Shown here one piece after another: positions 1 through 64,000 of a stretch of 64,000 nt of DNA (position 1 is its first letter; the number at the start of each line of letters is the position of its first letter). A program made the translations under genes and the position numbers. The notes under the pieces were generated by a model. That model saw nothing but the letters and a program-made list of their open reading frames with translations, had not been told where the DNA came from and did no database searches. This stretch comes from Atopobium deltae (GTDB lineage: Bacteria > Actinomycetota > Coriobacteriia > Coriobacteriales > Atopobiaceae): contig NZ_KQ959516.1 of assembly GCF_001552785.1 (NCBI RefSeq), forward strand, positions 89,853-153,852. The letters run 5' to 3'.

Positions 1-341
1 AAAACCCAAGCGATCGAAGCCCAAGTCACAATGCCCACCGTAGCAGCCGCCAGCGCAATAAGCGCCGCGTGTGAATCGCCACCGAAGTCCACCATGCCAC
101 TCATCGTATCGGCAACAGCAGTCGATACCAACGTCATACCGATAAGACCGATGAAGTTGCAAACGACACTCATAAAAATAGCAGCATCTACATTAATTGC
201 TCGTGTGCCAACTGGCTCGGCAATAGCATTTGCTGCGTCGGTGGCACCATTGACAAAAATGGTACCGAGAACCAAGAACATGACAATGGCCAAAAATGGA
301 TTCGTTTGGACCATTGCCCAAAATTGCTCAATACTTATCAT
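1..341 (-). CDS. PiT-family inorganic phosphate transporter (N-terminal part)
   Basis: This is the first 113 codons of a membrane phosphate permease; the remainder lies beyond the left edge. The reverse-strand frame starts at ATG 341 after an AGAGG ribosome binding site and stays open to base 1. Residues ~30-48 read NGATDAANAIAEPVGTRAI, which fits the PiT signature that binds phosphate within the half-repeat. It is flanked by hydrophobic stretches at ~12-30 and ~52-72. PiT proteins import phosphate (or metal-phosphate) by symport. No PhoU-like partner is visible because the downstream side is outside the window. The family call is firm; substrate specificity is inferred. Confidence 0.88.
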   Translation of the reverse strand, partial: MISIEQFWAMVQTNPFLAIVMFLVLGTIFVNGATDAANAIAEPVGTRAINVDAAIFMSVVCNFIGLIGMTLVSTAVADTMSGMVDFGGDSHAALIALAAATVGIVTWASIAWV

Positions 342-535
342 GCGCTACCTCTCGTAAGGACACGTCGTGCCCAAGTACAAGACCCGTATTGAGTGTACGG
401 TATAACGGGAAATGAAACAAGCCAAAAAACAGGCCGCGGCGTGCAAAAACGCAGTTATTTACAACAACTGCAGCGGCTGTAGCAGTGGCAACAGGCTCAG
501 CGGCAAACGACTGACCGCCCGATTGCGCTTCGCGC

Positions 536-1750
536 TTACTGATGATAATAGCTTAGGAAGTCCGCGATCTTTGCCATGGCCTCTTGCAGCGTCTGCAAAC
601 GTGGCAAGAAGACGATCCTGAAGTATCCTGGCGTTTCCCAGTTAAAGCCTTTACCGTGCACGATGAGGACTTTTTTATCTCGCAGCAAATCAAGGGCAAA
701 CTGCTCATCGTCGGTGATATTAAATTTCTTGGGATCAAGTTTGGGGAAGGTATAAAAGGCCGCCTTGGGCTTGATGACACTGACGCCATCAATCTCCTTC
801 AAGCTATTGTACACATATTCACGCTGCTCATAAACACGGCCGCCAGGAACCAAGTAACCTTCAACGCTCTGGAAGCCGCCGAGCGCGGTTTGTACGATGG
901 ACTGCGCGGGCACGTTGGAGCACAGACGCATGTTGGAAAGCATGTTGATGCCCAAAATAAGGTCGCTCGCCAGGTCTTTATTGCCCGAAAGGCTCATCCA
1001 ACCAATGCGATATCCAGCGATCATGTGCGACTTTGACAGGCCATTGTAGGTAATGCAAAACAGATCTGGTGCAAGAGACGCAATCGAGGTGTGCTTCTCG
1101 CCATCCATAACCAAGCGGTCGTAAATCTCGTCCGACAAAATGATGAGCTGGTGCTCACGCGCAATCTCGACGATCTCCTCGAGCAGCTCGCGCGGATACA
1201 ACGCGCCCGTGGGATTATTCGGGTTAATAATGACAATTGCCTTGGTATTGCTCGTAATTTTAGAGCGGATGTCGTCAAGGTCGGGATACCAGTCGGCCTT
1301 CTCGTCACACAAATAGTGCATCACCGTGCCGCCCGCAAGCGTAGCACACGCGGTCCACAGCGGATAATCGGGACTAGGGATCAAAATTTCGTCGCCAGCA
1401 TCGAGCAACGCCTGCATGGTTAGATTAATGAGCTCCGAGACGCCATTGCCCGTATAAATGTCGTCCATACCGACATTGGGAATGTGCTTGAGTTGGTCAT
1501 ATTGCATGATGGCTTTGCGCGCCGAGAAGAGCCCGCGGCTTGCGGAATAACCTTCCGTATCGGCCAGCTGGTGGCGCATGTCTTCGACCACCTCATCGGG
1601 CGCACGAAAACCAAAGGGTGCGGGGTTGCCAATGTTAAGTTTGAGCACGTGCATACCATGAGCTTCCATGCGATTGGCTTCATCCACTACAGGTCCACGA
1701 ACATCGTATAACACATTTTCGAGCTTGGTTGATTTTTTAAATGTTCGCAT
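536..1750 (-). CDS. alaA: AlaA-like PLP-dependent aminotransferase
   Basis: 404-residue fold-type I aminotransferase, close in length and sequence pattern to E. coli AlaA (glutamate-pyruvate aminotransferase). The N-terminus (KLENVLYDVRGPV, then LNIGNPAPFGF) is characteristic of AlaA. The PLP-binding Lys lies in SKSHMIAGYRIGW near residue 240. NPNNPTGA and the SDEIYD aspartate that contacts the pyridine nitrogen are present. A longer frame begins at 1771, but ATG 1750 has AAAGGTG at good spacing and gives the family's usual start. It lies downstream of the tRNA-Thr gene and its hairpin terminator, so it probably has its own promoter. Confidence 0.9.
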   Translation of the reverse strand: MRTFKKSTKLENVLYDVRGPVVDEANRMEAHGMHVLKLNIGNPAPFGFRAPDEVVEDMRHQLADTEGYSASRGLFSARKAIMQYDQLKHIPNVGMDDIYTGNGVSELINLTMQALLDAGDEILIPSPDYPLWTACATLAGGTVMHYLCDEKADWYPDLDDIRSKITSNTKAIVIINPNNPTGALYPRELLEEIVEIAREHQLIILSDEIYDRLVMDGEKHTSIASLAPDLFCITYNGLSKSHMIAGYRIGWMSLSGNKDLASDLILGINMLSNMRLCSNVPAQSIVQTALGGFQSVEGYLVPGGRVYEQREYVYNSLKEIDGVSVIKPKAAFYTFPKLDPKKFNITDDEQFALDLLRDKKVLIVHGKGFNWETPGYFRIVFLPRLQTLQEAMAKIADFLSYYHQ

Positions 1751-1821
1751 AGCGCACCTTTCGTTTTGCAATTGCGGCGGAACACAGCTGTCGCGTAGCG
1801 CACCCGTACAGGTAGCGCACC
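1750..1821 (-). repeat. Three copies of GGTGCGCTA, one forming the alaA start region
   Basis: On the minus strand GGTGCGCTA occurs at 1813-1821, 1796-1804 and 1750-1758. The first and last copies are embedded in nearly identical longer blocks (AACG[A/G]AAGGTGCGCTA), so the alaA Shine-Dalgarno block is duplicated about 63 bp upstream. This may be a local duplication or a regulatory repeat; no protein is supported there. Confidence 0.55.
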
Positions 1822-1863
1822 TTCCGTTGAAAGCACTGGCCCTGCAAGGCGAGTTTGTAATAA

Positions 1864-1890
1864 GGTCAACGACACCATGTGTCGTTGACC
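1864..1890 (-). terminator. Hairpin terminator after tRNA-Thr
   Basis: Perfect 12-bp stem (GGTCAACGACAC / GTGTCGTTGACC) with a 3-nt loop, 10 bp past the tRNA 3' end on the minus strand. It is followed there only by TTATTAC. The opposite side is T-rich as well (TTTACTTTT on the plus strand), so it could act on both strands. The weak U-tract on the tRNA strand lowers confidence slightly. Confidence 0.7.
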
Positions 1891-1900
1891 TTTACTTTTC

Positions 1901-1976
1901 TGGAGCCAGCTGTCGGACTCGAACCGATGACCTCCGCTTTACGAGAGCGATGCTCTACCAACTGAGCTAAGCTGGC
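1901..1976 (-). tRNA. tRNA-Thr (CGT anticodon)
   Basis: 76-nt cloverleaf on the minus strand with the CCA end encoded. Acceptor GCCAGCT/AGCTGGC is a perfect 7-bp stem. The D-arm is GCTC...GAGC, and the anticodon arm TCGCT-CTCGTAA-AGCGG gives anticodon CGT, reading ACG (Thr). The T-arm contains TTCGAGT. An upstream promoter and a downstream hairpin bracket it as a single-gene transcript. Confidence 0.96.
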
Positions 1977-1988
1977 GTGCGTCTTGTA

Positions 1989-2017
1989 ACTATACGTATA
2001 AATTGCAGTTTGCGCAA
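1989..2017 (-). promoter_or_regulatory. Promoter of tRNA-Thr
   Basis: Minus-strand -35 TTGCGC (2017-2012), 17-bp spacer, -10 TATAGT (1994-1989), placed 12 bp before the tRNA 5' end. This is a standard sigma70-type promoter with correct spacing. Confidence 0.75.
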
Positions 2018-2031
2018 GGGGTTTTCATAAA

Positions 2032-3222
2032 CTACAGCATTCGTAGCACGCCACACACAAGGCGTTCAAAATCCTCGGAGCGTGCCTCGGCGACCTGACG
2101 AATGCTCTCGTGCGAAATCTCGGATGCGCCCGCTTGGTGCGCAACGAGCGTCAGGCCTAGCACGTGCATCCCGAGTGCGCGAGCCATAATCACTTCGCAG
2201 GCAACCGACATGCCCACGTAACTTGCGCCACTACGGCGCAGTGCCTCGATTTCGGCAGCCGTCTCAAAGCTGGGGCCAAGCGTTTGTGCAAGCACACCTG
2301 TTTGCAGCTCAATACCCAGATCCTCTGCAATACTCTGCGTCAAGCTGCATAAATAGGGTGAGTACGCTTCGCGCATGCTGATAAAAGCGGTGGGGAGATC
2401 ACGCAAGGTGTGCGGATCCGCCAAGGGGTTTATTCCCGTCAGATTTATATGATCGCTGATAATGCCCAGGCCGGGATGGGCGTTACCTGCAATACCTGCG
2501 GTCGCGCAGGCAAAAATAATGTCACGGCAGCCAAGTTTATGCGCATGACGAACTAAAGACACCACCTCTGAGACTGTATATCCCTGGTACAAGTGCAGAC
2601 GACCTGGATACACCACCACGGGAACCTCATCAATGGTACCTATGGTTGCCTCAAAGACCTGCCCAGGCTGAGCGGGCGCACCTGCAGGAAATCCATCGAT
2701 ATCGGCATAGGCAATTCTGCGCACGGGTGTGACCAAGTGCGCAAGATGCGCCAAACCAGTGCCCAAAATGATCGCCACTGGATGCTCCACCGAAGGTTTT
2801 ATGGTCGCGAGTGCCTCTTCTGTTACCACACAAATCCCCTCCTCTTTAAGGAGTTGCGTCAATATTCCATCCCCAAAAACGAGCGTGCCCGTATGCGTAC
2901 CATCATAGATCTTCGACACGCCACAGGAGGGGCTTTTTGCTTTGAGAATCGCTATACGGGCGCCACAACGCCGTGCGCGTTCGAGTTCTTTACGGGCGCC
3001 TGTCAAAAACGCTTGCGTGACATCGGTGCCATCCTTCAGAAGGATTGCGTCGCCGAGGCGCTCTGCTGGCGGACGCGGCGTCGAAAGGCCCGCCGTCACC
3101 TCGGGGCAAATGGCACAGACCTCAGTTTTTCGCGCAAGCTCGCGGACTTCTCGGCTGGGCTTTGCAGAACCATCAAAACGGCAGGGCACGCCCAACAAAC
3201 ATTCGCTGATAATAACGCGCAT
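2032..3222 (-). CDS. DUF523 - purine nucleoside phosphorylase fusion
   Basis: 396 residues in two parts. Residues 1-~140 form a DUF523 (YbbK-like) domain with its conserved features: SECLLGVPCRFDG, CPEVTAGLSTPRPPAE, and KSPSCGVSKIYDG. DUF523 function is unknown and its conserved cysteines suggest metal or thiol chemistry. Residues ~148-396 are a trimeric-type PNP: GTGL near the start, GRLHLYQGY (phosphate His), SDHINLTGINPL, GPSFETAAE (purine-site Glu) and GMS. The residue aligned with human PNP Asn243 is His (TLVAHQ instead of SLITN), and the usual NAAGG segment reads ATAGI, so substrate choice may differ. ATG 3222 follows an AAGGG site. Family assignment of both halves is strong; activity is inferred. 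Confidence 0.85.
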   Translation of the reverse strand: MRVIISECLLGVPCRFDGSAKPSREVRELARKTEVCAICPEVTAGLSTPRPPAERLGDAILLKDGTDVTQAFLTGARKELERARRCGARIAILKAKSPSCGVSKIYDGTHTGTLVFGDGILTQLLKEEGICVVTEEALATIKPSVEHPVAIILGTGLAHLAHLVTPVRRIAYADIDGFPAGAPAQPGQVFEATIGTIDEVPVVVYPGRLHLYQGYTVSEVVSLVRHAHKLGCRDIIFACATAGIAGNAHPGLGIISDHINLTGINPLADPHTLRDLPTAFISMREAYSPYLCSLTQSIAEDLGIELQTGVLAQTLGPSFETAAEIEALRRSGASYVGMSVACEVIMARALGMHVLGLTLVAHQAGASEISHESIRQVAEARSEDFERLVCGVLRML

Positions 3223-3276
3223 GCTGCGACCCTTCTTTCAAACATGCTTGCAAAGATGCTTTTAAAGGCGCTTTTC

Positions 3277-3313
3277 AAAAAAGGAGATGAGAACCCCGTC
3301 GGCTCTCATCTCC
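3277..3313 (-). terminator. Rho-independent terminator after the SurA-like gene
   Basis: Stem GGAGATGAGA / TCTCATCTCC (10 bp, 11-nt loop, 3283-3313). On the minus strand it is followed by TTTTTT (3282-3277). It lies 38 bp past the stop of the SurA-like gene and upstream of the DUF523-PNP start, separating the two transcripts. Confidence 0.88.
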
Positions 3314-3351
3314 ATACTAATCAAAACTGGTATGCGGGCAAGTTATGCGTG

Positions 3352-4203
3352 CTACGACACCAAAGTCGAGATCTGAATGCTTGCCTGAGACAGACGCTCA
3401 TTGACAAACTTGCTCCACTTTGCGTTAGCGTCGCCCATCTTGCTGGAGTACTCCTGGTACGCAACATAGTAGGCAGCCTGAGCCTGCGCATAGCTGGCGG
3501 AAGTGGCGGTGAACTTCTGATCCTTCAGAGCCTTGTAGTACTTACCATCGGTCTTTGCCCAGGTACCCTTGTTGGCATCCCACTCATCGCCGAGAAGACC
3601 AATGATGTACTTGCCGTATTCTTCTGTTGCGGCATCGTTGTTGCCATCTTTGGGCTTGTTGGGAGCAGCGGGTGCCTGCACATCAGCAGTCTTGACAACC
3701 GAGTTGTAGAGCTTCTTGACACGAGCTGACTGGCCGATGAGCTTTTTGACCTGCTCTTCGGTCATGGAGTACTTAGAGGCGATCTGCTTCAAATCCTTCG
3801 TCTTGAGGGTCTTCTCAGCATACTGCTGAATGTCCTCATCGGTGACGTTGATTTTTGCTTCGTCGCAAGCTTGAGCCAAAATCTTGTTACGTGCGACAGC
3901 CAGCACCTTATCGGCACCAGGAACAGTATAGACGCCATCCTTATTCTTGGCGGCCTTCAGCGAGGTCGCTGCCTCAATGGCTTCGCGGGCCGTAATCTTT
4001 TCGGTCTTGTTCTTATAGGTAAGCGTACCAATGGTGGTATCAAGCTCGTTTTCTTTGAGCGTGATCTTGCCATTTGCCGAACCCGCCGAACCGAAGAAGA
4101 AGCGACCGATTGCCCAGCCAATGGCCAGAGCAACGATTGCCACAACCAAAACCGTCCAGAAAGGTACAGTCTTTACGGCATTTACTGCTTTTTGATTATC
4201 CAT
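3352..4203 (-). CDS. Membrane-anchored SurA/foldase-like protein
   Basis: 283 residues. The N-terminus has a short basic-tolerant segment and one hydrophobic helix (~15-37, WTVLVVAIVALAIGWAIG) without a lipobox, so the protein is probably anchored with its bulk outside. Residues ~40-185 are Lys/Glu-rich and contain the arrangement ILAQACDEAKINVTDEDIQQYAEK followed by EEQVKKLIGQSARVKKLY. It resembles the SurA_N chaperone fold of peptidyl-prolyl isomerase-like proteins. No PpiC rotamase domain follows; instead there is an Ala/Tyr/Gln-rich helical tail. A chaperone role for exported proteins is an inference. A strong terminator follows the gene. Confidence 0.62.
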   Translation of the reverse strand: MDNQKAVNAVKTVPFWTVLVVAIVALAIGWAIGRFFFGSAGSANGKITLKENELDTTIGTLTYKNKTEKITAREAIEAATSLKAAKNKDGVYTVPGADKVLAVARNKILAQACDEAKINVTDEDIQQYAEKTLKTKDLKQIASKYSMTEEQVKKLIGQSARVKKLYNSVVKTADVQAPAAPNKPKDGNNDAATEEYGKYIIGLLGDEWDANKGTWAKTDGKYYKALKDQKFTATSASYAQAQAAYYVAYQEYSSKMGDANAKWSKFVNERLSQASIQISTLVS

Positions 4204-4313
4204 AGTGCTCTTTCACTTTCTCGAGGACACAAATACGGTCTTAGACTAACACTAACTTATTTTTGAATGGTGCAAAAAGCGTGTAGGTAAGGTAAACGGC
4301 TTTTTATCTAGAC

Positions 4314-4895
4314 TTAAGGCTGTTTTAAAGATGTACCTGTTGCTGCAATAATATTTTCGGAATAGGTTTTTATGTAGCCGTCCGCAGTTTGCGCATCAAA
4401 CTTTACGCGGTCGATGAGCGCCTGGCGGGTCGCTGGAGCAATGTTGCCTTGCGCAAAATCGACCAGACTGCTTAACATGTCGCGGTATTCGGCATCCCCA
4501 TGAAAGCACTGGATTGCCTCATCAAGCAGGGGCCAGATGCGCTTAGAACGCGCGGGTGTGGTTGCGGCAAGACGGGTAAGCATGCGAAACGCGCTCAGGC
4601 GCACCGTTGCCGATGTTTCATCAAAAAGAGCATCCTCTGCTGCACCGAGTGCCTTCGCAACAACATCAGCATGCTCGGAGCATGCCAACGTCAGGATATC
4701 CATAATTTCCCAGCGCGTCTGCGCCTCGGACACCTTGAGCGCTTTAACCAGCACTTTAAGGTGCTCACACACCACATTTGGATCCTCTTTTGCAGCAAGC
4801 GCAAGTTCATGTGCAGCTTCTTGACGCTCACGACGACTTGCACCAACAAGCAACTCGACGAGCATGCCAATATGCTCAGCCGAAACGTCTGACAT
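4314..4895 (-). CDS. HEAT-repeat-like protein, function unknown
   Basis: 193 residues, almost entirely helical and Ala/Leu-rich. Repeated helix pairs of ~35-40 residues contain patterns such as ASRRERQEAAHELALAAKE and ETSATVRLSAFRMLTRLAA, which suggest HEAT/armadillo-type repeats used for protein contacts. There is no signal peptide, membrane segment or catalytic motif. ATG 4895 has AAAGGGG at 6-nt spacing. It is separated from the NYN gene upstream by a 24-bp tandem repeat. A structural or scaffold role is only a guess. Confidence 0.6.
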   Translation of the reverse strand: MSDVSAEHIGMLVELLVGASRRERQEAAHELALAAKEDPNVVCEHLKVLVKALKVSEAQTRWEIMDILTLACSEHADVVAKALGAAEDALFDETSATVRLSAFRMLTRLAATTPARSKRIWPLLDEAIQCFHGDAEYRDMLSSLVDFAQGNIAPATRQALIDRVKFDAQTADGYIKTYSENIIAATGTSLKQP

Positions 4896-4942
4896 GCCAA
4901 ACCCCTTTCACACAAGCTTCTGTGTTGTATCGCGCTAGCCGG

Positions 4943-5004
4943 ATCGCTAGTCGACTTGTTAACTAGATTGCTAGCCGACCTGTTAGCTGAATCGCTAGCC
5001 GACT
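4943..5004. repeat. Imperfect 24-bp tandem repeat
   Basis: Two full 24-bp units (4943-4966 and 4967-4990, ATYGCTAGYCGACYTGTTARCTRR in form) plus 14 bp of a third (4991-5004); a degraded partial copy may precede them at ~4931. The core GCTAG is itself nearly palindromic. The repeat lies between the HEAT-like gene start and the NYN gene stop and encodes nothing I can support. Confidence 0.85.
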
Positions 5005-5029
5005 CTCTACCATTTCCTCTTTATTATTA

Positions 5030-5806
5030 CTACTCTTTGAAGCCGTCGACAACCGCCGTACCGCTCCTTTTATCGATATGCATCTTGATAAACCCGAGCG
5101 AGCTTGCTTCGTGCAACAGCTGTGTAAAGTTGCCATAGCCATAACTGCGCTCCGAGAATTGCGGGCGTTTGCGGCGCATGGTGCTCTTGAGCTGCGATGC
5201 AAAGATGGAAGAGTCGCTTTCGCCTTGTACGGCATCAATCGTCTCGAACAACAGCTGATAGCAGTCGTGTTTCTCGACAGGCACTTTGCTCGTGAAGTCA
5301 GGAACGCGGCCCGAGCTCATAATATCTTCGTAATAGATGAATTCGTCGCAATTCTCGGCCAGTAACGAACTCGTCGAAGGATGCATGCCCACGCCGATGA
5401 CCTGCTTGCCAAACTCTTTGAGCTTCGACACCAAGGGCGAGAAGTCCGAGTCGCCCGAAAGGATGGCAAAGGTGTCGATGTGCTCGCGATTCAGGCAGGT
5501 GTCGACAGCGTCCACGGCAAGGCGAATGTCCGCCGAATTTTTGCCCGTGTACGCGCGATCGGGGATTTCGATAAGTTCGATGCCGAGTTCATGCAAGGGA
5601 GTGATGGCTGGTTCGAAGCGCTGCCAATCGCAGTAGGCGCGCTTGACCACAATTCGGCCCTTATCGACCAGGCGCTCGAAAATGCGCTTGATGTCGGGCT
5701 GCGGGCCTGGCTCCTGATGGCCATTTTTCTTTCGCTTGCCCGTGCCTAATGCAAGGTTCTCATAGTCGATAAACACGGCCATGGAACTTTGAGTTGAATC
5801 ATTCAC
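5030..5806 (-). CDS. NYN-domain RNase-like protein with C-terminal OST-HTH/LOTUS domain
   Basis: 258 residues. Residues ~9-165 are a LabA-type NYN (PIN-like) nuclease fold, with acidic residues in VFIDYENL, NSADIRLAVDAVD and ILSGDSDFSPLV that form the metal site. Residues ~185-255 match an OST-HTH/LOTUS winged helix (CYQLLFETIDAV ... SYGYGNFTQLLHEASSLGFI), a predicted RNA or G-quadruplex binding domain. Such proteins are presumed RNA-processing enzymes. GTG 5806 is preferred because AAAGG lies 8 nt upstream; ATG 5782 is an alternative. A hairpin terminator abuts the ribosome binding site, so the gene is probably transcribed from its own promoter or by readthrough. Confidence 0.85.
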   Translation of the reverse strand: MNDSTQSSMAVFIDYENLALGTGKRKKNGHQEPGPQPDIKRIFERLVDKGRIVVKRAYCDWQRFEPAITPLHELGIELIEIPDRAYTGKNSADIRLAVDAVDTCLNREHIDTFAILSGDSDFSPLVSKLKEFGKQVIGVGMHPSTSSLLAENCDEFIYYEDIMSSGRVPDFTSKVPVEKHDCYQLLFETIDAVQGESDSSIFASQLKSTMRRKRPQFSERSYGYGNFTQLLHEASSLGFIKMHIDKRSGTAVVDGFKE

Positions 5807-5826
5807 AAAAACTACCTTTCAAAAGA

Positions 5827-5857
5827 ACCCTTTGCAGGCCTTGCGCTTGCAAAGGGT
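5827..5857 (-). terminator. Hairpin terminator between the membrane protein gene and the NYN gene
   Basis: Stem ACCCTTTGCA / TGCAAAGGGT (10 bp, 11-nt loop), followed on the minus strand by TCTTTT. It lies 8 bp after the stop of the 5865-6419 gene and ends just before the GAAAGG site of the NYN gene. The U-tract is short, so partial readthrough is likely. Confidence 0.65.
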
Positions 5858-5864
5858 GTACGTA

Positions 5865-6419
5865 TTACGATTTTGATTTGGATGATGCAGCAGACTTTGA
5901 TTTGGATGCTGCGGCCGATTTGGGTTTGGGTGCTGCGGCTTTGGATGCAGACGCAGATGTGCTGGTCACAGGACTCTGCGCCGTGCTTATGTACTCTGGT
6001 TTGGGAGCCTTGCCCTGTTTATACTGCTTACGTGCATGACGACGTTTGGCTGCCTGCGGGTCAGATGCAGCAGCAACATGGCTTTTGTTGACCTTAAAAT
6101 ACTTGTCGAGCACCTTCCATGGACCAATGGACTCACCGAAGGCAATTTTAAAGCCTGCCATACCGCCTGCTAAAATACCGAAGAAAAATCCCGTCAGCGT
6201 CGACCATCCCAAAGTCCATACTAGCGACGATAGAAAAATACATCCAACAAACCATCCAAGGTTTGCAAGAAAATAATCGCGACGAGTGACGAGCTTGTAG
6301 CCCCAGATCTCGGCCATATGCTCACCTAAGACGGCACCAAAAATAAAGAGAAGAATCGCGACAATTGCAACACCAAAACTAATATTGCTACCCGCGGCTT
6401 GCTGTACTGGATCTGGCAC
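5865..6419 (-). CDS. Small integral membrane protein with Ser/Ala/Lys-rich tail
   Basis: 184 residues. Three or four hydrophobic segments fill residues ~15-100 (ISFGVAIVAILLFIFGAVLG, a central pair around WFVGCIFLSSLVWTL, and LTGFFFGILAGGMAGF). A basic stretch follows (~125-140), then a low-complexity tail of Ala/Ser/Lys/Pro with the repeated unit KSAA(S)SKSKS. The tail DNA is visibly duplicated in ~24-27 bp units. The start is set at GTG 6419, where AAGGAG sits 5 nt upstream and overlaps the stop of the preceding dehydrogenase gene, implying translational coupling. I do not recognise a function. The cationic tail is probably cytoplasmic. Confidence 0.65.
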   Translation of the reverse strand: MPDPVQQAAGSNISFGVAIVAILLFIFGAVLGEHMAEIWGYKLVTRRDYFLANLGWFVGCIFLSSLVWTLGWSTLTGFFFGILAGGMAGFKIAFGESIGPWKVLDKYFKVNKSHVAAASDPQAAKRRHARKQYKQGKAPKPEYISTAQSPVTSTSASASKAAAPKPKSAAASKSKSAASSKSKS

Positions 6420-6428
6420 TAACACTCC

Positions 6429-7544
6429 TTATGCATCACAGGATTTGTTGTCTGTGTCGCAGCCACGGCTGGCACTGGCATTGTCGGTGTCACAGTCGCA
6501 GCTGGCGTCAGCTGTATCGGTGCTGCAGTCACAACTATTTTCGTCATCGGTGGTGTCGCCACACTCGCAGCTATTCTTGGAATTGTGCTTCTCACAGGCC
6601 TCTTCGCGAGGATCGATCTCGTGCTTGTAATTCGACCAATCAAGTCCTGCGGCTACCCCATCGGCCTCTTCTGCATAAAGCAACGAGATCGCTTGGGTGC
6701 CTAGGCGCGAACCATTGATCTGACAGAGCATGTCGTACAAGGTGTAAGCAACCTCAGTTCCAGGAAGGGTAATGTCCAACTCTTCAGCTTCGTCCAGCGC
6801 GAGCAGAATATCTTTGCGCATATGCTCGGACAAAAATCCTGGGCGATAATCTCCGTCTAAAATTTTTGGCGCAAAATCATGCAGCGCACGCGATGAGCCC
6901 ATACCAGAATCAACCATCTCCACCATTTTTTGGCAATCGAGCTTGCCAAGCTGCGCCAATGCAAGCGCATCGGCCATGCCAACCATGCATGAGGCCAGCG
7001 AGACCTGGTTGCAAAGCTTGGCCACTTGACCCTGCCCTGCCCCGTCAAAGTAAAATATACGGCTCGTGAAGCAGCTCAGGAGCTCAGCTACGGGCGCGGC
7101 TTCCCCCTCAGAAATGCCCGCAATGCCCGTCAGTGTTCCTGCTTGTGCGCCTGCTTGTCCGCCCGTTACAGGACAATCAAAAGCATAGAGCCCCAGCTCT
7201 TGTGCGGCGGCGTGAATATCACGCGCAAGCTGAGGGGACGAGGTTGTCAAATCGATGAGCCACGTACCCTTTTTTGCTGCTCTGAGCAGGCCGTCTTGGG
7301 CAAGATAGGTCTTCTCGACATCGGAAGGATAGCCGACCATGGTAAAGATGACATCAGCATCCACAGCTGCAGCGGCCGCTGAGTCTGCCCAGGTCGCACC
7401 ATGCTCTACAAGCTCGTCAGCCTTTTGCTTGGTGCGGTTGTACACCGTCAGCTCGTAGCCATGATCCATGATATGTTGCGCAATGGGCGTGCCCATAATG
7501 CCCGTGCCGATAAAGGCAACGCGATGTATGTTTGTAACAGCCAT
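6429..7544 (-). CDS. 3-hydroxyisobutyrate/tartronate-semialdehyde-type dehydrogenase with Cys-rich tail
   Basis: 371 residues. Residues ~1-300 are a beta-hydroxyacid dehydrogenase: Rossmann GTGIMGTPIAQHI near the start, substrate loop DCPVTGGQAGAQAGTL, and catalytic Lys in QVAKLCNQV. Known family members reduce or oxidise 3-hydroxyisobutyrate, tartronate semialdehyde or related small acids with NAD(P). The final ~65 residues are unusual: nine Cys in SCEC, SCDC, SCDC, RGC and SCD, embedded in Asp/Thr/Asn/Ser. This tail has no counterpart in the family that I know. It lies upstream of, and translationally coupled with, the small membrane protein gene. Substrate is not determinable from sequence. 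Confidence 0.82.
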   Translation of the reverse strand: MAVTNIHRVAFIGTGIMGTPIAQHIMDHGYELTVYNRTKQKADELVEHGATWADSAAAAAVDADVIFTMVGYPSDVEKTYLAQDGLLRAAKKGTWLIDLTTSSPQLARDIHAAAQELGLYAFDCPVTGGQAGAQAGTLTGIAGISEGEAAPVAELLSCFTSRIFYFDGAGQGQVAKLCNQVSLASCMVGMADALALAQLGKLDCQKMVEMVDSGMGSSRALHDFAPKILDGDYRPGFLSEHMRKDILLALDEAEELDITLPGTEVAYTLYDMLCQINGSRLGTQAISLLYAEEADGVAAGLDWSNYKHEIDPREEACEKHNSKNSCECGDTTDDENSCDCSTDTADASCDCDTDNASASRGCDTDNKSCDA

Positions 7545-7641
7545 GCCTGCTCACTTTCTTGCTGTAACCTTGCGGTATTGGTAGTGCACTCGTGCCTAGC
7601 GACGCATGCCGTCAGCACGTGCACACGTGCAATGCGTGCCC

Positions 7642-8637
7642 TTAACGCTCGCGCCTAATTTTGCGTGCAATGCGGTCCGTCAAAGAGATCTTCTCGCGAC
7701 GGTCGCTGCCCCAAAAGACCAGTGCCACCATGCCAGGACCAACGTGTGCACCAATAACAGGTCCAATGTGACTTCTAATGATGACAACATCCTCGCACCC
7801 AGGCTCTTTGCGAATTTCCTTCTCGAGCCAATCGCCGTCCTTATCGGCATCGGCCGTGGCAATTGCGATGGGTAGGAAGGGATCGCGTGAATAATTTTCA
7901 CGGAAATCTTTGAGAATAGCGCGCAGAGCCTTCTTGCGACCGCGGCACATGCCACACAAAGTCAAAGAACCGTTGAGGTCATATGAAAGCTCGGGCTTGA
8001 TGTCGAGCTTGCTGCCAACATGAGCAGCTGCAGGAGGAATGCGCCCTCCCGCAGCTAGCGTATCCAAGGTATCGAGCGTGAAGTAGCCCTGAATAAAGTA
8101 ACGAGCATCCTGAGCCCAGTTATACAACTCTTGCGCCGAAAGACCATTGCCCGCTAGGCGCGTCACTTCAATCGCCAAAAGCTCGGCTGCCGCTGAAGGG
8201 CAGAGATTGTCCAAAATGTACAGCTCGAAGTCAGGATACTGATCCTTGATCATCTGAGCTGCTTGGCGGGCGGCATCAATGCTTGACGAAAGACCACCCG
8301 TCATGCCCAAGTATAGGGTCGGCACGCCCTTTTGAGCGGCACGCGTAAACACGTCAAGGTAGCGACCAGGCGTAACGGCCGAGGTTGTAATACGAGCTCC
8401 CTTGCGCATATGGTTATAAAACTCCTGCGCACTTATCGTCTTGTAACTGCCGTCAAAATGCTCGACGCCATCCATCACATACGGAAACTCTATGACCTCT
8501 ACGCCAAGCTGCTCGGGGACGTCGGGCGCAAAGTCGGCGCAGGAGTCCACAATAATGTGACAGGTTTTGTGCGCATGAAAGTGCTTAAAATCATTGCCAA
8601 CAAGGTTAATAAGTGATGCTGTTTTTTCTTTACTCAT
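7642..8637 (-). CDS. DegV family fatty-acid-binding protein
   Basis: 331 residues, matching the DegV (FakB-type) fold. IIVDSCADFAP at the N-terminus, then the TTSAVTPG and LGMTGGLSSS-like signature segments, and RIPPAAA in the second domain. DegV proteins bind a fatty acid and present it to kinase FakA. The frame extends to 8700, but ATG 8637 has GAGG 7 nt upstream and overlaps the end of hpf by 8 nt, indicating coupling with that gene. No FakA gene is in this window. Confidence 0.88.
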   Translation of the reverse strand: MSKEKTASLINLVGNDFKHFHAHKTCHIIVDSCADFAPDVPEQLGVEVIEFPYVMDGVEHFDGSYKTISAQEFYNHMRKGARITTSAVTPGRYLDVFTRAAQKGVPTLYLGMTGGLSSSIDAARQAAQMIKDQYPDFELYILDNLCPSAAAELLAIEVTRLAGNGLSAQELYNWAQDARYFIQGYFTLDTLDTLAAGGRIPPAAAHVGSKLDIKPELSYDLNGSLTLCGMCRGRKKALRAILKDFRENYSRDPFLPIAIATADADKDGDWLEKEIRKEPGCEDVVIIRSHIGPVIGAHVGPGMVALVFWGSDRREKISLTDRIARKIRRER

Positions 8638-9217
8638 GCAGTTCCTCAATCTTGGGCTTAATAATGCCATAACCGCCATTATGACGACGATATACGACAT
8701 TGATCAAGCCTGTTGTGGCATTTTCGAATACATAAAAATCATGGCCGATAAGATCGGTTTGTACGAGCGCTTCTTCCTCGGACATCGGCGTCAAGTCGAT
8801 GATCTTCTCGCGAACGAGCTCATCATCTACGGGTTCGAGAAGATCAGCGAAATCGGACACCTCATGTTCTGAAGCAGGAGCTGCTGTGCGCTGGGATGTG
8901 GTGCGCTGACGACGATCGATGATGCGGGTCTTGTATTTGCGCAGCTGGCGGGTAACTTTGGATGCAGCTTCATCAATAGCGGCGTACATATCGCTGTGAG
9001 AAGAGATAACACGCACGACATTCTCGCGCACAAACACAGTGACTTCTACCGATTGCGATTGTGCAATAGAGGGATTTTTATCGACACGCAAGACCACGTC
9101 GCACGACATTGGTGAAATATCAAATACTTTAAGCGCAGAACCAATTTTTTCTTGCACTGCTTGGCGCAAAGCCTCGGTAACCGTAGTTTTACGTCCGGAT
9201 ACTTTGATATCGACCAT
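8630..9217 (-). CDS. hpf: Ribosome hibernation promoting factor, long form
   Basis: 195 residues. The N-terminal ~100 are the ribosome-binding beta-alpha-beta domain (VDIKVSGRKTTVTEALRQAV; later DMYAAIDEAASKV). The C-terminal ~55 form the dimerisation domain of long HPF (FYVFENATTGLINVVYRRH then GYGIIKP). Long HPF joins two 70S ribosomes into inactive 100S particles in stationary phase. ATG 9217 has GGAGG about 6 nt upstream; the extra 10 residues of the longer frame do not fit the family. It is followed by degV with an 8-nt overlap. Confidence 0.93.
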   Translation of the reverse strand: MVDIKVSGRKTTVTEALRQAVQEKIGSALKVFDISPMSCDVVLRVDKNPSIAQSQSVEVTVFVRENVVRVISSHSDMYAAIDEAASKVTRQLRKYKTRIIDRRQRTTSQRTAAPASEHEVSDFADLLEPVDDELVREKIIDLTPMSEEEALVQTDLIGHDFYVFENATTGLINVVYRRHNGGYGIIKPKIEELHE

Positions 9218-9558
9218 AAGTGCCTCCTCGGTTGTAGGACTACCCACCTTGCGCCGCTCGTGGGGTGCGCTGGCTGCGGACGTTGGCTGCTTGTTGGCAC
9301 GGCAAATCAGCTACGTCACGTTGCACGCACCTACATTGTGCACAAGGTACTTATTCATAGTAATACCCTAAAGCTCTCTGCGTAAAACTTTGGAGGGCAG
9401 TGCGACGGTTAAAAGGTTGCTATGGCTACGCAAACGTTGGTCGTAAAAAAACGTTGATAGCACAAGACGCTCTTGCAGATTTGGGATTGCGTCGGTTGAG
9501 TTTGCAGCGCTTGAGTTTGCGGTCAAACGGCTCTTGACCAAGCCCCCCCTACAATCCC
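9218..9558. other. Intergenic region upstream of hpf
   Basis: 341 bp without a supportable gene. It contains a GGTCAA(9521-9526)/TTGACC(9534-9539) inverted repeat without a U-tract, a direct repeat TTGAGTTTGC at 9495-9504 and 9511-9520, and two AACGTTG copies flanking an A-run near 9431-9456. It should carry the hpf promoter and the 3' end of the solute-binding protein transcript, but no consensus pair stands out. Confidence 0.5.
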
Positions 9559-10812
9559 CTATTTAATTTTTGCAGCGTTTGAGCCCGCCGTTGAGCCGTC
9601 ACCCGAAGACGGAATTGTTACCGCACCATTGTTGCCCGTTTGAAGCGATGGTATGTTTGATGGCTTTGCTGACGAAGAGGGTGTTGTGCTTGTATTCGCA
9701 AAACTTATGCCTTCTACCTTGGTCTTCTCGGATAAGGCCATATCGGCACCGAGCCAATAGTGGGTAATGTATCCCAGGATGCCATTGTTCGAAACGGTCG
9801 AAACAGCCGTGTCGAGCGCCGCCTTCAGGGCTTCGTTGGACGATAAGACCGCCACGCCCCGATGCTGTGGCGTGTCCAGCGTGCCTGCAAACGAAATCGT
9901 TTTGTGCTTGCGCGCCAGCACAAAACCAGGGCGCACATCGCACAGAGCGTAGTCGATGCTGCCATCGGCAAGCGCTTTAAAAATGCTTTCGATGTCGGCA
10001 AATTCTTTTTGCTCCACCTGCAGAGAAGAACTACCCAAGAGATTTTTGGTTGCCGAATCAGCCTGCACACCAACCTTTTTTCCTGCAATATTAGACGCTT
10101 TTGCGATGCCTGTGGGCGCAGCGGCATCTTCTGTGGCGGATGGGGTTGTTGATTGCGCGGTCTTCTCGTCAGATTTTTGGGTGTCCGCAGGTGGCTGCTG
10201 GGCGCCCGTGGATGGTTGCTGAGTGTCAGATTTTTGTTGGGTTTTTGCGAAAAAACCTGTTGCGCCTGCAGTGTACTGACCAAGCACCGAAATGGCAGCC
10301 TCGCCCGACTGCTCGGAGCTCTTTTGCTGCTCGGCATTCATGACAATATCGCACTGCTTGCCTAGCGCTTGGGTGCTGGGGACATGCACAAATTTTACCT
10401 GCAAGCCTAGGTGATTTGCTAGAGCGCAAGCATATTCGATGTCGATGCCACGATTGGTCTTCTCGTCAATCTGGCTAAAGTATGGCAACACTTTACTGGA
10501 CGAAGTGAGGCCAACCGTTAAGGTTCCTGGCTCTATAAGGGCCTTGTCATCGACCTTGGGAGTTAACGATTTGATTTTTTGATCTTGTGCCTGTTGCACG
10601 GTAGTGGTCGTAATGGTTCCCACAACAGGAAGAGAACAGCCGCACAAGCCGCAGGCGAGCATTACACTCGCAGATGCAAGCAGGGCGCGGCGAAGCGTTG
10701 CGTGCTGATTTTTACACGTCTGAGCATTTTTGCTCTCTTGAGCACTTTTGTGCACATAACCACCCCTCTTAGAACATGCTGTCTTTGCCATAGTACAATC
10801 CTTCATGCCCAT
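9559..10812 (-). CDS. Amino-acid-type ABC solute-binding lipoprotein
   Basis: 417 residues. The N-terminus has a long polar lead, a hydrophobic core (LLASASVMLACGLCGC) and a lipobox-like LCGC with the acylated Cys near residue 59. The rest is a periplasmic-binding-protein family 3 fold: LTVGLTSSSKVLPYF ... GIDIEYACALANHLG, and AGKKVGVQADSATKNLL with YALCDVRPGFVLARKH in the second lobe. A ~45-residue Gln/Ser/Thr/Pro/Lys stretch is inserted between the lobes and another low-complexity tail ends the protein. ATG 10812 has AAAGG upstream; ATG 10791 with GAAGGA is an equally good start. No permease or ATPase gene is adjacent. Confidence 0.82.
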   Translation of the reverse strand: MGMKDCTMAKTACSKRGGYVHKSAQESKNAQTCKNQHATLRRALLASASVMLACGLCGCSLPVVGTITTTTVQQAQDQKIKSLTPKVDDKALIEPGTLTVGLTSSSKVLPYFSQIDEKTNRGIDIEYACALANHLGLQVKFVHVPSTQALGKQCDIVMNAEQQKSSEQSGEAAISVLGQYTAGATGFFAKTQQKSDTQQPSTGAQQPPADTQKSDEKTAQSTTPSATEDAAAPTGIAKASNIAGKKVGVQADSATKNLLGSSSLQVEQKEFADIESIFKALADGSIDYALCDVRPGFVLARKHKTISFAGTLDTPQHRGVAVLSSNEALKAALDTAVSTVSNNGILGYITHYWLGADMALSEKTKVEGISFANTSTTPSSSAKPSNIPSLQTGNNGAVTIPSSGDGSTAGSNAAKIK

Positions 10813-11135
10813 ACAAGGTGCCTTTCGTTAGCTGACCTGGTATTTGACCCCACACTCGCATACTGGCACGTTTGCTTGCATATCCCCTGGCTGGCCTTGT
10901 GGCTTTGCCTGAGGTATGCGCACGACTAATGCTCTCGTTCGCAAGGCCCTATGCCTTTATTCAAACGAACGGTACGACTTACTTCTAGGACGAGCCATGC
11001 TCGCTTAACGAGGCGCAGCAAGCTGCAACCCGCTAAACTTACGTGGATCCTTTTGGCCTCGTCTGCCTTGGACTAGGATGTGTGTAGAGGCACATCCGCA
11101 ACCACAGCCTAGCGAAAGACGCATTCATTATATCA
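10813..11135 (-). promoter_or_regulatory. Extended -10 promoter and ~300-nt structured leader of the solute-binding protein gene
   Basis: The minus strand carries TGATATAAT (extended -10, 11135-11127) over 300 bp before the start codon at 10812. The predicted leader holds four consecutive stem-loops: GGATGTG/CACATCC (11097-11076), TTAGCG/CGTTAA with inner GG/CC and GCAGC/GCTGC (11036-11005), CGAGC-ATG-GCTCG (11003-10991), and CGTTCG/CGAACG with inner AAGGC/GCCTT (10971-10936). No T-box sequence or riboswitch class I know fits. A 12-bp palindrome GCGAATATTCGC lies at 11167-11178 upstream. It could be a cis-regulatory leader or an independent small RNA. The remaining gap to comF (11136-11222) shows nothing else. 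Confidence 0.5.
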
Positions 11136-11222
11136 GCGCTACCCAATAGAACGCCAGCGAAGAGCTGCGAATATTCGCGACTGCCTAAAAGCAGCGCGCA
11201 AGTGCTGCGGTTATCGTCGCAA

Positions 11223-11930
11223 CTACCAGACTCTAGAAAAGGTACACCCAATAATTTTTTTAACACCTTTATAGCACAAGGCTTGTGCTGCGGCACGCAT
11301 GCTCGCCCCCGTCGTCAGGACGTCGTCGATTAAGAGCAGCTGTGCACCGCAAACATCACTCGCAAGGCTAATGCTGTTTCTCAGGTTGATTTGGCGTTGC
11401 TGTCGAGAAAGTCCTCGCTGGTCAGCGGTCTTTTGTTTATACAGCACATCGACATACGGAATCGATAAAAACTCGCTTAAGGCGCGTGCCACCAACTCCA
11501 TATGATCAAACCCACGACGCATATATGCTTTTTGTGTTGCGGGAATAAAGCTGATCGCATCGAGCGAAGAGAGCTGAATACGTCCCCAGCCTGAGGCTTC
11601 ATCCAACGAGCACGCCATGGCGGCAGCCATAACAGGAGCAAGACGTGTTTCGTGCTCATCCTTTAAGGCGCTCACCATATGAGCCTGCCAGCCCTCAAAT
11701 GAGGTGCTGCACACCACACTCGAAAATTCTTCCCAGTGTTTATCGCATGCTGTGCAGCACAGCCAGCCATAAGGCGCACCGCAGCTGCGGCAAGCCCAAC
11801 GTTGATTTATCCATTTGAATTGTGGTCGGCATGCGCCGCACAGCAACTCTCCTGGCCTGTTGCACGCAATGCAGCGTGTAGGCCACATAAGTTCAGCACT
11901 TTGTTGTATAAGCTCCTTCCATAGCGCCAT
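11223..11930 (-). CDS. comF: ComF-family phosphoribosyltransferase-like protein
   Basis: 235 residues. The N-terminal zinc ribbon has Cys pairs CIAC and CGAC, then CRSC and CCTAC. The C-terminal domain carries the PRPP-binding motif LLLIDDVLTTGAS, preceded by the RRGFDHMELVA segment typical of ComF. ComF proteins assist DNA uptake or single-strand DNA handling during transformation; the reaction is unknown. ATG 11930 has AAAGGAG with 5-nt spacing and replaces the longer frame starting at 11957. No other competence gene is in the window. Confidence 0.9.
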   Translation of the reverse strand: MALWKELIQQSAELMWPTRCIACNRPGELLCGACRPQFKWINQRWACRSCGAPYGWLCCTACDKHWEEFSSVVCSTSFEGWQAHMVSALKDEHETRLAPVMAAAMACSLDEASGWGRIQLSSLDAISFIPATQKAYMRRGFDHMELVARALSEFLSIPYVDVLYKQKTADQRGLSRQQRQINLRNSISLASDVCGAQLLLIDDVLTTGASMRAAAQALCYKGVKKIIGCTFSRVW

Positions 11931-12155
11931 AGACGCTCCTTTGAGGCGGTTGTTCACAGGGCCAGTTGCCGAGAGAAGCTCTTAGCAGGCAACAGCGCCG
12001 CTGCTACACGAACTTCTCGACAGCACGGTTGGTATAGATGGAGCTTAGCAGGAAACTATGCGCTTGTAAGCCTAAAACCCCAATGGTCAAGCGTGAGTAA
12101 AACAGGGTCATTTATCTGGAGTTATGTGCATTACACGTGAGGTGTTAGATTTGCG

Positions 12156-13427
12156 CTATGCGTTGTTGGATGCGTCGGATCCGGAGTTGGATTCTGTGTA
12201 GGATGACGCCTCTGTTACTGGGCTCGACGTCACAGCCGCTGACGCAGGCACCGTCACAGCTCCTGGCGCAGACGCTGGCGTATCAACTATTTGTTTGACC
12301 TCGGCAGGAGTATGCAACGCTATAAACTGCTCTTCGGGAACAGCGGCGCCCGCAGACGTAAGCACCATATCCGAAAGCTCCCCTTCGAATATACTCGTGC
12401 GAGAAAACCAGCTCACGTACGGCAAATGCCTGGTGTGATGTGCAAAACGCCTAAAGGCATGCACCACAATGGGAATCTGCAACACAATAATGACTACATA
12501 AAATATAGTTATTGCAAACCCTTGCGAACCAGTTTCGATATAGCTGGGCTCTAGCGACTGCTGTATAAGCGAGGGGCCGGCAAGCAGGAAAAAGTCCCAT
12601 AAAAAGTGGAGAAGAGCAGCGCCCCAGAAACTTTTATACTCCAAAGCAAGTGCCGAGAAGAACAGTGCGAGCATGCCTGTTTGTAAAACTTTGAGCGCAT
12701 ATTGAGACAAAACGAGCGGCGTTATACGATCTGTCGGCGTGAGGTGCATCAACCCAAAAATTAGGGCCGAAAGCATAATCGAGGTATAAAATCCTGCTTT
12801 TGTTTTACTATAACGGCTCAAAAATCCTCCGACGACAATGCCTCGAAACATTGCCTCTTCCGAAATGCCTACAAAGATGCACAGGATACATACTTCCAGT
12901 AAAATCTGCGGCCAATTACCCAAAATAGCACCACGATAAGAAAGGATTTCGCTCAACGAAATTCCAAGCTGTATGAGCGCCAACGCTAAAAAGTACCAAC
13001 TATGCCTAAGCGCATGCAGCAGATCAATTTTTTTAAGAGCCAGTGAGCGCCAACCACCAAAAATTGCCATGAATCCAAAGGTTATGACAGTCGTTATCGC
13101 AAGAACGAATATCATCGCCACATTGCCCTTGGGAATATAGATATGCGCAAGACTCAAAAGTTTAGCAATTCCAATACTGAGGAAGGCCGAGCCAAACTGA
13201 ATACCAAAAATTGCGAGAATTGACCAGGTAAACGTAAATTTACGGCGTGGTTCTATGACCACATAGCGCTGACTCTGTTGGGGTTCGTGCTGGTCAGCTG
13301 ATTGTTCGTGCCGTCCGTCATACTGGGCGTTGCACTGATCATTGCTGGTATCTTGCACGGACTCGTGCGAAGGCGTGGCACCAGAACTCATTACGGTATC
13401 AGAACTCATTGCGAAATAAACATCCAA
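12156..13427 (-). CDS. CPBP (CAAX-type) intramembrane protease
   Basis: 423 residues with at least eight hydrophobic segments between ~80 and ~330. The three catalytic motifs of the CPBP/Abi family are present: EEAMFRG, FGLMHL and HFLWDF. The N-terminal ~65 residues are Ser/Gln/Asp-rich and the C-terminal ~70 are Ala/Ser/Thr/Pro-rich. Prokaryotic members are linked to bacteriocin self-immunity or processing of membrane proteins; the target is unknown. The start is uncertain: TTG 13427 lacks a good ribosome binding site, and ATG 13409 or 13391 are alternatives. It is the last gene of the run beginning with mnmA. Confidence 0.85.
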   Translation of the reverse strand: MDVYFAMSSDTVMSSGATPSHESVQDTSNDQCNAQYDGRHEQSADQHEPQQSQRYVVIEPRRKFTFTWSILAIFGIQFGSAFLSIGIAKLLSLAHIYIPKGNVAMIFVLAITTVITFGFMAIFGGWRSLALKKIDLLHALRHSWYFLALALIQLGISLSEILSYRGAILGNWPQILLEVCILCIFVGISEEAMFRGIVVGGFLSRYSKTKAGFYTSIMLSALIFGLMHLTPTDRITPLVLSQYALKVLQTGMLALFFSALALEYKSFWGAALLHFLWDFFLLAGPSLIQQSLEPSYIETGSQGFAITIFYVVIIVLQIPIVVHAFRRFAHHTRHLPYVSWFSRTSIFEGELSDMVLTSAGAAVPEEQFIALHTPAEVKQIVDTPASAPGAVTVPASAAVTSSPVTEASSYTESNSGSDASNNA

Positions 13428-13460
13428 TCTGGCTTACAAGCCTATCCACAAGCTGCTTAA

Positions 13461-14624
13461 TCACGCTAAGCCAAGCGCAAAAAATCTGTGGGCGTTATCC
13501 CACAAAGCTTGATACGTACTGTGCTTCGTGATGCCCGTTTGTTCTTCTCGCACACGCGCAAGGTGTCCAGCGGTAAAGCCAACCATTGCGCTTTCACACT
13601 CGCGACCACGAACAGGTACGGGAGCCATATAAGGCGCATCCGTCTCCGATAAGATCAAATGCTCGGGGCACGCTGCTGCAGCCTGACGGATCTTCTGGGA
13701 ACGTGCAAAGCTACTTGCCCCACCAAAGGCCACGTAGATGCCCTTATCGGTAAAACGCTGCATCGTGGGCGCATCCTCGGTAAAGCAATGCAGCTCGCAA
13801 CGCAAAGGCGCGACGTTCTGCGCGCGGGTTTGCGTCGCCCGCTGTTCAAGCAGCTCGTACACCAGATTATGCGCGGATTTTGTTTGATGCTGAGCATCGT
13901 TGCGCACGTGCAACTCAACGGGAAGCTCATACGCACGGGCGAGCATGAGCTGGTCGAGAAGGGCGTCGGCTTGCACCCCAGCATCAAGGCTGTTATACGG
14001 GCCAAAATCAATGCCGATCTCGCCCACGCCACGGCAGCGGGGGTTTGTCAAAAATGCCTGCATCAACACGCGAGACTGCGTCTTGTCGTGCATGTACTGC
14101 GCCGCTCCATACGGATGCACTCCTGCAACCACGTAGACTGCATCGAGCAATGCGGGCGCGCTTTCGTATCCCGCAAATGTTGGCGGCATCAGACCTTCGT
14201 TCGCGCACAGTTCCAGCAGCTTATGCGCATCTTCGATTTGCGCGTCGATCCACGAAACGTAGGCTGCTGGGGTTGCAAATTTAGAGGGAATTTCGTCGAG
14301 AGGATCGGCGGGGCTGACCAGCACACGAACCCCCGCAAGCGCAGCGCGGGCAAGCGCTACCGATGCACTATGTGTTCGCAAGCAACTGAGATGGCCGTGC
14401 GTATCGACAAATGGTGCTGGGGATGTGGGGATCGCGCAGATTCGATGCTTCTTATCGACAAATAATGCGCCGCCAACAATGCCTAGAGTTGCACAAATGC
14501 CTTGCGTTTTGACCATGCGCCATAAGGCGGCACGCTGTTCGGCAAGACGTGCGCTTGAAGCCTCCCAAAAATCATCGGGCAGGTTATTGGGCAGCTGCAT
14601 CGATGTTTCCGCAGGTGTTTCCAC
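13461..14624 (-). CDS. tatD: TatD-family metal-dependent hydrolase
   Basis: 387 residues, longer than typical TatD (~260) because of a ~70-residue N-terminal extension. The TIM-barrel metallohydrolase motifs are clear: FVDTHGHL (metal His), VAGVHPYGA, GVGEIGIDF, LPVELHVRNDAQ, ELHCFTED and LSETDAPYMAP. TatD proteins are Mg-dependent DNases or D-aminoacyl-tRNA-hydrolase-like enzymes. GTG 14624 has AAGGA 8 nt upstream and lies 17 nt after the ksgA stop; ATG 14600 is possible. The metG-ksgA-tatD grouping is common in bacteria. Confidence 0.88.
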   Translation of the reverse strand: METPAETSMQLPNNLPDDFWEASSARLAEQRAALWRMVKTQGICATLGIVGGALFVDKKHRICAIPTSPAPFVDTHGHLSCLRTHSASVALARAALAGVRVLVSPADPLDEIPSKFATPAAYVSWIDAQIEDAHKLLELCANEGLMPPTFAGYESAPALLDAVYVVAGVHPYGAAQYMHDKTQSRVLMQAFLTNPRCRGVGEIGIDFGPYNSLDAGVQADALLDQLMLARAYELPVELHVRNDAQHQTKSAHNLVYELLEQRATQTRAQNVAPLRCELHCFTEDAPTMQRFTDKGIYVAFGGASSFARSQKIRQAAAACPEHLILSETDAPYMAPVPVRGRECESAMVGFTAGHLARVREEQTGITKHSTYQALWDNAHRFFALGLA

Positions 14625-14641
14625 AGCTCAGATCCTTCGTA

Positions 14642-15730
14642 TTACTTGACATGCTTTTGTTGTGACAACGGCGTCAGGTTGCGACTCACAACGTCGGCTG
14701 CGGCAACAACGGCGTTGCGCATTGTCAGTGCGAGGCGAATAAAATCGTCAACCGAAAGTGCTTCCGCGCGAAGTGTTGGTTCTATTGATGTTTCCTCACA
14801 AGCGTATTCCACAAGCTCAGGCACATACCCCGCAGTGTACAAACAGTTACGCAGGGTCTTGCGGCGTTGTGCAAAAGCTGCGTCCACGAGTCGGGTGACA
14901 CAGCTCAGATCATCTGACGATAAGGTCTTTCCTGTGTACGGGTCTTTACGAAGCTGTCGATCAAGGCGCACCACCGCAGAATTCACACGTGGTGGCGGGA
15001 AAAAGTTGTGAGGGCCAACCTCAAAACGGCCCGTGACCTTGGAATAGAGCTGCAACTTCACCGTATAGGCACCATAGGTCTTGGTGCCAGGTACAGCTGC
15101 TATTCGATCGGCCACTTCCGCCTGTACCATCACGACTGCGCGAGACAAACTCAAAAACTCTCTTATAAACTTGAGGAGTACCGTTGCCGCCACCTTATAG
15201 GGCAAATTGGCAACAAACATCGATGGAGCGGGTGTGGTAGCGAGTGGCGCGGCACCAGATATCTCGGACGACAGAAGTGTGCAAAATGCCGAGCGAACAT
15301 CGTCGGCACTCACCTTCAGCGCATCGCCCTCAAGCAGTGCAAACTTGTCGAGCCAAGGTGCCAACGTAAGCCCATACACGGGCTTGAGATTCTTATCGGC
15401 TTCGATCGAAACAACTGCTCGCGACCTCGCAAGCAGCGCTTGTGTCAAAGTTCCAATCCCAGGACCAACCTCGAGCACGCAACTCGAATTGGGGTCCATG
15501 TCGGCAAGATCACAGATCTTCTCGACAATCGCTTCGTTTACCAAAAAGTTTTGCCCAAGGCGCTTTTTTGTTGCCAGACCAAAGACCTCAAGCACCTCGC
15601 GCGTGCCCGACGGCGTCGCAAGTTTTATGGCAGATCCTTGCTGGGCGGACCCTTGCTGAGCAGCAACCCACTGGGCAGGCGCCTGTTGTGCAGTCGTCGC
15701 AGACGAGTTGGACACTTGTCGGTCTGCCAT
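14642..15730 (-). CDS. ksgA: 16S rRNA dimethyladenosine transferase
   Basis: 362 residues; the core matches RsmA/KsgA, which dimethylates A1518/A1519 of 16S rRNA. Motifs: KKRLGQNFLVNE, the SAM-binding LEVGPGIGTLTQ, and NLPYKVAATVLL (the NLPY catalytic motif). The first ~40 residues are an extra Gln/Ala/Ser-rich segment, partly repeated (AAQQGSAQQGSA). ATG 15730 has AAGGAG and starts 2 nt after the metG stop. Confidence 0.95.
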   Translation of the reverse strand: MADRQVSNSSATTAQQAPAQWVAAQQGSAQQGSAIKLATPSGTREVLEVFGLATKKRLGQNFLVNEAIVEKICDLADMDPNSSCVLEVGPGIGTLTQALLARSRAVVSIEADKNLKPVYGLTLAPWLDKFALLEGDALKVSADDVRSAFCTLLSSEISGAAPLATTPAPSMFVANLPYKVAATVLLKFIREFLSLSRAVVMVQAEVADRIAAVPGTKTYGAYTVKLQLYSKVTGRFEVGPHNFFPPPRVNSAVVRLDRQLRKDPYTGKTLSSDDLSCVTRLVDAAFAQRRKTLRNCLYTAGYVPELVEYACEETSIEPTLRAEALSVDDFIRLALTMRNAVVAAADVVSRNLTPLSQQKHVK

Positions 15731-15732
15731 CG

Positions 15733-17340
15733 CTACTCCTTGTGGCTGCTCAGACGCGGGAACAGGGCTTCTCCCTTAATCACCTCACGCTGCGACACAA
15801 GACCGCCCCAAGCGCAGACCTCCACCAAGTCGGTACTTGCGACTTGCTCCTCTAGCCCCATGCGACGAAGCGTCTCGGCCGAAGTTTGCGGCATAAAAGG
15901 CATGAGCAAATGCGCGCTAATGCGGATCGATTCCAGCAGATTGGCGATAATATCGACGAGCTCGCCACGTCTAGCTTCATCTTTGGCAACGTTCCATGGA
16001 GCCGATTGCTCAATGTAGAGGTTTGCGGCGTGGATGAGTTCCATCACTGCATTTTTGGCGCCCACATAATCCATGCGCTCCATGGATTCACGGTAGCGCG
16101 GAACCGCAGCTGACGCACAGTCGCGCAAGACATTCTCGTGAGAAGCCCACTCGCCAAGTTCGGGCGTTTTTCCGTCAAAATATTTGGCACTCATCGTCAA
16201 GCTGCGAGATACCAAGTTACCCCAGCTATTGGCCAAGTCGGCATTGTAGACCTGCTCCATGCGCTCAAAACTAATCGCGGAATCTTCTCCGTGAATGACG
16301 TCGGTCATGAAGTAGTAGCGGTAACCCTCGATGCCCAACAGATCGATAACATCGGCGGGCGCGATGGCATTGCCACGACTCTTTGACATCTTCTCGGCAG
16401 CGCCCGTCTCCGGATTGCGTACCGTCAAAAAGCCATGCGCAAAGACGTGCTTGGGCAGCGCCTCGCCGAGCGCCATCAACATGGCAGGCCAAATGACACA
16501 GTGAAAGCGGATGATGTCTTTGCCAACCACGTGATAGTCAGCGGGCCAACGCAGGGCAAATTCGCAAGCAGCGTCGGTGCCATCCTGTCCGTAGCCAACG
16601 GCAGTCATGTAGTTGAGCAAGGCATCAAACCACACGTAGGTGACGTGTTTCTCGTCAAATGGTACGGGCACGCCCCAATCAAAGCTCGTACGCGAAACGG
16701 ACAAATCCTGCAAGCCGCCCGCTACAAAGCTGCGCACCTCATTCATGCGAAATGCAGGCTGCACAAAGTCGGGATGCTCATCATAGAGCGCCAAGAGCTT
16801 ATCCTGAAACGCTGAAAGCTTGAAGAAGTATGACTCCTCCTGTACGCGCTGCAGAGGCCTGCCACAATCGGGGCACAGATGCTGATGCTGCGTGTGATGT
16901 TCTTCATCGGATTTGCGAACCTGATTTTCGGTAAAGTAAGTCTCCTCGGGGACGCAATACCACCCATCGTAGCTGCCCTTATACAAAAAGCCCGAGTCTT
17001 TCATTTTATTCCAGAGGTGCTGGACAGCTTTGTACTGACGAGGCTCGGTCGTACGGATAAAATCATCCATCGAAATCTCGAGTTGCTCCCACAAATTTTT
17101 GAACAGCGGTGCCTGGCTATCGCACCACGCCTGCGGAGAAAGGCCATGCGCTTGCGCAGCTTCGGCAACCTTTTGCCCATGCTCGTCCATGCCCGTCAAA
17201 AATTTGACATCGTAGCCCATCGCCCGACGATAACGCGCCTGCACATCGCACAAAATCGTGCAGTAAGCGGTCCCCAAATGAGGGGCCGCATTGACGTAGT
17301 AAATGGGGGTTGTGATGTAAAACGGCTTTGCGTGCGCCAT
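15733..17340 (-). CDS. metG: Methionyl-tRNA synthetase
   Basis: 535-residue class I aminoacyl-tRNA synthetase charging tRNA-Met. It has the HIGH-equivalent PHLGTAYC, the signature KMSKSRGNAI, and a zinc-knuckle-like CPDCGRPL. The C-terminal helical anticodon-binding region (ESIRISAHLLMPFMPQ) is present, but there is no EMAP/Trbp111-like extension. The HLGTAY variant indicates the shorter MetG type. It lies 40 nt after rsmI in the operon. Confidence 0.96.
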   Translation of the reverse strand: MAHAKPFYITTPIYYVNAAPHLGTAYCTILCDVQARYRRAMGYDVKFLTGMDEHGQKVAEAAQAHGLSPQAWCDSQAPLFKNLWEQLEISMDDFIRTTEPRQYKAVQHLWNKMKDSGFLYKGSYDGWYCVPEETYFTENQVRKSDEEHHTQHQHLCPDCGRPLQRVQEESYFFKLSAFQDKLLALYDEHPDFVQPAFRMNEVRSFVAGGLQDLSVSRTSFDWGVPVPFDEKHVTYVWFDALLNYMTAVGYGQDGTDAACEFALRWPADYHVVGKDIIRFHCVIWPAMLMALGEALPKHVFAHGFLTVRNPETGAAEKMSKSRGNAIAPADVIDLLGIEGYRYYFMTDVIHGEDSAISFERMEQVYNADLANSWGNLVSRSLTMSAKYFDGKTPELGEWASHENVLRDCASAAVPRYRESMERMDYVGAKNAVMELIHAANLYIEQSAPWNVAKDEARRGELVDIIANLLESIRISAHLLMPFMPQTSAETLRRMGLEEQVASTDLVEVCAWGGLVSQREVIKGEALFPRLSSHKE

Positions 17341-17380
17341 ACCTACTTCTCCTCAGATTCAAATACTCAAACTCAAATAC

Positions 17381-18229
17381 TCAAGATTCTTGATTGTACT
17401 TCACGATGCGATCATATGCTTGCGAGCGCGATATTCCACATTGTTGCGCCACCATTTTTGCCAACGCTGACGGCGCCATATTATCGAGAAGACCACGCGC
17501 TATGACATCTTCGACTGAAGCGGGTGTAGCTCCCACGATGCTAACCTCGCGCGCCTCAGCTTCTGTCGGCGCCTCAATGACGATGACGCACTCACCGCGA
17601 AGGTCTTCTCGGCCTGCTATGAGCTGCGCTAATACAGGCGCCTTTTCGCGAACCACTTCTTCGTGCAGCTTGGTGAGCTCGCGCACGAGCGCCACACGAC
17701 GATGCGGATACACCCCAGCGATGGCGTCCAACGTTTTTTTCACACGACGTGGCGATTCATAAATCACAAGCGCTCCTGGAATGGTCGCGAGCATCTGTAA
17801 GCGACGTGTTTGTTCGGATATTTTGCGCGGCAAAAAGCCTTCAAAAAAGAAGTACTGCACGGCAAGACCTGAGGCAACCAACGCACAGGTCACCGCCGAA
17901 GGTCCAGGTATCACTTCGGTTTTGAAGCCCGCGTCCAAGGCAGCATCAACCAAGCGCTGCCCAGGATCCGAAATCGCAGGCATGCCCGCATCGGAAACAA
18001 AGGCAATATGCTGCCCCGCTTCCAATTTTGATAAGATCTGAGGCACGCGCGACGCAATTACATGCTCATCACAGCGCATAAGCGGCGTTTCAATATCAAA
18101 ATAATGCAAAAGCTTGGACGTGACGCGCGTGTCCTCGCATAAGACAAGGTCAGCGGCGTGCAGCGTCTGTATTACACGAGGCGCTGCATCCGAAAGATTA
18201 CCGATGGGTGTTCCTACCACAGAAAGCAT
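17381..18229 (-). CDS. rsmI: 16S rRNA (cytidine-1402-2'-O)-methyltransferase
   Basis: 282 residues, standard for RsmI. It begins VVGTPIGNLSD, a hallmark of the family, and continues with LCEDTRVTSKLL, VSDAGMPAISDPG and IPGPSAVTCALVASG of the tetrapyrrole-methylase fold. A helix-turn-helix-like C-terminus ends the protein. RsmI methylates the ribose of C1402 in the ribosomal P site, so it fits its ksgA and metG neighbours. ATG 18229 lies 10 nt after the GH5 gene stop. Confidence 0.95.
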   Translation of the reverse strand: MLSVVGTPIGNLSDAAPRVIQTLHAADLVLCEDTRVTSKLLHYFDIETPLMRCDEHVIASRVPQILSKLEAGQHIAFVSDAGMPAISDPGQRLVDAALDAGFKTEVIPGPSAVTCALVASGLAVQYFFFEGFLPRKISEQTRRLQMLATIPGALVIYESPRRVKKTLDAIAGVYPHRRVALVRELTKLHEEVVREKAPVLAQLIAGREDLRGECVIVIEAPTEAEAREVSIVGATPASVEDVIARGLLDNMAPSALAKMVAQQCGISRSQAYDRIVKYNQES

Positions 18230-18239
18230 GCCACAGGTC

Positions 18240-19283
18240 CTATTTCAGCATCGCGCGCTCAAAATTGGCGAGTGCCACGCGAGCATCCCAGGCAGATAAT
18301 CTATTGGAGGTCTTCCAGGTTTGAAAGAACCATGCAGGGCACACCGAAAGCAAATTGATTTGCTGTGCCACAAATAAGCGCTCTTGTGCAACGCGTCCCT
18401 CAGGTGTCATGCCTTTGGTAGCAGTTGCGATTGCCGCAGACCACTCGCCCACCATCACGGGAAGACCGCTCGTGTGCGCTTGCGCGAGGGCTTGGCGACT
18501 TGCACTCAATAACTGGGAAGCACTGGCATTGCCAAACGCTGCCGAAATAGTGCCAGGACGATACAGATGCGTATCGAGCCAGACGCGCTCGTAGCGTTTT
18601 GCTGCCATAAAATACTTCCAGTTGGCGTGGCGTCCCGCATCCGAAAATACGATTACGGAGCCATTGCCGGCGCAGCGACGAATTTCGGCATAGAGGTCGC
18701 GATACAAATTGCGCAGGTGCGATAAGGGCAGTCCTGGCTCCACCGAAAGTCCCACACGACGCATGGTTACCACTTCGTTGAGTGGCTCAATGCCAAAGAA
18801 CGCCGTACGACCAACATAACGGGCAGCCAACATACCTGCAATCTGTATGAGCGCACGACGGCGAGCGGGAGTAAAGTCGGTCTTCATGCGAAACGAATGA
18901 CAGCTCTTCTCGGCACCGGGCGCAAGCGCAATGGTGAGCAAAATGTTGAGCTTGTACTTGCTAGCCCAATCGAAGGCCTTATCGACATACTCGATATACG
19001 AAGCGTGAAAGCCCGCGAGCGGACCGTCTTCGCCAAAAATGTGCCACGGAATGGGCAGACGCACCGCATTATAGCCACGATCGGCGATCTGCTTAAAATC
19101 GGCCTCAGTGATGAAGCTTTGTACGTGCTTTTGTACGAGCTCGCAGTAGGCGTCTTTGCCCAGCTTATTCGCAAGAGAAATGGGGTCGAGGGTTGACGTC
19201 TGAGAAAAAAGCTCGGGCGTGACCCACGGCTCAAGCATGAGCCACCCATCAAGGTTGACGCCTTGCAATTTTTCCTGCATCAT
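18240..19283 (-). CDS. Glycoside hydrolase family 5-like protein
   Basis: 347 residues with a (beta/alpha)8 glycosidase pattern. GVNLDGWLMLEPW at the N-terminus, YNAVRLPIPWHIF, the acid/base Glu in GIEPLNEV and the nucleophile Glu in VMVGEWSAA mark it as GH5, exo-beta-1,3-glucanase-like. There is no signal peptide, so it probably acts in the cytosol on a small glucoside or glucan fragment. ATG 19283 has AAGGGG and overlaps the queD stop by 4 nt. Its place inside a tRNA/rRNA modification operon is unexpected. Confidence 0.85.
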   Translation of the reverse strand: MMQEKLQGVNLDGWLMLEPWVTPELFSQTSTLDPISLANKLGKDAYCELVQKHVQSFITEADFKQIADRGYNAVRLPIPWHIFGEDGPLAGFHASYIEYVDKAFDWASKYKLNILLTIALAPGAEKSCHSFRMKTDFTPARRRALIQIAGMLAARYVGRTAFFGIEPLNEVVTMRRVGLSVEPGLPLSHLRNLYRDLYAEIRRCAGNGSVIVFSDAGRHANWKYFMAAKRYERVWLDTHLYRPGTISAAFGNASASQLLSASRQALAQAHTSGLPVMVGEWSAAIATATKGMTPEGRVAQERLFVAQQINLLSVCPAWFFQTWKTSNRLSAWDARVALANFERAMLK

Positions 19284-19804
19284 CGTGTCCCCTTTTCGTT
19301 TGTCGCGGCAGACGTTGCGTCGGCACCGCACGCAGCATCGTGCGCGCTCGATACGCCATCGGCACCGCTCGCACCACTGTTATTATCACACGTATAGGTC
19401 GCGCAATTAAGGGGCGTTTCGTACATATCTACTTGCGCAACGGGAAGTTTTTTCTCGATGAGTTTCTCGGCAAAATAGCGTGCCAGATTTTCGGCGGTCG
19501 TACGGAAAGGCAAGGTGGTTATCGAGAAGCCCTCCGCTTCGAGGCATGCAACGGTTGCGGGGCTCAGCGAGTTTTTCTCGAGCAGCAGCGTATGGTCGAG
19601 GGTTTTTGCCAGAGCGCGAACCTCCCGCTTAAACACGCCAAAGTCCATAACCATGTCCTTCATCGTGCCTGCTTGTTGCAGCTCATCGCAGCGCAGGTAA
19701 ACCACCACCCGCCAGCGGTGGCCGTGGAGGTTTTCGCACTTGCCATAGTAATCGGTTAAAAAATGCGCTGAATCAAAGGCGCTCTCTGTTTTAAGTGAGT
19801 ACAT
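19280..19804 (-). CDS. queD: 6-carboxytetrahydropterin synthase (QueD/PTPS family)
   Basis: 174 residues. The zinc-binding His residues are H14, H27 and H29 (SAHF, LHGHRW), the catalytic Cys is C23 in GKCENLHGH, and METP-like MYETPLNCATY closes the fold near residue 130. The final ~40 residues are a Gly/Ala/Ser/Asp-rich tail not needed for the fold. QueD converts dihydroneopterin triphosphate to 6-carboxytetrahydropterin in queuosine/deazapurine synthesis; no queC, queE or queF lies here. It overlaps mnmA by 14 nt. Confidence 0.9.
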   Translation of the reverse strand: MYSLKTESAFDSAHFLTDYYGKCENLHGHRWRVVVYLRCDELQQAGTMKDMVMDFGVFKREVRALAKTLDHTLLLEKNSLSPATVACLEAEGFSITTLPFRTTAENLARYFAEKLIEKKLPVAQVDMYETPLNCATYTCDNNSGASGADGVSSAHDAACGADATSAATNEKGTR

Positions 19805-20855
19805 AGCCCCTCTTTATAATGATGCCGCCACAAACGAGGCGATCCTTATCGTAAATCACAACGGATTGCCCTGGTGCAATCGCGCGAATAGGTTCGTCAG
19901 TGTGCACGTGAAAACTCGATGCACCCGTCTTGGTAATCGTGGCTGGATGACGACGCCCATGATACGAAACCACAGCGTCAGCATGAATGACATCCTCGGA
20001 AACGCCCGAGGGCCACAACGCCTGCACCGCATCAAAATCGCTGGCCATAAGCTCTTCGGCTGGCCCCACCACAATGGTGTTGGTCACGGGATTAATATCG
20101 ACCACATAAATGCGTTTACCTGCAGCAATGTTAAGTCCCTTGCGCTGGCCAATCGTGTAGTGGAAGATGCCTTTGTGCTTACCAAGGACATTTCCTGCAC
20201 TGTCGACGATATTGCCCTCTTTGGCAACCACTCCCTTTTGCCGCTCCAAAAAACCAGCATAGTTGCCATCGGGCACAAAGCAAATGTCCTGGCTATCGTG
20301 CTTGTGCGCATTATCAAAACCACAGCGCTCGGCAATGGCGCGAACTTCGTCTTTTGTTTTGAATTCGCCTAAAGGCAGCAGCAAATGCTCGAGCACCTCG
20401 GGAACCGAAGGATACAACACATAACTTTGGTCCTTCTGAATATCAACCGCAGTGTAGAGCTGCATCACGCCTTGACTATCGCGCGCAGTACGAGCATAAT
20501 GACCCGTCGCAATATACTGGCAGCCAAGCGCCTGCGCACGCTGCCACAGCAGGCCAAATTTAAGCCAGCGATTGCATTGAATGCACGGATTGGGTGTCGC
20601 ACCCTGAACATAGCCTTCCACAAAACGCTTGATAACCGTTTCGTCAAATTCACGTGTTAAATCAAAGGTCAGATGAGGTATGCCAAGCTTGATGCACACT
20701 GATTTTGCATCAATGGCATCTTCAAGACGACAGCAGGTGCTGTTACGCGCCAGCATCATCGTCGCACCAATGCATTGGTGTCCTTGTTCAAGCAAAAGCT
20801 GCGCTGCGACCGAAGAGTCAACACCGCCACTCATTGCTACAAGAACCTTACTCAT
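19791..20855 (-). CDS. mnmA: tRNA-specific 2-thiouridylase
   Basis: 354 residues. The PP-loop VAMSGGVDSSVAA starts at residue ~6, the catalytic Cys pair appears as NPCIQCN (~C103) and DICFVPDG (~C199), and GKHKGIFHYTIGQRKGL is the conserved MnmA segment. MnmA installs the 2-thio group at U34 of Glu, Gln and Lys tRNAs using sulfur relayed from a cysteine desulfurase. It is the first gene of the run reaching tatD and the CPBP protease. ATG 20855 has GAGG, and a terminator hairpin lies in its leader. Confidence 0.96.
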   Translation of the reverse strand: MSKVLVAMSGGVDSSVAAQLLLEQGHQCIGATMMLARNSTCCRLEDAIDAKSVCIKLGIPHLTFDLTREFDETVIKRFVEGYVQGATPNPCIQCNRWLKFGLLWQRAQALGCQYIATGHYARTARDSQGVMQLYTAVDIQKDQSYVLYPSVPEVLEHLLLPLGEFKTKDEVRAIAERCGFDNAHKHDSQDICFVPDGNYAGFLERQKGVVAKEGNIVDSAGNVLGKHKGIFHYTIGQRKGLNIAAGKRIYVVDINPVTNTIVVGPAEELMASDFDAVQALWPSGVSEDVIHADAVVSYHGRRHPATITKTGASSFHVHTDEPIRAIAPGQSVVIYDKDRLVCGGIIIKRGYVLT

Positions 20856-20867
20856 ACAACCATCCTC

Positions 20868-20892
20868 AAAAACACGGCGATACGCTGCCGTG
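20868..20892 (-). terminator. Terminator after the S66 peptidase gene, within the mnmA leader
   Basis: Minus strand: CACGGC-AGCGTATC-GCCGTG (20892... to 20873) followed by TTTTT (20872-20868). It ends the S66 gene transcript and overlaps the region just ahead of the mnmA ribosome binding site, so mnmA expression by readthrough would depend on it. Confidence 0.7.
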
Positions 20893-20947
20893 AGCCGAAC
20901 AACCTACCGTGCGCTGCGGCAGCACAGCTCGCTAACAAGCCACCGAA

Positions 20948-22054
20948 TTACACCAGCTCCATGGTAACGCTTATGCGCCCCTTATGTGCAGCAACCCTTG
21001 CATAACTTCCGCAGATAAGCGGCATCATAGGAGGTAGATGGCCTATATCTGCATTGATAATGATTGGTTGTTGTATACCCAATTCATACAAACTATCGAG
21101 AACTGCACGATTTTGAGTCATACCCATTTGACACTCATCATAACGATACGGTCGCCCCACCATAAATCCTGCTGCTATGTCAAACCAGCCAGCTTGTGCA
21201 AGCTGCCACAGTGCGCGACGCACCTGCAAAGGTCCCAGATCACAGGCCTCCAAAAACCAGATGACTCCATCGGAAGCATAACGTTTGTTAAAACGAGCAA
21301 CCTCATCAAAACGCGTGCCACAAAGATTGATGAGAATATCGAGACAGCCGCCCAGTAGTCGTCCCTGCATCTGCACAACGTCGTTGCCACCAGGCGTGCC
21401 ATCACAGGCAGCAGCATCCACAGACGGGCACGCAGCAGCATCAAACCGAGCGGCGCTATAACTTTGTACGCTGGGCTTCTCGACAGCGTTATAGGGCACC
21501 AGTGGATGCTCTGCACTTTTAAGCGATTGCAGCTCCCAACCATCATAGGAATGCACGCGCACACTGTCACCAGCTCCAAGACCAAGCAGTGCGAAGGCAT
21601 CATGCAGCGAGGCATGCCAAGGGCGCATACCAAAACTGGGTGCACACGGTGCATAGATCGAGGCTACATCACACAACGTTGGCAACAAAAAGCCAAAGTT
21701 GGTGTTATCGGAATAGCCCATAAACCATGTTGCGGGATCGTTTGTAAGTCGCTCAAAATCGAGATACGGCAGCAGTTCGCACATGAGCTCTCCACCGCCC
21801 GCAGACAGCAGCACCTCAGAGGCTGGATCGCCATAAGCATCCATGAGCTCTGCGGCGCAGCGCGCAGGCGTCGAAGAAATTCCCACTCCATCAGATACAC
21901 GAACGCAGGGCCACTCCTTAATGGAATAACCCTGCGCACGCCATTGTTGATAAGCAGAAGCAAGTGCCGAAACATACGGCTCAGTTGTCGCTCCAAACGA
22001 TGGTGCCACAACTGCTATCGAGCCCGATTGAGCGAGTGGTTGCGGATACCTCAC
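20948..22054 (-). CDS. S66 family LD-carboxypeptidase / MccF-like peptidase
   Basis: 368 residues. The S66 catalytic triad is visible: Ser in FMGYSDNT, Glu in WFLEACD, and His in ADIGHLPPMMP. The N-terminal SIAVVAPSFG is typical. S66 enzymes trim murein tetrapeptides (LdcA) or cleave microcin-type acyl-sulfamoyl adenylates (MccF); the longer inter-domain region (~180-230) is closer to the MccF-like branch. It starts at GTG 22054 with AGGA 9 nt upstream and lies 48 nt after the C69 gene stop. Confidence 0.82.
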   Translation of the reverse strand: MRYPQPLAQSGSIAVVAPSFGATTEPYVSALASAYQQWRAQGYSIKEWPCVRVSDGVGISSTPARCAAELMDAYGDPASEVLLSAGGGELMCELLPYLDFERLTNDPATWFMGYSDNTNFGFLLPTLCDVASIYAPCAPSFGMRPWHASLHDAFALLGLGAGDSVRVHSYDGWELQSLKSAEHPLVPYNAVEKPSVQSYSAARFDAAACPSVDAAACDGTPGGNDVVQMQGRLLGGCLDILINLCGTRFDEVARFNKRYASDGVIWFLEACDLGPLQVRRALWQLAQAGWFDIAAGFMVGRPYRYDECQMGMTQNRAVLDSLYELGIQQPIIINADIGHLPPMMPLICGSYARVAAHKGRISVTMELV

Positions 22055-22102
22055 TTGCTCGTCCTGTTCTTCTTGTTGTGTTTGCCCTGTTAATCACCCA
22101 TG

Positions 22103-23662
22103 TTATGCATCGGAACGTGCATAACCGTTCTTCATGTTGAAGCTCGCTGTCAACAAGACATTGTCGAGAAGTTCGTCGGTTTGCTTCTTCAGCGCGTCGA
22201 CGATCTCCTGGTTGGCCTTTGCTAGCTCGCCAGCTGCCTGGTCGTAGCCCAAGCCCGCCTTGGTAATCTCGTCATCAAACTTGTAGACAAAGTGACGACC
22301 CATAGCACCGTAGGTCTCCTGATAACGCTCGATATGAGTGGCGCACTCGTTAAAGTGAGCGTCGGCCATCGCGGCAACAAGACGGTTGGCCCAGTAGAAG
22401 CTCTCGGAAGTTACACGCTTTGTCGTGTTGGAAATGTACTCGGGGTTGGCATTGGTGTTTGCGTACAAAGGTACCAACACGTTGTAGGTGTTGCTGCCGT
22501 AAGCAAGCCACTGAACTGCAGCAATGGCCTCGGGTACGTACGGACGAAGCTGAATAACCAGAAGCTCACCATTGCGATTAATACCAATGGGACGATACTT
22601 ACCGCGCTGCGAAGGATCGCCGTAGTGCGCGTATGGATCGTATGGAGTGCCCTGGAAGTGCAGGGACAGCACATACTTAACGTCCTCAATGGTGATGGGG
22701 TTCTCGGGCTCGAGGCACCAAGGAATGTCATCGTCCTCGGGAAGCCAGCCAGAACCGTGGTTTTCCCAGTCCATGTGGGGATTCAGCACGCGGTGCATGT
22801 TCCAGGCACGAGGCGAGTTGTACACGCGGTCGGCGTCGGTCCTGCTGCCAAACGCAAGACGAGGGTTGAAAAGGGTATGATCTTCTGCCTCTTCAAACTC
22901 GGACTCGATCCAGCCAATGCTTGCGCGGCTATTCTCATCGAGCTTATCGAGGCGATACTTCTGGATAAACTCGCGCAGGTCAGCGCTGGCCATGAAGCAC
23001 TTCTGCTCGCCTTCTGCATCGGTGAGGTCGAAGGCGTCAATGCCCAGCTGGTTGGGCATGGTTACATACATGTCATCGGGAACGCGGCGAGCCATCCAGT
23101 GGTGACCACCAATGGTCTCGAGCCACCAAATCTCGTTGGTGTCCGAAAACGCGATGCCATTCATCTCGTAGGTGCCGTACTGCTCAAGAAGAGCACCAAG
23201 GCGCTTTACGCCATCGCGGGCGGAGGTGATGTAGGGCAATACCAGCGTCACCATGTCCTCTTCGCCAATACCGCCGATGACCTCGGGGGTGTAGTCGGCG
23301 TCGCCAGGTTTGCCCTGTGCGGCGTGGTACTCAACCAAAGGATCTGCACCCAAAACACGCTCGTTGGAGGTGATGGTTTCGGTTGCGGTCATGCCGATGT
23401 TTTTCTCGTTAACGCCAGCCGCTGCCCAAAGCCCGTGGCCATCAACAGCCTCGGGAACTGAGGTGTAACGCATGGGGTTGTCGGGGAGTTGCACCGTTAC
23501 ATGACTCAGAACACTGGTGTACGTACGAGGTTGGTCGGCGGGTTGAACCACCAAGAATTTCTTAGGACAAAACTCGTCAGAGCCTGAATCCTCGTTGCGA
23601 GCAATAATGGTAGAGCCATCCAAAGAGGCATTTTTACCTACCAAAATCGTAGTGCAGGCCAT
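22103..23662 (-). CDS. C69 family dipeptidase
   Basis: 519 residues, an Ntn-hydrolase of the PepD/C69 family. The mature nucleophile is Cys3 of MACTTILVGK, followed by GSTIIARNEDSG, both strongly conserved. GLWAAAGVNEKNIGMTATETI and the acidic ...DGVKRLGALLEQYGTYE region fit as well. There is no signal peptide. These enzymes hydrolyse dipeptides with broad specificity. Translation starts at ATG 23662 with an AAAGGAAA site. It probably shares a transcript with the S66 gene downstream, giving a small peptide-recycling pair. Confidence 0.92.
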   Translation of the reverse strand: MACTTILVGKNASLDGSTIIARNEDSGSDEFCPKKFLVVQPADQPRTYTSVLSHVTVQLPDNPMRYTSVPEAVDGHGLWAAAGVNEKNIGMTATETITSNERVLGADPLVEYHAAQGKPGDADYTPEVIGGIGEEDMVTLVLPYITSARDGVKRLGALLEQYGTYEMNGIAFSDTNEIWWLETIGGHHWMARRVPDDMYVTMPNQLGIDAFDLTDAEGEQKCFMASADLREFIQKYRLDKLDENSRASIGWIESEFEEAEDHTLFNPRLAFGSRTDADRVYNSPRAWNMHRVLNPHMDWENHGSGWLPEDDDIPWCLEPENPITIEDVKYVLSLHFQGTPYDPYAHYGDPSQRGKYRPIGINRNGELLVIQLRPYVPEAIAAVQWLAYGSNTYNVLVPLYANTNANPEYISNTTKRVTSESFYWANRLVAAMADAHFNECATHIERYQETYGAMGRHFVYKFDDEITKAGLGYDQAAGELAKANQEIVDALKKQTDELLDNVLLTASFNMKNGYARSDA

Positions 23663-23847
23663 ATTGTTTCCTTTCTACAAAGGTTTATAGACAGCGTACA
23701 TATACAAAGTTTACTAGGGATGACTATGGATGGATCCATAGTTTTTCTAGCGAGCCTCATACATATATTCAACAAACTTATACCACGCTTGGGCGGTGCG
23801 TATCCCCTCTTTTCTCTGAACAGTCGCATGCGCTATGCAAGCGTAGT

Positions 23848-25374
23848 TTACGCTTGGCGCGCCTCCTTCAAAAGCTCGAGGCCGCGCTCTTCAAACATCA
23901 GCGCTTTGCTCGCGCGCGTGAACGCCTCAATGGGATGCGCCGACACAAACGACATGAAGCTGTGATCACACGACAGACGACTGACCATAACGAGCATCTC
24001 CTGCGCACTGCCAAAAGCGGTATCCACAAATGCCAGCGCCGCATCAACATGGGCCGATACCTGCTGCGCATCAGTCGCCATGCGCTTGCAAATCGAAGCG
24101 AAGCTCGCCTTAATAACCTCAAACAAGCCTTGCGTTGTCGCAGCAGCCGTACCCGTCTGAATCAACGCCTGGTTAGTACTGGCGCGAATCTCGTCGAGAA
24201 TAGCAGCGGTTTTGCTCATCAGCTCAAGCGTAGCAGCATCGATTTTACCCTCGGATTTCAGTTGTGCAAGCTGGCTTGTAGCAGTATGCGCAAGGTCATC
24301 AATGCGATGGCACAAGGCAGTAGCATCCACATCAACCAACTGTTCTTGCAAATCTTGCAAGTTGCGCTTGACGCCTCGACAGGCCTGCTCAAAGCGCTGT
24401 TGCGCATGCACTTCCAGAAGCAGGGCATGTATGAGCAGATTAACAACCGCGAGGCGCTCGGCAAAGGCAGCATTTTGCGCACGCAGGACGATGTCTTTAC
24501 TCACGGTCTTCTCGAGAATTTCGTCGACCTTATAGTCATCCTCATATTTGCGGAACAAATCAAGATAAATCGAGAAGTCCTCGGCGATGCGCTGATCCTG
24601 AATGTACTGCGAGACAAGGTTCAAATCGACGGGGAGCTTCTCGGCGTCGTAGGCATAAATGATGCGCGAAAGGTCTTCCCAACCGCGGGCGGTGACGATG
24701 CGAGCGCCACCCGAGACGGCGCGAACCTTGTAAAACGAATCGGGTTTGTTGGCCAAAAACGTCGTGATGACGGGGTGCACGCCATGCGCCACGGCATAGT
24801 TGAGCCATACCTCGAGGTCAGCCTCAATGTCGATGCGCTTCATGCGGTCCATCATAGCGGGGTCAAACTCGCGGGCCGAGCGATTGTACTCGGGAGGATT
24901 ACCAGCGCACACAATCACCCAACCTGCAGGAAGGCGATGCTGGCCGAAGGTTTTATACTGCAAAAACTGCAGCATGGCAGGCATTAAGGTCTCACTGGCG
25001 CAGTTGATCTCGTCCAAAAACAAGATGCCACTGCGCACACCCGACCGCTCGATACTGTCGTGTACGGCGGCGATAATTTCGCTCATGGTATAGCGAGAAA
25101 CTCGATAGCTTCGATCATCAAACGTGGCCTTATCGATATAGGGCAAGCCCAGCGCCGACTGACGCGTGTGATGCGTGATGGAATACGACACAAAATTGAT
25201 GTCCATACGCTTGGCAATTTGCGCAACAATAGCAGTTTTGCCAATGCCTGGAGGGCCCATTAAAATCAGCGGGCGCTGCATTCTGAAGGGGATGCGATAT
25301 GCACCGAACTCATCCTTGGATAAATAGGCCTTAATTGCACCTTCTACCTGCTGTGTTGCTTCACTAATGTTCAT
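23848..25374 (-). CDS. MoxR-type AAA+ ATPase
   Basis: 508 residues. AAA+ core at ~1-260: Walker A MGPPGIGKT (~40-47), Walker B ILFLDEINCA, sensor 1 VCAGNPPEYN, and an arginine-rich DPAMMDRMKRID. Residues ~290-500 are long helices, probably coiled coil. MoxR ATPases act as chaperones that mature or remodel partners together with VWA proteins. The VWA gene lies directly upstream (10-nt gap), so this is a MoxR-VWA pair. ATG 25374 has AAGGA with 7-nt spacing and replaces the longer frame. An inverted repeat CAAGCGTA-TACGCTTG spans the stop codon but lacks a U-tract. Confidence 0.88.
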   Translation of the reverse strand: MNISEATQQVEGAIKAYLSKDEFGAYRIPFRMQRPLILMGPPGIGKTAIVAQIAKRMDINFVSYSITHHTRQSALGLPYIDKATFDDRSYRVSRYTMSEIIAAVHDSIERSGVRSGILFLDEINCASETLMPAMLQFLQYKTFGQHRLPAGWVIVCAGNPPEYNRSAREFDPAMMDRMKRIDIEADLEVWLNYAVAHGVHPVITTFLANKPDSFYKVRAVSGGARIVTARGWEDLSRIIYAYDAEKLPVDLNLVSQYIQDQRIAEDFSIYLDLFRKYEDDYKVDEILEKTVSKDIVLRAQNAAFAERLAVVNLLIHALLLEVHAQQRFEQACRGVKRNLQDLQEQLVDVDATALCHRIDDLAHTATSQLAQLKSEGKIDAATLELMSKTAAILDEIRASTNQALIQTGTAAATTQGLFEVIKASFASICKRMATDAQQVSAHVDAALAFVDTAFGSAQEMLVMVSRLSCDHSFMSFVSAHPIEAFTRASKALMFEERGLELLKEARQA

Positions 25375-25384
25375 ACCATCATCC

Positions 25385-26947
25385 TTAATAGACTGACATT
25401 GATTCACATTGTCCTGAATTTATCGTGAGTTGTATAGCCCAGGCAGGCACCAAATCCGGTCGGTGGTCCTCGTCATAAAAGACGAACGCCACTTTGTAGG
25501 GTGGCATGGACTCAGGATAGATTCCCCAACCGTCGGTAAAGTAAATCACGCCTGCTAAATCATCAAATTCTCCCGCCTGGCGAAGTTTTTGAATGTAGCG
25601 AAATGCGGGACGAAAGTCGGTGCCGCCAAAACCCGAAAGCTTGATTTTTTTGCGCCACTGATTCATGTCGCCGAGACTCGTAATTTTGGTATCCGAACGC
25701 ACCTCGAGGTCACACTGAATGATGTGGATGTTGATCTTTTGGAAGAACGATTCTGTGCTCGAGAGCACGTCGTAGGTAGCATCCACAAACGATTGCACAA
25801 TTTTGCCCGTAACCGAGCTCGAGGTGTCGATGACGATCACAAAATCGCGAATTTTGTTTTTGTTGGTATATTCCAAGGGTTCGATAAGGGGCATGTCGTC
25901 ATACAACGACAAACCATAGGTGTAAAAGACATAATCAAACTCATCATCCGATACGTGCATTTCCTCTTGATAGCTGGCAAATTGCCGCAAAAACTCTCGA
26001 TAATCCAACTGCTCATGTTGGCTGACTTCCAGCTGATGGATAAGCTCGCGTAGCTTGGATCCGCGCTGGCGCGAAAGAGTTTCGAGGTCAACACGCATAT
26101 TGCGCGCGATGTTCGACCAGTTTTTTTCAGCGCGTTTCATTTGCGCTTCCGTTAAGGTGAGTTCGGAAGGCACACCCGATAAGGTCGGCTTTTGTTGGTC
26201 GGCATCGTCTGCGTCTGCGTCGTCGGCTTCTTTGGTTAAGTTACTTGCCGCTTGCTGTTTGGAAGCTTCTTGAGATGCGGAATCGTCGTTTTGTTTTTGT
26301 TGGGGTTGCTTGGCTTGTTGGACTTGCGGCTGCTTTTGTTTGGACGCTGCGTCTTGTTGGGTGCGCAGGGCGTCGTACCACAGCTCGTGATCATCCACAA
26401 AACAGAGCGCTTCCCATTGCTCGTGCTGCTTGACATAGGCTTCGTGCAGCGCGGATGGGGCTGTATCAGTCGTGGAGGTATCGCTGACCTGCGGGGCCTG
26501 CGTGAAGTGGTGATACAAGCGCTCGGCCGTCAGCTGTGCGTTGGTTTGACGCATAAGAAGGCTCAGCAGCTCGTCGATCTTCTCGCCACGCTCACCTGGA
26601 CGAGTGCCCACAATGTCGCTGCTAATCATTTCGGCGATAATATCGCAGGCAAGGTTCCAGGCGTGGCTATGAATGCGCTTGCCGATCAGAGGATGCAAAA
26701 ATAGGCAGTGCGCCACCACGTGCATATAGTCGTGCAGAGGCAGCTCGCCCGTTCGAGAAAAGAGCTCGATGAGCTGATTGGGATCGACAAACAGCTGCTG
26801 CCCGTTGGTGGCAAAACAGGTTTTTTGCTGGTGCATTTGCACGTCGAGCGCCCCGAGTGCAGCGGCCAAAAAATGGTTATTCGCGACAAGGTTCGCCTGT
26901 ATGAGCTGCACAATGCGCAGTGCTAAATCTATGCGATCCTCACTCAT
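25385..26947 (-). CDS. VWA-like / DUF2201 metallopeptidase-like protein
   Basis: 520 residues. Residues ~10-120 resemble the putative metallopeptidase domain found with MoxR ATPases; the zinc motif reads H72-D-Y-M-H76 followed by H80, an HDxxH instead of HExxH. A ~100-residue Gln/Lys/Ser/Asp-rich linker separates it from a VWA-like domain (~340-515) with MIDAS DTSSSVTG, TDFRPAFRYIQ and IYFTDGWG. Such proteins are the substrate-binding partner of a MoxR ATPase. It is cytosolic, with no signal peptide. It begins 12 nt after the stop of the repeat-protein gene, consistent with one operon. Confidence 0.82.
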   Translation of the reverse strand: MSEDRIDLALRIVQLIQANLVANNHFLAAALGALDVQMHQQKTCFATNGQQLFVDPNQLIELFSRTGELPLHDYMHVVAHCLFLHPLIGKRIHSHAWNLACDIIAEMISSDIVGTRPGERGEKIDELLSLLMRQTNAQLTAERLYHHFTQAPQVSDTSTTDTAPSALHEAYVKQHEQWEALCFVDDHELWYDALRTQQDAASKQKQPQVQQAKQPQQKQNDDSASQEASKQQAASNLTKEADDADADDADQQKPTLSGVPSELTLTEAQMKRAEKNWSNIARNMRVDLETLSRQRGSKLRELIHQLEVSQHEQLDYREFLRQFASYQEEMHVSDDEFDYVFYTYGLSLYDDMPLIEPLEYTNKNKIRDFVIVIDTSSSVTGKIVQSFVDATYDVLSSTESFFQKINIHIIQCDLEVRSDTKITSLGDMNQWRKKIKLSGFGGTDFRPAFRYIQKLRQAGEFDDLAGVIYFTDGWGIYPESMPPYKVAFVFYDEDHRPDLVPAWAIQLTINSGQCESMSVY

Positions 26948-26959
26948 ACATCATCCTTT

Positions 26960-28237
26960 TTAGAGTAAAAAATCATTCAAAAAATCGTCGGGGTCCGGCA
27001 CGGCAAAAAGCTCCTGTTTTTTTCGCAAGAGCCAGGTTGCGGCTTCGGCATACCCCGCTTCGGAGGCCTGCTGTATAGCATCCACAAATGCCTGCTCGTC
27101 GAATGCGGGTGTAGTGTGTGGCGTGGTGGAGGAGGCGTCAGCCATTGTTGTGTTCATCCACGGCTCAAGTTGATGCAAGGCTGCTACACAGCCATGGCGC
27201 GCAAGAAGCTGCAGAAGTGCATTGTTTTCGTCCACATTGCTTGAGGGGGACAAAAACTTGAGCATGCGCTGGATAAGCGCCACGTCGTCTCGAAGCCACG
27301 CAAGCTCATGCAGCTGCTGCAAAAAAATCTGCGGTGCATGCTCACACACGAATTGCATCACACGTTCATCAGCGCGAGGCACGATCGTCGATGCCATAAT
27401 ATGTGTGATTCGTGCGCTGTGGTCGGGCTTCTCGGTACGGTCGGACTTCTCGGCAGCAATGTCACCAAACACGCTGGGTTTCTCGGCAGCCACACTGAGC
27501 TTCTCGGCACGTATATGCAGCAGTTTTTGCGCAAGGTCAAAACAGATATCGGCGGTACGGTCGTCGCGCTCGTTTTTGTGGCGCACACTGTGCCACGCGC
27601 GGACCAAACAGGCGCGAAAAATGTCGTCAAAAACGTCGTCATCAAACAGGCCGTCGCACGCGATGCGATACACACAGTCGCAAGTACGCCGCAGGTCAAA
27701 TGGCTGCACGTAGAGTGCGCCAAGGAGCTGCTCTTTTCCGTTGAACGCCACGAAAATCTCGGTTGCCAGCGTCGGATCCATGGGGTTCAAAAACAGCGTC
27801 GGACTTGAATGCGTCAACGCAAAACGCGTGAAGACCTCTTCGTGTGGGAGCATTTCGATGTGCTTGCGCACGGAAGCATCCACCTCGCCGAGCAAATCGA
27901 CCCCCTGCTGCAAAAGCCAGCGCGCACAATCCTCGTGGGCGCAGCGAAGTGCAAGCGCAAGTGCCCAAGACGGATACGCAAAGGGTGCAAGAAGCTTCCA
28001 TATGCGCTGCAACACAGCCAAATCACCAAAGGCGGCGGCACGTTCGAGAAGATCAACGCATTGTGTTGCAGTAAGCTGATCTGCAACGGTCTCGAGATCC
28101 TCCAGCGCTTTGTCGAGACGCGTGGGTACGTCGGACGTAACTGTTGTGGACGCAGCCACTGTAGGCACACCCGCGGACGGACGCTCCTCTGTGAGCAACT
28201 CTTGCAATAACGAAACTGACACGTCACAAACATCCAC
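26960..28237 (-). CDS. Helical repeat (ankyrin-like) protein of the MoxR-VWA cluster
   Basis: 425 residues; I do not recognise a named family. Several helix-pair segments look ankyrin-like: AAAFGDLAVLQRIWKLL, LRCAHEDCARWLLQQGVDLL, LRDDVALIQRMLKFL, LLARHGCVAALHQLEPW and ASEAGYAEAATWLLRKKQEL. The centre (~250-275) has a degenerate AEK[L/P/S] repeat (SVAAEKPSVFGDIAAEKSDRTEKPD). GTG 28237 shares its first base with the TAG stop of the glutaredoxin gene and has no clear ribosome binding site, so translation is probably coupled. It likely serves as an adaptor or substrate of the neighbouring MoxR/VWA proteins; that is inference. Confidence 0.68.
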   Translation of the reverse strand: MDVCDVSVSLLQELLTEERPSAGVPTVAASTTVTSDVPTRLDKALEDLETVADQLTATQCVDLLERAAAFGDLAVLQRIWKLLAPFAYPSWALALALRCAHEDCARWLLQQGVDLLGEVDASVRKHIEMLPHEEVFTRFALTHSSPTLFLNPMDPTLATEIFVAFNGKEQLLGALYVQPFDLRRTCDCVYRIACDGLFDDDVFDDIFRACLVRAWHSVRHKNERDDRTADICFDLAQKLLHIRAEKLSVAAEKPSVFGDIAAEKSDRTEKPDHSARITHIMASTIVPRADERVMQFVCEHAPQIFLQQLHELAWLRDDVALIQRMLKFLSPSSNVDENNALLQLLARHGCVAALHQLEPWMNTTMADASSTTPHTTPAFDEQAFVDAIQQASEAGYAEAATWLLRKKQELFAVPDPDDFLNDFLL

Positions 28238-28479
28238 TACGCAAAGGCGCGATCGAGATACTGAATAATGTCGTCAGATTCATACAGCGGCTCGCCATCA
28301 ATAAACAGGCATGGAACCTGCGACTTGCCGCCCTTCTCGGCCAAAAACCGTGCATCGGTTTCGGATTCGCTGACATTATGCAGCTCAATATGCATGTTAT
28401 GCTGCTCGATAAAACGCAGTACTTTGACACAATACGGGCAAGTTGGACGATGATACAGTTGTAAATCTTGCGTAGGCAT
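28237..28479 (-). CDS. Glutaredoxin
   Basis: 80-residue glutaredoxin/NrdH-type thioredoxin fold. The active site is RPTCPYCVKV near residue 13, the cis-Pro region SQVPCLFIDGEPLYESDDI follows, and the length is that of GrxC-like proteins. It reduces disulfides with glutathione or thioredoxin reductase. ATG 28479 with GAGAGGTG upstream is preferred over GTG 28488. It overlaps the next gene by one base and is the first gene of the MoxR-VWA run. The extra Cys in VPCLF next to the cis-proline is noteworthy. Confidence 0.9.
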   Translation of the reverse strand: MPTQDLQLYHRPTCPYCVKVLRFIEQHNMHIELHNVSESETDARFLAEKGGKSQVPCLFIDGEPLYESDDIIQYLDRAFA

Positions 28480-28682
28480 ATGACCCACCTCTCGCTTTAT
28501 CTGGCGTTTCTCTCGCTCTTTGGCGTTTATCTCGATCTTCGATTTATACGCTTACTTACACTCATACCCAAAATGTGAGTGTTGATAGCTCACAACACAG
28601 TGCGGTACAAAACACATTGTGGTGGCACGACAACGCACTTGACTCACGTGATGCAGCAGCGACACTAACTTCAATAGTACTG

Positions 28683-29162
28683 TTAATAGTGCAAGTGCTT
28701 CTCTTCAATTCCGTATAAGGTATCGTCTAAGTACTTTTTGGCGCGGAATTGCGCCATCGAGAGGTTTTGATCGAGGTAGTTTCCGCATTCTGCCGCCGCA
28801 GCACCAGGAACCGCTCCCTCATAATCGCGGATAAACTCAAAAAGGCGAATGACCAGATCCAGTACATCGCGTGATGTATAGTTACCAAAAACAACGAGGT
28901 AATAGCCCGTGCGGCAACCCATGGGGCCAAAGTAGACCACGCGACTTGCCCACTGCGAATCATTACGCAAAAACGTGGCGCCCATGTGCTCGATGGTATG
29001 CAGCTCAGCGGTGTTAATAACGGGTTCGCAGTTGGGCGCTGTCATACGCAGGTCAAAGGTGGTAACACAAGCCTTGGTATCAGGATCAATATCTGTGCGA
29101 GACAGGTACACGCCAGGTTCGAGGCGCAAATGATCCACGGTAAAACTTGCAATTTTTTCCAT
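28683..29162 (-). CDS. luxS: S-ribosylhomocysteine lyase (autoinducer-2 synthesis)
   Basis: 159 residues, standard LuxS length. Metal ligands are H55 and H59 in HTIEHMG plus the Cys in AECGNY (~126). The catalytic Cys is C83 in GPMGCRTGYY. It cleaves S-ribosylhomocysteine to homocysteine and DPD, the AI-2 precursor. ATG 29162 follows AAAGGAG at 6 nt; a second ATG just ahead at 29165 is possible. It is divergent from the DUF3516 helicase gene, with 72 bp between the start codons. No pfs/mtnN gene is adjacent. Confidence 0.96.
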   Translation of the reverse strand: MEKIASFTVDHLRLEPGVYLSRTDIDPDTKACVTTFDLRMTAPNCEPVINTAELHTIEHMGATFLRNDSQWASRVVYFGPMGCRTGYYLVVFGNYTSRDVLDLVIRLFEFIRDYEGAVPGAAAAECGNYLDQNLSMAQFRAKKYLDDTLYGIEEKHLHY

Positions 29163-29169
29163 CATGCAC

Positions 29170-29202
29170 TCCTTTGGTGGGATGTTCATCCTTTGGTAGG
29201 AT
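29170..29202. repeat. 14-bp direct repeat in the luxS/helicase divergent promoter region
   Basis: TCCTTTGGTGGGAT (29170-29183) and TCCTTTGGTAGGAT (29189-29202) differ at one base and are spaced 19 bp apart. The first overlaps the luxS ribosome binding site on the other strand. A regulator site is possible; no promoter pair could be fixed here. Confidence 0.6.
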
Positions 29203-29234
29203 ACATACATACTACTATACGAAAGGCAGCTCCC

Positions 29235-31973
29235 ATGGCAATCACAGATGCAGCCGATACCAGCGACAATGCCGCCAAAACAACGGCTGAGGCAGATGCT
29301 GACGAGAAGACCTGCGCTTCTGCACCCGTCGGCGCCAACGATACCGAACACGACGCCGACGATACCGCGAGTCTTGGTGCAAAAATCCCTTGGCCCGATG
29401 ACGAAACCTTTGCCAATATCGATCCCGAAGAAGCGCTGGACTTGTATCTCGAGTGGGTGCACGAACAGGATCTTGAACCGTGGGATCATCAGCTCGACGC
29501 CCTTCTCAGTATTGCCGCGGGTGATCACGTCATTTTGGGCACCCCCACGGGCTCAGGAAAATCGCTGGTCGCCATGGGCATGTGCTTTATGGCGGTTTGC
29601 ACCGATCGCCGCGCCTACTACACTGCCCCTATCAAAGCTTTGGTATCCGAGAAGTTCTTCGCCTTGTGTGATGTCTTTGGCAAAGACAACATAGGCATGA
29701 TTACGGGTGACGTCGTCATTAATTCCGAAGCACCCATCATTTGCTGCACCGCCGAAATTCTCGCCCAAGATGCCTTACGCTTTGGTGAAGCCGCCGACAT
29801 TGGTTGCGTCGTCATGGATGAGTTCCATTATTACGGCGATCCCGAACGCGGCTGGGCGTGGCAGATTCCGCTACTCGCACTCACCAAGGCTCAATTTTTG
29901 CTCATGAGCGCTACGCTTGGCGACGTAAACGATCTGGCGTATTCGCTCGAGGAGCATACGCATCGCAGCTGTGATTGCATTTTAGATGCGCCGCGACCCG
30001 TGCCGCTGTCCTATGAGTTTGTCGAAACACCGCTCGAGGCCACCGTTGAGCTGGCATTGCGTAACGGCGATGCCCCTTTGTATATTGTGCATTTTTCTCA
30101 GGCCGCAGCCGTCAAAAGCGCGCAGGCGCTGGCAAGCTACGGCGTTTCGGACAAGCCTCAACGTGAGCGCATCAAGGCCCACATTCGAAACACGAACTTC
30201 AGCACGGCCTTCGGCAAAACCCTCAAGCGCCTGCTGCTCATGGGCGTGGGCGTCCATCATGCAGGCATGCTCCCCCGCTATCGCCGTCTGGTCGAGCGCC
30301 TGGCGCAAAAGGGACTGATTCCCGTCATCTGCGGAACCGATACCCTTGGCGTAGGCATTAACGTGCCCATTCATACCGTTTTGATCACGCAGCTCGCCAA
30401 GTTTGATGGCAAGCGTCAGCGCCGTTTAAACGCTCGAGAGTTTCATCAGATTGCAGGTCGTGCGGGACGTGCTGGTTTTGACACCGAAGGTCGCGTCATC
30501 GTGCAGGCAACGGAGTATGACATCGAGCGCGCAACCGCTGCGCGTAAAGCGGCAGGCGACCCCAAAAAGCTTCGCAAAATAAAAACGTCAACGCCGCCCA
30601 AGGGCTTTGTGAGCTGGAATAAAACGCACTTCGACCAGCTCATTGCTGCCACCCCAGAAGCACTCAAGCCCCGCATGATCATCACGAATGCCATGATTTT
30701 GGCGGAGGTGCAGCAAGGCGGCGATGCCTGGACGCGCACGCACGAACTCATTGACGTTTCGGCCCAGACGGATGAGCAAAAGCAGCGTCTGCACGCACGC
30801 ATTGACGAAATTTTTGCGACGCTGCTTGATGCGAAGCTCATCGGTGTCGAGCCGCTTGACGCTGTCGAGAAGACCGGCGAGGCCGCAATCGACGACGCTG
30901 CGTCCACACACGCCCTTATCGGCCCCGCGAACTACACACTGCATACCGAACTACCCGAGAATTTCTTGCTCTCGCAGCCACTCTCGATATTTTTACTTGC
31001 AGCGATTGAGCTACTCGACCCCGAAAGCCCTAGCTACGCGCTCGATCTTATCTCCATGGTTGAGGCCACGCTCGAAAACCCGACACAAATTTTGATCGCG
31101 CAAGAAAAAGAAGCGCGCTCGCAGGCCATCGAGACGCTCAAAGCGCAGGGCGTCGATTTTGACGAGCGCATGGAGCTTATCCAGGACATCACGTATGAAC
31201 AGCCACTCAAGGAGCTGCTCGACCAAGCCTTCGCGAGCTACTGCGAAAAGGTGCCCTGGGCTGCGGATTATAAGCTCGAGCCTAAAAGCATCATGCGCGA
31301 AATGGTCGAGACGGCCAGCGACTTTAAGACCTTCATCAGCACGCACAAACTGGCGCGCGCAGAAGGCATTTTGCTGCGCTATTTGAGTGATGTATACCGC
31401 ACGCTGGCTCACACCATTCCGCCGTCGTTTTATGACGAACGCCTCAACGACATCATGAGCTGGCTGAGCATCGTTGTGCGCACGACCGACTCCAGCCTGC
31501 TTGACGAGTGGTCTGGTGACGCATCCAGCATTTGGGCAGATGGTTCACTTGCCGCACCCGCCGATCGCAATGCAGTGGTTGCCGATCGCCACGGCGTTTA
31601 CCTGCTCGTACGCAATGCGCTGTTTGCGCGCGTGCGTTTGGCGGCACGCCGCCAGATCGCCAAGCTCGGCGAGCTCGATTACGAGTGGGGTTGGCGCGAA
31701 GTGATCTGGCAGCAGGCACTTGACAGCTACTACGACAGCTACGACGAGATTTTGCTCGATGGCGATGCGCGCTCGAACGTGTTTTTGGAGATCGATGACG
31801 CTGACGAACAGACGCAGCATCTGTGGCATGTGCACCAAATTTTTAGCGATCCCGAAGGCAATCGCGACTTTGGCATTTGGGCAGATGTGGATCTTGATAA
31901 AACACAAGAAGAAGGCTCTGCCGTATTTTGCAATTATCGTGTAGGCTTTTATGAGAATACCTGCGTGCAGTAA
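29235..31973 (+). CDS. DUF3516 Ski2-like DEAD/H-box helicase
   Basis: 912 residues. An acidic Ala/Asp-rich lead (~1-55) precedes helicase motifs: GTPTGSGKS (~104), PIKALVSEKF, MDEFHYY (~193, a DEFH variant of DEVH), LLMSATLGD, and in the second RecA domain GVGVHHAGMLPRYR, GTDTLGVGINVP and QIAGRAGRAGFD. The last ~450 residues match DUF3516, found with actinobacterial Mtr4/Ski2-like helicases. It probably unwinds structured RNA or R-loops. The frame extends upstream to 28986, but ATG 29235 (AAAGG, 9 nt) avoids luxS overlap. Confidence 0.88.
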   Translation: MAITDAADTSDNAAKTTAEADADEKTCASAPVGANDTEHDADDTASLGAKIPWPDDETFANIDPEEALDLYLEWVHEQDLEPWDHQLDALLSIAAGDHVILGTPTGSGKSLVAMGMCFMAVCTDRRAYYTAPIKALVSEKFFALCDVFGKDNIGMITGDVVINSEAPIICCTAEILAQDALRFGEAADIGCVVMDEFHYYGDPERGWAWQIPLLALTKAQFLLMSATLGDVNDLAYSLEEHTHRSCDCILDAPRPVPLSYEFVETPLEATVELALRNGDAPLYIVHFSQAAAVKSAQALASYGVSDKPQRERIKAHIRNTNFSTAFGKTLKRLLLMGVGVHHAGMLPRYRRLVERLAQKGLIPVICGTDTLGVGINVPIHTVLITQLAKFDGKRQRRLNAREFHQIAGRAGRAGFDTEGRVIVQATEYDIERATAARKAAGDPKKLRKIKTSTPPKGFVSWNKTHFDQLIAATPEALKPRMIITNAMILAEVQQGGDAWTRTHELIDVSAQTDEQKQRLHARIDEIFATLLDAKLIGVEPLDAVEKTGEAAIDDAASTHALIGPANYTLHTELPENFLLSQPLSIFLLAAIELLDPESPSYALDLISMVEATLENPTQILIAQEKEARSQAIETLKAQGVDFDERMELIQDITYEQPLKELLDQAFASYCEKVPWAADYKLEPKSIMREMVETASDFKTFISTHKLARAEGILLRYLSDVYRTLAHTIPPSFYDERLNDIMSWLSIVVRTTDSSLLDEWSGDASSIWADGSLAAPADRNAVVADRHGVYLLVRNALFARVRLAARRQIAKLGELDYEWGWREVIWQQALDSYYDSYDEILLDGDARSNVFLEIDDADEQTQHLWHVHQIFSDPEGNRDFGIWADVDLDKTQEEGSAVFCNYRVGFYENTCVQ

Positions 31974-31999
31974 CGCGACACATACCTAAGGATTACGCT

Positions 32000-32587
32000 A
32001 TGGCGATTAACTATCAACATGCCCGTTATGAAGCCTCGTTTGGCACGGTGGCGCAACTCCCCGAGTCAACCATGCCCGAGGTGAGCTTTGCGGGACGCTC
32101 AAACGTCGGAAAGTCTTCCTTGTTGAACTGTCTTTTTGGAAGAAAGGCCCTTGCTCGCGTGTCTTCTCAACCAGGCAAGACCGCTAACATCAACTTCTTT
32201 GAGGCCGACGGAGTTCGCTTTGTTGATTTACCTGGCTATGGCTTTGCAAAAGTGGGCAAGCAGGAGCGGCAGCGCTGGGCCGATCTTATCGACGGGTATT
32301 TTAGGCAAAATCGTAGCTTTAACCTTGTGATTTGCCTGGTCGACATTCGTCATGAGGCACAAAAGCTTGACCTACACATGCTGGAGTTTTTACGAGGGGA
32401 GCAAATTCCCTTTATCGTAGCGCTGACCAAGGCCGATAAACTCAGCAAAAGCAAGCAACAAAGTCAGGCGGCGCTGTTGGCAAAACAGTTTGGTATTGAT
32501 CCTCTTGCGTTTGTTGTGACGTCCTCGCAAACGGGGCAGGGGCTTGATACGCTTAAACAGTTTATTGAGGACGCCTGCGAGGAGTAG
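32000..32587 (+). CDS. engB: Ribosome biogenesis GTPase EngB/YsxC
   Basis: 195 residues. G1 GRSNVGKSSLLN (~32), G3 DLPGYGFAKVG, G4 TKADKLSK and the family's QPGKTANINFF G2 region are all present. EngB is required for assembly of the 50S subunit. It follows the helicase gene by 26 nt and precedes helD by 5 nt, forming a likely operon of RNA-related functions. ATG 32000 is preceded by AAGGA. Confidence 0.95.
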   Translation: MAINYQHARYEASFGTVAQLPESTMPEVSFAGRSNVGKSSLLNCLFGRKALARVSSQPGKTANINFFEADGVRFVDLPGYGFAKVGKQERQRWADLIDGYFRQNRSFNLVICLVDIRHEAQKLDLHMLEFLRGEQIPFIVALTKADKLSKSKQQSQAALLAKQFGIDPLAFVVTSSQTGQGLDTLKQFIEDACEE

Positions 32588-32592
32588 TACGT

Positions 32593-34836
32593 ATGACGGA
32601 CATCAAAACAAACGCCACAAGCACAAATGTCACAAACGCCACCAATGGCATCACGGCCAGCGACACCACCAAGTCCGACAACGCCACCACCGTCGCCAAC
32701 GACGATTTGTTTGCCGAGAATACCGACAAAGATCCACGTAACGACGAGGTCTTTGCCGCTGAGCAAGCGCATCTCACCAAGACGTACCAAACCTTGGTAG
32801 AGCTTCACGAGCAGCTGAATGAAGAGCTCGAAAAGAACCACAAAATCGCAGCTCAAGACCTGCGTGACCTATCAAGTGAAGTGCGCCTTGACTTTGGTGG
32901 TGCCGACGAAACGATGGAGACCCTCGCAGCGATCGAAACTCTCAATGCTGTTATCGACGCTTACAATCAGTACCACGATTTTTCTGTCGATAAACTCCGT
33001 CGCATTTTACTCGCACTGCAAAAGCCCTATTTTGCTATGGTGCAGCTGGAAATGCGCCCAGAGCAGCCGCCTCGCACGCTCTACATTGGTGGCGCGGGCA
33101 TAACCGACAGTGCCCGACGTCCGCTTATTATTGATTGGCGCAGCCCCGTTGCCGAAACCTATTACAACCAGCAAATGGGTCCGACCTCCTACGTCGTCAA
33201 TGGCAAGACACGAAATGTGACCCTCACCCTGCGACGCCAATATGACATCGTGCGCGATACGCTACTTAACTATTTCGACACGAGCGTCGCAATTCAAGAC
33301 AGCATGCTTTTGAATACACTCAAGAAGCATCGTTCCGAAAAACTGCAGGCCATTACCGCAACCATTCAGCGCGAACAAAATAAGGTGGTGCGCCATGAAG
33401 ACGTGCCCGTTCTTTTGGTGGATGGCATCGCAGGATCGGGAAAGACTTCGGTGCTGCTGCAACGCATTGCCTATCTTTTTTATAACGAGCGCGAAACGCT
33501 GCGCCCCGAGCAGGTGTTTCTCTTCACGCCTAATCACATTTTTCAAAACTATATCGACCAGGTACTTCCCTCTTTGGGCGAGTCCAATCCACATATTTTC
33601 ACCTGGAAAGATTTCATAGCTGATCTTGGTTTATCGCAAAGAGACTCAGGTATTGACGGCGACGTGCAGCGCCTAAAAGCGCTGGAGCAAGCACTCCCCC
33701 AGCTTCGCTTTGAAGAAGCTGACTTTAAGGACTTGCGCGCGGGTGGCATGACCATCCTCAAGGCAAAATCTGTCGCTTCAGCAGTGGCCAAATTCTCGCA
33801 ATTTTTGCCTGGCCCCAAGCTCTGTACCCTTGTCAAAGAAGAGTTGCACGATCGTGCTGATAAACGCCTGAGAAGCCTCGCAAAGGATCCCGACATACAC
33901 GAAAAGATTATGTCGTTCGATCTTGAAGAGCAGGTCGAGCTCTTTGGCGAAACGATTAATCCCACCAATGACGAGGAGCTTCTCGCCATAGCAAAACGCT
34001 ACGTGGACCAAAACTTTGGTAGCGTGCACGACGAGATCGATAAAAGCGCCTGGCTCAAGATCGATCGCATAGGCATGCGCCTGCTGAACACCGATCACTT
34101 GAGCGCCGCCGAATGGCTATATCTGATGCTGTTGCTGACGGGCAGCTATGCCAAAGATGCACGTTACGTTCTTATCGACGAGGTGCAGGATTATACGCAG
34201 GTGCAGCTCATGATTCTTGCGCTGTATTTCAAGCGTGCGCACTTCATGCTACTCGGTGACCAGCAACAGGCCATTTTCCCCAACGGCGCTGATTTTGCAA
34301 CGCTTACGTCCATTTTTGAGCGCAGCCATGGCTCTATCGAGAAGATCGAGCTCACGACAAGTTATCGCTCTTCGCCAGAGATTACACAGTTGTTTGCCAC
34401 TTTGTTGAGCCCCGATCAGCAACGCCACCTGAGCTCCGTCCACCGCCGCGGAGAACAACCTGTCATTGCATCTTACGACAACGACGAGGACTACCTAACT
34501 GCACTGCGGACAGCCGTACACAAAGCTTCTGAGCAAGAAGGACTGACGGCCATCATATGTGCGCATGCCAACCGCGTCCACTGGCTTAAAAAACAGCTAG
34601 ATGATGAGGTTGTGGTCGTCAAACACAATACGAAGTTGCCCACGCAAGGCGTGGTGCTTATCACCTTACCCCTTGCAAAAGGCCTCGAATTTGATGGCGT
34701 CATTATTCCTGATGCACAGGCGGCTCAGTACGATACTTCCGAACTTTCGCATAAAAGGCTGTATACCGCAATAAGCCGCGCTATGCATCACATTACAATT
34801 CTGGCACAGGGTCCGCTGACCGAACTTCTTGGCTAG
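32593..34836 (+). CDS. helD: HelD-like UvrD/PcrA-family motor protein
   Basis: 747 residues. An Asn/Thr-rich N-terminus (~1-50) leads into a coiled-coil arm (~60-105). Then PRTLYIGGAGI and RRPLIIDWRSPVAETYY, which are HelD hallmarks, followed by Walker A GIAGSGKTSVLLQR (~277), VLIDEVQDYTQVQ, LLGDQQQAIFP and the C-terminal ITLPLAKGLEFDGVI. HelD uses ATP to release stalled or post-termination RNA polymerase from nucleic acids. GAGGAG lies 8 nt ahead of ATG 32593. A strong hairpin terminator follows the gene. Confidence 0.92.
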   Translation: MTDIKTNATSTNVTNATNGITASDTTKSDNATTVANDDLFAENTDKDPRNDEVFAAEQAHLTKTYQTLVELHEQLNEELEKNHKIAAQDLRDLSSEVRLDFGGADETMETLAAIETLNAVIDAYNQYHDFSVDKLRRILLALQKPYFAMVQLEMRPEQPPRTLYIGGAGITDSARRPLIIDWRSPVAETYYNQQMGPTSYVVNGKTRNVTLTLRRQYDIVRDTLLNYFDTSVAIQDSMLLNTLKKHRSEKLQAITATIQREQNKVVRHEDVPVLLVDGIAGSGKTSVLLQRIAYLFYNERETLRPEQVFLFTPNHIFQNYIDQVLPSLGESNPHIFTWKDFIADLGLSQRDSGIDGDVQRLKALEQALPQLRFEEADFKDLRAGGMTILKAKSVASAVAKFSQFLPGPKLCTLVKEELHDRADKRLRSLAKDPDIHEKIMSFDLEEQVELFGETINPTNDEELLAIAKRYVDQNFGSVHDEIDKSAWLKIDRIGMRLLNTDHLSAAEWLYLMLLLTGSYAKDARYVLIDEVQDYTQVQLMILALYFKRAHFMLLGDQQQAIFPNGADFATLTSIFERSHGSIEKIELTTSYRSSPEITQLFATLLSPDQQRHLSSVHRRGEQPVIASYDNDEDYLTALRTAVHKASEQEGLTAIICAHANRVHWLKKQLDDEVVVVKHNTKLPTQGVVLITLPLAKGLEFDGVIIPDAQAAQYDTSELSHKRLYTAISRAMHHITILAQGPLTELLG

Positions 34837-34873
34837 CAGCCTTCTTGCCGTGCGACCTTCTCACCCGAACATC

Positions 34874-34914
34874 AAAAGCCTCTTGGAGCTGACAAGCAGC
34901 TTCAAGAGGCTTTT
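34874..34914. terminator. Bidirectional terminator between helD and nifJ
   Basis: 18-bp stem (AAAAGCCTCTTGGAGCTG, 34874-34891, with CAGCTTCAAGAGGCTTTT, 34897-34914) containing one G-T pair and a 5-nt loop. A-run and T-run flank both sides, so it suits both the plus-strand helD and the convergent minus-strand nifJ. Confidence 0.92.
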
Positions 34915-34960
34915 ACATACGCAAATTTAAGCGCTTACTAGTTGTGGCCAGCGCTAGCCG

Positions 34961-37900
34961 CTACAGATCGGCGTACAATTCCTTGAGTTTGACCAGGTAG
35001 TTGTAGCGATCCATGGCCGCTTGCTCATTGGCGGCAAAGAGCTCTTCGGCGCGGTCGGGGAACTCGCGTGTGAGGCGCGCATAACGAGCCTCGTTCATGA
35101 GGAAGTCACGGTAACCCTCTTTTGGCGCCTTCGAGTCAAGGGTAAACTTCTTACCTTTCGCAGCGTCGGGATTAAACCTAAAGAGATTCCAGTAGCCACA
35201 CTCAACAGCCTTCTTCATCTCTTCCTGAGAGTACTGCATACCGCCGCCTTTAATGGAGTGCATCTCGCAGGTGCTGTACCCAATGATCAGAGAAGGTCCA
35301 TCGTAGGCTTCGGCCTCGGTAATGGCCTTGAGGGTTTGCGCCTGGTTGGCGCCCATAGCCACTTGTGCCACGTAAATATAACCGTAATTGATAGCCAACT
35401 CGGCAAGAGACTTCTTCTTGACATCCTTACCAGCTGCAGCAAATTGTGCCACCTGTCCGAGGTTGGATGCCTTCGACGCCTGGCCACCCGTGTTGGAATA
35501 GACCTCGGTATCAAAGACAAAGACATTGACGTTACGACCCGACGCAAGCACGTGGTCCAAGCCACCAAAGCCGATGTCGTAAGCCCAACCGTCACCACCG
35601 AAGATCCAGAAGGATTTCTTCGAGAGGAAGGCCTTATCGGCAAGAATTGCTTGCGCTTCTTTGGAGTTATTCAGGCGTAACTGTTCGATATAGGCAGCCG
35701 ACACATCCTGTGAGCGACCTGCATCGTTGCGAGTATCAAGCCACTCTTGCGCCGCTGTTCTGAAGTCGTCAGATACGGCATCAGAAGCCATGAGCTGTTT
35801 GGTTGCTTCAACCAGGCGGTTTTGCTGTGCCTCGTAACCAACTTCAAAGCCCATGCCATGCTCAGCATTGTCCTCGAACAGCGAGTTGTTCCACGCGGGG
35901 CCAAAGCCGCAGGCCGTGGTCGTAAAGGGCGAGGTCGCCGCGGGGTTGCCCCAAATGGACGAGCAGCCCGTTGCATTGGATATGTACATGCGATCGCCAA
36001 AGAGCTGCGTAATCAGGCGCGCATAGCTCGTCTGGACACAGCCAGCGCAGGAACCCGAGAACTCAAGCAGTGGTTTGTGGAACTGCGATCCCCTGACATT
36101 TTTAGAAGTGAAGAGTTCGTCTTTTTGTGTGACTTTCTCGACCGCAAAGTCCCACACCTCTTGCTCTTGTTGCTCTTGCGTTGCGGGTGTCATCTCGAGG
36201 GCATGAGCAGGGCAAATGTTAGCGCAGTTGTGGCAGCCCATACAATCGAGCGGGCTTATCGAAATGGCGAATTTATAGCCTGTGTTCTTGGGAACCTTCA
36301 GATCGAGCATGCGCATTTGTTCGGGAGCGAGCGCGACCTCGTCCTCGTTTAAGACGAAGGGGCGAATCGTCGCGTGCGGGCAGACGTACGAGCACTGGTT
36401 GCACTGGATGCACTTGGTCTCGTCCCAATGTGGCACCATAACAGCGGTACCGCGCTTCTCGTATTGGGAAGCACCCAGCTCCCACTGACCATCAACATGC
36501 TTCGAAAAGGCCGAGACGGGCAGCGAATCGCCTTCCATAAGGTTGATGGGAATGAGCAATTTTTTGACTTGCTCGACAATGGCGGCGCGACCCTTAAGAG
36601 TCAGGCGCGTGGGTTCATCTTGCGCGTTTGCCCAGCTTTCGGAAACCTCAAATTTACGGAAGGCGGTAGCGCCAGCGTCGATGGCTTTCCAGTTGGCCTC
36701 AACAATGGCCTGGCCTTTTTTAGCGTAGCTCTTCTGAGCGGCATCTTTTAGATACTTCAAAGCCTCGTCAACGGGCAGCACATGCGCAAGAGCAAAGAAT
36801 GCGGACTGCAGCACCGTGTTAGTGCGCTTGCCCATGCCCACCTTTGCCGCCAGATCAATAGCGTCGATCAAATAAATTGAGATGTTATTCTGCGCTGCAT
36901 AGCGCTTAGCGTTAACAGGAAAATGCTTGTCGAATTCTTCGTCCGTCCATTGGCAATTGACCAGGAAGATACCGCCAGGCTTGACATCCCGCAGCATTTT
37001 GAAGCCCTTCAGAATGTAGCTCGGATTATGGCAGGCGACGAAGTCTGCTTTGGTGACGTAGTACGTCGAGCGGATGGGCTTATCGCCAAAGCGAAGGTGC
37101 GAAATGGTGACGCCACCCGTCTTTTTGGAGTCGTACTGGAAGTAGGCCTGCACGTATTTGTCGGTGTGGTCGCCGATGATCTTAATGGAGTTCTTATTGG
37201 CACCAACAGTACCGTCGCCGCCAAGGCCCCAGAACTTGCACTCGATGGTGCCAGGAGCAGCGGTGTTGGGCGCATCAGGATCCATGGGCAGCGACAGATG
37301 CGTAACATCGTCAACAATACCAATGGTAAATTCGCGCTTCGGCTCGTCCTTTTTGAGCTCCTCGAACACCGAGAAAGCTGCCGCAGGAGGCTCGTCCTTC
37401 GAGCCCAAGCCGTAGCGGCCACCGATGGCCTGAATATCCGTGCGACCCGACTCAAAGAGCGCCGACAACACATCCTGATACAAAGGCTCACCAATGGCGC
37501 CTGGCTCCTTGGTGCGGTCGAGCACGGCCACCTTTTTGACCGATGCGGGAAGCGCTGCCACAAAATCCTTCACGGACCAAGGGCGATACAGACGCACCTT
37601 GACAAGACCGACCTTCTCGCCATGCGCATTAAGCCAGTCGATAACCTCTTCAAGAGTGTCGCAGAACGAGCCCATACAGACAACCACGCGGTCAGCGTCG
37701 GGCGCGCCATAGTAATCAAACAGGTGATAATTCGTATGCAAATGCGCGTTGATTTTATCCATATACTGCTGCACAAGCGCAGGTAAATCAGCATAAATGC
37801 TATTGCATGCTTCACGGTGTTGGAAGAAAATGTCGCTATTTTCATGCGCGCCACGGGCTGCAGGATGCTCTGGATTGAGCGCGTGATCGCGAAACGCCTG

Positions 37901-38500
37901 GACGGTATCCATGTCGATAAGTTCGGCGAGCTCGTCAAAATCCCAGCGCGCGATCTTTTGAATCTCGTGCGAAGTTCTAAAGCCATCGAAGAAGTTGAGG
38001 AACGGAACCTTGCCAGCAATCGCGCACAAGTGTGCCACAGGCGACAGATCCATAACCTCTTGCACGGTGCCCTCACACAGAATGGCAAACCCTGTTTGTC
38101 GAGTGGCCATAACGTCGGAATGGTCGCCAAAAATGTTTAAGGCGTGCGTTGCGACGGCACGGGCACTCACATGAAAAACAGCTGGTAGACCTTCTGCGGC
38201 GATTTTATACATATTGGGGATCATGAGGAGAAGACCCTGGGAAGCGGTATAGGTTGTCGTCAAGGCGCCAGCGCCAAGTGCGCCATGTACCATACCTGCG
38301 GCGCCTGCCTCGGATTGCATTTCTACAACCTTAACGGGCGTGCCAAAAATATTTTTTAAGCCATGTGCTGCCCACTGATCGACATGATCAGCCATGGGGC
38401 TTGATGGAGTAATCGGGTAAATACCCGCGACCTCCGTAAATGCATACGAAACCCAGGCAGCGGCTTCGTTGCCGTCCATGGATTTATACGTTCTTGCCAT
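34961..38500 (-). CDS. nifJ: Pyruvate:ferredoxin (flavodoxin) oxidoreductase
   Basis: 1179 residues, single-chain PFOR. N-terminal AAWVSYAFTEVAGIYPITPSSPMADHV binds substrate and thiamine diphosphate. Two 4Fe-4S ferredoxin motifs lie at ~690-760 (CIQCNQCSYVCPHAT and CMGCHNCANICPAHA). The C-terminal thiamine domain has GGDGWAYDIGFGGLDH and DTEVYSNTGGQASKAS. The enzyme converts pyruvate and CoA to acetyl-CoA, CO2 and reduced ferredoxin, the central fermentative step in many anaerobes. ATG 38500 has AAAGGAG with 5-nt spacing; the 35 upstream codons of the longer frame are rejected. Its leader contains the hairpin ACGTGCG-GCAAG-CGCACGT (38580-38598). Confidence 0.97.
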   Translation of the reverse strand: MARTYKSMDGNEAAAWVSYAFTEVAGIYPITPSSPMADHVDQWAAHGLKNIFGTPVKVVEMQSEAGAAGMVHGALGAGALTTTYTASQGLLLMIPNMYKIAAEGLPAVFHVSARAVATHALNIFGDHSDVMATRQTGFAILCEGTVQEVMDLSPVAHLCAIAGKVPFLNFFDGFRTSHEIQKIARWDFDELAELIDMDTVQAFRDHALNPEHPAARGAHENSDIFFQHREACNSIYADLPALVQQYMDKINAHLHTNYHLFDYYGAPDADRVVVCMGSFCDTLEEVIDWLNAHGEKVGLVKVRLYRPWSVKDFVAALPASVKKVAVLDRTKEPGAIGEPLYQDVLSALFESGRTDIQAIGGRYGLGSKDEPPAAAFSVFEELKKDEPKREFTIGIVDDVTHLSLPMDPDAPNTAAPGTIECKFWGLGGDGTVGANKNSIKIIGDHTDKYVQAYFQYDSKKTGGVTISHLRFGDKPIRSTYYVTKADFVACHNPSYILKGFKMLRDVKPGGIFLVNCQWTDEEFDKHFPVNAKRYAAQNNISIYLIDAIDLAAKVGMGKRTNTVLQSAFFALAHVLPVDEALKYLKDAAQKSYAKKGQAIVEANWKAIDAGATAFRKFEVSESWANAQDEPTRLTLKGRAAIVEQVKKLLIPINLMEGDSLPVSAFSKHVDGQWELGASQYEKRGTAVMVPHWDETKCIQCNQCSYVCPHATIRPFVLNEDEVALAPEQMRMLDLKVPKNTGYKFAISISPLDCMGCHNCANICPAHALEMTPATQEQQEQEVWDFAVEKVTQKDELFTSKNVRGSQFHKPLLEFSGSCAGCVQTSYARLITQLFGDRMYISNATGCSSIWGNPAATSPFTTTACGFGPAWNNSLFEDNAEHGMGFEVGYEAQQNRLVEATKQLMASDAVSDDFRTAAQEWLDTRNDAGRSQDVSAAYIEQLRLNNSKEAQAILADKAFLSKKSFWIFGGDGWAYDIGFGGLDHVLASGRNVNVFVFDTEVYSNTGGQASKASNLGQVAQFAAAGKDVKKKSLAELAINYGYIYVAQVAMGANQAQTLKAITEAEAYDGPSLIIGYSTCEMHSIKGGGMQYSQEEMKKAVECGYWNLFRFNPDAAKGKKFTLDSKAPKEGYRDFLMNEARYARLTREFPDRAEELFAANEQAAMDRYNYLVKLKELYADL

Positions 38501-38763
38501 TTCCTCTCCTTTTGACGCACAGTTGCGCCGCGCGTGCGTTGTTACTCGCTGCGCGTACGTGCAAAAATGCTGCTCCTCCACGTGCGGCAAGCGCACGTAC
38601 AGCACTTATTTGATCTGTGTTCCCTCCTTGTAAAAACACAGTCACTCCTTTACGTAATCATACTCCAAGCACTACGCTAAATACCCAAGCCTCGTTAAAA
38701 AATGCCCATATTTGCCAACGGCTAAACCTGTTTTATTGGTCGAAATCTGTTTTATCTGTCTTT

Positions 38764-38772
38764 TGCTATACA
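38764..38772 (+). promoter_or_regulatory. Extended -10 promoter of the two-component operon
   Basis: TGCTATACA on the plus strand (TG-n-TATACA) lies 55 bp before the response regulator start. CTGTTTTAT is directly repeated upstream at 38728-38736 and 38747-38755. No good -35 is present, as expected of an extended -10 promoter. Confidence 0.45.
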
Positions 38773-38826
38773 CTAAAGGAAGTGACTAGAGGAAGCGGAA
38801 TCGTTCAGAGAAGTCGGAGTCGCACC

Positions 38827-39606
38827 ATGAAAGCACATATATTGTTGGTCGAAGACGATAATGACATCGTGCACAGCCTTTCTGAACTCTTGCAGCGCGA
38901 GGGCATGCAGGTCACAAGCTCCGCGACGCAAAATGATGCCATTCGCCTTGCCTACGATGCGAACTACCACTTTGACCTGGTGCTGTTGGATATCAGTCTT
39001 GCGCAAGGCAATGGTTTTGCCGCCTGCTCGGCTATCAAGGAGCAAAACCCTAAGCTGCCCATCGTATTTTTGACCGCTTCGAGCGACGAGTTTAATACCG
39101 TTGCAGGACTTGCCATGGGCGCAGACGACTACATTGCAAAACCCTTCCGACCCAAAGAACTTCTCGCCCGCATTCACGTCATCTTGCGCCGAAATCGTCC
39201 TAACACAGAATCAATACTGCAGCTCAAAGACGTTTTTATCGACCTTGCCAAGGCGCGCGTTACCAAAGCGGGCAAAGACATTGATCTTTCGGCCATCGAA
39301 TATCGGCTGCTTTTGTGCCTTGCCTCAAAACCAGGTGCGCTGGTCACGCGCGAAGCCATGCGCGAGGCGCTGTGGGATGATGCGAACGCCTACGTGGGCG
39401 ATAATACCATCTCGGTGTATATCAAACGCCTACGTCAAAAGCTTGAAGATAACCCCGCCGAGCCTGAACTCATTCTTACGGTGCGTGGGCGTGGTTACAA
39501 AACGCCAGCGCCCAGTAATGCTGGGGGCACTAACGCCAGCGGGGCCTTCTTCTCTCCCGAACGGAGTGACGCGCATCACAACGCTGGCAATGAGCGGAAC
39601 GCCTAA
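38827..39606 (+). CDS. OmpR-family response regulator
   Basis: 259 residues. Receiver domain ~1-120 with LVEDDND, phosphoacceptor Asp54 in LVLLDIS, and the switch Lys in DDYIAKPFRPKELLARI. The DNA-binding winged helix spans ~135-230 (LSAIEYRLLLCLASKPGALVTREAMREALW ends with the VYIKRLRQKL recognition region). The last ~25 residues are a Gly/Asn/Ala-rich tail. ATG 38827 has GGAG 8 nt upstream, so the longer frame from 38617 is rejected. It overlaps the kinase start by one base (TAATG) and likely controls the following ABC exporter. Confidence 0.92.
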   Translation: MKAHILLVEDDNDIVHSLSELLQREGMQVTSSATQNDAIRLAYDANYHFDLVLLDISLAQGNGFAACSAIKEQNPKLPIVFLTASSDEFNTVAGLAMGADDYIAKPFRPKELLARIHVILRRNRPNTESILQLKDVFIDLAKARVTKAGKDIDLSAIEYRLLLCLASKPGALVTREAMREALWDDANAYVGDNTISVYIKRLRQKLEDNPAEPELILTVRGRGYKTPAPSNAGGTNASGAFFSPERSDAHHNAGNERNA

Positions 39607-40730
39607 TGGAACTTTTTTTGCGCAACAGGTCTCTTAAGCTGCAGTTACTCTTCTCTTGCCTTGTGAGCTTAGCAGGCACATGGCTTGCTTGGGCCTATGC
39701 AGGCAGACGCGCTGGTCTTATCTGCGGGCTTATCTGCTTAGCGATAAGTGCCATTGGGCTTGCCCTTGCATGGTGGCGCTTGCAACGCATTAACCACCTG
39801 ATCGAGCGGATTGACATGGCGCTGCACGATGAGGCTTCCCTGAATATGAACGATATGCACGAGGGTGAATTGTCGCTGCTTGCGCACCAAATCGATAAGA
39901 CCTTCAACAAGCTCACTGTTGTCAATACAAAGCTGCTGCACGAGCGTCAATCGCTGGCTGATTCGCTGGCGGACATTTCTCATCAGTTGCGCACGCCCAT
40001 GACCTCCCTCGGGCTCGAGCTGGAGCTTATGCGCAAAAGCAACGACACTGATGATCTGCGGCGGCGTGTGCGCCATAGCCAACAACTCGTTGATCGCATG
40101 CAGTGGCTGATCGAAAGCCTGCTGCGCCTTGCGCGCATTGATGCGGGTGTCATTACCTTGGCGCACAGCGATGTATCTGTCGAGAAACTCATGCGAGACG
40201 TGATTTTGCCCTTTGAAATCAGTCTTGATTTGCAAAACATTAGCCTCGAGCTTGATGTCGAAGAGGGCTTACACTTTAAGGGTGATGCCGCGTGGTCATG
40301 CGAAGCCCTGCGCAACATCCTGAAGAATTGCATTGAACATACCCCACCCCAGGGAACTATCACTATCAGCGCCAAGCAGGATCCCATAGCGTGTCGCATA
40401 AGCATTGTAGATACAGGGCCTGGTTTTACCTCCGAGGATCTGCCTCACATTTTTGAACGCTTTTATCGTGGGCGCAGCCATACTTCGACGGGCGCTGGAT
40501 CTGGTGCAAACAGCTCCCCTAACGGCTCTTCTAGCGGCGATTCCAACACCTCCCCCAGCGCCTCCCCCGAAAGTCCCGTCAATCCAAGCGGTGTTGGCAT
40601 TGGACTTTCGCTTGCACAAGCGCTGATTCATGCACAAGACGGCACCATTCGTGCATCCAACAGACGAGATGCGCAGGGTTCTGTGTGCGGCGCGCGCTTT
40701 GATGTTTCCTTTTATCGCAACGTCGTGTAG
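39606..40730 (+). CDS. Sensor histidine kinase
   Basis: 374 residues. Two transmembrane helices occupy ~14-55 with almost no loop between them, so this is an intramembrane-sensing kinase lacking an extracellular sensor. HAMP-like linker, then H-box DISHQLRTPMTS (His126), N-box ALRNILKNCIEHT, DTGPGF, and GIGLSLAQAL. A ~38-residue Ser/Gly/Pro/Asn-rich insert (~290-328) sits in the ATP lid between HIFERFYRGR and GIGLS. Kinases without a sensor domain next to an FtsX-type ABC transporter often sense through that transporter (BceS-like); this is inferred from the neighbours. Confidence 0.9.
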   Translation: MELFLRNRSLKLQLLFSCLVSLAGTWLAWAYAGRRAGLICGLICLAISAIGLALAWWRLQRINHLIERIDMALHDEASLNMNDMHEGELSLLAHQIDKTFNKLTVVNTKLLHERQSLADSLADISHQLRTPMTSLGLELELMRKSNDTDDLRRRVRHSQQLVDRMQWLIESLLRLARIDAGVITLAHSDVSVEKLMRDVILPFEISLDLQNISLELDVEEGLHFKGDAAWSCEALRNILKNCIEHTPPQGTITISAKQDPIACRISIVDTGPGFTSEDLPHIFERFYRGRSHTSTGAGSGANSSPNGSSSGDSNTSPSASPESPVNPSGVGIGLSLAQALIHAQDGTIRASNRRDAQGSVCGARFDVSFYRNVV

Positions 40731-40749
40731 GCGTAATAAGCTATAAGTT

Positions 40750-40852
40750 ATTGCAAAAGTGTCAGCCAAAACATTGCAAAAGTGTCAACCGCTACAGGTA
40801 TATGACTAAATTGTCACACTGTTGTCACCTGCCAGACAGATACGGCTGTCAC
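40750..40852 (+). promoter_or_regulatory. Repeated TGTCA sites ahead of the ABC transporter
   Basis: ATTGCAAAAGTGTCA occurs exactly twice (40750-40764, 40773-40787; 23-bp period). TGTCAC then appears at 40812-40817, 40823-40828 (11-bp period) and 40847-40852. Direct repeats at about one helical turn are the usual form of OmpR-family binding sites, and the response regulator is encoded just upstream. The promoter itself could not be placed. Confidence 0.6.
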
Positions 40853-40929
40853 ACTTATGGCTAGTTTAGGACAGCTATCTTGCCGCGAGCACAAGCACGC
40901 AAAAAGCAGCAGGCAATTTTGGAGGAGCA

Positions 40930-41625
40930 ATGAGTTTTCTTCGTATCGAGCATCTCAGCAAAATCTATTGCAGTGATCAAAACAAGACGACAGCACTCAA
41001 TGATGTGAGCTTCGAGATTCAACAGGGCGAGTTCGTTGCTATCATCGGCAGCTCGGGCTCGGGAAAGTCAACGCTCATGCACCTCATGGGCGGTGTCGAC
41101 AGACCAACATCGGGAACCATTTACCTTAACGGAGAAGACATTTATGCGCGCACAGATGAACAGCTTGCTGTGTTTCGTCGCCGCGAGGTCGGGCTGGTAT
41201 ACCAGTTTTACAATCTGATTCCCGTGCTCACAGCGCTCGAAAACATTACCCTGCCCGTACGCCTCGATGGCCGCAAGGTTAATGAGCAGCGCCTCAAGAC
41301 CTTGCTTTATGCGTTAAATCTCAACGGCTATGAGCATCACTTGCCCAACCAGCTTTCGGGAGGCCAGCAGCAGCGCGTTGCTATTGGTCGCGCACTGCTC
41401 AACGAGCCAGCGCTTGTGTTGGCCGACGAGCCCACTGGTAATCTCGATAGCAAAAATTCTGCCGAAATTATGCAGCTCCTTCGTGCGAGTAACCGCGAGC
41501 TCGACCAAACGCTGGTCATCATTACCCACGATGAGGACGTTGCGCTGATGGCTTCACGCGTTATTTCGCTTGAAGACGGGCGCATCGTATCCGACACGCG
41601 CGTGGGCGCCAAAGGCAGGATGTGA
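40930..41625 (+). CDS. ABC transporter ATP-binding protein (MacB/LolD type)
   Basis: 231 residues. Walker A IIGSSGSGKST (~39-47), Q-loop VYQFYNLIPVLTALENI (the FYNLIP form typical of MacB/LolD/BceA ATPases), signature LSGGQQQRVAIGRAL (~142), Walker B LVLADEPTGNLDS, and HDEDVALMASR. It energises the permease encoded next, with a 4-nt overlap. GGAGGAG lies directly ahead of ATG 40930. Confidence 0.96.
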   Translation: MSFLRIEHLSKIYCSDQNKTTALNDVSFEIQQGEFVAIIGSSGSGKSTLMHLMGGVDRPTSGTIYLNGEDIYARTDEQLAVFRRREVGLVYQFYNLIPVLTALENITLPVRLDGRKVNEQRLKTLLYALNLNGYEHHLPNQLSGGQQQRVAIGRALLNEPALVLADEPTGNLDSKNSAEIMQLLRASNRELDQTLVIITHDEDVALMASRVISLEDGRIVSDTRVGAKGRM

Positions 41626-44600
41626 TCCGCATGAAACGCAGTATTTTATGGCAATTCACCAAGCGGTCGCTCGCAAAAAATCGCACGCGCACCGTCGTTT
41701 CCATCATTGGTGTTGTGCTGTCGACCGCCCTTATCTGCGGAGTTTTTACCACCGTTTCGAGCGTGCACGGCGCGCTGCTCAACCGTTTGGTCGCCTTTGA
41801 AGGCAGCTGGCACGCCATGTCCTCGGACGTCAAACACGAGACTGTAAAGAAACTCATCGCAACACAGCAGGTGCACACCGCCGCTTCGTCAACCGAAGTC
41901 GCACGCGTCACCTTTGCGGCAAAAGGGCCCAACGACGAGGCGTTCGAAAACTTTACGATTCGAACTCTGCCGCAGGTTTTGAAAGGATCTCCGCAAGAGG
42001 CACGCAAGCTCACCACACAGCCAAGCATGACACAGGGCGCCTTCCCCACGGCAAAAAATCAGATTGCGCTGCCCGAAACCTGCCGCAATACGCGCTTTAC
42101 CGACTCCAATGTTTATTCTGACGAGAAACTCGACGTAGGCAGCGTTATCCACCTTAAGGTGAACGGAAAAATACAAAACTGGGTCGTCAGCGGTTTTTAT
42201 GATGCCATGAACCGCTTCTACGGCAATTCGTTGGTGGCGCATGACACAAACGGCTATCTCGCGCTTGCCGCCGCCGACGCTGCAAGCTACACCAATAGCA
42301 ATCGTGGCATGGTTTGGTATCGTTTAGCTGGCTTTTCTCACCAGGATGGACTCGCATCGCATGTCGAGAATACCCTCGGCATGAAGCAGGTTCAAAATGA
42401 GTCGCTTGAAGCCGAGGGCGGCTCCGAGGGCAACGCTGGTACTGGATCCGAGGCCGCCACTGACTCCAGCACCACCGCTAAACCGAAACAGTTCGTCATT
42501 TTCCACCAGAATCTTATGCGTGATGAGGGCTTGCGCGGACGCTCTTCCAACTGGGACGCCTTGTGGAACATGGGTATCTTTTTGGCAATTATCATTAGCG
42601 TGGCTTCTATCGCACTTATCTACAATTCCTTTAGCATTTCGGTTGCCGAACGCAAAAAACAATTTGGTCTGTTAGCCTCGCTGGGTGCCTCGAAGGCGCA
42701 GATCCGCCGCATGGTCTATCTGGAAACACTCAGCATTGCTGTCATTGGCATTCCTGTGGGCATTATCTGCGGCATCGCAGGTGTAGCAGGAACGCTGTGG
42801 CTTGCACGCGATGGCTTTAGCGTCATCTTTGGCAAAACGGGCATGATAAGCCTTGCGATAAACCCCGTCGCGCTTATCACCACCGTAGGCTTTGAGCTGC
42901 TCGTACTCTTTATGAGTGCCACGATTCCTGCCTTGCGCGCGAGTCGCGTGAGCCCCATTGCAGCCATCAGACAAGCGCAAGACATTAAAATTGGTCGTCG
43001 CCTGAGCAAAAAGCTCATGCGTTTGACCAAGCGTGGAGCCGCGAGCGGCGCGGGCAACACCGCCACGACCGCCGCAGGCAACACCGACGCAACACCACGG
43101 CTCAGCTTGTCTGAGCGCCTCTTTGGGACCGAAGGCATGCTGAGCACACGCAATTTGTCTCGCGCAAGTTCGCGCGGACGCACGATCACCGCTTCACTTG
43201 CTGTCAGTGTGACGCTCATCGTTATAACGGGTGTCATTGCACAGATCTTCTTACCCTACGCGTTCGCAAAAAACGAAATGATTGTGCCCGATATTCTCGT
43301 CAGAGTGAATGGCGATGGACGCTACGATCCTGAAGAGCTCGCGCGCACGCTCGATAAAGCCGCAGCTCAGATCCCTGGTCTTAAGACTGCCGAGACAACC
43401 AGGCGCACGATTGCCACCCTTGTGCTGCAAAAGGACGCCCTCACAGAAACCATGCGCAACTACCTGACGCGACAGTATACAACGCAGCCTGGAAAGCCTA
43501 GTGAGCAAACTCTGTTGCAGGGTGTAACCGTCAAGAGCGACGGCAGCCGCGTGAAAGACACCTACAGCAGCTTTGCAGCCACCTCACAGCAGTGGAGCGC
43601 CATCTACAATGTGGTTGTTCCCAGTCAAGAAAGCTGGGAAAAACTCGCTGCGGCCTATGGTGTCGACCGCGATACGGGCATGTTACTATTTAACAAGCAA
43701 CGGGTCGATGCGCAGCTGATGGGCAACGATGCCGCAGGTACAGACACTGCAGGCAGCTACGACACAAATCCCATAAAAACGAAGACTATCAAGCCTTTTA
43801 CGAATGCGAAGGTGCTCGCGGGCGCGGCAACGCTTATCGGTCGTAAAAATGGCAGCGAGCCCTACGGCATGCCGCTGTTCGCGAATTTCGATAGCGCAGG
43901 CGAACTGGTGGTATTTGACGATGCTGCCAACGCTGCCGAGAAGGGCGGCACTGGCAAGAAGACCGACAAGCAAGAAACGTACATTCCGCTTTCGAGCATC
44001 GAGCAGCAGCTGGTGCGCCTGCCGCTGAAGAGCGCCGCACTGCTCGAGAAAAGCCCCACTGAGGCACCGTATATGTTTTCGTCGAACTTCTCGCCAGACA
44101 ACTTTATGATCATGTCGCCTGCGTTGTACAAACGCTATGTTTCGTATTTTGATAAGCCATCCATCAACTACATGTTCACGATGCAGGGTGGCGCGGCCCA
44201 GACAACGCAAAGCGCCGCAAAGGCAACTGAACAACTGCGCGAAACCCTTAAACGACAAGGCTTTGCTTCGAACACCTTTGACATCCACGATTTTTCTACG
44301 GCGAGGCGCAATGATTTGCTCGTCGCGCAGACACTGTTGCTCTTTATGAGCCTGTTTGCAGGCATTATGCTGCTGATTTCGATGTCCAACGTCTTTAATA
44401 CGCTGTGCAATAGCATGATTTTGCGCACGAGCGAGTTTGCCATTTTGCGCTCGGTTGGCATGAGCGAAAAGCAGTTTAGGCTCATGATCTTTTACGAATG
44501 CGCGCGCTACGCACTGCGCGGCCTTGCGTGGGGCAGCCTGATTTCGATGGGCGCCTACTGGCTGTTTTGGAAGAACGTCATCATGCGCTTCGACAGCGCT

Positions 44601-44756
44601 ATCGTGGGCGAAAGGATGGCGTTTTCGATTCCGTGGATCTCGTTTATAAGCGCTGGAGTGTGCGTTATGGTTGTGCTAGCGATCAGCGTTCTGTACGCCC
44701 TGCACAAAACAAAGGCGCGCAACATTGTTGAGGTGCTCAGGAACGAAGCAATTTAG
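41622..44756 (+). CDS. FtsX-type ABC transporter permease
   Basis: 1044 residues. One helix near the N-terminus (~20-45), a large extracellular domain (~50-320), three helices at ~325-450 (IFLAIIISVASIALIYNSFSI onward), a second long extracellular domain (~540-900), and three final helices (~910-1040). This is a fused double FtsX/MacB_PCD permease. The second half restarts with GTEGMLSTRNLSRASSRGRT. GTG 41622 overlaps the ATPase stop and has AAAGG at 6-nt spacing; ATG 41631 is an alternative. Such exporters handle antimicrobial peptides, lipids or mechanotransmission rather than nutrient uptake. The substrate is unknown. Confidence 0.92.
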   Translation: MIRMKRSILWQFTKRSLAKNRTRTVVSIIGVVLSTALICGVFTTVSSVHGALLNRLVAFEGSWHAMSSDVKHETVKKLIATQQVHTAASSTEVARVTFAAKGPNDEAFENFTIRTLPQVLKGSPQEARKLTTQPSMTQGAFPTAKNQIALPETCRNTRFTDSNVYSDEKLDVGSVIHLKVNGKIQNWVVSGFYDAMNRFYGNSLVAHDTNGYLALAAADAASYTNSNRGMVWYRLAGFSHQDGLASHVENTLGMKQVQNESLEAEGGSEGNAGTGSEAATDSSTTAKPKQFVIFHQNLMRDEGLRGRSSNWDALWNMGIFLAIIISVASIALIYNSFSISVAERKKQFGLLASLGASKAQIRRMVYLETLSIAVIGIPVGIICGIAGVAGTLWLARDGFSVIFGKTGMISLAINPVALITTVGFELLVLFMSATIPALRASRVSPIAAIRQAQDIKIGRRLSKKLMRLTKRGAASGAGNTATTAAGNTDATPRLSLSERLFGTEGMLSTRNLSRASSRGRTITASLAVSVTLIVITGVIAQIFLPYAFAKNEMIVPDILVRVNGDGRYDPEELARTLDKAAAQIPGLKTAETTRRTIATLVLQKDALTETMRNYLTRQYTTQPGKPSEQTLLQGVTVKSDGSRVKDTYSSFAATSQQWSAIYNVVVPSQESWEKLAAAYGVDRDTGMLLFNKQRVDAQLMGNDAAGTDTAGSYDTNPIKTKTIKPFTNAKVLAGAATLIGRKNGSEPYGMPLFANFDSAGELVVFDDAANAAEKGGTGKKTDKQETYIPLSSIEQQLVRLPLKSAALLEKSPTEAPYMFSSNFSPDNFMIMSPALYKRYVSYFDKPSINYMFTMQGGAAQTTQSAAKATEQLRETLKRQGFASNTFDIHDFSTARRNDLLVAQTLLLFMSLFAGIMLLISMSNVFNTLCNSMILRTSEFAILRSVGMSEKQFRLMIFYECARYALRGLAWGSLISMGAYWLFWKNVIMRFDSAIVGERMAFSIPWISFISAGVCVMVVLAISVLYALHKTKARNIVEVLRNEAI

Positions 44757-44831
44757 TGCGCTTGTAATGGTATAGTATTTTTGTAATACTTTTGCTTCCC
44801 TTACAAGCTGAAACCCTACGAAAGGCTTCAC

Positions 44832-45971
44832 ATGACATCAACGCAGCATAAACAGTATCCGCAGTATCATTTCTTGCTCGTCGCGAGCCTTATTGGTCTT
44901 GTGGGATTGGCGGTTATGCTTTTGCTTTTGCATCCCGCATCTACGCTTGCGCGCCCGCGTGCGGCGGCCGCAAGCAGTGCGACTGCAAGCAACGCAGCTG
45001 CAAGCAACGACGTTATTAGCGCTGAGGATCACGACGGCTGGCGTCAAACGCAGGCTGGCTGGAAGTTCCAAAAAAGTGACGGAAGCTTTGCACGAAGCGA
45101 GTGGATTCAAACAGCAGATGGCCGTGTGTGGCACTTCGACGATGCTGGCATCATGCAAACTGGCTGGATCAAAGTTTCGGGCTTTTGGTTTTACATGGGC
45201 CACAACGGCGCGCGCACCACGGGTTGGCAAAAGGTCAACGGGTCATGGTACTACCTCAACCCTTCTGGCATCATGCTGACAGGTTGGATTCAAGCGCACG
45301 ATTCTGACGGCGTACGTCACACATACTACCTGCAGGATAATGGTGTTTTGCTCACGGGCTGGCAAAAACTGAAGGGCGATGCTCCTTTGAGTACTGAGCC
45401 GCGCTGGTTTTTCTTTAATGGTTCTGGAGAACTGCAAACGGGTTGGCAAAAAATCAACGACTGGTGGTATCTGTTCAATGATTCATACCGCACCAGCGAT
45501 GGCATAGCGTACGTCGACGCAGATGTAGAGCCCAACGCAATGCTCACAGGTTGGCAAAAAGTGAATGGTACCTGGTACTTCCTCGGCGGTAACGGTGCAA
45601 TGTTCACGGGCTGGCAAAAGCTCGGCAACACCTGGTACTTCTTCGGTGGTAACGGCGCCATGCGAGTCGGTTGGCAAAAAATTGGCGACTGGTGGTACTA
45701 CTTTGGTGGCAATGGCGCTATGCGTACCGGCTGGGAAAAAGTTGGCGGCACCTGGTACTTGTTTAATGGTAGTGGTGGCATGCTTGCTGGTTGGCAAAAG
45801 GTGAACGGCTACTGGTATTTCCTTGGTGGTAACGGCGCTATGCGCACGGGCTGGCAACAGCTGAATGGTTACTGGTACTTCCTGTACGACAATGGTGCTA
45901 TGGCTGCCAACTGCTGGGTAGGAAAATACCACTTCAATTCCTCTGGCGTATGGGATAGAACCCGTGGATAA
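44832..45971 (+). CDS. Cell-wall-binding repeat (choline/glucan-binding type) protein
   Basis: 379 residues. A signal peptide or anchor at ~14-36 (FLLVASLIGLVGLAVMLLLL), a short Ala/Ser linker, then at least eleven ~20-residue repeats of the form [T/V/A]GW[Q/I/E]K-x-[N/G]-x-W-[Y/F]-[Y/F]-[F/L]-x-G-x-G-x-M. These are the cell-wall-binding repeats of choline-binding proteins and glucosyltransferases. There is no catalytic domain. Six units between ~45550 and 45910 are tandem 60-bp repeats at the DNA level. A tentative pointer: these proteins anchor to wall teichoic acid or polysaccharide, so this may be an adhesin or wall spacer. A terminator follows the gene. Confidence 0.9.
   Translation: MTSTQHKQYPQYHFLLVASLIGLVGLAVMLLLLHPASTLARPRAAAASSATASNAAASNDVISAEDHDGWRQTQAGWKFQKSDGSFARSEWIQTADGRVWHFDDAGIMQTGWIKVSGFWFYMGHNGARTTGWQKVNGSWYYLNPSGIMLTGWIQAHDSDGVRHTYYLQDNGVLLTGWQKLKGDAPLSTEPRWFFFNGSGELQTGWQKINDWWYLFNDSYRTSDGIAYVDADVEPNAMLTGWQKVNGTWYFLGGNGAMFTGWQKLGNTWYFFGGNGAMRVGWQKIGDWWYYFGGNGAMRTGWEKVGGTWYLFNGSGGMLAGWQKVNGYWYFLGGNGAMRTGWQQLNGYWYFLYDNGAMAANCWVGKYHFNSSGVWDRTRG
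45550..45910 (+). repeat. 60-bp coding tandem repeats in the wall-binding protein gene
   Basis: Six head-to-tail 60-bp units share GGTTGGCAAAA-, ACCTGGTACTTC- and GGCGG-AACGG-GC- blocks. This level of identity allows copy-number change by recombination. Confidence 0.8.
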
Positions 45972-46007
45972 GCGCATTGCGTAAGGGTATCATAAGATTA
46001 GTAAAAC

Positions 46008-46040
46008 AAGAAGCGTCTCGATTAGTGGGGCGCTTCTTTT
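46008..46040 (+). terminator. Rho-independent terminator after the wall-binding protein gene
   Basis: 12-bp stem AAGAAGCGTCTC / GGGGCGCTTCTT with two G-T pairs and a 7-nt loop, running into TTTT (46037-46040). It lies 37 bp past the stop codon. Confidence 0.85.
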
Positions 46041-46381
46041 ATGCCAGTAGAGCGTACCACGCAAAAAATTTTTATCGCTTGAATGTTCCTGTCTACAAAC
46101 ATTTACATTGGGTACACCATCAAACAAGGAGAGGGAAACTCTTTGTGCGTTGTAAAAAAGCACAGCTGACGTAAGGCTCATCCGACGCAAACACATGCAT
46201 TGACCTGTACTTCTTAGGCATTCACCTGCTCTTATCTGCATCTGAGTGCGCTATAGCGCAGTGCATCTGCTTGCATCCCACACGCGCGAGCCTCAAGGCT
46301 TGTTTTGCTTAGAACTCTCATCAGTCACCCTTTCATGTACCCATGGTTATGCATACAAACGTATGCGCGTAAGGAGGAGCA
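46041..46381. other. Intergenic region upstream of ahpC
   Basis: About 340 bp with no gene I can support. It contains the perfect palindrome GCGCTATAGCGC near 46250, flanked by two GCATCTG copies, and AGCCTCAAGGCT further on. The ahpC promoter should be here, but no convincing -35/-10 pair was found. An open frame over the first ~130 bp has no ribosome binding site and poor composition. Confidence 0.5.
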
Positions 46382-46945
46382 ATGTCTCTTATCGGTAAAG
46401 AAATTGGCGATTTTTCGGTACAGGCGTACGTGGATAATGACTTCAAGACGATTACCAAAAATGACGTTTTGGGCAAGTGGGCGCTGTTCTTCTTCTACCC
46501 CGCTGACTTTACCTTCGTTTGCCCAACCGAGCTTGAGGAGCTTGCCGAGAATTACGACGCCTTCAAGGCCGAGAACTGCGAAGTTTACTCTGTTTCTTGT
46601 GATACGCACTTTGTACACAAGGCATGGCACGAGTCTTCTGAGCGCATTAGCAAGGTTACTTACCCTATGCTCGCAGACCCTGCACAGGTTCTTGCTCGCG
46701 ACTTTGAGGTTCTTATCGAGAAGGACGGTCAGGCCGAGCGCGGTGCCTTTATTGTTGACCCCAAGGGTCGCATCCAAGTATACGAGGTAACCGCTGGTGG
46801 CATTGGTCGTAACGCAAAGGAATTGCTGCGTCTTGTCCAGGCTTCCAAGTTTGTTGCCGAGCACGGCGACCAGGTTTGCCCAGCTCAGTGGACCCCAGGT
46901 GGCGAAACCCTTAAGCCGAGCCTTGACTTGGTAGGTCAGCTGTAA
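46382..46945 (+). CDS. ahpC: Peroxiredoxin AhpC
   Basis: 187 residues, typical 2-Cys Prx. Peroxidatic Cys47 in FTFVCPTELEEL, resolving Cys ~167 in GDQVCPAQW, and the intervening FIVDPKGRIQVYE. It reduces H2O2 and organic peroxides and is recycled by an AhpF-type reductase, which is encoded next (44-nt gap). AAGGAGGAG directly ahead of ATG 46382 indicates strong translation. Confidence 0.97.
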   Translation: MSLIGKEIGDFSVQAYVDNDFKTITKNDVLGKWALFFFYPADFTFVCPTELEELAENYDAFKAENCEVYSVSCDTHFVHKAWHESSERISKVTYPMLADPAQVLARDFEVLIEKDGQAERGAFIVDPKGRIQVYEVTAGGIGRNAKELLRLVQASKFVAEHGDQVCPAQWTPGGETLKPSLDLVGQL

Positions 46946-46989
46946 ACCAGTCCATCACTTCGTTTGTGTTCGCCCCTAAGGAGAGCTTT

Positions 46990-48792
46990 ATGACATCATC
47001 TGTTTCACCAAACACGGCAGCAAACAACACTAGCACAGCTGCAGCCACCGACAACACCACCGCCGCAGATAACCTGTACGACGCAGTCATCGTAGGTGGA
47101 GGCCCTGCTGGCTTAACCGCAGCCATTTATTTGGCGCGTGCGCGCTATCGCGTATTGGTTGTCGAGAAGAATGAGTTTGGTGGACAGATCAACCTCACCA
47201 ATGAGGTTGTCAATTACCCCGGTGTCGAGCGCACAAGTGGTCGTGCTCTTACAACCACCATGCGCAAACAAGCTGAAGCCTTTGGGGCGGAACTACTCCT
47301 TGCCGAAGCAACTGGTTTTGAGCTGAATGGCGACATTAAAACCGTCCACACCACCCAAGGCGATCTACGCTGCTTCGGAGTGCTTTTGACCTGCGGTTGT
47401 GCGCCTCGCACCCTTGGTTTTCCTGGAGAAGAAACCTTCAGGGGCCGCGGTGTTGCCTATTGCGCTACCTGCGATGGCGAGTTCTTTACGGGAAAAGACA
47501 TCTTTGTCGTAGGCGGAGGCTTTGCCGCTGCCGAGGAGAGCGTCTTTTTGGCAAAATACGGCACCCACGTCCACATCCTCATGAGAACTGATGACTTCAC
47601 CTGCGCTGCGTCTGCCGCCGACGGTGCGCGCGCAAACAAAAAGATTACTATCCACCCCAATACCGAGGTGGTCGAAGTCACGGGAGACAGCGTCCCTCGC
47701 AGCCTTAAGATGCGCAACAACAAAACGGGCGAGGAAATCGTCTACAATGCACCCAATGGCGACACCTTTGGCCTGTTCATTCTTGCAGGTTACGCTCCCG
47801 CAACGGGGCTTCTGTGCGGTCTTATCGAGCTCGATCATGCTGGTAACATCAACACCGACAAGCACAACCAAACCTCCGTCGAGGGCGTGTATGCTGCGGG
47901 CGATGTAACCATCAAAAACCTGCGTCAGGTGACCACCGCCGTGGGCGAAGCTGCGCGTACCGCCACCGAGATGGAGCGCCATCTGGCCTCTATGCAGCAT
48001 AAACTTGGTATTATCCCCCAGCACCCTGTCTCGCGCATCACTGCCAGCCGAGAAGACCGCGAGCTCGCAAACACGGACGCAAATGCCACCTCAACCACTG
48101 CCCCTGCTGGCAGCGCCATCACCGCCGACTCCGCCAGCAACGCTACCGCGACGGCCACTTCCCTCTTCGACAGTAACACGATTTCACAGCTCAAGAGCGT
48201 CTTTGATCGCATGCAACGCTCGCTGGTGTTTAAGCTCACTCTTGACGACAGACCCATCTCCCAAGAGCTAGAAGCTTACTGCAAGCAAATCGTAAGCCTT
48301 ACCGATAAGATCACAATCGGTAGCACCACCAAAGTCAGCACAAGTAACGCAAGCGGCGACACCGACTCCGACGTCTACGCGCCCAGTGTGCACATCTTCA
48401 CTGCCGACGGAAACGATACAGGTCTGGCATTCCACGGCGTCCCAGGCGGGCATGAGTTTACCCCCTTTGTCCTGGGACTTTACAATGCAGCAGGCCCTGG
48501 ACAGGCGCTCGATGATGCAACACGCACAGCGATTCAAGCAATCAAAAAGCCTACAAAAATTCAGGTCCTCACATCGCTGACCTGCACCATGTGCCCCGAC
48601 ACCGTCGTGGCCGCGCAGCGCATCGCTTCCCTCAATAATGCAATAAGCGCAGAGGTCTACGACGTATCGCACTTCGGGCAGCTCAAGGATCGCTACAACG
48701 TCATGAGCGTCCCTTGCATCATTATTAATGATGGCGAGAAGATCGAATTTGGCCGTAAAAGCGTCGAGCAAATGCTGGCAATCATCCGCTAA
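46990..48792 (+). CDS. AhpF-like alkyl hydroperoxide reductase with permuted domain order
   Basis: 600 residues. A Thr/Asn/Ala-rich lead (~1-30) is followed by a thioredoxin-reductase core (~32-345): FAD GGGPAGLTAA, redox CATC (C158/C161), NADPH GGGFAAAEES, and second FAD motif YAAGDV. After a Thr/Ser/Ala linker, residues ~410-600 form a tandem thioredoxin fold like the AhpF N-terminal domain, with CTMC (C531/C534) and the VPCIIINDGE turn. In E. coli AhpF that domain precedes the reductase; here it follows. It should pass electrons from NAD(P)H to AhpC upstream. ATG 46990 has AAGGAG with 6-nt spacing. Confidence 0.88.
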   Translation: MTSSVSPNTAANNTSTAAATDNTTAADNLYDAVIVGGGPAGLTAAIYLARARYRVLVVEKNEFGGQINLTNEVVNYPGVERTSGRALTTTMRKQAEAFGAELLLAEATGFELNGDIKTVHTTQGDLRCFGVLLTCGCAPRTLGFPGEETFRGRGVAYCATCDGEFFTGKDIFVVGGGFAAAEESVFLAKYGTHVHILMRTDDFTCAASAADGARANKKITIHPNTEVVEVTGDSVPRSLKMRNNKTGEEIVYNAPNGDTFGLFILAGYAPATGLLCGLIELDHAGNINTDKHNQTSVEGVYAAGDVTIKNLRQVTTAVGEAARTATEMERHLASMQHKLGIIPQHPVSRITASREDRELANTDANATSTTAPAGSAITADSASNATATATSLFDSNTISQLKSVFDRMQRSLVFKLTLDDRPISQELEAYCKQIVSLTDKITIGSTTKVSTSNASGDTDSDVYAPSVHIFTADGNDTGLAFHGVPGGHEFTPFVLGLYNAAGPGQALDDATRTAIQAIKKPTKIQVLTSLTCTMCPDTVVAAQRIASLNNAISAEVYDVSHFGQLKDRYNVMSVPCIIINDGEKIEFGRKSVEQMLAIIR

Positions 48793-48871
48793 GCGTTCAG
48801 TATTAAGCCTGCTGCAAAATCTATAAGGGTCATTACTTTGCAGCGCAAGTATAAGTGACTTTACCTTGCAT

Positions 48872-48925
48872 CCACTAGAAGCGAACCGTTTACTTGAATG
48901 GCTCGCCTCTAGTGGAAATATTTTC
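48872..48925 (+). terminator. Terminator after the ahpC-ahpF-like pair
   Basis: CCACTAGA-A-GCGA (48872-48884) pairs with TCGC-C-TCTAGTGG (48903-48915) with one internal mismatch and an 18-nt loop, followed by AAATATTTTCT. A usable terminator for the plus-strand pair; it may also stop the minus-strand remnants to its right. Confidence 0.65.
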
Positions 48926-49071
48926 TAATAAGCAAGAGAATCATATGTCTGTTGCGCTTTTGGTCCCAAAAACTTTCTTATGGAGTCCTGTTCTTGGGCC
49001 TTCAAACCTTCAAGAAGCCCAATGAATGGAAGAAACACATATTCGTATGTCAAAAAGCACCCAGTGCTCAT
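48925..49071 (-). pseudogene. 48-codon fragment, second half of a broken small gene
   Basis: An ATG-initiated minus-strand frame of 48 codons with gene-like composition (LTYEYVFLPFIGLLEGLK then SIRKFLGPKAQQTYDSLAY). Its ATG overlaps the TGA of the 49068-49205 frame (ATGA). The two pieces read better as one protein interrupted by a frameshift than as two genes. The DNA is clearly more AT-rich than its surroundings. I do not recognise a confirmed family; the FPEIxxEFExY...FLxFI pattern is reminiscent of small immunity-type proteins, a weak suggestion. Confidence 0.5.
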
Positions 49072-49205
49072 TCATTTTGAGAAATATAGTCCTCAAATTC
49101 CTTAGTAATCTCAGGAAATTCTCGAAGCAAAAGTTCGTTTAAATACTTTTCTTGCATCAGTTGCTCATCTTTAAGCCGCTCGTTGTTATTCAGCCTAGAG
49201 GACAC
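49068..49205 (-). pseudogene. 45-codon fragment, first half of a broken small gene
   Basis: A minus-strand frame of 45 codons starting at a GTG inside the end of the ROK kinase gene (different frame), without a ribosome binding site. It is rich in Glu/Leu/Asn (LKDEQLMQEKYLNELLLREF, then PEITKEFEDYISQNE). The stop overlaps the start of the 48925-49071 fragment. It probably represents the front of a gene truncated at its 5' end and split by a frameshift. Both fragments lie in a 400-bp gap otherwise holding only the terminator. Confidence 0.5.
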
Positions 49206-50064
49206 GGCGCCCAAGCTCGATGGAGCCCAAAATACCTTGATCTCCTCCGCATGAAGCAGGAACGATGTAGGAATCTATGGCCGCAAGCTCAGACGTTGTA
49301 ATATAACCCGCTAACAAATCGAGGGTCTTCTCGCGAATTTGTGGGAACAGCTGCGTTTGATGCATCACTCCGCCGCCCAAAATAATACGCTGCGGAGAAT
49401 AGCACAGCACATAGGTCGAGATAGCCTGCGCAAGATAGCTACTTTCGAGCTCCCAGACCTTATCGTCATGCGCAAGCTCACGTGCAGTTTTGCCCCAGCG
49501 CTTCTCGATAGCGGGGCCAGAAGCAACGCCTTCCAAGCAGTTTTGATGATAAGGGCACACGCTTGTCGCAGCGTCGCCTTTCGCACGGGTGACCAAAATG
49601 TGACCCGCCTCGGCGTGCAGCATGCCGTGGAGGAGCCTGCCGTCAATCATGACGCCAGCGCCAATACCGGTGCCGACGGTGATATATACCACGCAATCAA
49701 GCTGCTTGGCGGCACCAAAGACCACTTCGCCCAAACAGGCTGCGTTCACATCGGTATCGTAGCCGATGGGCACCTGTAGCCCCTCGTAAAGTGCTCCTCG
49801 AAAATCGAAGTAACGCCATGCGGTTTTGGGCGTCTCGAGAATCTGGCCAAAACGCTTGCTGGCAGGATTGACGCCTGTCGGTCCAAAGGCTGCCACGCCC
49901 AATGCGTCAATGTGGTGCTCTTTAAACCACGAGATCATCTGCGGTATGCACTGATCGGGATCGGTCGTTGGAATTTCTCGACGATCAAATATGGCTCCCG
50001 TTTCGTCTCCGGTAGCCATGACCATTTTTGTTCCACCTGCTTCGATGGCGCCTATCATACTCAC
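49195..50064 (-). CDS. ROK family sugar kinase (fructokinase-like)
   Basis: 289 residues. ATP site IGAIEAGGTKMVMA, sugar site IGYDTDVNAACLGE, GTGIGAGVMIDGRLLHG, and the zinc site HILVTR...CPYHQNCLEG with His/Cys ligands as in bacterial fructokinases of the ScrK/YdhR type. It phosphorylates a hexose, most likely fructose, with ATP. The start is GTG 50064, because AAGGAG lies 6 nt ahead; ATG 50058 would be 12 nt away. No transporter or glycosidase gene adjoins it, so its pathway is open. Confidence 0.9.
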   Translation of the reverse strand: MSMIGAIEAGGTKMVMATGDETGAIFDRREIPTTDPDQCIPQMISWFKEHHIDALGVAAFGPTGVNPASKRFGQILETPKTAWRYFDFRGALYEGLQVPIGYDTDVNAACLGEVVFGAAKQLDCVVYITVGTGIGAGVMIDGRLLHGMLHAEAGHILVTRAKGDAATSVCPYHQNCLEGVASGPAIEKRWGKTARELAHDDKVWELESSYLAQAISTYVLCYSPQRIILGGGVMHQTQLFPQIREKTLDLLAGYITTSELAAIDSYIVPASCGGDQGILGSIELGRRVL

Positions 50065-50238
50065 GAATGTCTCCTTACGGTTTTTAAAAGCAAACACGCC
50101 ACACGCATTATTATACGTATGGCGTGCTATCAATGCTTGCGTCACTGAACGTTTTTGTCATGCGTGAGGCGGTTCGCGCATAGATACATCGCGGGAAGGT
50201 AAGCTTCACTGCCCAGGCCCGTCGCACGCAAGGTAAGC

Positions 50239-51372
50239 TCACTGCTTGGGCCAGCTAACTAGGCACTCATCCAAGCGCTTGGTAATCTCGTCCTTATCGA
50301 TATGATGCCCAATGAAGCAAAGTTGCGTTATGCGATCGCCAAATTCCGGATCCCAGATTTTAGCAAGCTCGGGGCGCTCCTCAAAGATTTGCTCCTTGTG
50401 ATCCACAGCAAAAGCATGGAAAAACATGCCATTCTCGTACATGGTCACCTGCTTGCCTGCCTGCTCAAACACGTATGACATGTCGGGATCTTGCATCGTC
50501 CAAATCTTGCCTTTTACACGGATGATGTCGGAGCTCCAGCTATTCACAAACGCATTAAAAGCATTGCCATCAAAAGGTTGGCGGCGCGTATACACAAAGG
50601 TCTTAATTCCATACTCGAGCACTTCGGGATCCTCGTGCTCCTCGGGATGATCCATAGCGTCCATCCAAGCGGACGAGCGATAGGCCTTATCAAGATCAAA
50701 ACGATTGGTATCGACAAGTTCGGTCATAGGAATTTTTCCATTGACCGCTTCGAGAATAACGGCATCCTTTTGCAAGCTACGAACCAGTGCCTTGAGCTCT
50801 TTAATTTGTGCTTCGCTTACTAAGTCGGTTTTATTAAGCACCAGCGTCGTGCAGAACTCAATTTGCTGCACCAAGAGATTCTCGATATCGTCGTCGTTCA
50901 GATTATCTTTAAAGAGCGCTTTACCACCCTTGAACTCGTCATACATGCGAGCGCAATCGACCACAGCGACAATATTGTCGAGCACAACATGCGCGTGCCC
51001 TGGGGCATGACTGGATTGATTGGAAAATGCCTGGATGTTATAGGTGATAGGTATGGGTTCGCAAATACCAGAGGCTTCAATAATGATGTAATCGTACTGG
51101 AAGGTATCGGCAATGTCGCCTAATTGCACGGTAAGATTATCGGACAAACTGCAGCACAGACAACCATTGGTTAAAGGAATGACGTCATCGGAACTCGTTA
51201 CGCCATTATCGCTAATGAGGCTTGCGTCAATATTGACCTCACCAATGTCGTTGACGATAACGGCAGCACGAATACCTTCTGTATTCGAAAGAATATGATT
51301 GACAATCGTTGTCTTTCCCGAACCCAGGTAGCCCGTAAGCAAAACCACCTTTACGAGTTTTTGCTCCTCCAT
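50239..51372 (-). CDS. CobW/G3E-family GTPase, metallochaperone-like
   Basis: 377 residues. Walker A TGYLGSGKTTIVNH, VIVNDIGEVNIDASLI, the metal-binding GCLCCS (CxCC), IIEASGICEP and NKTD of the G3E family. The CobW C-terminal domain follows (~240-370) with RPELAKIWDPEFGDR and FIGHHIDKDEI. Such proteins (ZigA/YeiR/Nha3 group) insert zinc or another metal into client enzymes. A possible client is the metal-dependent amidohydrolase encoded upstream. ATG 51372 has GGAG 5 nt away. Confidence 0.88.
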   Translation of the reverse strand: MEEQKLVKVVLLTGYLGSGKTTIVNHILSNTEGIRAAVIVNDIGEVNIDASLISDNGVTSSDDVIPLTNGCLCCSLSDNLTVQLGDIADTFQYDYIIIEASGICEPIPITYNIQAFSNQSSHAPGHAHVVLDNIVAVVDCARMYDEFKGGKALFKDNLNDDDIENLLVQQIEFCTTLVLNKTDLVSEAQIKELKALVRSLQKDAVILEAVNGKIPMTELVDTNRFDLDKAYRSSAWMDAMDHPEEHEDPEVLEYGIKTFVYTRRQPFDGNAFNAFVNSWSSDIIRVKGKIWTMQDPDMSYVFEQAGKQVTMYENGMFFHAFAVDHKEQIFEERPELAKIWDPEFGDRITQLCFIGHHIDKDEITKRLDECLVSWPKQ

Positions 51373-51482
51373 CGCATCTCCTATCTCTTGTAGAACACAA
51401 GTCACACATTGGTATAGCATCTGTGCTCTACTATATACCCCACATCAATAACAGCTTATCGGCTCAGAGCCACGCTGTGGTC

Positions 51483-51518
51483 AAAAAAGACCCCGACACT
51501 GCAAGAAGTGCCGGGGTC
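51483..51518 (-). terminator. Rho-independent terminator after the amidohydrolase gene
   Basis: Minus strand stem GACCCCGGCACT / AGTGTCGGGGTC (51518-51489, one mismatch, 6-nt loop) running into TTTTTT (51488-51483). It lies about 47 bp past the stop of the 51566-52813 gene. Confidence 0.93.
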
Positions 51519-51565
51519 TAAGCTAAGCTAGAGGTAAATGCACCTCTTATAGATCAACGCTGATC

Positions 51566-52813
51566 TTAGAAGGCATTCTGGACGACGAATTCGCCTTCCT
51601 TCATGATCTTGTCCATGTTATCAACCTTGAGGTCGTGGATGTCACGAGAAGGATCGCCGTTGATAACGAGCAAGTCAGCATACTTACCAGCCTCGAGAGA
51701 ACCAAACTCGTCAGCCTTGTCAAGCATAGCAGCACCGTTGAGGGTAGCAGCCTTAATGGTGTCCATAATGGAGACGCCTGCGTGGTCTACGAATGCGTAC
51801 ATCTCATCGATGGTTACGTGACCATAAGGAGTTACGAAGCTGAAGGAGTCAGAACCGATGGTAAGGGTAATACCCATCTTGTAAGCCTTCTCGAGGTTCT
51901 TGTACGTACGGTCAAGGCCCTTCTCGACCACGGTCTCGCCCTCGAACTTCTCGAGCTCAGGAGTCCAGTCGGGTGGATAGGTGGAGTACCATGTGGGCAG
52001 GAAGCCGATAGTTGGGGTGAAGTAGGTACCCATCTCGGCCATAAGCTGCATGGTGCGCTCGTCCACCTCGAAACCGTGAATAAGCTGACGGCTACCAAAA
52101 CGTACAACGTCATACGCAGCGCCAAAGTTGTTGTAAGAGTGAGATACCAGAGGAATGCCTACCATCTTGCACTCGTCAGCAATAGCCTTAATCTCTTCAG
52201 AGCTGAAGAGCTGCAGACGGTCAGAGTCCCAACGCCAGATGCCGCCACCAGTGGCCCAAATCTTAATGGCATCGGGGTTCTCGCGAAGGCGCATACGGAT
52301 TGCCCTACGAAGCTCCCAAGGACCGTCGGCCTGATAACCCCAAGGATGGGTCTCACGGGAGATCTGCAAAGGCAGGTTGTGGGAGTCACCATGTCCAGCA
52401 ACACGGCAGAAGCCGAGACCAGTTGCGAAGATACGAGGACCCTTCATAACGCCCATGTTGACCAAGTCACGGATAGCAATACCGTTACGACCGATCTCAA
52501 GTACGGTGGTAAGACCATGGCTCAAAGCATCATAGGACTGCTTAACAGCACAAGCCTGCTTTTGAGCAGTAGACTCGATAACCCAGTCGTTATCGTTGTC
52601 GGTCAGGTTACCAGAGAAGTGCAGGTGGGTGTCAATAAGACCAGGCATAATGGATTTGCCCGTAATGTCTAGGACTTCGTAACCCTCAGGGATTTCCTTA
52701 CCCTCGCCTGCATAGACAATTTTCTTGTCATCAACAAGCACCAGACTGTCGTTGACAGGGGCAGCGCCAGTACCATCGATAAGCTTGCCGCCTTTAAAAG
52801 CATACTTGCCCAT
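51566..52813 (-). CDS. Amidohydrolase family protein (imidazolonepropionase/prolidase-like)
   Basis: 415 residues. Metal-dependent amidohydrolase fold: MPGLIDTHLHFSG (two His ligands), IKIWATGGG (probable carbamylated Lys), VSHSYNNF, HGFEVDE and IGSDSFSF (metal Asp). The layout resembles Xaa-Pro or imidazolonepropionase-like cytosolic members that act on dipeptides or cyclic amides; the substrate cannot be read from sequence. ATG 52813 follows TGGAG with 5-nt spacing, the same GGAGTAAGTATG context as pepT. Codon use appears biased toward highly expressed choices, and the gene has a strong terminator. Confidence 0.88.
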   Translation of the reverse strand: MGKYAFKGGKLIDGTGAAPVNDSLVLVDDKKIVYAGEGKEIPEGYEVLDITGKSIMPGLIDTHLHFSGNLTDNDNDWVIESTAQKQACAVKQSYDALSHGLTTVLEIGRNGIAIRDLVNMGVMKGPRIFATGLGFCRVAGHGDSHNLPLQISRETHPWGYQADGPWELRRAIRMRLRENPDAIKIWATGGGIWRWDSDRLQLFSSEEIKAIADECKMVGIPLVSHSYNNFGAAYDVVRFGSRQLIHGFEVDERTMQLMAEMGTYFTPTIGFLPTWYSTYPPDWTPELEKFEGETVVEKGLDRTYKNLEKAYKMGITLTIGSDSFSFVTPYGHVTIDEMYAFVDHAGVSIMDTIKAATLNGAAMLDKADEFGSLEAGKYADLLVINGDPSRDIHDLKVDNMDKIMKEGEFVVQNAF

Positions 52814-53195
52814 ACTTACTCCAATCATAACGTATGCTTACACTACGAACTGCTTACACTAACTAGTAGAACCAAACGCTCGCGCTTCTGTTTGCGCAGG
52901 TCGTGAATGCACAATGCCCAGAGAGTTTATGCTTTCGAGGACGTGCAAAACGAAACGCACCCTTGGGTGGATGTCCGTACGGCGCATTTAAGGTGCACCA
53001 CACACAACAAAGACGACGTACAAAAAACCACCTTTGGTTATCTATAGAGTAATAAGGAAAGGTTTTGTCTTGGAGCACTATCCTACAAGCGCTCAGAACA
53101 AACCGATTATCGGAAACATGCGAACGATTAACGGAATGGATAAAAAGTTTGCCGAGAAGACCGTAATAAAAACGGTGGTAAATATGTACATACCT
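52814..53195. other. Intergenic region upstream of the amidohydrolase gene
   Basis: 382 bp with no gene I can support. It contains CACCC-TT-GGGTG near 52969 and ACCG...CGGT near 53160. A plus-strand frame (53034-53225) has no ribosome binding site, and its upstream part looks random. The amidohydrolase promoter is expected here but no consensus pair was found. Confidence 0.45.
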
Positions 53196-53735
53196 TCACA
53201 AGCCCTGTATAGAGGCAGTGTTTGAGCGGCGTTTGCCTTGTGTTATGGTCGCGGCGAAGGCTGCCGTACCCAGCACAAGCGGCGTGAGCATGGAGGACGT
53301 GTCGTACGTATGAGGAAGTTTTGCAGCGCCAGTTTTTTGTGCACCTGGGTTTTGACTTGTCTGCTTATTGGCCACGGCTGCAGGTGTAGCAGAAGAAACC
53401 TGCTGCTTGCTGAACTGCTGCGGCGTTGACTGCTCCGACGCTTTACGCTGGTGCTTGACCGCGTGTTAACAGTGGCGTTCGAACGAGCCGCACCTGAAGG
53501 ATCGACGGCTGAAGGTCGCTACTCGAACGATCGCTGCCCTGAGGAACACCTGCCTGTGGCACTGGCAGATACCTGTTCACGAAGCCCGCGGGCACGGGAT
53601 CCTCCATCAGAATGTATCGACGAATGCCGTAGGTGCCCGAAGCTTCGAGGGTCTTCTCGTCAGCGGCGGCACTAGCCGGGTTTTGCCGATACTTATTGCC
53701 ATACTTATTACCTTGCGACCTTTTGGCTCTGGAAA
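53196..53735 (-). pseudogene. Frameshifted remnant of an LPXTG-like surface protein
   Basis: Minus-strand coding remnants in at least two frames. From ~53735 to ~53490 one frame reads through GNKYGNKYRQNPASAAADEK, ASGTYGIRRYILMEDPVPAG, and FVNRYLPVPQAGVPQG before drifting into nonsense. A different frame (open from 53465 to the TGA at 53196-53198) carries a Gln/Ser/Thr-rich stretch, then a sorting signal: KLPHTYD, a hydrophobic run (TPLVLGTAAFAATI) and KRR near the C-terminus. That is the LPxT-hydrophobic-basic layout of sortase substrates. There is no start codon; the 5' end is cut off by the terminator at 53733-53772. It is a decayed, 5'-truncated cell-wall-anchored protein gene. Confidence 0.68.
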
Positions 53736-53772
53736 ACGAAAAAGCCCTGAACTGTTTTACCAGTTCAGGGCT
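53733..53772 (-). terminator. Rho-independent terminator after tRNA-fMet
   Basis: 12-bp perfect stem AGCCCTGAACTG / CAGTTCAGGGCT (53743-53772, 6-nt loop), followed on the minus strand by TTTTTCGTTTT. It starts 8 bp past the tRNA 3' end. Confidence 0.93.
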
Positions 53773-53779
53773 GAAATTT

Positions 53780-53856
<77 letters not shown>

Positions 53857-53884
53857 CTATGGTATGCACAACGTGCGACATATA

Positions 53885-53913
53885 ATACTAACAACCTGCC
53901 AGAAGCGTGTCAA
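53885..53913 (-). promoter_or_regulatory. Promoter of tRNA-fMet
   Basis: Minus strand -35 TTGACA (53913-53908), 17-bp spacer, -10 TAGTAT (53890-53885), then TTATATG. The perfect -35 overlaps a 10-bp palindrome CAACTAGTTG (53911-53920). Confidence 0.8.
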
Positions 53914-53950
53914 CTAGTTGTGACGATCTTGTTAAGACGCTGGCGGCACA

Positions 53951-54748
53951 CTACGAAAGCGACTCCAGCAACGCTCGCATTTCCTGCTGCACGCCCTGTT
54001 CGCGATTCGTAAAGATAACACGCTCGGCAATTTGCTTAATCGCATAGCGGGCATTACCCATAGCGCAAGAATGACCCACAAAGCTCAAGATCTCGTAGTC
54101 GTTCATCGAATCGCCAAAGGCCATGACCTCATCGCGCGAAATACCGTACGCCTTCATAACCTGTACGATACCCGTCGCCTTTGTCACACCCAACTGGTTG
54201 GCGTCAATCCACTTTTTGCCTGAGGGCGTAAAGGCAAAGCGGTCGCCGAGCTCGCGAGAAAGCGCATACTGCATGTCCATCAGATACTCGGCCGTATCGC
54301 AGTAAATAGCAGCTTTAATAATGTTGACACTCGGGCTCAGCTCGTCATAAATACGATGCGCATCGGGGAGGTCTTTATCGACTTCGCGCTCGTAAACATC
54401 AAAATCGTCGTACAAAAACGTTTGCGTGCGCGCCGACAGAGCGACGTGCAAGCAATCGAAACGACGCACCACTTCAATAAGGCGCTTCAGAGCTGCGTGG
54501 CTCATCACTTCACGATCGACGAGCTCGCCTTCGACGTATACCTGCGCACCGTTCGAAGCGACAAAGTCCATCTTGTCCTTAATAGGCGCAAAGAATTTGC
54601 AAAGGGTATCGTAACGACGACCCGAAGAAGCGGCAAAACGCACGCCCTTCTCGCGCAAGGCAAGAATCAGATCATAAGTCTCGGGTGGTACTTCGCTATT
54701 CTCGTCAAGCAATGTTCCATCCATATCAGATGCAATAAGCTTAATCAT
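53951..54748 (-). CDS. Cof-type HAD-IIB phosphatase
   Basis: 265 residues. HAD motif I DMDGTLLDEN with the nucleophile Asp, motif II SGRR after FAASSGRRYDTL, a C2B cap, motif III Lys in VTKATGIVQVMK and motif IV AFGDSMNDYEIL. Cof-type enzymes dephosphorylate sugar phosphates, FMN or pyridoxal phosphate with low specificity. It lies 34 nt after a paralogue, likely co-transcribed. ATG 54748 has AGAGGG with 5-nt spacing. Confidence 0.93.
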   Translation of the reverse strand: MIKLIASDMDGTLLDENSEVPPETYDLILALREKGVRFAASSGRRYDTLCKFFAPIKDKMDFVASNGAQVYVEGELVDREVMSHAALKRLIEVVRRFDCLHVALSARTQTFLYDDFDVYEREVDKDLPDAHRIYDELSPSVNIIKAAIYCDTAEYLMDMQYALSRELGDRFAFTPSGKKWIDANQLGVTKATGIVQVMKAYGISRDEVMAFGDSMNDYEILSFVGHSCAMGNARYAIKQIAERVIFTNREQGVQQEMRALLESLS

Positions 54749-54782
54749 GCTGCCCTCTCTTTTGACTGTAGGTTATGTTGCG

Positions 54783-55625
54783 TTAAGCGCTTTGCATAAA
54801 AGCGGGAAGACGCTGGTCACGAGCGGCATCGGCAAGCTCACAAAATGCAGCCGCGACTGAGTGATCGGCAGCGGCGCCAATGTGATAGCGGGCGCGGGCG
54901 TGAACTTCGGACACTGAGTTGTGTACTGCAACCGAATGCACCGCCGCGTCGAACATCTCGATATCGTTGACGCCGTCGCCAAATACCATGATTTCGTCGA
55001 GGCTCAGACCGAGTTTGGAGGCAAGAATTTTTATGCCGTCAGCCTTAGTCCAACCAGCAGGCGATACATCAAACCAGTCGGTGTAGGAGTTAAAAAATTC
55101 GAACTGCGGGAACGTTTCCGAAAGCTCCTGATGTAAAGCCTGCAAGTCCGCCAAGGACGCATCACAAGTAAGCGCTGCTTTGTTGCAGGCAAAACGAGGA
55201 ACTTCATTCACTACACGATAACCGTGAGGAAAGACCTGCTCGTGCTGCATCTGCCAATTGACGACATCCCCTATACCGATAATCCACGGCTGGGGATCCT
55301 CATCACTCAAAAGCAAGCCGACGCCAGGATATTTTTCTACCAGCTTGGCAATGCGCACAAGATCTTCGTGATCGAAACACCTCTCAAACACGGTCTTGCC
55401 GTCAATGCGCAAAAGCAAGCCGTTGCACATAAGTGCACAATCAAGCGCCGACAAATCGTGCTTAAAAAAGTACTGTAAATCATTGAGGGGACGTCCCGTT
55501 GCGGGAGCAAAACGTATACCAGCACTTCGAAGCTCTCGAATTGCTTGCAAAGTTTGCTCACACACAACGGGCTCACCAAATGGCAAGAGTGTGTTATCCA
55601 AATCCGATAAAACAAGCTTAATCAC
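54783..55625 (-). CDS. Second HAD-IIB phosphatase, paralogue
   Basis: 280 residues with the same motifs as its neighbour: SDLDNTLLPFG, ATGRPLNDL, WTKADGIKILASKLG and VFGDGVNDIEMF. The two genes look like an old duplication, now clearly diverged. The start is set at GTG 55625 (AGGGGG 5-6 nt upstream), which gives the typical family N-terminus IKLVLSDLDN; TTG 55646 lacks support. The substrate is unknown. Confidence 0.9.
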   Translation of the reverse strand: MIKLVLSDLDNTLLPFGEPVVCEQTLQAIRELRSAGIRFAPATGRPLNDLQYFFKHDLSALDCALMCNGLLLRIDGKTVFERCFDHEDLVRIAKLVEKYPGVGLLLSDEDPQPWIIGIGDVVNWQMQHEQVFPHGYRVVNEVPRFACNKAALTCDASLADLQALHQELSETFPQFEFFNSYTDWFDVSPAGWTKADGIKILASKLGLSLDEIMVFGDGVNDIEMFDAAVHSVAVHNSVSEVHARARYHIGAAADHSVAAAFCELADAARDQRLPAFMQSA

Positions 55626-55686
55626 ATAAACCCCCTGTTTGGTCAAAATGTTCGGTTACGACGGACGCAAGTGTGCGGCGTCGCCC

Positions 55687-56988
55687 CTACTCCTCCTTTT
55701 GGGGCACGGCGAAGTAAGCAACCAAGTTTTGCAGCACGTCAACCATGGTCTCCAGGCTCGGCACGGGCACAAACTCGCGAATCGAATGCATGCCGTACGC
55801 ACCCGTTGCCAGGTTGGGACACGGCAAGCCGCGGAAGGTCAACTGGCTACCATCGGTACCGCCACGAGCTGCAACACAACGAACATCCGCAACACCAGCC
55901 TCGTGATTTGCCTCGATAGCGTGATCAATCAAGAAGTCCAAACCAACCAGGCGCTCGGCCATGTTGCGATACTCAGGCCTGATCGAAACCTCAATGGTGC
56001 CTTCGCCGTAGCGCTTATTCAAAAACTCAGCCACATCGCGCATCAACTGCTCACGCACGGCGAACTTCTCGTTATTAAAGTCACGAATAATGTACTGCAT
56101 CTTTATTTCGGACTCATTACCCGAAATCTCGGTGGGCATGAAGAAGCCTTCGTAACCCTCGGTATGCTCGGGACGCTCGTTGGCGGGAACAAGCGCGTCA
56201 AACTGGTGCGCGAGGGTGATCGCGTTGACCAAAATGTTCTTGCCCTCGCCGGGGTGCACGGCCACACCCTTAATGGTGATGTTGACTTCCGATGCCGAGA
56301 AGGTCTCGTAGTTGATCTCGCCTAATGCGCCGCCATCGACGGTGTAGCACCACTTAGCACCGAACTTATCGATATCCAAAAGCTCCGCACCGTGGCCAAT
56401 TTCCTCGTCGGGAACGAAGGCGATCTTCAGCGTGGGATGTGGGATAGTAGGATCGGCCTGCAGGCGGGCGATAAGGGCCATGATCTCGGCCACGCCGGCC
56501 TTATCGTCACCCGAAAGCAAGGTGGTGCCGTCAGAGCACACGATGTCCATACCGACGAATTTCTCGAGATCGGGCACCATTTCGGGCGTGGTTTGCACGG
56601 GCTTGCCATCAACGATGCCTGCAACCAAGGGACCGCCTTCGTAATGTACGATATGCGGACGCACGCCCTTACCAGGGGCATCGGGGGCCGAATCCATGTG
56701 GCCGCACAGGCCGAGCGCAGGCAGATCCTCGGCACCAGCAGACGCAGGAACCGTCGCAGTGACGTAGGCATGATCGCTTACCGCAACATCAAGGCAGCCC
56801 AGCTTAAGCAGATCCTTCTCGAGCATGCGCGCCATATCAAATTGCATGGGCGACGACGGAACCTCGTCGGAATTGTTCGGATTCGATGTGCTCCACACCT
56901 GTACGTAGCGCATAAAACGCGCCACGACATCCGAAACGCCCTCGGGAATGGGTACGCCCGTGTAGTTTTTAAGTTCGCACTTATCCAT
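55687..56988 (-). CDS. pepT: Peptidase T (tripeptidase)
   Basis: 433 residues of the M20B family. Metal and catalytic motifs: GLCGHMDSAPDAPG (HxD), LLSGDDKAGVAEIM (bridging Asp), FVPDEEIGHGA (catalytic Glu-Glu), WCYTVDGG, and RGGTDGSQLTFRGLPCPNL near the end. PepT removes N-terminal residues from tripeptides in the cytosol. ATG 56988 has GGGAG. Together with the C69 and S66 peptidases it points to a peptide-using lifestyle. Confidence 0.96.
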   Translation of the reverse strand: MDKCELKNYTGVPIPEGVSDVVARFMRYVQVWSTSNPNNSDEVPSSPMQFDMARMLEKDLLKLGCLDVAVSDHAYVTATVPASAGAEDLPALGLCGHMDSAPDAPGKGVRPHIVHYEGGPLVAGIVDGKPVQTTPEMVPDLEKFVGMDIVCSDGTTLLSGDDKAGVAEIMALIARLQADPTIPHPTLKIAFVPDEEIGHGAELLDIDKFGAKWCYTVDGGALGEINYETFSASEVNITIKGVAVHPGEGKNILVNAITLAHQFDALVPANERPEHTEGYEGFFMPTEISGNESEIKMQYIIRDFNNEKFAVREQLMRDVAEFLNKRYGEGTIEVSIRPEYRNMAERLVGLDFLIDHAIEANHEAGVADVRCVAARGGTDGSQLTFRGLPCPNLATGAYGMHSIREFVPVPSLETMVDVLQNLVAYFAVPQKEE

Positions 56989-57213
56989 ACTTACTCCCAA
57001 CCTTGTGGTTTATCAGAGCTTCTATAATCTAATATCAGTGTATAGGAATATGATGCGCACGGGGGACTTACCCCTTAATGGTGCCGTAGTTTGCTAGAAG
57101 TTCACATTGTGCCAATATCCTAGCTGCTTACCCAATTGTCGAGAGAATCGATGTGGCTCGTAGGCATCAAACGGACTCATTGGCACTACATTGTGCCCGT
57201 AGAAAGGCGAAAC

Positions 57214-58587
57214 ATGTCTCGTATGGATATTACGCTCGAAGAAATTGCCGAAACCCGCAGCATGGTGGCGGACCAACACCTGGATATTCGCACCATTACC
57301 ATGGGTATTAACATCGCTTCGTGCGCTGACGAAGACATGCAACGCATGTGCACCAAAGTGTATGATCGCATCACCACGACTGCCGAGAAACTCGTCGCGA
57401 CAGCGCAGGATCTGCAGGACGAGTATGGCATTCCCATTGTGAACAAGCGCGTGTCAGTAACGCCTGTCGCGCACATTGCGAGCGCATGCCACGACCAAGA
57501 TTTAACTCCCCTGGCACAGACCATGGATCGCGCTGCTAAAGCGTTGGGCATTGACTTTATGGGTGGTTTTTCGGCACTCGTGCACAAGGGCATTGGCAAC
57601 GCCGACCGTCGTCTTATTAACTCCATTCCCGCAGCGTTAGCACAAACCGAACGCGTTTGCTCGTCGGTCAATGTTGCAAGCCTGCGCGCGGGCATTAATA
57701 TGGACGCCGTGCTGCTCATGGCACACAAAATTATTGAAGCTGCTCAGCTCACGGTCGACATCCAGTGCTACGGCGCTGCAAAGCTCGTCGTGTTTTCGAA
57801 CATGGTTGAGGACTCGCCTTTTATGGCGGGCGCCGTACATGGTTCAGGCGAGGCCGATGCCGTCATTAATGTTGGCGTCTCGGGCCCTGGCGTAATGTCG
57901 GCAGCCCTCGAAGACCTCCCCGCTGACGCAGACATGATGCAGGTAGCCGAGCGTATTAAGCAAACGGCCTTTAAGATTACGCGCGCTGGTGAGCTCATGA
58001 GCCGCGAGGCCGCTCGTCGTTTGGGTGTCGAGAAGGGCATCGTCGACTTGTCACTCGCACCAACCCCTGCGGTGGGCGATTCTGTAGCACGTATCCTCGA
58101 GATCATTGGCGTTGGCACGACGGGAGGACCTGGCACTACCTGCGCACTTGCCATGTTAAACGACGCTGTCAAGAAGGGCGGCGTTATGGCAAGCTCTTCG
58201 GTTGGTGGCCTTTCGGGAGCGTTCATTCCCGTTTCGGAAGATGCGGGCATGATTCATGCTGCAAAAACGGGTGCTCTAACGCTCGAGAAACTTGAGGCTA
58301 TGACCTGCGTTTGCTCGGTTGGTTTGGATATGATTGCTATTCCTGGCGATACACCCGTCGAAGCTATCGCTGGTATTATCGCCGACGAAATGGCTATTGG
58401 TGTTATTAACAACAAGACCACCGCTGTGCGCCTTATTCCCGCCATTGGTTGTGTTGAGGGTGACGTGCTGGAATTTGGTGGTCTATTTGGTTCGGCACCT
58501 GTTATGCCTGTTAATGCACATGCAGGACAGGTGTTTGCCCACCGTGGTGGACGCTTCCCCGCCCCGCTTAACTCGCTCAAAAACTAG
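57214..58587 (+). CDS. UPF0210 / DUF711 family protein
   Basis: 457 residues. Characteristic patterns: [14 protein letters not shown] near the N-terminus, [13 protein letters not shown], and [10 protein letters not shown] with the glycine-rich [16 protein letters not shown]. The fold is pyruvate-formate-lyase-like but no glycyl-radical loop is recognisable, and function is unknown. The family is usually next to a UPF0237 ACT-domain gene; none is present in the 213 bp upstream. ATG 57214 has AAAGG 7 nt ahead, so the longer frame from 57136 is rejected. It converges on murB with only 4 bp between stop codons and no terminator. Confidence 0.9.
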
Positions 58588-58591
58588 CTTA

Positions 58592-59560
58592 CTATTCGCC
58601 TAAGAAGCGCACTTCGGGTTCGAGCGTGACACCAAAATGGCGCAAAACTTCAGCCTGTACGTGCTCAATTACCGCATGGACATCAGCTGCAGAGGCACCG
58701 CCAACGTTCACGACAAATCCCGCATGCATGGTCGAAACCTCAGCGCCGCCGACACGGTATCCCTGAAGACCTGCATCCATAATCAACTTGCCAGCAAAAT
58801 GACCTTCGGGACGCTTAAAGGTGGAACCAGCGCTCGGAAGCTCAAGGGGCTGTTTAGCATTGCGGCGCTCAGTAAAATCGTTCATTTTGGCACGAATAGC
58901 AGCTTCGTCGCCCTCTTGCAGCAAGAAGGTGACCTCCAAGGCCACAAGACCTTCTCGGCTAATACGGCTTGCACGGTAGCCAAACTCAAGCTCCTCGTTG
59001 GTGAGCGTAATGATGTTACCAGCAGGAGTAAGGGCTTTAACGCTTTCGATAATGTCGGACATGCAGCCATCGTAGGCGCCAGCATTCATAAACGCTGCGC
59101 CACCAACCGAGCCCGGAATGCCACACGCAAACTCCATGCCTGTCAAGCTCAGAGCACAGGCCATCTCGGCCGCGTCAAACAGCGTGACACCCGCCTGCGC
59201 GATGATGCGCTCACCCTCCACCATGAGGTCATCAAGGGCATCGGCCATGCCGATAATAACACCGCGGTAGCCAGCGTCGCTTACCAGCAGGTCACTGCCT
59301 CGTCCGATGATGAAGTAGTCGCACATAAACTCACGGCAGGCGTCGATAATAACGCGCACACGCGAAAGCGTATCGGGCACGACATAAATGTCAGCAGGAC
59401 CACCAACAGCAAAGGTGGTGTGAGCGCTCATAGGCTCGTCAAGGTAGACATTTTCTTTTCCGACGATGCTTGTGAGGCGCTCCGCGAGCGCTGCAATGTT
59501 GGGTTTCTCGGTAGTGGAATTCGTGGTAGTGCCTGTAGTGGTATCGCCTGAATCAGACAT
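58592..59560 (-). CDS. murB: UDP-N-acetylenolpyruvoylglucosamine reductase
   Basis: 322 residues. FAD-binding IIGRGSDLLVSDAGYRG, substrate segment GFRASRI-type YRASRISREGL, and LELPSAGSTFKRPEG with the catalytic Ser. It reduces UDP-GlcNAc-enolpyruvate to UDP-MurNAc in the second step of peptidoglycan precursor synthesis. A Thr/Ser-rich segment of ~20 residues precedes the fold. AAAGGAG lies 10 nt from ATG 59560. It stands alone, divergent from the riboflavin transporter operon. Confidence 0.95.
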   Translation of the reverse strand: MSDSGDTTTGTTTNSTTEKPNIAALAERLTSIVGKENVYLDEPMSAHTTFAVGGPADIYVVPDTLSRVRVIIDACREFMCDYFIIGRGSDLLVSDAGYRGVIIGMADALDDLMVEGERIIAQAGVTLFDAAEMACALSLTGMEFACGIPGSVGGAAFMNAGAYDGCMSDIIESVKALTPAGNIITLTNEELEFGYRASRISREGLVALEVTFLLQEGDEAAIRAKMNDFTERRNAKQPLELPSAGSTFKRPEGHFAGKLIMDAGLQGYRVGGAEVSTMHAGFVVNVGGASAADVHAVIEHVQAEVLRHFGVTLEPEVRFLGE

Positions 59561-59706
59561 GAGAGAGCTTCACTCCTTTGTTTAAAATCTTTCAGTCAAG
59601 TATAGCGATAAAATCCATGTTTGGGCACGTGCCTGCGCGCGCCCATGCAAAAACTGCAAGCTGGATACATAAAAGGCAAGCTGCATGCAAAAACTTCATG
59701 ATGCGT

Positions 59707-59737
59707 TTGCATAAAGCGTGGACGAGGATGGTATAGT
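59707..59737 (+). promoter_or_regulatory. Promoter of the FMN riboswitch-ribU transcript
   Basis: -35 TTGCAT (59707-59712) and -10 TATAGT (59732-59737) with a 19-bp spacer, about 10 bp ahead of the aptamer. Spacing is long but positions fit. Confidence 0.6.
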
Positions 59738-59746
59738 AAAAGCGTA

Positions 59747-59861
59747 GTTTCAGGGCGGGGTGCAATTCCCCACTGGCGGTAAGTAAGAAGCCCGCGCACC
59801 GCATAAGCGGTTGATCTGGTTAGATTCCAGAGCCAACGGTTACAGTCCGGATGAAAGAAAC
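59747..59861 (+). promoter_or_regulatory. FMN riboswitch (RFN element)
   Basis: All conserved RFN segments are present in order: P1 GTTTC...GAAAC (59747-59751 with 59857-59861), CAGGGCGGGGTG, AATTCCCCAC, GGCGGTAAGTAAG, AAGCCCGCGCACCGC, GGTTGATCTGGTT, GATTCCAGAGCCAACGGTTACAGTCCGGATG. The start codon of ribU lies 12 nt after P1, so FMN binding probably blocks translation; no separate terminator is obvious. Confidence 0.96.
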
Positions 59862-59872
59862 GAGGTCGTAGC

Positions 59873-60442
59873 ATGAATACGCTTTCTGGCGATACCCATT
59901 CGACAACGCAAGAAGGAGCTTGGACTACCAAGCGCATCGCTATCACCGCACTTTTATGTGCTGTCGCAGCGCTCTGCACGCTCTTTATAGAATTTCCATT
60001 GCTCCCCCATCTTGAATTTTTGAAATATGATCCCTCGGGTATTGTGGCGCTCATTGCAGGACTTGCTTTTGGACCCGCGACAGCCGTCATCGTGTCGATA
60101 CTTCCCAACCTTGTGCATATTGCCACGCAATCTGGTTTATATGGCATGCTTATGGCCGTGCTTGCCACGCTTACCTTGAGTTTGCCTGCGGCGATCATCC
60201 ATCAGCACAAACAAAACTTTACAGGTGCGCTCATTGGCATGGTCGTTGGTGGCGTATGCAGTCTGTTTTTCTGCGTTGCGGGAAACCTTGTCATAACACC
60301 ACTCTACATGGGCGTACAGCTGCAAGATGTACTCAAGCTGCTTGTTCCAGCAATTCTTCCTTTTAACCTTGTCAAAATTTTGCTGCACTGCGTTGTCACT
60401 GCGCTTTTGTACAAGCAGACAATCAAACTTTTGAACAACTAA
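59873..60442 (+). CDS. ribU: ECF riboflavin transporter S component
   Basis: 189 residues with about six hydrophobic segments (~20-42, 50-72, 75-95, 100-125, 130-150, 155-180). LEFLKYDPSGIVALIAGLAFGP matches the RibU signature, where LKYDPS is the hallmark segment, and the FMN riboswitch upstream confirms riboflavin as substrate. An EcfA site for the energising module lies in TM helix motifs not resolved by eye. It is followed 5 nt later by the ECF ATPase gene. GAGG precedes ATG 59873. Confidence 0.95.
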   Translation: MNTLSGDTHSTTQEGAWTTKRIAITALLCAVAALCTLFIEFPLLPHLEFLKYDPSGIVALIAGLAFGPATAVIVSILPNLVHIATQSGLYGMLMAVLATLTLSLPAAIIHQHKQNFTGALIGMVVGGVCSLFFCVAGNLVITPLYMGVQLQDVLKLLVPAILPFNLVKILLHCVVTALLYKQTIKLLNN

Positions 60443-60446
60443 ACGC

Positions 60447-62546
60447 ATGAATGTTGCCCATCGCATGGACACTGCTCGCCACACAAACGTCGACCACCGC
60501 ATGAACGTTGTCCAACTTCACAAGGTAAGTTTGTTTTATGGTAAAACCGCTGCTCTGCGTGATGTTTCCTTAAGCATTGCGCAGGGCGAGCATCTGTGTG
60601 TGCTGGGTGGCAATGGCTCGGGTAAGTCGACACTCGCGCTCGTTCTCGCTGGGCTTCTCGCTCCCGATGAAGGTAGTGTCGAGCTCGTGGGACGAGCGGT
60701 ATACGACGATGGGCGCAGCGGCAAACGCCTTGACGGGAACATTAACGGACGCGGCACGGAGCGCAGCGAGACGCGTATCGACGCACGCATCGACAATGAA
60801 GCCTATAAGCAGGCGCGACGCTCGTTGGGGCTGGTGTTTCAAAATCCTGACGAGCAGATTGTCACATCCATCGTCGAGGATGATGTTGCCTTTGGCCCCG
60901 AAAATCTGGGCCTTGATTCTGCAGAAATTCAAAAGCGCGTTGCCCGAGAATTACACCGCGTAGCCATGCAAAACCACGCTCAAGCGCACCCCATGTGTCT
61001 GAGCGGTGGACAAAAACAGCGCGTTGCTCTAGCGGGAGCGCTTGCCATGCATCCACAGTTGTTGGTGCTCGACGAGCCAGGAGCGCTTTTGGATGTTCGC
61101 GGCCGCCGCTCCGTGATGGGTGTGCTCGACAAACTGAAAGATGCAGGCACCACCATCGTGCACATCACGCATTTCATGGAGGAGGCCCTCAAAGCGGATC
61201 GCGTGCTCGTGATGCACCAGGGACGCATTGTGGCAGACGACACTCCCGATGCCATTTTTAAACATGTCGAGAAGATCGCCGACTCGCAACTCGAACTGCC
61301 CTTTGCAGCGCAGTTAGCAACCAAATTGCAGCAGGTAAACATACCTGTAAGCTGGACAACAAGCGCTGAAACTTTGTGCCGCGAGCTTGCTGAGCGGCTG
61401 CGGGGGTGCGGCGGGGGGTTTGGCAGCGAGCGCAGCGAATGCGGGGACGCTGCTCGTGGCGGCAACGCAATACACAGCAAACCTAGCAGCGAAGCCAGCA
61501 CAGCCAACAACGCCTTTGACAGCACCTTTATCAGTGCGCAGAACCTAAGTTTTTCATACGGGGCGGACAGTCGCTGGATGCGCTCAGCAGGACACAGAGT
61601 GCGATCAACCAAGCGCGAAGCTCCCGAGGAAGCACGTGCAAGCTCTCGCGCAGCCCTTCTCGACCTCAATTTTTCGATACAAAAGGGCTCCTACACGGCG
61701 CTTATCGGCCAAACGGGATCGGGCAAAACGACGCTCGTGCGCCTGTTGTGCGGTCTCGCAAAACCAGATGCGGGAAGCCTCATCGTCGCAGGTCACGACA
61801 CCAAACACAAGCGTGAACGCAAACTGCTCAACGGGCTTATCGGCTACGTGATGCAACAGCCCGAACGCCAGCTTTTTGCCGAGACGGTCTACGATGATGT
61901 AGCCTTTGGTCCAAATAACCTGCAGCTCCCCACCAGCGAGGTGGCCCAGCGAACCGAACAGGCGCTGCGGGCGGTCGCTCTTTGGCACAAAAAGGATGCC
62001 TCGCCCTTTGAGCTTTCGGGCGGACAGGCGCGCCTAGCTGCTCTAGCAGGCATTTTAGCCATGCAGCCCAAAATTTTGCTCGTCGACGAGCCGACGGCTG
62101 GCCTCGATCCCAAAGGCCGCCGAGAAGTGTTGCGTCTGCTCAAGCGCATTCATGCGGCGGGCACGACCTTGGTGCATATCACGCATGCCATGGAAGAAGC
62201 AGCGTGCGCCGAGAAGATCATCGTTTTGAATCAATCTCGCATTTTGATGCAGGGCACGCCACAAGAAATTTTTACCCCCGCATACCAGGCACTGCTCACC
62301 AAAAATGGCCTCGATTTGCCCGAGCCGTTGCTCTTTGCACAACGCCTTAACGAAAAGTGTGGGCGCGAGGTGCTCGGGCAGACGTTATCGCTCAGCGAAC
62401 TTATCGCTAGCATTACGGATTACGTGCGAACCCCAGGTGATGCGCGTGCTGCAGACGCCAAACGAACCCCAGGTGATGCACGGGGCGCGAGCGGCGTGCG
62501 TGCCGCAGAAGGAACGCGACCTGCGGGAGGTAAGCCGCGTGGGTGA
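60447..62546 (+). CDS. ECF transporter ATPase, fused EcfA-EcfA'
   Basis: 699 residues containing both ATPase domains that other bacteria encode as ecfA1 and ecfA2. Domain 1 (~20-290): GGNGSGKST, signature LSGGQKQRVAL, LVLDEPGALLD. Domain 2 (~370-620): GQTGSGKTT, LSGGQARLAAL, ILLVDEPTAGLD. A low-complexity 60-residue linker joins them, an insert (~90-115) interrupts domain 1, and a tail of repeats (TPGDAR twice) ends it. No clear ribosome binding site precedes ATG 60447, so it is probably coupled to ribU. It hydrolyses ATP to drive EcfT and RibU. Confidence 0.92.
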   Translation: MNVAHRMDTARHTNVDHRMNVVQLHKVSLFYGKTAALRDVSLSIAQGEHLCVLGGNGSGKSTLALVLAGLLAPDEGSVELVGRAVYDDGRSGKRLDGNINGRGTERSETRIDARIDNEAYKQARRSLGLVFQNPDEQIVTSIVEDDVAFGPENLGLDSAEIQKRVARELHRVAMQNHAQAHPMCLSGGQKQRVALAGALAMHPQLLVLDEPGALLDVRGRRSVMGVLDKLKDAGTTIVHITHFMEEALKADRVLVMHQGRIVADDTPDAIFKHVEKIADSQLELPFAAQLATKLQQVNIPVSWTTSAETLCRELAERLRGCGGGFGSERSECGDAARGGNAIHSKPSSEASTANNAFDSTFISAQNLSFSYGADSRWMRSAGHRVRSTKREAPEEARASSRAALLDLNFSIQKGSYTALIGQTGSGKTTLVRLLCGLAKPDAGSLIVAGHDTKHKRERKLLNGLIGYVMQQPERQLFAETVYDDVAFGPNNLQLPTSEVAQRTEQALRAVALWHKKDASPFELSGGQARLAALAGILAMQPKILLVDEPTAGLDPKGRREVLRLLKRIHAAGTTLVHITHAMEEAACAEKIIVLNQSRILMQGTPQEIFTPAYQALLTKNGLDLPEPLLFAQRLNEKCGREVLGQTLSLSELIASITDYVRTPGDARAADAKRTPGDARGASGVRAAEGTRPAGGKPRG

Positions 62547-63360
62547 AAAACTGCAGCTCGGAGCCTATATACAAACCGACTCGTGGATGACGCGTCTTGA
62601 TGGGCGCACCAAACTTGTGGTTGGTCTTATCTACATGATCAGCGTGCTTTTTATTCAAACGCCGTTACAGCTAGCGCTGGGCTTGATCGGTGCTTTCGGA
62701 CTCATCCTCCTTGCCAAGCTGCCCATAAAAAGCGTGCTGTGCGCTATTCGACCCGCCGTGAGTATGCTTTTGATTTTGGGTCTTTACAACCTGCTCATTG
62801 TTGCGCGTGGAGACGTGCTTGTGCAGCTCGGTTTTATTCGCATCACGACGCAGGGCCTGCATATCGCCGTAATTTTTTCACTGCGCATGGTCGGGGCGCT
62901 GATTTGCGCGGCCGTTCTGTTTTTGACCACCACACCCACGCAGGTCACCGACGCGTTCGAAAAACTGTTGCAGCCGTTTGCTCGCTTTGGCCTTCCCGCC
63001 CGCGAGCTCGCACTGATCTTATCGCTTATGCTGCGCTTCATTCCCCTACTCGCCTATGAGGCCATGCTCATTAAGGATGCCCAGGCCATGCGTGGTGCCG
63101 AACGAGAAGGAGCTTCGTTTGCGCAAAAATTGCAAGCGCTCAAGGCATTTTTAATTGCGCTGCTCAGTAGCTCTTTGCGCCATGCCCACGGACTTGCACG
63201 AAGCCTTGATGCGCGCTGCTACGAGAGCGGCTCGCTGCGCACGCATTACAAACCCTCCAGCTATCATGTACAGGATGGCATTGCATATGCGATGTTGGTT
63301 ATCTACCTCGCTGGTCTTATCGGCACGGGTGCCGTGGGCGCTTTTGGGCTGTGGCTATAA
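62539..63360 (+). CDS. ecfT: ECF transporter transmembrane component EcfT
   Basis: 273 residues. Hydrophobic helices at ~30-50, 55-75, 85-105, 120-140 and 250-270, with the coupling motif region SSSLRHAHGLARSLDARCYE that contacts the ATPases. GTG 62539 has GGGAGG with 8-nt spacing and overlaps the ATPase stop by 8 nt (GTGGGTGA); the open frame reaching back to 62305 is rejected. With ribU and the fused ATPase it makes a complete, self-contained ECF importer. Confidence 0.93.
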   Translation: MGEKLQLGAYIQTDSWMTRLDGRTKLVVGLIYMISVLFIQTPLQLALGLIGAFGLILLAKLPIKSVLCAIRPAVSMLLILGLYNLLIVARGDVLVQLGFIRITTQGLHIAVIFSLRMVGALICAAVLFLTTTPTQVTDAFEKLLQPFARFGLPARELALILSLMLRFIPLLAYEAMLIKDAQAMRGAEREGASFAQKLQALKAFLIALLSSSLRHAHGLARSLDARCYESGSLRTHYKPSSYHVQDGIAYAMLVIYLAGLIGTGAVGAFGLWL

Positions 63361-63436
63361 ACGCTCGGTCGTTGTCTATAGACGTGCAACGGGCGCGACA
63401 ACGCCGAGGTTGTGATCACGAGTGCGCAACCTACAC

Positions 63437-64000
63437 CTATAAACGTGCGGCGATATCGTAAATAAGACGCTCGGACTTATCCCAGCCCAAGCACGCGTCC
63501 GTAATCGATTTACCAAAGACGCCGCCGTCAACGGGCTGATTGCCGTCCTCAAGATAGCTCTCAATCATAAAGCCGCGGAACAGGTGCGCCACTTTCGAGG
63601 AGCGATGCATGCTGTCCAACACCTCATCACAAATGCGAATTTGCTCGAGGGGGCGCTTGCCAGAGTTGTCATGGTTGCAGTCGATAATGACGGTGGGATT
63701 GATATAGGTGTCGGTCGTGTAATTCTCGAACAGACGCTCGAGATGCTCGTAGTGATAATTTGCGTGGGTGCGTCCGTCCGATCCAATATAGCCGCGCAAA
63801 ATCGCGTGCACCAAAGGATTGCCTGTTGTTTTGACTTCCCAGTTTCGATAGATGAACATTTGCGGCTGCTGAGCTGCATAAATGGAGTTGAGCATCACGC
63901 TCATGCTGCCGCCCGTTGGATTTTTCATGCCCACGGGGTAGGGTACGCCGCTGGCCACCAGGCGATGCTCCTGATTTTCGACCGAACGCGCGCCTACCGC
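63437..64000 (-). CDS. aroG: Class I DAHP synthase, C-terminal part
   Basis: The last 187 codons of an AroF/G/H-type 3-deoxy-D-arabino-heptulosonate-7-phosphate synthase; the gene continues past base 64000. Recognisable segments: ARSVENQEHRLVASGVPYPVG, GNPLVHAILRG, VIIDCNHDNSGK (metal and PEP His), FMIESYLEDGNQ and GKSITDACLGWD. It joins PEP and erythrose-4-phosphate in the first step of the shikimate pathway. The frame is open to the window edge. A short inverted repeat (AGGTTG/CAACCT, 63408-63433) lies just past the stop but has no U-tract. Confidence 0.95.
   Translation of the reverse strand, partial: AVGARSVENQEHRLVASGVPYPVGMKNPTGGSMSVMLNSIYAAQQPQMFIYRNWEVKTTGNPLVHAILRGYIGSDGRTHANYHYEHLERLFENYTTDTYINPTVIIDCNHDNSGKRPLEQIRICDEVLDSMHRSSKVAHLFRGFMIESYLEDGNQPVDGGVFGKSITDACLGWDKSERLIYDIAARL

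Follow-up and report, generated by a model that had tools for sequence, protein, structure and literature searches.

A repeat protein linked to a MoxR-VWA/DUF2201 pair in Coriobacteriia: probable third component and candidate client adaptor

The four-gene cluster of Atopobium deltae

Coriobacteriia are a class of gut and oral bacteria. The window analysed here is a stretch of 64,000 nt from the genome of Atopobium deltae, whose assembly comprises 1.45 Mb in 35 contigs. It contains four abutting genes on the minus strand. The first one encodes an 80 aa glutaredoxin with a CPYC motif (28237..28479; PF00462 and PF13417). It starts with an ATG preceded by a good ribosome site; the longest ORF reading begins at GTG 28488. 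The second gene (26960..28237, minus strand) codes for a 425 aa alpha-solenoid repeat protein, the predicted adaptor, and its GTG start overlaps the stop codon of the glutaredoxin gene by one base. Downstream, separated by 12 nt and preceded by the ribosome site AAAGGATG, the gene for a 520 aa VWA/DUF2201 protein is located (25385..26947, minus strand). After a further gap of 10 nt, which comprises the ribosome site AAGGATG, it is followed by the gene for a 508 aa MoxR-type AAA+ ATPase (23848..25374, minus strand; AAA_5 and bpMoxR). The four abutting genes, the shared base and the two gaps had been described in the first-pass annotation and were found as claimed. Judged from the spacing, co-transcription of the four genes is plausible. 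Promoter- and terminator-like sites occur in the cluster stretch at chance level. According to family scans, luxS and a C69 dipeptidase gene are neighbours of the cluster. The arrangement exceeds chance, since the order repeat protein - VWA - MoxR was found again throughout the Atopobiaceae.

The VWA/DUF2201 protein and the MoxR ATPase

The VWA protein is composed of an N-terminal metallopeptidase-like domain (DUF2201_N), a Gln/Asp-rich linker and a C-terminal VWA domain. It belongs to the DUF2201 proteins, with 44.3 bits for PF09967 and 28.4 bits for PF13203, both above the curated cut-offs. The HExxH motif of DUF2201_N is degenerate: In HVVAHCLFLH (residues 76-85; 26693..26722, minus strand), the His residues are kept and the catalytic Glu is replaced by Val, so that the window protein reads HVVAH. 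The same Glu is replaced in the VWA proteins linked to a third protein wherever the motif is readable, while the histidines are kept. As the catalytic Glu is lost, these proteins should not be peptidases, and an active metallopeptidase was ruled out for those examined. In this respect, the earlier designation of the VWA protein as metallopeptidase-like has to be corrected. The metal ion-dependent adhesion site (MIDAS) is intact. Its motif DTSSS (residues 374-378; 25814..25828, minus strand) is conserved in the alignment, GGTD and TDG complete the site, and the pattern DxSxS...T...D is retained in the third-linked VWA proteins.

The ATPase has intact Walker A (GPPGIGKT), Walker B (ILFLDE) and arginine-finger (DPAMMDR) regions as well as a helical C-terminal extension. 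These motifs together with the adjoining VWA gene identify it as a MoxR protein. It is 51-68% identical to the MoxR proteins from the same cluster of relatives; its bpMoxR score is barely above the cut-off (27.4 vs 27). Larger MoxR ORFs of about 770-900 aa with an extra C-terminal part were observed in the molybdopterin-linked branch described below (L129, L142, L144-L146 and L149-L154). Beyond the MoxR gene, two genomes carry tandem genes that were judged by eye to be DUF262-like (GmrS-type; L152, 706-2830; L153, 3560-5699).

A third protein with exchangeable repeats and a conserved end

The third protein of the Atopobiaceae has a length of about 400 residues and is an alpha-solenoid. An AlphaFold2 model of the window protein is a helical solenoid (pLDDT 85.5, pTM 0.84). 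The protein had been described as ankyrin-like, but this resemblance is weak and not decisive: A VIA-align comparison with the ankyrin fold yielded Z values up to 9.7 with an rmsd of 7.2 over 261 residues, which is below the trusted level for helical repeats. Ankyrin repeats above the Pfam cut-off were not found in it; the best match, Ank_2, reached 16.4 bits vs a cut-off of 27.3. A Foldseek search with the solenoid returned nothing decisive.

A longer third protein accompanies the same VWA-MoxR pair in family f2, which is called Eggerthellaceae here because of its place within the class, and in two more families; the gene of this protein is located 5' of the pair on the same strand or is transcribed divergently. 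The front part of these proteins consists of leucine-rich repeats (LRRs) of the BspA type. Of 14 third proteins from outside the alpha-solenoid group that were scanned, 10 exceeded the Pfam cut-off for LRR_5; these domain counts, like the motif counts below, are sequence-based. Over their last about 100 residues, the LRR-type proteins are related to the C-terminal part of the Atopobium protein, where the common helical region comprises about residues 333-412 (27002..27241, minus strand). An HMM of this region yields matches in both directions between the solenoid and the LRR types, and hhalign connected the two with 96%, and with 90% at an E-value of 1.4e-6, across a short alignment of 65-94 columns in which the general similarity of helical repeats has to be considered. 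On the VWA tree, two LRR-bearing members, G077 and G285, branch beside the alpha-solenoid clade. Therefore, the type of repeat has changed, while the partner stayed.

The window protein terminates with the tail DFLNDFLL (26963..26986, minus strand), a member of the motif [D/R]-[F/L]-x-[L/I/F]-COOH, and the LRR-type third proteins terminate in a similar way. In 62 of 64 tails the last residue is L, F or I, the two exceptions being a fused protein and an orphan relative that had remained in the count; position -3 is mostly occupied by F or L and position -4 by D or R. In fused proteins, a linker replaces the tail. A divergent clade has Arg instead of Asp at position -4, which argues against a simple acidic ligand of the MIDAS.

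Linkage between the third protein and the VWA-MoxR pair

The repeat protein is present in 15 of 60 relatives; if the contig reaches far enough, its gene always adjoins those of VWA and MoxR on their 5' side. A scan of GTDB genomes revealed 23 repeat-protein loci in Atopobium, Olsenella, Parafannyhessea or uncultured members of these groups; VWA and MoxR accompany them wherever the contig allows. Among 298 Coriobacteriia genomes, a third protein is encoded within 3.5 kb at 98 of 105 loci with this VWA type: 62 times co-directionally 5' of it, 35 times divergently and once downstream. In one of the other seven loci (G077), an LRR third gene is located beyond MoxR. In the remaining six, no third gene was found close by, and several of them are visibly at a contig end; tblastn beside the VWA genes of G071 and G072 (L075, L076) did not detect a third protein either. 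By profile search with E-values calculated per genome, 77 of 78 genomes with the VWA protein have a third protein and two genomes have only the latter, a co-occurrence whose p-value overstates independence because the counted genomes are related. The search covered the class Coriobacteriia and a sample of its phylum, the Actinomycetota. In GC-rich loci, gene calls are heuristic: Here, a caller weighted by codon-position G+C was combined with the C-terminal profile, and by this combination the divergently transcribed LRR third gene was recovered.

In six genomes (G021, G025, G031, G082, G083 and G075), repeat protein and VWA protein are encoded by a single ORF of 949-1318 aa; in G026, only a frame shift interrupts the fusion. 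On the tree, the state changed between fused and unfused at least two times. The linkage survives co-directional, divergent and downstream layouts. These comparisons support a genuine and conserved partnership between the repeat protein and the MoxR-VWA pair, and conservation of the neighbourhood in Coriobacteriia, on which the first-pass proposal depended, is borne out by the 98 adjacent loci and the six fusions. Presence of the system is patchy, e.g. in 31 of 122 genomes of the family.

Relatives of the alpha-solenoid also occur as orphans, for which the fetched stretch yielded no VWA gene: at L063 (15089-16156 and 4367-6955; G077) and L060 (5444-6973; G306) as well as on a short contig, L064 (1-2132; G084). 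Near some loci, vsr-like and YhcG-type nuclease genes are located.

A molybdopterin enzyme as client candidate in one branch

One branch of the Eggerthellaceae has the LRR gene 5' of VWA in the same orientation. Here, genes for a molybdopterin oxidoreductase and a small ferredoxin-like subunit are present at 21 of 26 loci. At a further locus (L165) the contig ends, and the small-subunit genes are present, so that enzyme or small subunits were found at 22 of 26 loci. The best solved relative of the oxidoreductase is acetylene hydratase (2e7z, E 2.3e-64). At many loci of this branch, two additional small genes or a gene for a trigger factor (or a trigger-factor-like protein) are found in the vicinity. 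Two small proteins of about 91 and 110 aa, the ferredoxin-like subunit, which is degenerate, and the acetylene-hydratase-like enzyme form a conserved gene group beside LRR-VWA-MoxR (seen at L129, L142, L144, L146, L148, L149-L155, L165-L170, L172 and L173). The linkage is kept despite rearrangement at L172 (G280) and at L156 (G041), which belongs to another family. At L158, the third protein begins with a fused relative of one of these small genes (s0). In the divergent clade, the enzymes near four loci are distant ones only (24-25%).

The most likely client of the machine in this Eggerthellaceae branch is the co-encoded acetylene-hydratase-like oxidoreductase, a link confined to that branch. 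If so, the machine would act there as a cofactor-insertion or assembly factor. In 22 Atopobiaceae genomes, no molybdopterin oxidoreductase (PF00384) was found. Therefore, the client in Atopobium must be a different one, and a molybdopterin client was ruled out for this genus on the basis of these 22 genomes.

Proposed function

Repeat protein, VWA/DUF2201 protein and MoxR probably constitute one ternary remodelling machine with the third protein as client adaptor. The combination of exchangeable front repeats with a constant back end suggests an adaptor that chooses the target of the motor. By analogy to NorQD and to the known ternary MoxR-vWA systems, the third protein would recognize a client with its repeats and dock with its end. 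The C-terminal region and the tail would attach to the VWA protein, and the C-terminal carboxylate or an acidic residue might come close to the MIDAS metal. The MoxR ring, using ATP, would then twist or pull the VWA protein, and the client would be remodelled as in NorQ-NorD. For a fused repeat-VWA protein, AlphaFold2 yielded a model with a pTM of 0.48, which does not fix how the domains are placed relative to each other; in a Foldseek search with this model, VWA domains were retrieved, and a NorQD entry appeared at low rank.

More tentatively, these systems might represent a new class of three-part MoxR machines in Coriobacteriia, in which exchangeable tail-docked adaptors steer MoxR and a dead peptidase-VWA protein to various clients, including the assembly of an acetylene-hydratase-like enzyme in one branch. 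Little is known about the way in which MoxR-VWA motors select their clients, and a swap of repeats with a kept docking end would be a natural experiment on this question. Direct tests in cultured Coriobacteriia, many of which are gut anaerobes, would be possible with the fused forms, the tail motif and the molybdopterin enzyme encoded alongside.

Alternative explanations

The first-pass annotation had left open whether the repeat protein is client or adaptor of the MoxR-VWA pair. Linkage, fusion and the maintenance of the association in several gene orders fit best with an adaptor; the role of a client, which MoxR-VWA would fold or disassemble, perhaps by gripping its C-terminal tail, appears unlikely. 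The conserved tail could serve as such a grip, and constant linkage would fit a dedicated client as well. However, a client fused to the VWA protein in six genomes would be odd, the N-terminal repeats switch type while the VWA-side end is conserved, and in one branch a better client candidate is encoded in the same gene group.

We regard it as similarly improbable that the cluster is a conflict system (anti-phage or abortive infection) like the known MoxR-vWA ternary systems and that its repeat protein senses invaders. Such systems follow the same logic of three parts, the third of which varies (PMC7159879), the MoxR protein resembles bpMoxR, and the patchy presence mentioned above would fit as well. 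On the other hand, family scans did not reveal an effector domain on the VWA or the third protein, and PADLOC yielded weak ATPase similarity only. Furthermore, the clustered flanks contain mainly metabolic or housekeeping genes in stable synteny, and a molybdopterin enzyme adjoins the system in one branch.

The glutaredoxin had been proposed to tie the activity of the cluster to the redox state, which is not borne out by its distribution. Among 61 Atopobiaceae genomes, a relative is present in 54, and only in A. deltae (G000) and Atopobium minutum (G001) is it located at the cluster. In A. fossor (G002), it is encoded elsewhere in the genome, and at the loci of other genera checked, no glutaredoxin was found. 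As the relative lies away from the cluster in nearly all related genomes, the glutaredoxin is considered a passenger, and a role as machine component was ruled out by this distribution; from the gene content of the relatives, we judge it to be a bystander and an ordinary family member. It is accordingly very improbable that the four genes form a redox-regulated module with the glutaredoxin as regulator of the repeat protein or MoxR, in spite of the one-base overlap in the window and the adjoining gene in A. minutum.

Comparison with known systems

Literature searches did not retrieve a paper joining MoxR with DUF2201, COG3864 or Eggerthella, and the few publications on MoxR and leucine-rich repeats, judged by their titles, concern other matters. 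The proposed adaptor-containing machine can be compared with three groups of systems. The first group comprises ternary MoxR-vWA systems with unrelated third proteins, i.e. VMAP, iSTAND, FtsH or beta-propeller proteins (Kaur et al., 2020, PMC7159879). They share with the Coriobacteriia loci the combination of MoxR and VWA with a conserved, partly variable third protein as well as the features of the MoxR ATPase and the VWA MIDAS. In contrast to them, the third protein here is an LRR or alpha-solenoid protein whose C-terminal region and tail are its own, the VWA partner is a DUF2201 protein, and effectors were not seen. At the sequence level, scans of the third proteins yielded no match to VMAP domains (Pfam) or to the iSTAND NTPase core, and the window protein models as all-helical. 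Likewise, neither FtsH nor a beta-propeller was matched in the third protein, nor a fused beta-propeller in the window VWA protein (Pfam).

The canonical DUF2201-MoxR pairs (L110, L111) also comprise a DUF2201 VWA gene adjoining MoxR. They differ by a complete HExxH motif, the order MoxR-VWA and the lack of a detectable third protein of this kind beside them.

NorQ-NorD and CoxD-CoxE, pairs for metallo-cofactor insertion, have the MoxR-VWA pair in common with the Coriobacteriia loci, and for NorQD it has been proposed that ATP drives a twisting and stretching of the VWA protein (PMC13036017). The machine described here has the repeat protein as an additional component and the DUF2201_N domain on its VWA protein, and its presumed client belongs to the DMSO-reductase superfamily. 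Nevertheless, CoxDE serves a Mo enzyme, and one branch of the Coriobacteriia loci adjoins a molybdopterin enzyme.
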